Virus record (IMG/VR): IMGVR_UViG_3300046000_004459
Span: 1-24,552 of that record
Length of the DNA stretch: 24,552 bases
Direction: 5' to 3' (one strand)
DNA from: a virus
The notes beneath the pieces were generated by a model that was not told where the DNA came from, did no database searches, and was given only the letters and a program-made list of their open reading frames with translations. A program made the translations under genes and the position numbers. This document shows positions 1 to 24,552 of the stretch, piece after piece. The stretch's first letter is position 1; the number at the start of each line of letters is the position of its first letter.

Positions 1-210
1 GAAGAACGATCGCGTCCCTTAACGCGGGCCGTCCGAAAAATTAAAGATTCCAAGCTTCGGAAGCTGAGACAAAACTCTCCGAGATTCAAGACACTGGTCC
101 TCTTTCCGAACCAGTCGTGTTAGGATATTGAATACACTTTTCTCAATAGGAATATCGGCCAATCCTCCATAGGTCGAAATCATTTTGTGCTTTACGAGTG
201 ATTTTCATGA
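1..210. other. Leader region upstream of HNH gene; no confident gene
   Basis: About 120-210 is clearly more AT-rich than the rest of the window. On the + strand, frame 1 is open from the left edge to a TAG at 121-123 (40 codons, Lys/Arg-rich, no start inside the window), so it could be the tail of an upstream gene. On the - strand an ORF of 54 residues runs from ATG 183-181 to TAA 21-19. Neither has a recognisable family or a ribosome binding site. A weak sigma70-like pair, TTGAAT at 128-133 and AATATC at 151-156 with 17-base spacing, precedes the HNH gene, but the -10 match is poor. Terminase-proximal leaders often hold a packaging site; nothing here identifies one. Confidence 0.4.
19..183 (-). 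CDS. Possible small ORF, unknown function
   Basis: A 54-residue reading frame (start MISTYGGLAD, end NFSDGPR) runs opposite to and ahead of the HNH gene. Its middle reads like an ordinary amphipathic helical protein with mixed charged and hydrophobic residues (IEKSVFNILTRLVRKED), which is the only point in its favour. It lacks a Shine-Dalgarno sequence and overlaps the open + frame at 1-123. Only 27 bases separate its start from the HNH start, which leaves little room for divergent promoters. It may equally be chance. I do not recognise a family. Confidence 0.2.
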   Translation of the reverse strand: MISTYGGLADIPIEKSVFNILTRLVRKEDQCLESRRVLSQLPKLGIFNFSDGPR

Positions 211-708
211 ATGCTAGTAGACGAGACTGTGAAGAAACGGCGAGGTCGCCCGAAGAAACCTGAGGACCGAGAGCTGGTCAACACCCGGCTTCCGAAGCTA
301 CTGCTATGGAGAGTTGACAGCACCATCGACGTCCTTGGTATGAACCGAACAGCGTTCATAGAAAACCTACTGGAGAAAAATGTCGTGCCCTACAAACCCT
401 TGAAACCTTGCGCCCATCCCGGATGCGCTGAACTACTCCCGGAAGGGAACCGATTCTGCCTCGCCCACAACCCCAAACGATACAAAGTAGCCGACGCGAT
501 CTACTCTTCAGCGAAGCACCGCCACTGGTCCAAGATGATTCTGGCCCGAAACCCCATCTGCTGCTCGTGCCGGGAGGCCCCCTCGGCCCATGCCGACCAC
601 ATCATGCCACTCAAACAGGGCGGGGACTACTCTCTGGAGAATGGTCAGGGACTCTGTCACCCGTGTCACAACCGCAAAACCGCACAGGAGAAACAATCCA
701 ATGCCTAG
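211..708 (+). CDS. HNH endonuclease with AT-hook-like and RHH-like N-terminus
   Basis: This 165-residue protein ends in a Zn-type HNH nuclease fold. Cys117/Cys120 and Cys149/Cys152 are the likely zinc ligands. The His-Asp-His region is around 127-130 (HADH), Asn144 is the HNH asparagine, and His153 lies in CHPCHN. Phage HNH proteins next to terminase genes assist the terminase in cutting DNA for packaging (known for HK97-like phages). The N-terminus is unusual. Residues 9-17 (KRRGRPKKP) match an AT-hook core, and residues about 21-58 have the strand-helix-helix spacing of ribbon-helix-helix proteins. Residues 67-86 carry Cys67, Cys72, Cys83 and His86, a possible small zinc finger. The start at 211 has no good Shine-Dalgarno site. 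The stop overlaps the next gene start by 8 bases, implying coupling. HNH assignment is firm; the N-terminal domains are inferred from pattern. Confidence 0.85.
   Translation: MLVDETVKKRRGRPKKPEDRELVNTRLPKLLLWRVDSTIDVLGMNRTAFIENLLEKNVVPYKPLKPCAHPGCAELLPEGNRFCLAHNPKRYKVADAIYSSAKHRHWSKMILARNPICCSCREAPSAHADHIMPLKQGGDYSLENGQGLCHPCHNRKTAQEKQSNA
686..690 (+). promoter_or_regulatory. Shine-Dalgarno site for small terminase
   Basis: AGGAG lies 10 bases before ATG 701. It fixes the small terminase start at 701 rather than the in-frame ATG at 590, which would run far into the HNH gene. It is one of the few strong Shine-Dalgarno sites in the window. Confidence 0.7.
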
Positions 709-1189
709 ACGAGACTCAGAATACGCCCGCGCCCTGAAGGGTAAGAAACCCCGGGAGACGCCGGAGAACCAAGTGTCGTTCCCAATCGCCGACGGTGAGA
801 AGGCTCAGCCGCCGGACTACCTCACGGACGAGGCCCTCATCCACTGGTTCCGCATGGTCGACATACTGAACTCGGCCAAGCTGTTCCAGCTCCCGACGCG
901 CGACAAGCTGGGGCGATACTGTCAGGCGTGCGCCGACTACGAGGAGATCCAGGAGTGCCGCAAGAAGCTTGGGAAGAAACGGTTCATTCTGACAGCCTCC
1001 AACACCTACCAGCAGGCGTTCTGGTCCAAGACACTGAAGGAATGCGACCACATCCTGAAGGATTTTGAGTTGGAATACGGTCTAACTCCCGCCGCTGCGA
1101 CCAAGGTCCGGCACCCGGCCAAGCTGGAGGATCACCCCACCCGAGGACTGAGAGACTTCATCGCGGCCAAACCCGTCATCTCCGACTAA
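701..1189 (+). CDS. terS: Terminase small subunit, P27 family
   Basis: A 162-residue protein that should bind the viral DNA at the packaging start and present it to the large subunit. It has the P27-type layout: a basic start (MPRRDSEYARALKGKKPRETP), then the Pro-Pro-x-Tyr-Leu linker and a Trp-Phe helix (ALIHWFRMVDIL). A central helical segment follows, with LGRYCQACADYEEI and then the QAFWSKTLKECDHILKDF region and the LTPAAATKVR motif typical of the family C-terminus. Its length is normal. It overlaps the HNH gene by 8 bases and is followed one base later by the large subunit, the standard HNH-TerS-TerL order. Start chosen from the AGGAG at 686-690. Confidence 0.85.
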   Translation: MPRRDSEYARALKGKKPRETPENQVSFPIADGEKAQPPDYLTDEALIHWFRMVDILNSAKLFQLPTRDKLGRYCQACADYEEIQECRKKLGKKRFILTASNTYQQAFWSKTLKECDHILKDFELEYGLTPAAATKVRHPAKLEDHPTRGLRDFIAAKPVISD

Positions 1190-1190
1190 C

Positions 1191-2840
1191 ATGAAGAAGC
1201 GACCGACAGTTCCAAAGCGCCTGATGCGCGGCCCCGCAGACATTCAAGCAGTGGAAGAGGGCTGTTGGTATTCAAAGGAACTGGCGGATCATGCCGTGGC
1301 GTTCTTCAACAACTTCCTGTCGCACTCCAAGGGTGAGTGGGCGGGCAAGTCGTTTGAACTCTTGGACTGGCAGGAGTGGGACGTTGTCCGGCCGCTGTTC
1401 GGTTGGGTCCGCAAGGACGGCACTCGACGCTTCCGTCGCGCCTACATTGAGGTCCCCAAGAAGAACGGAAAGTCCACCCTGTCGTCGGGCATCGCCCTGT
1501 ATCTGCTCCACGCCGACGGCGAACATGGTGCGGAAGTCTACTCCGCAGCCGCCGACCGCGACCAAGCGGCCATCGTTTTCAACGAAGCGGCTAACATGGT
1601 CAAGGCCTCGGCCGCTCTGAAGGAGAGCCTGGTCATCACCGACAGCAAGAAGACCATCACAGACCCCGACACCGCCTCGGTCTACAAAGCCCTGAGCGCC
1701 GACGCCCCCACCAAAGAGGGCTTGAACATCCACGGTTTGATCTTCGACGAGCTGCACGCACAGCCCAACCGCGTTCTCTGGGACACCCTGAAGTATGGCG
1801 GAGCCGCCCGCCGACAGCCTTTGTTCGTCAGCATCACGACCGCGGGCAGCGACAGGAACGGCATCTGCTATGAACAGCACAAATACACCAAGCGGGTTCT
1901 GGAAGGCGGAGTGCGCGACACGCAGTTCTTCGGCATCATCTTCGCCGCGGAAGAGGGAGACGACTGGGAAGACCCGGCCACATGGCGCAAGGCCAACCCC
2001 AGCTTCGGCATCACGATCAAGGAGGACCAGTTCAAGGCGGACTTCCTGGAGGCCAAAGAGACCGTCGGTTCGCAGAACAGCTTCCGCCGCTACCGCCTGA
2101 ACCAGTGGGTCCAGCAGGAAGTGCGGTGGTTGGACATGGCTCAATGGAGGCTGTGCGTCAAGCCGGTGCCCGAGCTGAAGCGCCAAGACCTGTTCTTCGG
2201 GGGCCTGGACATGGCCAGCACGCAGGATATCACGGCGTTCGTTCAGCTTTTCTACGACAAAGACTTCTACATCCGGCCCCATTTCTTCATTCCGGAAGAC
2301 CAGTTGCGCCGCCGCGTTGAGAAGGACCGGGTCCCATATGACGTCTGGCAGCGTCAAGGATTCCTCACGGTCACCCGCGGGAACATGGTGGACGAAGACC
2401 ATGTCGTGGAAACCATCCTGAAGCTCTGCGCCTTGAACAAGTGTCGCGAGATCGCCTACGACCGATGGAACGCCAGCCATGTCGTGACGCGTCTGCAGGA
2501 CGAAGGACTGACGATGGTGCCCGTCGGTCAGGGCTTTGCTTCCATGAGCTATCCGTCCAAGGAACTTGAGAAGAAGGTCATCGGTGCATCAATCAACCAC
2601 GCCGGGAATCCGGTGCTGGAATGGATGGCCGGAAACACCGCCACAGAAACTGACGCCGCCGAGAACATCAAGCCTTCCAAGAAGATGTCCCGCGAACGTA
2701 TTGACGGAATGGTGGCCACGATCATGGCCTTCAACCGCTACCTTGTCCACAACAACCCGAAGAAATCCAAGTATGAAACTCAAGACCCCATCACCGTCGG
2801 AAAAGCTCCTGACCGTCAAGGAGCTCGGATCATTGCTTAA
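1191..2840 (+). CDS. terL: Terminase large subunit (ATPase-nuclease)
   Basis: A 549-residue packaging motor that pumps DNA into the prohead and cuts it. The ATPase domain shows a Walker A variant at about 88-95 (VPKKNGKS), Walker B at 183-187 (LIFDE) and a coupling motif at about 214-220 (SITTAGS). The nuclease domain has the RNase-H-like acidic set: Asp340 (GGLDMAST), Asp424 (AYDRW) and Asp505 (RIDGMVA). The length and motif order fit the HK97/P27-associated terminases that act with an HNH partner. The start directly follows the small-subunit stop and has no Shine-Dalgarno site. The last 68 bases overlap a small ORF in another frame (2773-2997). All expected catalytic residues appear intact. 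Confidence 0.95.
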   Translation: MKKRPTVPKRLMRGPADIQAVEEGCWYSKELADHAVAFFNNFLSHSKGEWAGKSFELLDWQEWDVVRPLFGWVRKDGTRRFRRAYIEVPKKNGKSTLSSGIALYLLHADGEHGAEVYSAAADRDQAAIVFNEAANMVKASAALKESLVITDSKKTITDPDTASVYKALSADAPTKEGLNIHGLIFDELHAQPNRVLWDTLKYGGAARRQPLFVSITTAGSDRNGICYEQHKYTKRVLEGGVRDTQFFGIIFAAEEGDDWEDPATWRKANPSFGITIKEDQFKADFLEAKETVGSQNSFRRYRLNQWVQQEVRWLDMAQWRLCVKPVPELKRQDLFFGGLDMASTQDITAFVQLFYDKDFYIRPHFFIPEDQLRRRVEKDRVPYDVWQRQGFLTVTRGNMVDEDHVVETILKLCALNKCREIAYDRWNASHVVTRLQDEGLTMVPVGQGFASMSYPSKELEKKVIGASINHAGNPVLEWMAGNTATETDAAENIKPSKKMSRERIDGMVATIMAFNRYLVHNNPKKSKYETQDPITVGKAPDRQGARIIA

Positions 2841-2997
2841 GAATCCTCAGGGCCGTTCAAGAGGCCGCGGATACGTTCACGCGATGAAGAAAGAAGGGTT
2901 CCAGATGCCCAACAAGAAGGCGACACTGGCTCAGGCGGTGGATTGGTTGCAGCGCAACCCCGGCTTCACGTGGGCATCGGCTTACCGAACCTATTGA
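2773..2997 (+). CDS. Small winged-helix (Xis/MerR-like) DNA-binding protein candidate
   Basis: A 74-residue ORF that starts inside terL in another frame and runs 157 bases past its stop. Residues about 11-50 (LLTVKELGSLLKN, then RGRGYVHAMKKEGFQMP) follow the MerR/excisionase winged-helix pattern: a short helix, a recognition helix, and a turn ending in Gly-Phe. The second half (ATLAQAVDWLQRNPGFTW) is a further helix. Proteins of this kind bind DNA. One between terminase and portal could be a regulator or an added packaging-site binding protein, but neither is shown. There is no Shine-Dalgarno site, so translation may depend on coupling to terL. The reading frame fits the gap between terL and portal well, which supports it being real. 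Confidence 0.6.
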   Translation: MKLKTPSPSEKLLTVKELGSLLKNPQGRSRGRGYVHAMKKEGFQMPNKKATLAQAVDWLQRNPGFTWASAYRTY

Positions 2998-3074
2998 TAT
3001 CCGTCAGGTTCGGTGCAAACACTTTTCCGCTTTACTCAGCCCCGCGCTCGAGAGGTCATGTCTCAAGACCCATC

Positions 3075-4319
3075 ATGCGCCTATTCGGTTTCCAAATCAA
3101 CGTCTCCCGCAGCCCCGTCAACACGACGTTGGCCGAGCCGGACCAGTGGCTGATAGACACCTTGATGGGGCGAGCCGCCGCGTCCGGGGCCAAGGTCACA
3201 CCGCTCACGGTCATGGGAGTCCCCACGGTCATGGCGTGCGTCAACGCCGTCAGCCGCACCATCGCCAGCGTCCCGCTGAAGCTCTACCGCCGCAAGGCCA
3301 ACGGAGGCAAGGAGCTCGCGAAGGATCACTACCTTTATCGCCTGTTGGAGTCGCAACCCATCCCAGGCGAGATGACCAGCACGAAATTCCGTCGGGCCGT
3401 TCAAGCGAACGCCACGCTCCGGAACATCGCCTATGCGCTGATCGTGCGCAATGGGCTCGGTGAGGTGGCGGAGTTGGTGCCCATCGAGCCGGCGGACATG
3501 CAGGTTCTCACCGACCCCGCCACCAAGCGAGTTGAGTATCGGCTCAAGGGCAAGCTGATCGCCCGCTCCAGCCTGTTGATCATCACGGGCCTGACTTTCA
3601 ACGGCGTATCTGGCGCAGACCCGCTGCTCTTGGGGCGCGAAGCAATCGGCCTCACCATCGCTCTGCAGGACAACGCCGCCCGCTTCTTCGGCAATGGCAG
3701 TCACCCCGGTGGCATCCTCACCCACCCCAACAGTCTCAGCGAAGACGCTCAGGACCGCCTCGCCAAGAAGTTCCAAGCGGCTACGGGCGGCGGCAAGTCC
3801 TACGCCACGATGGTCCTGGAAGAGGGAATGAAGTATGAGAAGATGCGCGGGGCCAACTCCGAGTCTCAGTTTGACGAGTCCCGCGCACGGCAGGACAAGG
3901 CCATCGCCCGCATCTTCGGCGTTCCGCAGTCCAAGATCGGCATCCTGGACGACGCCCACTACAACAACGTCGAGCAGGAGAACCTCAACTACATCAAGGA
4001 CACCATCCTTCCGTGGGTCGTGGACTGGGAGCAGTCGTTGAACATGTCGCTCCTGACCGAAGCGGAGCAGGAAGAATACTTCTTCAAGTTCTCGCTGGAC
4101 GCCCTCGCCCGCGGCGACATGCTCGCCCGCTTCCAAGCCGCCGCCATTGCGCGGAATTGGGGCTGGCTCAACGTTGACGAGATCCGCGAGCTGGAGGACA
4201 TGGACCCCCTCCCGGATGGGGCCGGTAAGATCTACCTTCAACCGCTCAACATGCAGGAAGCCGGAGCACCTCTGGACGCACCGCCTGCGAAACCCAAGCT
4301 CCAGAAACCGACCACATGA
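3075..4319 (+). CDS. Portal protein, HK97-like
   Basis: A 414-residue portal that forms the twelve-membered ring at one capsid vertex and docks terminase, then the neck. Family hallmarks are present. An N-terminal segment leads to VPTVMACVNAVSRTIASVPLKLYRR, followed by the HYLYRLLESQPIPGEMT region and a wing with beta strands (AELVPIEPADMQVLTD). Next come the stem/clip around ITGLTFNGVSGADPL and the C-terminal GVPQSKIG...NNVEQENLNYIKDTILPWV helix, typical of the HK97 portal family. I chose ATG 3075 because it gives the usual short N-terminus; the longer frame from 2943 overlaps the winged-helix ORF. No Shine-Dalgarno site. It overlaps the protease gene by ATGA. The 77 bases before it (2998-3074) hold nothing I can name. 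Confidence 0.93.
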   Translation: MRLFGFQINVSRSPVNTTLAEPDQWLIDTLMGRAAASGAKVTPLTVMGVPTVMACVNAVSRTIASVPLKLYRRKANGGKELAKDHYLYRLLESQPIPGEMTSTKFRRAVQANATLRNIAYALIVRNGLGEVAELVPIEPADMQVLTDPATKRVEYRLKGKLIARSSLLIITGLTFNGVSGADPLLLGREAIGLTIALQDNAARFFGNGSHPGGILTHPNSLSEDAQDRLAKKFQAATGGGKSYATMVLEEGMKYEKMRGANSESQFDESRARQDKAIARIFGVPQSKIGILDDAHYNNVEQENLNYIKDTILPWVVDWEQSLNMSLLTEAEQEEYFFKFSLDALARGDMLARFQAAAIARNWGWLNVDEIRELEDMDPLPDGAGKIYLQPLNMQEAGAPLDAPPAKPKLQKPTT

Positions 4320-5032
4320 AGAACCGCATCCAGTTCCCCAAGACGAATTGGTTTGACATCAAGAATGTCACCAAGGAGTCCGCGGACATCTATCTCTACG
4401 ACGAGATTTCCGCCTACGTCAAGGACAACAACGCCACCGACGTCGTCGCCCGCCTTCAGGCATTGAAAGATGTCCCCACCCTCAACGTCCGGATCAACAG
4501 TCCGGGCGGAAGCGTTTTTGAGGGCATGGCGATCTTCAACGCCCTGACCCGCCACCCCGGCAAGGTTGTCACCCACGTGGACGGCATCGCCGCCAGCATC
4601 GCCAGCGTGATCGCAATGGCGGGCAGCGAGATCAACGTGGCCGACAACGCCATGATGATGATCCACAACCCTGCCGCCTTTGTGTTCGGCGAGGCCGGCG
4701 ACCTCCGCAAGCAAGCGGACGTTCTGGACCAGATCAAGGAGACCATCATCAACGTCTACACCAACCGTGACGGCGACAAGGACGACGAGAAGCGCCAGAG
4801 CCGCCGCACCAAGATCGCCAAGATGATGGACGAAGAGACGTGGTTCACGGCCGACGACGCCATCACCAACAAGTTCGCCACCAACAAGGTCAGCGCCATG
4901 AAGATGGCCGCTTGCTTCGACCTCAAATCTTTTGGGTTCCTCAAGGCACCCGAACAGCAGAACCAAACATCTTACTCGACTACGCCCCGCAGCCTCCTTG
5001 AACGGAAGCAGGCGTTGCTCGAAAAGAAATAG
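4316..5032 (+). CDS. Head maturation protease, ClpP-like (S14)
   Basis: A 238-residue serine protease of the ClpP fold that trims the scaffold-like N-terminus of the capsid protein during head maturation. Residues 60-75 hold the oxyanion-hole strand INSPGGSVFEGMAI. Ser94, in DGIAASIASV, is the probable nucleophile and His117, in MMIHNPAA, the probable general base. The acidic member lies further on and I cannot fix it by eye. The C-terminal 50 residues are charged and may be a tether. It is coupled to the portal by an ATGA overlap and sits just before the capsid gene, the usual order. There is no separate scaffold gene, so the capsid N-terminal domain probably serves that role. Confidence 0.92.
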   Translation: MKNRIQFPKTNWFDIKNVTKESADIYLYDEISAYVKDNNATDVVARLQALKDVPTLNVRINSPGGSVFEGMAIFNALTRHPGKVVTHVDGIAASIASVIAMAGSEINVADNAMMMIHNPAAFVFGEAGDLRKQADVLDQIKETIINVYTNRDGDKDDEKRQSRRTKIAKMMDEETWFTADDAITNKFATNKVSAMKMAACFDLKSFGFLKAPEQQNQTSYSTTPRSLLERKQALLEKK

Positions 5033-5056
5033 TCAGTCAACCTCAACCATCCGCAC

Positions 5057-6286
5057 ATGACCATCAAGGAAAAGAAAGAAAAACGCGCGGGGCTCGTCAA
5101 TCAGATGCGCTCCCTTCTGAACACCGCTTCGGCGGCCAAACGTGATCTCAATGCCGACGAGACCACTTCCTACTCCAATATGGAGACCGAAGTGGACCAG
5201 CTTGGCGCTCAGATCGATCGCGAGGACCGCCTCGCCGTTGTGGAGAACAACCTCCGCAACCGCAAGGACCACAACTACCGCCCCGGCACCGCTGGCGCGG
5301 ACGAAACCGAAGGCAAGCGCAACTCCAAGGAGTATCGCAACGCCCTCTTCAAGCACTACGCCCGTTACGGCAAGAACGGCTTGAACTCCGACCACGTCAA
5401 CGTCCTCACCGAGGGCAGCGACACCGAGGGCGGCTTCCTCGTCCCGGAGGAGTTTGAGAACCAGCTCGTCGAGAATCTGGTCAACGCCGACCCGATCCGC
5501 GCCGCCGCCACCGTCATTCGCACCGCGTCCGACCGGAACATTCCGATCGAGACCGACGACGGCGACTTCGCCTACATCGGCGAGTCCGGTGCCTACGGCA
5601 CCTCCGACCCGGCCATCGGCCGCGTCGTCCTGTCCGCTTTCAAGAGCGGCGGCATCATCAAGGTCTCTGAAGAACTCCTTCAGGACTCCGCGTTCGCGAT
5701 CGAGCCCTACCTCCAACGCCTCGCCTCCCGCCGCTACAACGGTCTGGAGCAGACGGCGTTCGCGGCGGGCAACGGCAGCGGCCAGCCCCTCGGCATCTTC
5801 TCCACGACTTCGGTCGGTGGCGTGGCCGTCGGCAACGTCGCAGGCGCAGCCTCCGCATCGGCGGCGATCACCGCGGACAACCTCATGGACACCTTCCACA
5901 CGCTCGCCCGCGCCTACCGCGACAACGCGGTCTGGCTCACCAGCGACACGATGGTCAAGATGATCCGCAAGCTGAAGACCGGTGTTACGAATGATAACAC
6001 CTATCTCTGGCAGCCCGGTCTCGTCGCCGGCCAGCCGGACCGCCTCCTGGGTCGCCCGATCTTCGTGTCGGACGGCGCTCCCACCCCCGCGGTCAGCACG
6101 GCCTCCATCGCCTTCGGCGACATGAGCTACTACTACATCGTTGACCGCCTCGGTCTCTCGATGCAGGTGCTCAAGGAGCTCTACGCCGCCAACGGTCAGG
6201 TCGGCTTCAAGTTCTCCAAGCGCACGGATGGCCGTTTGACCTTCGCCCCCGCGATGGTTACGTTCACCCACGGCGCGGCCTCCTAA
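5057..6286 (+). CDS. Major capsid protein, HK97 fold
   Basis: A 409-residue shell subunit. Residues 1-70 are highly charged and predicted coiled coil (the delta or scaffolding domain), followed by a linker to about 115. The mature shell domain then begins near TEGSDTEGGFLVPEEFENQLVE, the classic HK97-family entry. The E-loop/P-domain region includes RTASDRNIPIETDDGDFAYIGESG, and the end carries the GRPIFVSDGAP and TFAPAMVTF strands common to this fold. The exact cleavage point cannot be read from sequence. The start has no Shine-Dalgarno sequence; a CAACC element lies at 5044-5048. A high proportion of GCC/GAC/CTC codons suggests strong expression. Confidence 0.93.
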   Translation: MTIKEKKEKRAGLVNQMRSLLNTASAAKRDLNADETTSYSNMETEVDQLGAQIDREDRLAVVENNLRNRKDHNYRPGTAGADETEGKRNSKEYRNALFKHYARYGKNGLNSDHVNVLTEGSDTEGGFLVPEEFENQLVENLVNADPIRAAATVIRTASDRNIPIETDDGDFAYIGESGAYGTSDPAIGRVVLSAFKSGGIIKVSEELLQDSAFAIEPYLQRLASRRYNGLEQTAFAAGNGSGQPLGIFSTTSVGGVAVGNVAGAASASAAITADNLMDTFHTLARAYRDNAVWLTSDTMVKMIRKLKTGVTNDNTYLWQPGLVAGQPDRLLGRPIFVSDGAPTPAVSTASIAFGDMSYYYIVDRLGLSMQVLKELYAANGQVGFKFSKRTDGRLTFAPAMVTFTHGAAS

Positions 6287-6310
6287 GCCGGACAACCCTA
6301 GCGTCCTCCC

Positions 6311-6580
6311 ATGAGCACCAAAGTCAAATTCAAGGAGTCCATCTCTTGCATGGATGGCTCCTTTTCCGCCGGGCAGGTTGTCCTCTTGGACGACCGCTTG
6401 GCCGCTCCGTGGCTGAAGACGGGTATGGTAGAGGCTGTGGAGAAAGATCCGGTCACCCCGGTGGAAGCTCCCGTCGCCTACGCTCCGTTCGTCGCCAAGG
6501 ACAATCCCGAACAGTTCAAACAAAAGCCGGTCTTGAAACCTGAGGCCCCCAAGAAGGGTCTCGTCAAGAAGGGCAAGTAA
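6311..6580 (+). CDS. Small head-region protein, unknown function
   Basis: An 89-residue protein directly after the capsid gene. Residues 1-45 form a compact beta-rich segment (VKFKESISCMDGSFSAGQVVLLDDRLAAP, then WLKTGMVEAV). This resembles small proteins often found beside phage capsid genes with a Gly-Gln-Val-x-x-Leu-Asp-Asp-x-Leu pattern. The second half is rich in Pro, Lys and Ala and is probably disordered, ending in a basic Lys tail. It may decorate the head or act in assembly. No enzyme motif is seen. The start is preceded by CAACC at 6293-6297 and no Shine-Dalgarno site. Confidence 0.65.
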   Translation: MSTKVKFKESISCMDGSFSAGQVVLLDDRLAAPWLKTGMVEAVEKDPVTPVEAPVAYAPFVAKDNPEQFKQKPVLKPEAPKKGLVKKGK

Positions 6581-6592
6581 GCAACCATTCGC

Positions 6593-7030
6593 ATGAATCA
6601 ACTCATCAAGAAATCTAAGATCGTGACGCTGATCACGCCCACGGCGGGCGCAGCGGGCACTTCGGCCATCAACAGCTCCGTGATCGACTTCCAAGGTTAC
6701 GAGGGCGCTCTCATCATCGTCCCCGTCGGCGCTGTCGTCTCGGGTGCGGTCACCAGCTTCAAGTTCCAAGGCGGCGCGACCAGCTCGCCCACCACGGACA
6801 TTGAAGGCACTTCCCAAACCATCGCCGACACCGACGATGATACGGTGAAGTATCTGGACATCCGCCGCCCGATCCACCGCTACGGTCGCATCGTGGTCAG
6901 CCGTGGCACCCAGAACGCCACCATCGGCGGCGCAGTCGCCATCCTGTATGGCGGTCGCGACAACCCGACCACCCAAGCCGCGGGCGTAGCCGGTGAAGTC
7001 ACCGTCAGCCCTGCCGCTGGCACCGCCTGA
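6593..7030 (+). CDS. Putative head decoration or auxiliary virion protein
   Basis: A 145-residue protein with alternating hydrophobic strands (KIVTLITPTAGAAGTS, FQGYEGALIIVPVGAV, FKFQGGATSS, GRIVVSRGTQNATIGGAVAI) and no helices of note, so a beta-sandwich or barrel is likely. Position after the capsid and before the neck connector is where capsid cement and decoration proteins are usually encoded. It has no catalytic motif and I do not recognise the family by name. The start has CAACC at 6582-6586 and no Shine-Dalgarno site. The function is inferred from position only. Confidence 0.6.
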   Translation: MNQLIKKSKIVTLITPTAGAAGTSAINSSVIDFQGYEGALIIVPVGAVVSGAVTSFKFQGGATSSPTTDIEGTSQTIADTDDDTVKYLDIRRPIHRYGRIVVSRGTQNATIGGAVAILYGGRDNPTTQAAGVAGEVTVSPAAGTA

Positions 7031-7044
7031 TAACACTCCAGACC

Positions 7045-7641
7045 ATGTCCTCTTTCATTCAAACTGTGACGGATTCGGGTAACGCTCCGGTGAACATCGC
7101 CGACGCGCTCCGACACCTCCGCGCCTTGGAATCAGATACGGACATGGTCTGGAACTATCTTCTCGCAGCGACACAAGCTGTTGAAGATTACACCGGTCGT
7201 TCTTTAACGACCAAAACCTTCCGGCTCTTGTCTTCGGACTGGCCGGAAGGTCGCATTTTCGAACTCCGCCGGACTCCGTTGGTGTCTATCACCGACGTGA
7301 AGTATTACGCTTCGGGCGACACCGCCCTGACGACCATGTCCGCCTCCGCCTACCGTGCCCATACGGGCCGGACCCCCGGCGCGGTGGAGTTTTTACCCGA
7401 CACCGACCTGGAGGGCCTAGAAAGTCGCTTAGACGGCGTGCAGGTCACCTTCGTGGCGGGGTATGGAGCCGCCGCCTACCAGATACCGAACAGCCTGCGC
7501 CTCGCGGTGCTGATGCTGGCGCATCACTGGTTTGACGAGCGCCGCCCCGTGGCCGATGCCAAGGGTGCGTCCGAGATGCCGTTCAGCCTCCGCCACCTCC
7601 TGCGCTCCTATCGCGTAGACAGTCAGCTCGCCATCCCATGA
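7045..7641 (+). CDS. Head-tail connector, HK97 gp6-like
   Basis: A 198-residue adaptor expected to form a ring under the portal. Residues about 17-60 carry the family signature: IADALRHLRALESDTDMVWNYLLAATQAVEDYTGRSL, a helical bundle ending in the Thr-Gly-Arg-Ser-Leu turn. A beta segment follows (LLSSDWPEGRIFELRRTPLVSITDVKYY), and a C-terminal helix region has IPNSLRLAVLMLAHHWFDERRP. Length and order match the gp6/YqbG type. It overlaps the next gene by ATGA. The partner head-closure gene does not follow here; it is 6.4 kb downstream at 14052. Confidence 0.88.
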   Translation: MSSFIQTVTDSGNAPVNIADALRHLRALESDTDMVWNYLLAATQAVEDYTGRSLTTKTFRLLSSDWPEGRIFELRRTPLVSITDVKYYASGDTALTTMSASAYRAHTGRTPGAVEFLPDTDLEGLESRLDGVQVTFVAGYGAAAYQIPNSLRLAVLMLAHHWFDERRPVADAKGASEMPFSLRHLLRSYRVDSQLAIP

Positions 7642-8261
7642 GCATTCAAGGTAATCTAGCCGCCACGATCGTCAAGGTGCCCTTGAAGGGCCGGGTGGCG
7701 TTCGCCATGGACTTCAGTCCGGTGAGCGTCGCCGGCATGACGGTGTCACTCTACGTCGCGCCGGACGACGGCTCCGCCGAGGCCGACATCATCACGCACG
7801 AGGGCACCGACACCAAGACCAGCTCCACCGCCGTCCTGTTCGAGCTCACCTCTCCCGAGGCCCTGCTCCTGTCGGCGCAGCGTCTGCGCCCCTTCCTGGT
7901 CACACTGGCCGACGAGGCCACCGAAGAAGTCCGCTACTCCATGACGGGGTATCTGCTCCCTGTTCTCAACCTTTTCTACGGCTCTCTGGCCGCGACCATC
8001 ATGCAACCCACCCTCAACTCTGCATTCGTCAATCGCGTGGCGATCACCGCCTACGCGGGCAACGTGTCCGGGTCACTGGACTACATCACCACCGCGGACA
8101 AGTCTCTTGGCACCATCCTGGAGTTCGTTCTGGTCTCCGGCGGTCAGCCCGAGCAATGGGTCCTGGAAGCCGGGACCAACGCCACCGACGCCGGGGTGTA
8201 TCAACGCCCCAACGACTACAACGGATCCACCAACGCCCGAGTGTGGCGGCGCTGCATGTAA
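7638..8261 (+). CDS. Beta-rich tail or baseplate-type protein, unknown
   Basis: A 207-residue protein with two parts. Residues 1-105 look like a beta sandwich of the kind at the N-terminus of upper baseplate proteins (GRVAFAMDFSPVSVAGMTVSLYV, then TSSTAVLFELTSPEALLL). Residues about 140-207 hold a module ending in WVLEAGTNATDAGVYQRPN, DYNGSTNARVWRR. Similar endings occur in proteins encoded next to phage fibres. It is coupled to the connector by ATGA and followed 10 bases later by the large fibre, so it could be an adaptor that anchors fibres. That role is inference from place and fold pattern. Confidence 0.5.
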   Translation: MSIQGNLAATIVKVPLKGRVAFAMDFSPVSVAGMTVSLYVAPDDGSAEADIITHEGTDTKTSSTAVLFELTSPEALLLSAQRLRPFLVTLADEATEEVRYSMTGYLLPVLNLFYGSLAATIMQPTLNSAFVNRVAITAYAGNVSGSLDYITTADKSLGTILEFVLVSGGQPEQWVLEAGTNATDAGVYQRPNDYNGSTNARVWRRCM

Positions 8262-8271
8262 CTTTCGAACC

Positions 8272-11055
8272 ATGAAGAAATTCCTACAACTCCTCATTCC
8301 GTTCTTAGTGCTGAGCTTCACGGCTCAAGCACAGAAGAACGTTCAACAGGGCATCACCACCAAGGCGGTCACCGACGACATTGTTCTGCCCGCAGGCAAG
8401 ACGCTGACGCTCAGCGGTGTCCTCGCGGGCACGCCCACGGGCGGCACGCTGAGCCTCGCCAACCTCACGTTGACGCTCCCCACCTCCTTCACATGGGCGG
8501 GCACGCTCGCAGGAGCCAACGGAGGCACCGGAGTGGCCAACACCGGCAAGACCATCACGCTTGGCGGCAACGTCACCACCTCCGGTGCGTTCAATCTGAC
8601 GCTGACCCAGAGCGCCAACACCACCGTCACGCTGCCCACCACAGGCACGCTCGCCACGCTCGCAGGCACCGAGACGCTCACGAACAAGACCATATCTGGC
8701 GCGAGCAACACCCTCAGCGCGATCCCCAACAGCGCTCTCGGCAACAGCACGATCACCATCGCAGGCACGAGCACGGCACTCGGCGGCACGATCACGCTCG
8801 ACACGATCGACAACGGGCTGGCGTCGTCCGGCTTAATCACCCGCACCGGAGCCAACACCCGCGCCGCCCGCACACTCACAGGCACGGCGGGGCAAGTCAC
8901 TGTCACAAACGGCGACGGAGTATCTGGCAACCCGACGCTCTCGCTCCCGACCGCTATCACTGGCGTGAACTCCATGACTGCGGCAACGGGCCAATCGGCT
9001 ACCCTCACCGGCGGCGACAGCGGCGCGAGTCTGGTGTTGGGGGCGGGCACGGCAAAAGTGACTACGCACACCGGCAAGCAGTTCGACGCGTATAATCGCG
9101 CCACCATCTCAACCATCGACTCCACAGCTCTCGCAGCCGGAAACGGCGGCGGTATTAGTTTTGGCGGCGTTTTCACCGGCTCATCGACGACTACGTGGGC
9201 GGGCATTTTCGGAAACAAACTTAACGCAACGGACGGCGATTATGGAGCCTATCTTGCGTTTGCAACGCGTCTCAACGGACAGGTTTTGCTTGAAAAAGCG
9301 CGGCTGACTGACACCGGCAACCTCCTCATCGGCACCACGACGGACATCGCGGGGTCGGGCGGGCTGCACGTCGCAGGCACGGGCACGGCAAGCACGACCA
9401 CGAGCGGAGCATTTCGCGTGGGGACTAACGTCGGCCTCTCAGGCAACGCAGGCGGGGCGAGTTATTTTGGGGGTGGAGTTTTTGCGAGCGGTGGCGGCAC
9501 TAGTGCGACTATGCCGTTTTCGTCTGCGAACGCGACGCTTGGCGGATTTGAAATTTACTCCAGCTCCGCTTCCGCAAATCAAAAAATATGGCAGTGGCAA
9601 GCAGGCACCGCCATCGGCGACGGCACGATTCGGCTTCGCGCTGTAAATGATGCGCTGTCGAACGGCAGCAACGCCATCAGTATCACGCGCACGGCAGACG
9701 CGGTAGGCACCATCTCGCTCGGCACTACGTCGGCCATTGTGTCGGTTCTCGGAACAACAGCCGCCTCCTCCAGCACCACCGGCGCACTCCAAGTCGGCTC
9801 CAACGTCGGCCTGAGCGGAAACGCAGGCGGGGCGAGTTATTTTGGGGGAAGCATTTCAGCGGCGAACAACATCACCGCCACAAGCGGCACCAACCCCGTC
9901 GCCACGTCTGATTCGGCCACGATTCTCACCAACTCTTCATCCCCGCGCATTGCGCTCGTGCGTAATTCCTCAACCGCAAACTCGCGCATCTTTGAGATGC
10001 TCAACTCGGGTGACGGCGTGGTTAATTTCCGGTTTGTCAATGACGCCTACGGTGCGGCCACGAACCTGCTCACCCTGAACGGCACGAGCGCATCAGCAGG
10101 CACCGCCACCTTCGCGGGCGCGGTGACGATGAACAGCGCCTACACCGACGACACGCTTTCCAACTTCCTTACCGGGAACACCTCTAGTTACTCGACCACT
10201 TTGGGCAACTACGTTAAGACCGCCGAAGTGCGCAGCGGCACGGTCCTGAAAAGCAACGGAAGCATCCACAATAATTTCGCCGCCGGTTCGTTTGGTTGGT
10301 ATGTTGGGCAAGGCGTAGGCGATACGGCTTATGATACCTACACGCCACTTCTGGGCATCACGAGCAGCGGAGCCACCTTCGCGGGCGCGGTGAGCGCAGG
10401 CGGAAACCTGACCTTCACGGGTGGATACTCCATCAACACGAGCAGCAACAATAACCTCACGTTCAATCCCGGTGCGGGAATCGTTAAAGTCGCTGGCAGT
10501 TTCCCGACTCTCGAAGTGAGCGGGGCCAGCATCATCACCACCAACCTACAAGCAAGCGACGACGCAAACAGCATCAGCCTTGGCTTGTTCCGCGACACCA
10601 CCAGCACCCGCCGCAATGGGTGGTCGATCAACAACGAAGGCTCAAGCGGCACGCTCAATGACCTCGTTCTTTCCCGCCGTGTTACCAATGTCGATACGGT
10701 TGCGCTGCGGCTATCCAACTCCACCGGAGCCGCCACCTTCGCGGGCGCGGTGACGACCAGCTCGGGCCGCATCATCGCCACGTCGGTCAAGACCGACAGC
10801 TACACGCTCACCGCGTCGGACCACTTCATCGTTTACTCCGGCAGCAACGGATCGCGCTCGATCACGCTTCCTGCCGTCAGTGGCACCACGGGCCGAGTCT
10901 ACAAGATCAAGAACCGCGCATCCGTCCCGGTCAACGTGGTCACGACCGCTGCGGCCAATGAGATGTTCACCACCGCCGCGACCAACTCGGTCACAATGGC
11001 CGTGGGCGATGCGCACGAGTGGATTTCGGACGGCACATTCTGGAACCTGAACTAA
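8272..11055 (+). CDS. Large repetitive tail fibre with N-terminal signal peptide
   Basis: A 927-residue fibre-type protein rich in Gly, Thr, Ser and Ala. Residues 1-20 are a textbook Sec signal: MKK, then a hydrophobic core (FLQLLIPFLVLSF), then Ala-Gln-Ala before Gln21. The rest is short beta repeats such as the LTLTQSANTTVTLPTTGTLATL and TETLTNKTISGASN stretch, typical of phage fibres with triple-stranded beta shafts. Two copies of GLSGNAGGASYFGG (about residues 389-402 and 514-527) and three copies of ATFAGAV mark internal repeats. The last 110 residues (YTLTASDHFIVYSGSNGS onward, ending WISDGTFWNLN) form a compact tip domain seen in other phage fibres. I chose ATG 8272 since the frame from 8107 lies inside the previous gene. 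No Shine-Dalgarno site. A signal peptide on a virion protein is odd. Confidence 0.82.
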   Translation: MKKFLQLLIPFLVLSFTAQAQKNVQQGITTKAVTDDIVLPAGKTLTLSGVLAGTPTGGTLSLANLTLTLPTSFTWAGTLAGANGGTGVANTGKTITLGGNVTTSGAFNLTLTQSANTTVTLPTTGTLATLAGTETLTNKTISGASNTLSAIPNSALGNSTITIAGTSTALGGTITLDTIDNGLASSGLITRTGANTRAARTLTGTAGQVTVTNGDGVSGNPTLSLPTAITGVNSMTAATGQSATLTGGDSGASLVLGAGTAKVTTHTGKQFDAYNRATISTIDSTALAAGNGGGISFGGVFTGSSTTTWAGIFGNKLNATDGDYGAYLAFATRLNGQVLLEKARLTDTGNLLIGTTTDIAGSGGLHVAGTGTASTTTSGAFRVGTNVGLSGNAGGASYFGGGVFASGGGTSATMPFSSANATLGGFEIYSSSASANQKIWQWQAGTAIGDGTIRLRAVNDALSNGSNAISITRTADAVGTISLGTTSAIVSVLGTTAASSSTTGALQVGSNVGLSGNAGGASYFGGSISAANNITATSGTNPVATSDSATILTNSSSPRIALVRNSSTANSRIFEMLNSGDGVVNFRFVNDAYGAATNLLTLNGTSASAGTATFAGAVTMNSAYTDDTLSNFLTGNTSSYSTTLGNYVKTAEVRSGTVLKSNGSIHNNFAAGSFGWYVGQGVGDTAYDTYTPLLGITSSGATFAGAVSAGGNLTFTGGYSINTSSNNNLTFNPGAGIVKVAGSFPTLEVSGASIITTNLQASDDANSISLGLFRDTTSTRRNGWSINNEGSSGTLNDLVLSRRVTNVDTVALRLSNSTGAATFAGAVTTSSGRIIATSVKTDSYTLTASDHFIVYSGSNGSRSITLPAVSGTTGRVYKIKNRASVPVNVVTTAAANEMFTTAATNSVTMAVGDAHEWISDGTFWNLN
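9445..9473 (+). repeat. 29-base direct repeat in fibre gene, copy 1
   Basis: An exact 29-base match to 9820-9848, in frame and 375 bases (125 codons) apart. It encodes the Asn-Ala-Gly-Gly-Ala-Ser-Tyr-Phe-Gly core of a larger diverged protein repeat. The high identity at DNA level suggests a recent duplication or recombination point inside the fibre. Confidence 0.9.
9820..9848 (+). repeat. 29-base direct repeat in fibre gene, copy 2
   Basis: Second copy of the repeat at 9445-9473. The surrounding codons diverge (a CTC-TCA-GGC versus CTG-AGC-GGA context for the same Leu-Ser-Gly), so the conserved block is shorter than the repeated protein unit. Confidence 0.9.
10105..10126 (+). repeat. 22-base repeat in fibre gene, copy 1 of 3
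   Basis: This block encoding Ala-Thr-Phe-Ala-Gly-Ala-Val is repeated exactly at 10372-10393 and 10732-10753. It marks the boundaries of fibre segments, each followed by a different beta region. Confidence 0.9.
10372..10393 (+). repeat. 22-base repeat in fibre gene, copy 2 of 3
   Basis: Exact copy of the block at 10105-10126, in the same reading frame (267 bases apart). Confidence 0.9.
10732..10753 (+). repeat. 22-base repeat in fibre gene, copy 3 of 3
   Basis: Third exact copy, 360 bases after copy 2 and in frame. It directly precedes the C-terminal tip domain of the fibre. Confidence 0.9.
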
Positions 11056-11062
11056 CACCACC

Positions 11063-12295
11063 ATGAAACGATTTCTCACAGCCTACCTGCTCGCCGCAGG
11101 GATCACGTTCGCCGCTTATACCGGCTCGGTCTTCACGACGCCTTCACCGGCCTCGGCCTCCGCCTTTGGCGACCTCGTAACCGCCGAGTCCACGCCACTC
11201 ATTCAGCTCGACTTCATCTACGGAGCCAACACCCAGCTCGGCACGCTCAGCACCGCGTCGGCTGGCACGGCAGACACGAACGCGGGCCGGCTCCGGTTGC
11301 AGTCGGGCACCAACTCGGCAGGCTCGGCCACCTACATCTCGACCTACCCGGCGAAGTATCGGCAGGGCCAAGGCGTCACGGCGCGGTTCACAACAGTATT
11401 CACCACATCTGCGGCCAGCAACACGCAGATCGTCGGAATGGGCAACGCGTCGGACGGCTACTTCGTCGGATACAACGGCACCACGTTCGGAATCCTGCAC
11501 CGCAACGCCACCGTCAACACCTGGATCGCTCAAGCGAGCTGGAACGGAGATGCACTCGGATTCACCCTTGCGCCCACCACCGGCAACGTCTGGATGATCC
11601 GCTACCCGTTCCTCGGATACGGCGCGATCAACTTCTTCGTCCTTTCTCCTGAAGGCGCTTGGAAGCTAGCTCACACCATCCGCTACCCGAACAGCTCCGC
11701 CAGCATCCAGATCAGCAACCCCAATCTCCAGTTCTATGCGCAGAGCATCAACGCTGGGTCGACCACGAACTGCACGCTCTACGTCGGATCGGTCGGCGTA
11801 TTCCTCAACGGCGTCCGCGACTTCCTCGGCCCGGTCTATGGCACGAGCAACCGCAAGACCACTGTCACAACGCAGACCAACATCCTGACCATCCGCAATG
11901 CCACCACCTACAACGGGGTGACCAACCGTTCGCTGATCCGCATTCGGTCCATCAGCCTCGGCTGGGACAACAACTCCAGCACCTGTCTCCTCAATGTCAT
12001 CAAGGGCACCACCCTCGGCGGTTCGCCGAGCTACGCCGCCGTGAGCGGGACCACCGCCGATGGAGGGGTCACGATCACTTCCGGCCAGTCGGTCGCCAGC
12101 GTGGACACCGCTGGCACCACCACCACGGGCGGGAATGTTATCTTCAATACCTCGGCCGGGGCCAACGGCTCTCTCGTCGTAGACGTGACCCCCTTCGCCG
12201 TCTACCTTGAACCGGGCCAGACGCTCACCTTCGCAGTCACGGGCGACGCCGCTGGCGCACCCCGCGTCGCGGTCAATTGGGTTGAAGACATTTAA
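11063..12295 (+). CDS. Putative receptor-binding protein with signal peptide
   Basis: A 410-residue beta-rich protein. The N-terminus is basic (MKR), then hydrophobic (FLTAYLLAAGITFAAY), then a Pro/Ser/Ala stretch with a plausible signal-peptidase site after Ala-Ser-Ala near residue 34. Residues about 90-160 (YRQGQGVTARFTTVFT, then NASDGYFVGYNGTTFGILHRN and TWIAQASWNGD) match a pattern I associate with structural proteins of several phages and large viruses, with a jelly-roll or lectin-like look. The C-terminal third (SLVVDVTPFAVYLEPGQTLTFAV, then APRVAVNWVEDI) is another beta domain. It lies 7 bases after the fibre, so the two probably act together in host recognition. Receptor binding is inferred, not shown. 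Confidence 0.6.
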   Translation: MKRFLTAYLLAAGITFAAYTGSVFTTPSPASASAFGDLVTAESTPLIQLDFIYGANTQLGTLSTASAGTADTNAGRLRLQSGTNSAGSATYISTYPAKYRQGQGVTARFTTVFTTSAASNTQIVGMGNASDGYFVGYNGTTFGILHRNATVNTWIAQASWNGDALGFTLAPTTGNVWMIRYPFLGYGAINFFVLSPEGAWKLAHTIRYPNSSASIQISNPNLQFYAQSINAGSTTNCTLYVGSVGVFLNGVRDFLGPVYGTSNRKTTVTTQTNILTIRNATTYNGVTNRSLIRIRSISLGWDNNSSTCLLNVIKGTTLGGSPSYAAVSGTTADGGVTITSGQSVASVDTAGTTTTGGNVIFNTSAGANGSLVVDVTPFAVYLEPGQTLTFAVTGDAAGAPRVAVNWVEDI

Positions 12296-12304
12296 TTTTC
12301 CACC

Positions 12305-12676
12305 ATGAAGAAACTAATCACACTCCTACTCAGTATCGCGGTCGCGTCGCTGCTCATCGCAGCCGCTGCCACCGCCACCGTCGAGACCAAACTCGCCCGC
12401 ATCCAAACCGACCCGAACTCTGGGGACGACCCGGTCGCGACGGCCTACTTCTCGCAGACCACCACGGTCGGGGATCAGAAGTTTGAAGCGCCGTGGACTT
12501 CCGTATCGTGGCGGCTCAAGGACGTCGAAAAGACGGTGACGGTGGGCGACCTCACTCTCGCCTACGCGCAGGTCTCCCAGTTCGTCACCGCCATCGCGGA
12601 CAAAGAACATGCTGCGATGCTCGCTGCCAAAGCCGCCGCCGCTATTCCGGCCCCCACCCCCGAGCCTAACCTGTGA
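12305..12676 (+). CDS. Small exported protein, unknown function
   Basis: A 123-residue protein whose first 24 residues form a signal peptide or N-terminal membrane anchor: MKK, a core of Leu/Ile/Ala/Val, and an Ala-Thr-Ala site before Thr25. The mature part begins ETKLARIQTDPNSGDDPVATAYFSQ, with a compact mixed alpha/beta look, then a helix (YAQVSQFVTAIADKEHAAML) and a Pro/Ala-rich tail. It is the third gene in a row with such an N-terminus. It overlaps the next gene by GTGA, so its product may be made with the lysis genes. No family recognised. Confidence 0.6.
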   Translation: MKKLITLLLSIAVASLLIAAAATATVETKLARIQTDPNSGDDPVATAYFSQTTTVGDQKFEAPWTSVSWRLKDVEKTVTVGDLTLAYAQVSQFVTAIADKEHAAMLAAKAAAAIPAPTPEPNL

Positions 12677-13149
12677 CCCGCGCCGACGTCATCACCTCTC
12701 TCATATCCCAGGGCCTGTTCAACGGGCTCTGGGATCTTGACGATATGAACTACGAGAGCCTCTCGTGGCAGTTCGTCACCGAGGCCCGCGCCGCTTGGCT
12801 CGAGACCCTGCCCGCGGAACTCGTGGCATGGCGGGAGCTGGGGCTGTCCGGCAAGGTGGTCAAGACCGTCAAGTGGCTCCCGGAAGTCTTTGACTGCGAT
12901 AACATCGCCCGCGACTTCGGGGTGTATCTGGCGCGGTGCATGGCAGCCAAGGCGGTCCGGGAGGGCAAGGCCCTCGGCAACGTGGCCTCCGGTAAGCTCA
13001 ACTTCCAACCCACCCCCACCACCGGACACGCTGTCAACTGGTTCATCGACCACAACGGTCGCGCCAACACCTACGACGCCGGGGCCGACATCCTCAACCC
13101 TCTCAGCGCGGCTGACGCCCGCACCGTCTCCAATGGTGAAACTATCTAG
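12673..13149 (+). CDS. Papain-like (MOA C-terminal-like) cysteine peptidase candidate, possible endolysin
   Basis: A 158-residue protein starting with GTG 12673, which overlaps the preceding TGA. The centre holds WLPEVFDCDNIARDF, with Cys75 at the start of a helix, and TTGHAVNWFIDHNG, with His119. Asp126 or Asp135 could complete the triad. This Cys-helix ... Gly-His-Ala-x-Asn-Trp spacing resembles the papain-like C-terminal domain of Marasmius oreades agglutinin and related phage and bacterial proteins. It sits directly before small membrane and lipoprotein genes, where a cell-wall-degrading enzyme is expected, and no other endolysin is seen in the cassette. The NlpC/P60-like gene at 19091 belongs to the tail tip. 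The fold match is moderate; the endolysin role is inference. It could instead process virion proteins. Confidence 0.6.
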   Translation: MTRADVITSLISQGLFNGLWDLDDMNYESLSWQFVTEARAAWLETLPAELVAWRELGLSGKVVKTVKWLPEVFDCDNIARDFGVYLARCMAAKAVREGKALGNVASGKLNFQPTPTTGHAVNWFIDHNGRANTYDAGADILNPLSAADARTVSNGETI

Positions 13150-13264
13150 CCTCTTACTCGTGGCGCTCCTTTCGGGGTGTGCCTCTGTTCCCGCAACCGA
13201 CCCTCGTGACCCGAAGGTCCTCCCTCCAAAGTCCAACGTTCAGTATCCCAGTCCTCATGAATAA
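13133..13264 (+). CDS. Tiny lipoprotein, outer-membrane spanin (Rz1-like) candidate
   Basis: A 43-residue protein that overlaps the end of the peptidase gene. It has a short signal (MVKLSSLLLVALLSG) and a clear lipobox Leu-Ser-Gly-Cys with Cys16 as the lipid-bearing residue. A Pro-rich tail of 27 residues follows (DPRDPKVLPPKSNVQYPSP). Small Pro-rich lipoproteins like this are typical outer-membrane spanin subunits, which join with an inner-membrane partner to disrupt the outer membrane at lysis. The lipobox shares LLSGCAS with the second lipoprotein at 13589. It overlaps the next gene by 8 bases. Confidence 0.7.
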   Translation: MVKLSSLLLVALLSGCASVPATDPRDPKVLPPKSNVQYPSPHE

Positions 13265-13460
13265 AGCCTCCATCCTCAAGTATCTCGCACTCCTCGGCAA
13301 AGCCGCGGGCCTCCTGGCCGGCCTCAACGCCATTCCGTTCATCAAGCCCGAACTCGGCATCGTCATCTTCGCGTCGGCCTCCATCCTCAAGGATGTGGTC
13401 AACCGCGTCGGCGACCTATTGGACGACGGCCAGACCAACGGCAGCTTCAAATCTGAATAA
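13257..13460 (+). CDS. Small membrane protein, holin candidate
   Basis: A 67-residue protein with two hydrophobic stretches: about residues 8-29 (KYLALLGKAAGLLAGLNAIPF) and 34-45 (LGIVIFASASIL). A charged, flexible C-terminus follows (DVVNRVGDLLDDGQTNGSFK). Size, two short membrane spans and place in a cassette with lipoproteins fit a holin, which would form membrane holes to release the endolysin. The second stretch is short and could instead be an amphipathic helix. ATG 13257 overlaps the lipoprotein stop by 8 bases; a longer frame from 13179 overlaps too much to be credible. Confidence 0.6.
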   Translation: MNKASILKYLALLGKAAGLLAGLNAIPFIKPELGIVIFASASILKDVVNRVGDLLDDGQTNGSFKSE

Positions 13461-13461
13461 C

Positions 13462-13638
13462 ATGGTCACCGCCATCCTCTCTTTCTTGGGTAGTGTGGTT
13501 TCCGCACTACCCAAACTCTTGGAGTTCTATTCCAAGTGGCGCAAAGAGCAGGCTGCGACCAAAGACAAACTCGCCAAGGACACCCGCAATGAAGAAGCTA
13601 TCAAACGTGCTTTGGATAGTGGGCGTGGTGCTCCTTAG
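13462..13638 (+). CDS. Short inner-membrane spanin-like protein
   Basis: A 58-residue protein with an N-terminal hydrophobic segment (VTAILSFLGSVVSALPKLLEF, residues 2-22) and then a charged helix rich in Lys, Glu and Ala (KWRKEQAATKDKLAKDTRNEEAIKRAL), likely coiled coil. This is the layout of an Rz-type inner-membrane spanin, though much shorter than lambda Rz. The second lipoprotein gene begins inside it in another frame (13589), which is the classic Rz/Rz1 nested arrangement and supports the role. No Shine-Dalgarno site is seen before ATG 13462. Confidence 0.6.
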   Translation: MVTAILSFLGSVVSALPKLLEFYSKWRKEQAATKDKLAKDTRNEEAIKRALDSGRGAP

Positions 13639-13795
13639 CGGGTGCGCCTCGCTGCCCACCGCGCCCCGCCGCGACGCCACCGCCGCCCTCATCGCCCGCC
13701 CCGACTTCCGCACCGCCGCTACTGCCGCCCCTGAATGGGTTAGAGAAGCTCTCCGAACCATCACCTCCTACGAAAGCGAACTTGCCTCCAAATGA
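13589..13795 (+). CDS. Rz1-like lipoprotein nested in spanin gene
   Basis: A 68-residue lipoprotein that starts 50 bases before the end of the upstream spanin-like gene, in another frame. The signal (MKKLSNVLWIVGVVLLSG) ends in Leu-Ser-Gly-Cys with Cys19 as lipid attachment. The mature part is Ala/Arg-rich and ends in a helix (EWVREALRTITSYESELASK). An AAGGA at 13576-13580 with 8-base spacing supports the start. It overlaps the next gene by ATGA. As the partner of the 13462 protein it is the better candidate for the outer-membrane spanin, but the lipoprotein at 13133 competes for that role. Confidence 0.72.
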   Translation: MKKLSNVLWIVGVVLLSGCASLPTAPRRDATAALIARPDFRTAATAAPEWVREALRTITSYESELASK

Positions 13796-14055
13796 ATCAA
13801 GAAAAACAACCAAGTCTCGACGAAAGCACTCCGGTCTTCACCAACCTAAGGACCATCGGGGTCCTGATTGCCGGGATTGCCGCCGGTGTCTCCGCGTGGG
13901 CGTGGGCGTTGTCCGACGTCCGGGCGCAGGCCACCCTCCTTAAGAACCACGGCACCCGCATCGAGTTCCTGGAGACCCGGTTCAGCGCAGACCACGACCT
14001 GCTCCTGGAAATCCGGGGCGATGTCAAGGCGTTGCGCGAAAGGAGCGGCAAATGA
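13792..14055 (+). CDS. Membrane protein with coiled coil, holin- or XhlA-like candidate
   Basis: An 87-residue protein with one membrane helix at about residues 22-40 (IGVLIAGIAAGVSAWAWAL) and then a long charged helix (SDVRAQATLLKNHGTRIEFLE, then LLLEIRGDVKALRERSG). The first 20 residues are polar. Small phage proteins with a membrane helix plus coiled coil occur in lysis cassettes as holin helpers or as inner spanins. It is the third membrane protein in this cassette and is joined to its neighbours by ATGA overlaps on both sides. Exact role is open. Confidence 0.55.
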   Translation: MNQEKQPSLDESTPVFTNLRTIGVLIAGIAAGVSAWAWALSDVRAQATLLKNHGTRIEFLETRFSADHDLLLEIRGDVKALRERSGK

Positions 14056-14372
14056 GCGCCATCCCTGCCCGTCTCGACCGATTTGGCACGCTTTACAGCA
14101 ACACACCGACCATCGGGGTTGGCGGGGCTGTAAACGACGCCCTCGTGCGGTTGTGCGACCTTGCCGTGGCCTATGAGACCCCCACGAGCCGCACGATACT
14201 GGCCGGGGCACGGGATGCCGAGCAAACTGAGACGGTTTTCGTCTGCCGGTGGTTCGAAGGCCTCCGGGTCGGCATGGTTTTCACAACCGAGGGCCAGAGC
14301 TACCGCATCACCCGCCGCGACCAGCTTGGTCGCCGGGAGGCGTGGCGCTTCTACGGCCGAGAGATCGCCTGA
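14052..14372 (+). CDS. Head closure / head-tail joining protein
   Basis: A 106-residue small beta protein expected to sit below the connector ring and seal the filled head. The signature is the C-terminal strand pair around GLRVGMVFTTEGQSYRITRRDQLGR and WRFYGRE, as in head-tail joining proteins of the HK97/SPP1 gp16 kind. The genes after it (tail completion, terminator, tube) follow the usual order. It is coupled to the upstream lysis gene by ATGA, so the neck module is read straight through from the lysis cassette. Homology is weak by eye; context adds most of the support. Confidence 0.7.
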   Translation: MSAIPARLDRFGTLYSNTPTIGVGGAVNDALVRLCDLAVAYETPTSRTILAGARDAEQTETVFVCRWFEGLRVGMVFTTEGQSYRITRRDQLGRREAWRFYGREIA

Positions 14373-14373
14373 C

Positions 14374-14886
14374 ATGGAGTTCGCACTCACAGGCACGAAG
14401 CTTCTCTACGACAACTTGAACGACATGACCGTGGCCATCCGCGACAAGTTGCTCAAGCGGGCGATGGGTCGCGCCACCCGCGCGATAGAGAAGGCGGCGA
14501 AGGATGCCTGCCCCGCCGACACCGGCACCCTCAAGGACAGCATCGCCACCAAGACCACCTCGCGCGGCGGGCGGGGGCACTACATCAAAGCCTTCATCGG
14601 CCCCAAGCGCAACGTCAAGGTCCCTGTGGACTACCACAAGGGAGGCCTCGGTCTGCCGCCGTTCGTGTCTATCCCCACCCGCTACGCCCACCTCGTGGAG
14701 TTCGGCCACAACATCGTGAACCGCAAGGGTGAGGTCGTGGGACACGTCGGCCCTCGGTCGTTCATGCGCAAGGCATGGGACGAGGCCGGTGGCGAGAAAG
14801 CCGTCGACACCTTCGAGGCCGTGCTCGGCGCGGGCATCGCGCAAGAAGTATTGCGTTCGGCCATCTCCTCAACTAAGACCCCCTGA
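14374..14886 (+). CDS. Tail completion protein, HK97 gp10-like
   Basis: A 170-residue neck protein. It has the family features: an N-terminal helix region with KRAMGRATRAIEKAAKDACPADTGTLKDSI (Pro-Ala-Asp-Thr-Gly-x-Leu is the hallmark). A beta region follows (IKAFIGPKRNVKVP), then RYAHLVEFGH and, near the end, VGPRSFMRKAWDEAGG. Proteins of this family end the tail or join it to the neck. I chose ATG 14374, one base after the previous stop, since the frame from 14161 overlaps the head-closure gene. Confidence 0.88.
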   Translation: MEFALTGTKLLYDNLNDMTVAIRDKLLKRAMGRATRAIEKAAKDACPADTGTLKDSIATKTTSRGGRGHYIKAFIGPKRNVKVPVDYHKGGLGLPPFVSIPTRYAHLVEFGHNIVNRKGEVVGHVGPRSFMRKAWDEAGGEKAVDTFEAVLGAGIAQEVLRSAISSTKTP

Positions 14887-14891
14887 TCCTC

Positions 14892-15305
14892 ATGTCCTAT
14901 TCACTCAAAGAAGCCATCCGTCAGGTCATTCTGGCCGACCCGGACATCGCCGCCCTCATCGGGGAGCGGCTGACTTCGGCGTTTGCGCCCCTGAGCGGCA
15001 CCGCCTCCGGGCCGTGGGTTGTCATGACGCAGATCAGCGGCCAGGAGGACGGGTCGTTTGACGGCGATGCCGGGTTGACCCGCCCGCGCTTCCAGTTCAC
15101 GATCGGCGGTCCGGCGCAGGAGACCGTTGACCAAGTGCGCGACGCCCTCATCCGCAACTTCAACGCGGCGGTCAAGCTCTACACCGACGGCGACTCGGTG
15201 GAACGCCGCATCACCTTTTTCCACGCCGACGACAACGAGGCATGGGAAGAACCTACTCGTTCATACAAAGTCCTCGTGGACTTCTTCATTTGGGCGAATC
15301 GTTAA
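14892..15305 (+). CDS. Tail terminator, DUF3168-like
   Basis: A 137-residue protein with the DUF3168/gpU-type layout: an N-terminal helix (LKEAIRQVILADPDIAALIG), then RLTSAFAPLSGTASGPWVVMTQIS. A beta strand with FQFTIGG precedes the helix QETVDQVRDALIRNF. The last strand is typical (RSYKVLVDFFIWAN). It would cap the tail tube and stop polymerisation once the tape-measure length is reached. It lies between the tail completion and tube genes, as expected. Confidence 0.85.
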   Translation: MSYSLKEAIRQVILADPDIAALIGERLTSAFAPLSGTASGPWVVMTQISGQEDGSFDGDAGLTRPRFQFTIGGPAQETVDQVRDALIRNFNAAVKLYTDGDSVERRITFFHADDNEAWEEPTRSYKVLVDFFIWANR

Positions 15306-15313
15306 CCATCAAC

Positions 15314-15319
15314 AAAGGA
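15314..15319 (+). promoter_or_regulatory. Shine-Dalgarno site for tail tube
   Basis: AAAGGA lies 7 bases before ATG 15327. The tube protein is needed in many copies, and this is one of the few genes here with a clear Shine-Dalgarno site. Confidence 0.6.
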
Positions 15320-15326
15320 TATCACC

Positions 15327-15740
15327 ATGTCAGGCAAAATCGGCTTCGGAGCATTGTTCAAACACGACAGCGGCAGCGGCGTCTACGTCACCGTCGCCAA
15401 CGTCACCAAGATCCGCCCCTACGGGCTGAAGGCGGACACCATCGACATCAGCGACCACGAAAGTCCCAGCCGCTACCGCGAGAAGACCGCGGGGATGCTG
15501 GACTCCGGCTCGTGCGCGATTGACCTCAACTACGAGCAGGACGAGACGACCCATCAGCTGATGGAGTCCTCGGTCGGCACGACCAAGAACTATCGCATCG
15601 TGTTCCCCGGCACCGGGCGCACGGCGACGTTCTCCGGGTTCATCGAGTCCACCACCCCGGAGCTCCCGTTCGACAACAAGATGACCTGCACCGTGAACGT
15701 CCAGATCTCGGGCGTCGTCACGTGGGCTGCGGCGGCGTAA
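15327..15740 (+). CDS. Major tail tube protein
   Basis: A 137-residue tube subunit. Features of the family include an opening beta region (GFGALFKHDSGSGVYVTVANVT), the DTIDISDHESPSRYREKTAGMLDSGS segment (the Asp-Ile-Ser/Thr-x-His loop common in siphovirus tubes), and central NYEQDETTHQLMESS. The strand RTATFSGFIESTTPE leads into a C-terminal TCTVNVQISGVVTW strand. It would stack in hexameric rings around the tape measure. The length is normal for the simple tube without added Ig domain. Confidence 0.9.
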   Translation: MSGKIGFGALFKHDSGSGVYVTVANVTKIRPYGLKADTIDISDHESPSRYREKTAGMLDSGSCAIDLNYEQDETTHQLMESSVGTTKNYRIVFPGTGRTATFSGFIESTTPELPFDNKMTCTVNVQISGVVTWAAAA

Positions 15741-15758
15741 CCGACAACCCTCCCTTCC

Positions 15759-16064
15759 ATGTCCTCCATCATTAAACTCGGACACCACGAGATCAACCTC
15801 CGCTACGACTTCCAAGCCTTCCTACGCTTGGACGAAGAATGCGGCCTCAACGCCATGTCCCCCGCCAGCTACCGCGACTTCTCACCGAAGCAGATGGTCG
15901 CGTTGGTGTGGGCGGGGCAGACGAGCAAGAAGCCTCTCACGCGTCCGGAGGTCGCCAAGCTCATGCCCTGCGACGCCGACAACTACCTGCTGATCGCGAC
16001 GGCGGTTGCCGACGCCTTGGGTGCGGCCATCAACGCCCCCGATGAAGCCTCAAAAGATTCGTGA
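15759..16064 (+). CDS. Tail assembly chaperone, gpG-like
   Basis: A 101-residue, mainly helical protein that should coat the tape measure during tail assembly. It opens with a short beta hairpin (SSIIKLGHHEINLRYDF) and then FLRLDEECG. The latter part carries the MVALVWAGQTSKKPLTRPEVAKLM segment and a helix. It is placed between the tube and tape measure genes, the standard gpG location. CAACC at 15745-15749 precedes the start. Its 3' end overlaps a second frame at 16042 that is the gpT-like partner. Confidence 0.8.
   Translation: MSSIIKLGHHEINLRYDFQAFLRLDEECGLNAMSPASYRDFSPKQMVALVWAGQTSKKPLTRPEVAKLMPCDADNYLLIATAVADALGAAINAPDEASKDS
16035..16044 (+). promoter_or_regulatory. Candidate frameshift site or restart at gpG/gpT junction
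   Basis: The gpG frame reads GCC CCC GAT here, with five Cs at 16036-16040. A -2 slip of the tRNA on CCC (16038-16040) re-pairs perfectly with CCC (16036-16038) and moves ribosomes into the gpT-like frame. A +1 slip onto CCG is also possible. The same spot holds an ATG at 16042, so simple coupled restart is the main rival. The partner frame is +1/-2, not the -1 used by lambda. Confidence 0.4.
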
Positions 16065-16416
16065 CCATGCAGCGTGGGCTCGAGTTGAACTTGGGATGCG
16101 GCTGGGGGAGTTCTTGCGACTCACCCCGGCTGAGTTCTTTGGCATCTTCAAAGCCTGGGAAGCCAAGCAAGCTCGTGAGGATCTGCGCCTCGCGCGTTTG
16201 CAGCTCACCATCGCCAGCTCGGCGGGGGCCAAGAGCGTAAGCGGCCAAGACCTCAGCATCTACGACTTCGTCCCCCACCTGCGCCCGCCACCCAAACCTG
16301 AGACCAGCGAAAACCTTGAACGGCAGTTTCTAAGCTGCATTCCCAAATCATGGCATCCTCCTCAAGATCAATCGGCAGCCTCTTCATCGACATCGAGGCC
16401 CGCACCGCCAAGCTAG
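16042..16416 (+). CDS. Second tail assembly chaperone frame, gpT-like
   Basis: A 124-codon frame overlapping gpG by 23 bases and the tape measure by 67. The front (WARVELGMRLGEFLRLTPAEFFGIFKAW) matches the Leu-Thr-Pro-x-Glu-Phe motif of the small chaperones that pair with gpG-type proteins in gene-transfer-agent-like tails. A helix (LRLARLQLTIASSAG) and a Pro-rich tail follow. It may be expressed as a fusion to gpG through a frameshift, or separately from ATG 16042. The last 20 residues overlap the tape measure start and look low in complexity, so the functional part probably ends near 16300. Confidence 0.65.
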   Translation: MKPQKIRDHAAWARVELGMRLGEFLRLTPAEFFGIFKAWEAKQAREDLRLARLQLTIASSAGAKSVSGQDLSIYDFVPHLRPPPKPETSENLERQFLSCIPKSWHPPQDQSAASSSTSRPAPPS

Positions 16417-17852
16417 AGACCGACATGGCGAAGGCCAAGTCCATCATTGACCGGTCCACGGGGTCGGTCAAGGACATGTCCGACGCCACCACCAAGCTCC
16501 GGGATCACCAGAACGTGATGCTGAACCAACTGACGCAGCGGTTGGCCGGCATGTTCGCGGTCTTCACCATCCTTAAGTCGGAGGTGATGCACGTCTACAA
16601 CAACATCGAGAAGATCCCCGGCATCCCGCCGCAGACCATCGCCAGTATCCAAGGGGCCAAGGAGAACATGGCCAAGTTCCGCGAAGTAACTGACGGAGCC
16701 ATCGCCGCAGGCATCGCGGGGTTCTTGGACTTCGGCAAGGCGATCGGTCACGCTATGGCCACCCAAGGTCAGGGAGTGTATGAAAGCCCCCACGAGGCCG
16801 TTGCCGCCGAACTGCGCCGCCGCAATGAGGTGACAGACATCCTGCAGATCACGGAGCTGGAGAAGCGCCTCAAGGACCAGAAGCGGGATACCGCCTTGGC
16901 AGCGATGAAGACTTCGGATCAGGTCCGAGAGCTCCTTGCCTACGCCACCGAATTGGACAAACGGGCTGCGCCCGGTGGGTCACAGGGTGTGCGGCTGGCT
17001 CAGCTCCAAGCGGAACTGGCAGCGTTGAAAGCTCGAGAAACGGCCAACGAGAAGATCAAGAACCTGGACGATCAGCGGCGGACGGCGTCGGAGAAACTCT
17101 CGCGGGCGGAAGGTCTGGAGACGGAGGCCCTTCTCTCCAAGACCGAGAGCGTCAAGAAACTGCGGGCGGAACTGGAGCGACTGCAAGCCCTGCGCCCCCT
17201 AGGCTTGATCCCAGGGACCAAAGCGGACTACGACATCACGAACGCGGACGGCAGCTTCATGAAGTCCCGGCCGCTCACCGCCGAGGAGAAGGAAAAAGAC
17301 ATCAAGCTCCTGGACGCCATCACCGCCGCACAGTATCGGCTCAACTCGGCCATCAAGGCGGCGGGGCAGCTCGCCCGCGACATGGGTAACGCCATGTCGG
17401 CGTCTTTGGGCGAGGCCCTTCTGTCGGGTGAGAAGTTGCGGTCGGTGTTGGACAAGCTCCTCGGCACCCTGCTCCAGATCGTTCTACAGCGGGCCATCCT
17501 GTCACCACTGGCCGACATCTTCACCGCAGGGTTGGGCAAGCTCCCCGGCATGGGGGCCAAGGCGGGCGGCGGACCCATCAACGGAGCCACACTGGTCGGC
17601 GAGAAAGGCCCGGAGATCCTGGTCGGCAACGCCTACGGCACCGTGATCCCCAACGAGCAGATCGGTCGGGGCAGCAAGGGGAACAACTACTACATCGACG
17701 CCAGCGGGGCCGACGCCTCCGCCATCAGCCGACTGGAGTCCATGCTCCTAACCTTGGCGGGGCCGGGGGTGGTGGAGCGCCGCAGTTTGACAGCTAACAT
17801 GAACGCAGCCCGACGCCGCGGGGCCGTCGGTGCCGCCCTCCAAGGAGCTTAA
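16350..17852 (+). CDS. Tail tape measure protein
   Basis: A 500-residue protein that sets tail length. The N-terminal 60 residues (IGSLFIDIEARTAKLETDMAKAKS) are typical of the family. Hydrophobic stretches occur at about 62-75 and 120-135. A long coiled-coil middle spans about 140-290. The end carries the common VGEKGPEILVGNAYGTVIPNEQI motif, then NNYYIDASGADASAI, as in lambdoid tape measures. With about 1.5 angstrom per residue the tail would be near 75 nm, which is short for a siphovirus. It overlaps the gpT-like frame by 67 bases. No Shine-Dalgarno site. Confidence 0.88.
   Translation: MASSSRSIGSLFIDIEARTAKLETDMAKAKSIIDRSTGSVKDMSDATTKLRDHQNVMLNQLTQRLAGMFAVFTILKSEVMHVYNNIEKIPGIPPQTIASIQGAKENMAKFREVTDGAIAAGIAGFLDFGKAIGHAMATQGQGVYESPHEAVAAELRRRNEVTDILQITELEKRLKDQKRDTALAAMKTSDQVRELLAYATELDKRAAPGGSQGVRLAQLQAELAALKARETANEKIKNLDDQRRTASEKLSRAEGLETEALLSKTESVKKLRAELERLQALRPLGLIPGTKADYDITNADGSFMKSRPLTAEEKEKDIKLLDAITAAQYRLNSAIKAAGQLARDMGNAMSASLGEALLSGEKLRSVLDKLLGTLLQIVLQRAILSPLADIFTAGLGKLPGMGAKAGGGPINGATLVGEKGPEILVGNAYGTVIPNEQIGRGSKGNNYYIDASGADASAISRLESMLLTLAGPGVVERRSLTANMNAARRRGAVGAALQGA
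17842..17847 (+). promoter_or_regulatory. Shine-Dalgarno site for first tail-tip gene
   Basis: AAGGAG lies 9 bases before ATG 17857 and favours that start over the in-frame ATG at 17830. It lies inside the last codons of the tape measure gene. Confidence 0.7.
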
Positions 17853-17856
17853 TCTC

Positions 17857-18477
17857 ATGGCCATCACCTACCCACTCACTCTCCCCACGTCGGTCTCGTT
17901 CACCGACATGCAATATATCCCACGCACGGTCGTGGGGTTTTCTGCGTCTCGTTTCACCGGTCAGCAGCAGACCTACGTCTGGCCCGGTCAATGGTGGGAG
18001 GTGCGGTGCAAGCTGCCCCCGCTCACGACCGACGCCCTCGCCGACGCTTGGATCGCTTTCCTGCTCTCGCTCAACGGGCGTCACGGAACGTTCAACATGG
18101 GGCCGAGCACCCGCAAGCTCCCGAACATCCTCACGGCTCTGGCTCAGGTGGGCTCCGGAGGCGCGACGGCCAACAGCTCCACGCTCCCGATCACGCTGTT
18201 CAGCGCGGGGTCGGGGCTGACGGTTGGGGACTGGATCCAGCACGGCACCGGAGCTTCGGCCCGGCTGCACCGCATCGTCCAGGTCAACGCGTTCGTAGGC
18301 ACCGCCGGATCGGTGGAGATCTTCCCCCGCGCCCGGAGCGCCTACGCCGCCGGGTCCGGCTTGGTGCTGACCAACCCTGTCGGCCACTTCCGCCTCGCCT
18401 CCGACGACTCCATGGGGTGGTCGGTTGATCTGGCCAAGAACACCGGTCTCGAAATCAACGCCATGGAGGTCCTATGA
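17857..18477 (+). CDS. Minor tail protein in distal-tail position
   Basis: A 206-residue beta-rich protein directly after the tape measure, where distal tail or lambda gpM/DUF2460-like tip proteins are encoded. The visible pattern is PLTLPTSVSFTDMQYIPRTVVG, then WPGQWWEVRCKLPPL, then AFLLSLNGRHGTFNMGPS. That Leu-x-Gly-x-x-Gly-x-Phe turn is common in distal tail proteins. The second half is a small beta barrel (LTVGDWIQHGTGASARLHRIVQV). It is coupled to the next gene by ATGA. I can place it in the tip but not name a precise family. Confidence 0.7.
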   Translation: MAITYPLTLPTSVSFTDMQYIPRTVVGFSASRFTGQQQTYVWPGQWWEVRCKLPPLTTDALADAWIAFLLSLNGRHGTFNMGPSTRKLPNILTALAQVGSGGATANSSTLPITLFSAGSGLTVGDWIQHGTGASARLHRIVQVNAFVGTAGSVEIFPRARSAYAAGSGLVLTNPVGHFRLASDDSMGWSVDLAKNTGLEINAMEVL

Positions 18478-19094
18478 GTCGCACCCTGCCCACCGGCCTA
18501 GACACCGCCCTCAGCGCCGCCACGCTGTATCCCGTCCTGTTGGTCCAGTTGAACTGGCCGACCGGGACCGTCCGTTGCTGGAACGGATACCACGACCTGA
18601 CCTGGGACAGTCAAACCTGGATCGGCACCGGGCACCTCGGCAGCGTGGGGGAGATTGGCGAGAATAGCGACGGCACCGCCAACGGCCTCTCTATCACGCT
18701 CAGCGGCATCCCGGCCTCGGTTCTGTCCAACGCTCTGGAGAATAACTCTCAGGGCCAGCCGGCGAAGGTGTGGTTCGGCGTAATTCAAAACCAGTCTTTC
18801 TCCGTCGACCCCTACTTGGTATTTGACGGGATGATAGACACGGCCAGCATTTCCGACGAAGGCGGCTCGGCGACCGTGACCATCAATCTGGAGAAAGAGA
18901 TGATCGACGACCGCACCACCGCCAGCCGCTACACCCATGAAGACCAGCAGCGGGACTTCCCCGGCGACCTGGGACTGGAATATGTCGCAGGACTGGCCAA
19001 CCGTCAGTTCATGTGGGGCAAAGCGGTTGTCGCTCCGGTAGGGTCGGGGGGCACGGGCGGCGGCAACGGTGGCGGCAACGGCGAACTCCAATGA
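18474..19094 (+). CDS. Tail-tip protein, DUF2163 / lambda gpL-like position
   Basis: A 206-residue protein in the hub-I slot between the distal tail protein and the NlpC/P60-like gene. It starts RTLPTGLDTALSAATLYPVLL, continues with the WNGYHDLTWDSQTWIGTGHLG hairpin, and has VFDGMIDTASISDEGGSATVTINLE, a Phe-Asp-Gly-x-x-Asp turn typical of this group. The segment DRTTASRYTHEDQQRDFPGDLGLEYV then resembles the conserved Arg-Tyr-x-x-x-x-Gln-x-x-x-Phe-Pro-Gly-Asp end of such proteins. The last 15 residues are Gly-rich and flexible. GGAGG at 18465-18469 precedes the start closely (4 bases). Confidence 0.72.
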   Translation: MSRTLPTGLDTALSAATLYPVLLVQLNWPTGTVRCWNGYHDLTWDSQTWIGTGHLGSVGEIGENSDGTANGLSITLSGIPASVLSNALENNSQGQPAKVWFGVIQNQSFSVDPYLVFDGMIDTASISDEGGSATVTINLEKEMIDDRTTASRYTHEDQQRDFPGDLGLEYVAGLANRQFMWGKAVVAPVGSGGTGGGNGGGNGELQ

Positions 19095-19492
19095 GCGCCC
19101 AACTCCTCAACGCCTTTATCGAGGCCCGCCGCCACACCGAGTTCCAATGGGGTGTCCACGATTGCTGTCTGTTCGCGGCCGATTGGGCGTTGCTCTTTAC
19201 GGGCCAAGACCCTGCCGCCGACCTGCGGGGCACCTACGGGAGCGCCCTTACTGCAAAGCGTTTGCTAGACCGGGCGGGCGGGGTCGTATCCCTTGCCGAT
19301 AAAGCCCTTTTACGGTGCGGGTGGGTGCCTACACCCCCAACCAAGGCCCAAAGGGGCTCGATTGCGGCTCTAGGCCCCCCAGACTCGGCCTCGCTGGGGG
19401 TCATAATACACCCCGGCGTCGTTGGCCCCGGCCCCTGCGGCCTAGTTTTCCTTCCTCGAAGCGTCGTAACCCACACCTGGACCCTTTCCTAA
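19091..19492 (+). CDS. NlpC/P60-like tail-tip protein (DUF6950-type)
   Basis: A 133-residue protein with FQWGVHDCCLFAADWALLFTG at residues 18-38, the Trp-Gly-x-x-Asp-Cys motif that holds the nucleophile of NlpC/P60-like peptidases (Cys25 likely). Such proteins in the tail tip can open peptidoglycan during DNA entry. A matching catalytic His is not obvious in the second half (LGVIIHPGVV is the nearest), so activity is uncertain. It is coupled to its upstream neighbour by ATGA and followed one base later by the hub gene, the same order as gene-transfer-agent tail tips. Confidence 0.75.
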   Translation: MSAQLLNAFIEARRHTEFQWGVHDCCLFAADWALLFTGQDPAADLRGTYGSALTAKRLLDRAGGVVSLADKALLRCGWVPTPPTKAQRGSIAALGPPDSASLGVIIHPGVVGPGPCGLVFLPRSVVTHTWTLS

Positions 19493-19493
19493 C

Positions 19494-22400
19494 ATGCCCG
19501 CACTAGTCGCAGCCGCTGTCGCAGCCGTCGCACCTTCCACCGCCGCTTGGGGCCTGACCCTGACGGTCGGTTCCACAGTTATCGGCACCGCCTCCTTCGC
19601 CACCCTGATCGGCTACGCCGCGACGATCGGCGGAGCGATTGCCTATGGGCAGTCGCAGGCGAACAAGCTGAAGAACATGTCCAAGCTCACGGTGGACCAA
19701 GGTCGCAGCGTGATGGCCCGTGACCCGCTGGCCAGCCGCCGCCTGATCTACGGTCAGGTGCTGGTGACCGGACCCGTGGTGTTCATGACCACCTCCGGCA
19801 CGAAGAATGAGTGGCTTCATATGTGCGTGGCCTTGGCGGGCCATGAGGTTGAGGAGATCGGCACGATCTATTTCGACAACGGTGAAGAGGTGACGCTCGA
19901 CGGCTCCGGGGCTGCGACCGGCAAGTATGCCGGAAAATTCTTTTGCACCAAGCACCTCGGCACCGCCGACCAGCTCGTGGACGGATCCATCCAGAGCAAC
20001 GTCCCGACCGAATGGACCGCCGACCACCGGCTCCGGGGCATCGCGTATCTGGCGATGTCGTTCTATTACGACACCGACCTCTTCCCCAACGGTGTGCCGA
20101 CGGTCAAGGCGATGGTCAAGGGTGCCAAGGTTTACGACCCTCGGGAGGCCGGACACAACTCCGCCGACCCGACCACGTGGACATGGAGCGCCAACTCCGC
20201 ACTCTGTGCGGCGCACTACCTGAACAATTCGAAGTTCGGTCGGGGCATAGCATGGAGCCGTATCAACACGACCGGGCTGATCAGTGAGGCCAACATCTGC
20301 GACGAGCTGGTGACGCTGGCCGACGCCAGCACCGAGAAGCGATACCAGACCAACGGCACCACCAACTCCGACCAAGACGCCCGCGGAGACCTCTGCGCCG
20401 CGATGGCGGGGCGCATCATCGAGACCGGCGGCATCTGGTCCATTCAGGCCGGGGCCTACCGGACCCCCGGAGCGATGACGATCACCGACGACATGATCGT
20501 GGGGGCCTTTAACGTGCAGACGCGCCAGTCCATGCGCGAGACCTTCAGCGGCGTCAAGGGCACTTTCATCGCGCCCATCAACGAGTGGATGCCGGCGGAC
20601 TTCCCCGCGGTCAAGAACGACACTTACATGGCCGACGACGGCGGGGTGCGCCGATGGAAGGACGTCAGCTACCCCTTCATCACCTCGGCGGCCACGGCGC
20701 AGCGGCTCAGCAAGATCGATCTGGAGCGCGGGCGTCAGCAGATCGTGGTCAGCACCGTCCTGCGCCTCGACGCTTTCAAGCTGGCGTGCGGCGACACCGT
20801 CGCGGTGACGCGGGCCAGTCTGGGTTGGAGCGCGAAGCTGTTTGAAGTTATCGAGTGGAAGTTCCAGGTGATGGACAACAACGGACTCGGCGTGGCGGTC
20901 ACGCTCAAGGAGACCGCGGAGGCGGTGTGGGATTGGGCCAACGGTGAGGAGACCACGGTGGATCTGGCCCCCAACACCACACTCCCCGACCCCACCGTCG
21001 TCCCGACGCCCGTGCTGACCCTGCTGACGGACAGCACCACCGCCACCATCCAGCCCGACGGCACCGTGCAGCCGCGACTGAAGGCTTCCTGGACCACGCC
21101 GAACAACATCTACGTTGAGAACGGCGGCTATGTGGAGATCGAGTTCAAGAAGACCACCGACACTGACTACACGGTCTGGAGCGTCATTCGCGGCGACGCG
21201 CTGTTCGACTACATCCTGGACGTCAAGGTGGGGGTGCAATACAACGTCCGCGTCCGCTTCCGCAATCAGGCGGGGGTGCGCGGGGCCTACGACACGGAGA
21301 CCTCGTCTGCCGTGGTGGGCGATACCACCACGCCCAACGGTGTCGGGGGCACCATCAGCGCCACCGCCCGCGCGGGGTTTATCGATTTGCAGTGGACACC
21401 CTCAACCTCCGGAACCGTGAACGAATACTACATCTATCGATCAATCGTCAGTGCAGTCGCAGGCTTTGCTCTGCTCGCCCAAACCGCGAACTCCCAGTAT
21501 CAGGATTCCAGCGTCACCGCTGGGACGACGTATTACTACTACGTCGTAGCACAGAGCGCCTCGGGGATTGATTCCCCGGCGTCCAGTGTGGTCAGCGCGG
21601 CGGCTATCTTCGCCCCGAACGGCGTCGTGCCGAGCAGCCCCACCGCCCCCGCGCAACCGGGCTCGCCCGTGGTGGGCACCTACGACGCGACGGATGGCAG
21701 CGTCTTCGCCTTTGTCACTCTGGACATCGCCGCCATGCCGACCGGGGCGGTGTGGCAGAACCTGCTCTATCGCCGCACCGGCTCGGGCGATTGGATGGTG
21801 GCGGCGCAGTTTAAGAACACCGGCAGCACGACCATCCGTCTGGACGACCTGAGCCCCGGCGTCGGCTACGACATCGCCATGCAGGCTTGGAACGGCGCAG
21901 GCGGCTCGGCGGTGGTGACAGGCACGAGCTTCACCTCGTCGACCAAGACTGCCGCCTCTTCGCTACCGACCTCTCTGGCGGCTCATGCGCCGAGCAGCAC
22001 CTACCCGGCGTCCGCCCACTACTTCGGCGCGACTCAAGAATATTCCTGCGTCATCACTTTCGTGCCTTCGACTTCGAAAGATGTGGAAGCTTACGAGTTT
22101 GGCATCAACGTCAACTCGGGACAAGACCCTACTCAAGCGGGTGGGTTTGTGTTTGCTTCGGTGCCTGCCGGAGCGACTCAGGTCCAATACAACTCCATCC
22201 TCCTGGTCGCCCAGTATCTATGGTATCGCGCTAAGAATGTCAGCGGTGTGTGGACCGCCTGGACGGATTCAGGTATCAACGTGAACGGTTTCTTGGCCAT
22301 CCCGGCGGGGACCATGTCTTCTCAGAATGCCAGCGGTGTAGCTATCACCGGCGGGACGGCGGTGCTGGCGTCGGAGCGCACCGCCTCCCTAACCGTAGCG

Positions 22401-22694
22401 CCTGCCGCCGCCGCCAGCCCCCGCGCCAACCTTGCGATCTTCGCCGGGACGGATGTGAAGAACTTTACCGGCGGCTCGCCCACGGAGAACCTCGACGTGG
22501 ACATTACCGACCGCGGCTTCACCGCGAAGCCCGACTGGGGCATCATTCAGATCTACGACACCAACTTCCTCGGTGTCTACGACTACGACACATCCTCCAC
22601 TAGCACGAACGCTCGGTTCGTGATCTTCTCCAAGGACGGTAGCAACCTTGCCAGCGGCAATCGGCGCTACCACTTCATCTTGGGCAAATACTGA
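19494..22694 (+). CDS. Central tail hub / host-specificity protein, J-like, with FN3 domains
   Basis: A 1066-residue hub at the tail tip. Residues 1-55 are Ala/Gly-rich and strongly hydrophobic (two helices), as in many J-like proteins, and may contact the membrane. Residues about 70-490 form the hub body, with LASRRLIYGQVLVTGPVVFMT and the AGRIIETGGIWSIQAGAYR strand pair. About four fibronectin-III-like domains follow at roughly 500-615, 618-702, 717-817 and 821-932, marked by Tyr-x-Val-x-Val and YYYYVVAQS-type strands. The final 130 residues end in GFTAKPDWGIIQIYDTNFLGVYDYD and NRRYHFILGKY, a tip domain shared by other phage hubs. It probably helps choose the host. The gene ends the + operon. 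Confidence 0.88.
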   Translation: MPALVAAAVAAVAPSTAAWGLTLTVGSTVIGTASFATLIGYAATIGGAIAYGQSQANKLKNMSKLTVDQGRSVMARDPLASRRLIYGQVLVTGPVVFMTTSGTKNEWLHMCVALAGHEVEEIGTIYFDNGEEVTLDGSGAATGKYAGKFFCTKHLGTADQLVDGSIQSNVPTEWTADHRLRGIAYLAMSFYYDTDLFPNGVPTVKAMVKGAKVYDPREAGHNSADPTTWTWSANSALCAAHYLNNSKFGRGIAWSRINTTGLISEANICDELVTLADASTEKRYQTNGTTNSDQDARGDLCAAMAGRIIETGGIWSIQAGAYRTPGAMTITDDMIVGAFNVQTRQSMRETFSGVKGTFIAPINEWMPADFPAVKNDTYMADDGGVRRWKDVSYPFITSAATAQRLSKIDLERGRQQIVVSTVLRLDAFKLACGDTVAVTRASLGWSAKLFEVIEWKFQVMDNNGLGVAVTLKETAEAVWDWANGEETTVDLAPNTTLPDPTVVPTPVLTLLTDSTTATIQPDGTVQPRLKASWTTPNNIYVENGGYVEIEFKKTTDTDYTVWSVIRGDALFDYILDVKVGVQYNVRVRFRNQAGVRGAYDTETSSAVVGDTTTPNGVGGTISATARAGFIDLQWTPSTSGTVNEYYIYRSIVSAVAGFALLAQTANSQYQDSSVTAGTTYYYYVVAQSASGIDSPASSVVSAAAIFAPNGVVPSSPTAPAQPGSPVVGTYDATDGSVFAFVTLDIAAMPTGAVWQNLLYRRTGSGDWMVAAQFKNTGSTTIRLDDLSPGVGYDIAMQAWNGAGGSAVVTGTSFTSSTKTAASSLPTSLAAHAPSSTYPASAHYFGATQEYSCVITFVPSTSKDVEAYEFGINVNSGQDPTQAGGFVFASVPAGATQVQYNSILLVAQYLWYRAKNVSGVWTAWTDSGINVNGFLAIPAGTMSSQNASGVAITGGTAVLASERTASLTVAPAAAASPRANLAIFAGTDVKNFTGGSPTENLDVDITDRGFTAKPDWGIIQIYDTNFLGVYDYDTSSTSTNARFVIFSKDGSNLASGNRRYHFILGKY

Positions 22695-22700
22695 AAATTT

Positions 22701-22745
22701 CCCCTGCCCTCACGCGGGTCCGGAGGACGCCGAGGGGATCAGGGG
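22701..22745. terminator. Imperfect long hairpin, probable terminator for - strand operon
   Basis: CCCCTG (22701-22706) pairs with CAGGGG (22740-22745), CCCTC (22707-22711) with GAGGG (22732-22736), and GCG/TCC with GGA/CGC near the tip, with small bulges. Read on the - strand, the stem is followed by AAATTTT (22700-22694), a fair uridine tract. It begins 6 bases after the hub stop. Confidence 0.55.
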
Positions 22746-22759
22746 CATACGCCAACCAA

Positions 22760-22797
22760 GAGCCGCCAACCCATCTCGTGAGGGGGGTTGGCGGCTC
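22760..22797. terminator. Rho-independent terminator between convergent operons
   Basis: A perfect 13-base-pair stem, GAGCCGCCAACCC (22760-22772) with its complement at 22785-22797, and a 12-base loop. On the + strand it is followed by GCTTTGT, a weak T-run. Bases 22751-22757 repeat part of the left arm and could form a rival pairing. It lies between the hub gene and the DUF3310 gene, which converge here, and may act in both directions. Confidence 0.8.
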
Positions 22798-22803
22798 GCT
22801 TTG

Positions 22804-23106
22804 TCAATGCTTCGGGGCTGGCACGAAAGGCTCCCGGGGGTTCTTTGGGACGAACATCGGGTCTTCCTCGCCCGGACCTCCTTCCGGCTTCGGCGGATAC
22901 TCCAGGTCTAGCAGGATCTGAAGGTAGTGGATAGCTTTCTCGATATCTTGCCGACCGTTCTTGGACCGATGGCGGCAGATATACTTGATGGCGTTCGCTT
23001 CGATATATGGGATGCCGTTGGCGTGGACGAACTCCACGTGCTGGATCTTCATACCTTTGTAATGCGAACCTCCGACTTGGACTTTCAGAGCTTCAGGAGT
23101 TGACAT
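22804..23106 (-). CDS. DUF3310 family protein
   Basis: A 100-residue phage protein with the family pattern GGSHYKGMKIQHVEFV (His-Tyr pair), NGIPYIEANAIKYICRHRSK (Asn-Ala-Ile-Lys-Tyr-Ile-x-Arg) and GRQDIEKAIHYLQILLDLE (Asp-x-x-Lys-Ala-x-x-Tyr-Leu). The end is Pro-rich. This family is common in phage early regions beside nucleotide-metabolism genes; its biochemical role is not settled. I chose ATG 23106-23104 because the upstream extension in this frame is Ser/Arg/Thr-rich shadow of the HD gene. The start lies 14 bases inside the HD gene end. No Shine-Dalgarno site: the start is preceded by CCAATCAACC. Confidence 0.85.
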   Translation of the reverse strand: MSTPEALKVQVGGSHYKGMKIQHVEFVHANGIPYIEANAIKYICRHRSKNGRQDIEKAIHYLQILLDLEYPPKPEGGPGEEDPMFVPKNPREPFVPAPKH

Positions 23107-23632
23107 GGTTGATTGGATTGTTGAACGTTTGGTAGTAGCGGAACAGACCGTCGGCCCGCACCCACTGGTCCTCCGTGAGCAACGTGGCGAACTTCTCGCG
23201 GGCGACCTCGTAGGCCCGGAACCAGCGGTCGTGGACGGGGCCGTGGCGCTCCTCGTGCAGGACGCACCAGATGATTCCGTCGAGGGTGTCACAGACCTTG
23301 AGGATAGCGGATTCGGAGGGGCACAGGGCCGTCTCGGGCAGGATCGTTTCGCGGAGGCGGGCCTCCAGTTCCTTCTCGTGCAGGTAGGTCCGGAGCTCCG
23401 GGTTGTCGCGCTTGAGGGTGAACGGGATGTCGCCCGTGACGTATTCGCCGGTATCGTGCATCAGGCACTCGATGAGGAGCGACCGACTGCAGATGCTGTC
23501 CGTAACGAACAGCGCCAGCATCGCCACGTTCCAGGAGTGGTGGGCGATGCTTTGCGGCCGGACGCTGGGGGCGCAGTGGTATCGGGTGACCTTGCCAGAT
23601 TCCAGGGTGTTGTCGAGTTGGGTGTTAGTCAT
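23093..23632 (-). CDS. HD-domain deoxynucleotide phosphohydrolase, YfbR-like
   Basis: A 179-residue HD protein. The metal-binding set of the family is visible: His31 or His32 (IAHHSWNVAMLAL), His59-Asp60 (LMHDTGEYVTGDIP) and Asp115 (ILKVCDTLDGI). TRYHCAPSVRPQSIAHHS corresponds to the Arg-Trp-His-x-x-Pro-x-x-x-x-Gln-x-x-Ala-x-His stretch of E. coli YfbR, with Tyr18 in place of Trp. YfbR removes phosphate from deoxynucleoside monophosphates. Related phage HD proteins (DatZ) remove dATP in viruses with 2-aminoadenine DNA; this window does not show which substrate applies. It overlaps both neighbours, by 8 and 14 bases, in a tight - strand operon. Confidence 0.85.
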   Translation of the reverse strand: MTNTQLDNTLESGKVTRYHCAPSVRPQSIAHHSWNVAMLALFVTDSICSRSLLIECLMHDTGEYVTGDIPFTLKRDNPELRTYLHEKELEARLRETILPETALCPSESAILKVCDTLDGIIWCVLHEERHGPVHDRWFRAYEVAREKFATLLTEDQWVRADGLFRYYQTFNNPINHVNS

Positions 23633-23933
23633 TGTCGTGGATGGATTGGTTCATGGGCTTGAGGCGGTGCAGGGTGGCGCGGACGTTGGCGAGTTCCTTC
23701 TCCCGATTGTTGAGAGCGGTCTCCGCCCGGTGGCGGTCGTGCAGGTTGGTCAGGTCACAGGAGACGCAGGCGGTGTCCAGTTCCTTCTCCAGAGCTTCCA
23801 GGAGCGGGATGGCCGGGGCCAGCTCGGCGTCGATGTGGGCGGTCAGTGTCTCAATGGACAGGTCGCCGAGGGAGTAGTAGTTGATTTTGCGAGCCGCTGC
23901 GAGGGCGGCGATGGAGGCACGTATTTCTTTCAT
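23625..23933 (-). CDS. Coiled-coil protein, unknown function
   Basis: A 102-residue helical protein. Residues 20-40 include NYYSLGDLSIETLTAHIDAE, then a long charged coiled coil (LLEALEKELDTACVSCDLTNL, then RHRAETALNNREKELANVRATLHRL). Cys residues in the ACVSCDL stretch could bind a metal or be chance. ATG 23933-23931 is the first start after the thymidylate-synthase-like stop. The frame extends upstream to 24023 but that part lies inside the neighbour. No family recognised. Confidence 0.6.
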   Translation of the reverse strand: MKEIRASIAALAAARKINYYSLGDLSIETLTAHIDAELAPAIPLLEALEKELDTACVSCDLTNLHDRHRAETALNNREKELANVRATLHRLKPMNQSIHDND

Positions 23934-23940
23934 GGTGGGT

Positions 23941-24552
23941 TCAAATGGTTGGGTTGTTGTAGCGGCGTTCGAGCCAAGCGGTGCAGGCCAGACGCCAAGC
24001 CGGGTCTTCGATCGCGGAGGCATAGGACTTCGCCATCTCGGGGGCTTTGCGTTTGTGCATGACCCACGAGTTGAACATGGGGATAAGGTTCTTGTCCAAG
24101 TGAGGTTCTTTGGTCTCCTGGAAGAAGATCTCGTTGTCGCCGTCCCGGATGCAGGAATCCAGACAGGCCAGCGTCCGGCTCAGGGCTTGGCGGAAGTTGC
24201 GGGAGCCCTCGCCCCCGTTGGTGAACAGCGACCGACGCTGGAGGTCGCGGATGGAGTAGGGGTCGTTTGGGACCCGGCTCTGCGCCCGTTCCCGCACCCG
24301 CTCCCACACCGGCGAGTCGGTGTAGACGTGGAGGTTGTTGCTCGTGTGCCACCACTCCCCCATCGCCCGGCCCAACGCCTGAGCCACGAACTCGTGGAAG
24401 TAGGAGAAGTGGACGATGTTGGCCCCGCTGACCCCGCCGAGCACCGCGTCGTTGGAGCGGTTGTAGGTCGTCATGCGGACGCGCCCGTTGGTGTCCACGG
24501 AGAACAGCATCATCAGGTTGCACGCCTTGTCCTTGGTGAACATCAGGTTGTC
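23941..24552 (-). CDS. Thymidylate-synthase-like protein, 5' end outside window
   Basis: The last 203 codons of a gene that continues past the right edge. Near the edge, KACNLMMLFSV carries a Cys (24522-24520) aligned with the ThyA nucleophile. It is followed by NRSNDAVLGGVSGANIVHFS, equal to the ThyA Arg-Ser-x-Asp and Asn that bind dUMP, and by SNNLHVYTD, equal to the ThyA His-x-Tyr. The Asn in GANIV is kept, which favours a uracil substrate (dUMP) over the cytosine used by dCMP hydroxymethylases, where Asp is found. About 120 further residues follow, helical and unlike the short ThyA tail. It would supply dTMP or a modified pyrimidine for phage DNA. Confidence 0.8.
   Translation of the reverse strand, partial: DNLMFTKDKACNLMMLFSVDTNGRVRMTTYNRSNDAVLGGVSGANIVHFSYFHEFVAQALGRAMGEWWHTSNNLHVYTDSPVWERVRERAQSRVPNDPYSIRDLQRRSLFTNGGEGSRNFRQALSRTLACLDSCIRDGDNEIFFQETKEPHLDKNLIPMFNSWVMHKRKAPEMAKSYASAIEDPAWRLACTAWLERRYNNPTI

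Follow-up and report, generated by a model that had tools for sequence, protein, structure and literature searches.

The window, that is, the whole stretch of 24,552 nucleotides analysed here, is a 24.5 kb metagenomic contig of an uncultured tailed phage; the contig is incomplete and its gene starts are predicted. It encodes a terminase, a portal protein and an HK97-type capsid, together with a run of three adhesin-type genes (referred to below as the fibre, the 11063 protein and the small protein) that are all open and ATG-initiated and lie tightly packed, with gaps of 7 and 9 bp. All three start codons share the context ..ACC-ATG-AA... The features of the run and of its downstream neighbours are listed below, an arrow marking a proposed cut.

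8272..8331, + strand: Sec/SPase I signal of the fibre, MKKFLQLLIPFLVLSFTAQA↓Q; passes the calibrated signal rule; spelled with other letters in the related loci L245 and L246
8272..11055, + strand: tail-fibre-like protein, 927 aa, 0 cysteine; shaft similarity to phage fibres, N-terminus without known docking domain
11063..11158, + strand: Sec/SPase I signal of the 11063 protein, residues 1–32; passes the rule; single possible start; low-confidence tail in the structure model
11063..12295, + strand: phrog_1645-family lectin-like protein and putative receptor-binding protein, 410 aa; profile and structure matches
12305..12676, + strand: small partner, 123 aa, predicted to be exported; signal or anchor at residues 1–25; passes the rule
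12673..13149, + strand: papain-fold-like protein, signal-less; fourth cassette gene, from alignment with L245 and L246
13133..14055, + strand: lysis-type genes adjoining the cassette, from sequence features
13133–13264 and 13589–13795, + strand: lipoprotein ORFs with lipoboxes VALLSGC and VVLLSGC, respectively
13257–13460, 13459–13638 and 13792–14055, + strand: small membrane proteins, from sequence features

The lipoprotein and membrane-protein ORFs resemble holin and spanin genes, with a weak holin/anti-holin match for 13792–14055 (E = 0.0073), and the envelope-directed run thus reaches approximately position 14055. The window also encodes a J-type central tail-tip protein (19494–22694; phrog_5616, E = 2e-93; phrog_31, E = 9e-57) that bears fibronectin III-type domains, and the phage therefore has another candidate receptor-binding protein.

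Export signals of the three proteins

Each of the three N-termini combines a positive n-region, an uncharged hydrophobic core and a cleavage site of the A-x-A type, as in Sec/SPase I signals: MKKFLQLLIPFLVLSFTAQA↓QKN for the fibre, MKRFLTAYLLAAGITFAAYTGSVFTTPSPASA↓SAFGD for the 11063 protein and MKKLITLLLSIAVASLLIAAAATATVET for the small protein. The exact cleavage sites are uncertain, and the matrix used places its best cut at residue 17 of the 11063 protein and residue 19 of the small protein. Inspection of the three signals revealed no twin arginine and no lipobox cysteine; since they contain no cysteine, they are not those of lipoproteins (SPase II).

Signals were called by a strict rule that joins a cleavage matrix of the von Heijne type to an uncharged hydrophobic core and a positive n-region. 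Of the E. coli K-12 controls it passes 24/27 exported proteins and 7/29 inner-membrane proteins, but none of the cytoplasmic ones (0/78). Five of the 29 window genes pass, namely the three of the adhesin run, the lipoprotein ORF 13133–13264 and the membrane protein 13792–14055. Among crudely called viral ORFs the background is 39/2161 (1.8%), and the chance of three consecutive passes is of the order of 1e-5. The preliminary description had reported three consecutive Sec-type signal peptides and judged such a run improbable by chance, and both statements hold: three adjacent signals are not a chance occurrence. The background among viral ORFs of at least 350 aa is 4/490; two of these (L047 and L140) were considered as further phage cases and rejected, as they look like bacterial proteins, with a PEP-CTERM motif in L047.

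The 19-residue Kyte–Doolittle maxima are 1.17 for the fibre, 1.35 for the 11063 protein and 2.58 for the small protein. By this measure the N-termini of the fibre and the 11063 protein are predicted to be weak as membrane anchors, and that of the small protein could instead be an anchor.

Phage ancestry of the adhesin bodies

Residues 24–376 of the 11063 protein match phrog_1645 (E = 1.2e-26), a family annotated as virion structural protein with members in cyanophages, HMO-2011, phiGT1 and HGTV-1. Its AlphaFold model (mean pLDDT 86.9) is confident beta structure from residue 33 onwards, with residues 1–32 below 50. Matches among solved structures are legume-type lectins and the sugar-binding domains of Emp46/47, at query-normalised TM-scores of ∼0.35 and over one domain only; predicted viral structures match nearly the whole chain. 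No solved homologue was found by sequence. The 11063 start is firm, since no in-frame ATG, GTG or TTG lies between signal and domain. Complete starts are available for 49 distinct homologues, of which a single one (L131) carries a signal; the closest relatives have different, signal-less N-termini, attached at the same ..FG.. boundary or close to it. Most relatives thus lack the segment, which the preliminary description had named as an observation that would count against its reading, but they do not simply start further downstream. The 11063 protein has 2 cysteines, compared with 5, 5, 6 and 5 in the close signal-less relatives L082, L083, L084 and L093, and export for the sake of disulfide formation is not supported, as the signal-bearing form has fewer cysteines.

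The fibre shaft (residues ∼72–243) is built of repeats common to phage fibres and is up to 70% identical to many of them. The export signal is absent in all 80 loci with shaft-sharing fibres, many of which are near-identical; these fibres begin with other N-terminal domains, the Mtd_N docking domain being present in 2 of the 10 tested. For the N-terminus of the window fibre no domain was found in Pfam or PHROGs, including any tail-docking domain, and residues 21–75 may hold a docking domain of unrecognised type. The C-terminal domain of the fibre occurs directly upstream of 11063-type genes in L002/L125 (a single contig), L112–L115, L128 and L144, with signals absent from both genes of the pair at each of these loci; a known phage gene pair therefore bears signals on both members here. 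Among 50,697 phage records, no relatives of the fibre or the small protein were found.

The preliminary description had also offered capture of domains from host secreted proteins. For the bodies this finds no support, as both large ones belong to phage families; a host origin is conceivable for the signals alone.

The small protein belongs to no known family in Pfam or PHROGs, and its structure model (pLDDT 61.9) is too poor for use. The papain-fold-like protein encoded at 12673 has a weak match to Agglutinin_C that is below the cut-off (E = 0.0028); its Cys75, His119 and Asn122 are conserved in the window phage, L245 and L246, and it is possibly an endolysin or peptidase. Relatives lie at L245 8097–8552, L246 8553–8984 and near position 5643 of L110, where the gene sits upstream of an 11063-type gene.

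Recurrence on other backbones

A scan with fibre residues 16–85 found L245 and L246, which with the window make up the three known members of the cassette (n = 3). Both have the order signal-bearing fibre, signal-bearing small protein, papain-like protein, and both lack an 11063-type gene within the cassette; the other genes of L245, L246 and the window phage differ, such that the three cassettes lie on different backbones. The fibre signals read MKPLTAHRSLLTACLLGSLLLAPCSLLA↓QQG in L246 and MKLPHNFTRLAFAPFALIAAALWFALAPSSSA↓QPT in L245. The window small protein is 58% identical to its counterpart in L245 and 42% to that in L246, both of which adjoin signal-bearing fibres and carry signals themselves; in both loci the signals of fibre and small protein have diverged in their letters but are retained. 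The signal-bearing fibre sits between tail genes in L246 and just after the tail genes in L245.

In L131, which has yet another backbone, a signal opens the 11063-type gene as well as the gene that follows it, and each signal leads into a common KVRxCDxxGAxCALV stretch. These two adjacent genes (6797–9035) share this N-terminal module and have different bodies. In L246, an ORF directly after the major capsid gene (861–1601) has an apparent export signal, MKKLLLVSLLLAPCSLLRLAAQ, that does not pass the strict rule; it has SLLLAPCSLL in common with the L246 fibre, as if a signal had been copied between genes.

Recurrence in L245, L246 and L131 indicates that the signals are additions that have since been kept. 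On these comparisons the N-terminus has been replaced in particular lineages, rather than the start having been called wrongly, and the three genes are best read as the leading part of a mobile cassette whose phage adhesins are predicted to be exported by Sec.

Relatives of the capsid and TerL have only backbone genes in common with the window phage and are uninformative on the cassette. The best TerL relative (61% identical) comes from a short contig assigned to a Planctomycetota bin; searches of Planctomycetota genomes (294, 294 and 392) yielded L238, an 11063 relative that lacks a signal, and apart from it only weak or chance matches. Shine–Dalgarno motifs precede 5/27 genes in the window, 2/23 in L245 and 3/17 in L246, against 11/22 in an E. 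coli control under the same crude test. As a lead only, such low numbers would suit host phyla such as Verrucomicrobiota or Bacteroidota.

Proposed export and role of the adhesins

To judge from their N-termini, the three proteins are very probably exported. Fibre and phrog_1645 lectin-type genes, which encode virion parts in other phages, start here with SPase I-type signals; we propose that their products pass through host SecYEG and are then cleaved by SPase I. Once in the envelope or the medium, both fibre and lectin-like protein would bind the surface receptor of the phage, as fold and family suggest, and the small protein may help to fold or stabilise the fibre, as the co-conservation of both signals suggests. 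Off the virion, the adhesins might occupy receptors on the infected cell and on debris, with less superinfection and less loss of progeny; this is the least certain step.

We regard it as evenly balanced that the exported proteins act off the virion, and receptor occupation as more likely than assembly onto virions at lysis, because the domains with which related fibres begin are missing from this fibre and the phage has a J-type tail-tip protein besides; the position of the cassette next to lysis-type genes also favours it. The signal calls and their 1.8% background, the signal-less homologues and fibre/11063 gene pairs of other phages, the diverged but retained signals, the tandem pair of L131 and the lower cysteine number of the 11063 protein relative to its signal-less relatives all count for this explanation. 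Counting against it are the membership of the 11063 protein in a virion family, the location, fitting for a virion part, of the signal-bearing fibre among the tail genes of L245 and L246, the need for exported proteins to also cross an outer membrane to surface receptors, or to await lysis, the possibility that the small-protein N-terminus is an anchor, and the small number of known cassette members (three).

The same virion ancestry and gene positions would suit late assembly outside the cytoplasm. In this account the exported fibre and lectin-like protein would reach their folded state in the periplasm, helped by the small protein acting as a chaperone, and would be added to virions when the cell lyses; mature particles would then carry processed N-termini. 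The small gene occupies a place where genes for fibre chaperones are often found, and the signal-like protein directly after the capsid gene of L246 also agrees with a virion role. However, the fibre does not have the N-terminal domains of related fibres, the window phage has its own J-type tail tip and the literature searched held no tailed-phage precedent, which makes this account doubtful. It is similarly a tentative notion, and on balance an unlikely one, that certain tailed phages form a group in which the adhesion apparatus is partly made outside the cytoplasm, with virion-family fibres, lectin-type proteins and a partner dedicated to them passing through Sec from one mobile cassette and joining the particles at lysis. 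Of the options raised in the preliminary description, a role outside the cytoplasm in general is supported by signals on phage adhesins that are found again in L245, L246 and L131 and have been kept although their letters changed; late assembly is not separated by these data from display or receptor occupation.

Display in a lysogen or infected cell, where the proteins would remain at the host surface or close to it, altering adhesion to the benefit of host or prophage, is consistent with adhesin folds bearing signals and with a small protein that could be membrane-anchored. It is nevertheless improbable, as no integrase or other lysogeny gene was recognised in the 24.5 kb of this incomplete contig, the cassette genes run with late genes and no surface-anchoring motif (lipobox, LPXTG or autotransporter) was seen in the fibre or the 11063 protein. 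That the hydrophobic N-termini serve in virion docking or membrane insertion, or stem from wrongly called starts, in a phage with the usual cytoplasmic assembly is likewise improbable: although the rule also passes some inner-membrane proteins and start codons are predicted, with few Shine–Dalgarno motifs, all three segments (3/3) have the positive start, uncharged core and A-x-A end, signals are kept in three diverged cassettes, the 11063 gene is without an alternative start and the fibre and 11063 segments are too weak as anchors.

The proposed export of these adhesins can be compared with several known systems. Llp of T5 and Cor of phi80, N15 and HK022 are receptor-blocking exported phage proteins and small lipoproteins. 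Like them, the window proteins would be phage proteins sent to the envelope, with a suggested action on the receptor that the phage itself uses; unlike them, they are large adhesins of virion ancestry with no lipobox. The textbook view is that tailed phages assemble in the cytoplasm. The inovirus coat proteins pIII and pVIII are virion proteins with cleaved signals that are assembled outside the cytoplasm; inoviruses, however, are filamentous phages extruded through membranes, whereas the window phage is tailed, with terminase, portal and HK97-type capsid. Sec-exported endolysins are known, including Lys44 of fOg44, the SAR endolysins and LysA of Ms6 with Gp1 (PMC6116005). As with these, a late phage protein would be handed to the host Sec system, and the cassette adjoins lysis-type genes, but the cargo is an adhesin and not a lysin. 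The open literature searched contained such exported endolysins and no signal-bearing tail fibre.

If Sec signals have repeatedly been added to adhesins of virion families and kept on different backbones, this would mean either that a tailed virion can be partly made outside the cytoplasm or that phages reuse adhesins as secreted tools. A 'tail fibre' annotation alone is no proof of virion location. The body of the 11063 protein belongs by profile match to phrog_1645, whose annotated members are virion proteins and whose members compared here, except L131, are without the signal that the 11063 protein carries. Likewise, fibres with Mtd_N or other tail-docking N-termini have the same shaft repeats as the window fibre, in which an export signal replaces the N-terminal domain of these docking-type fibres.
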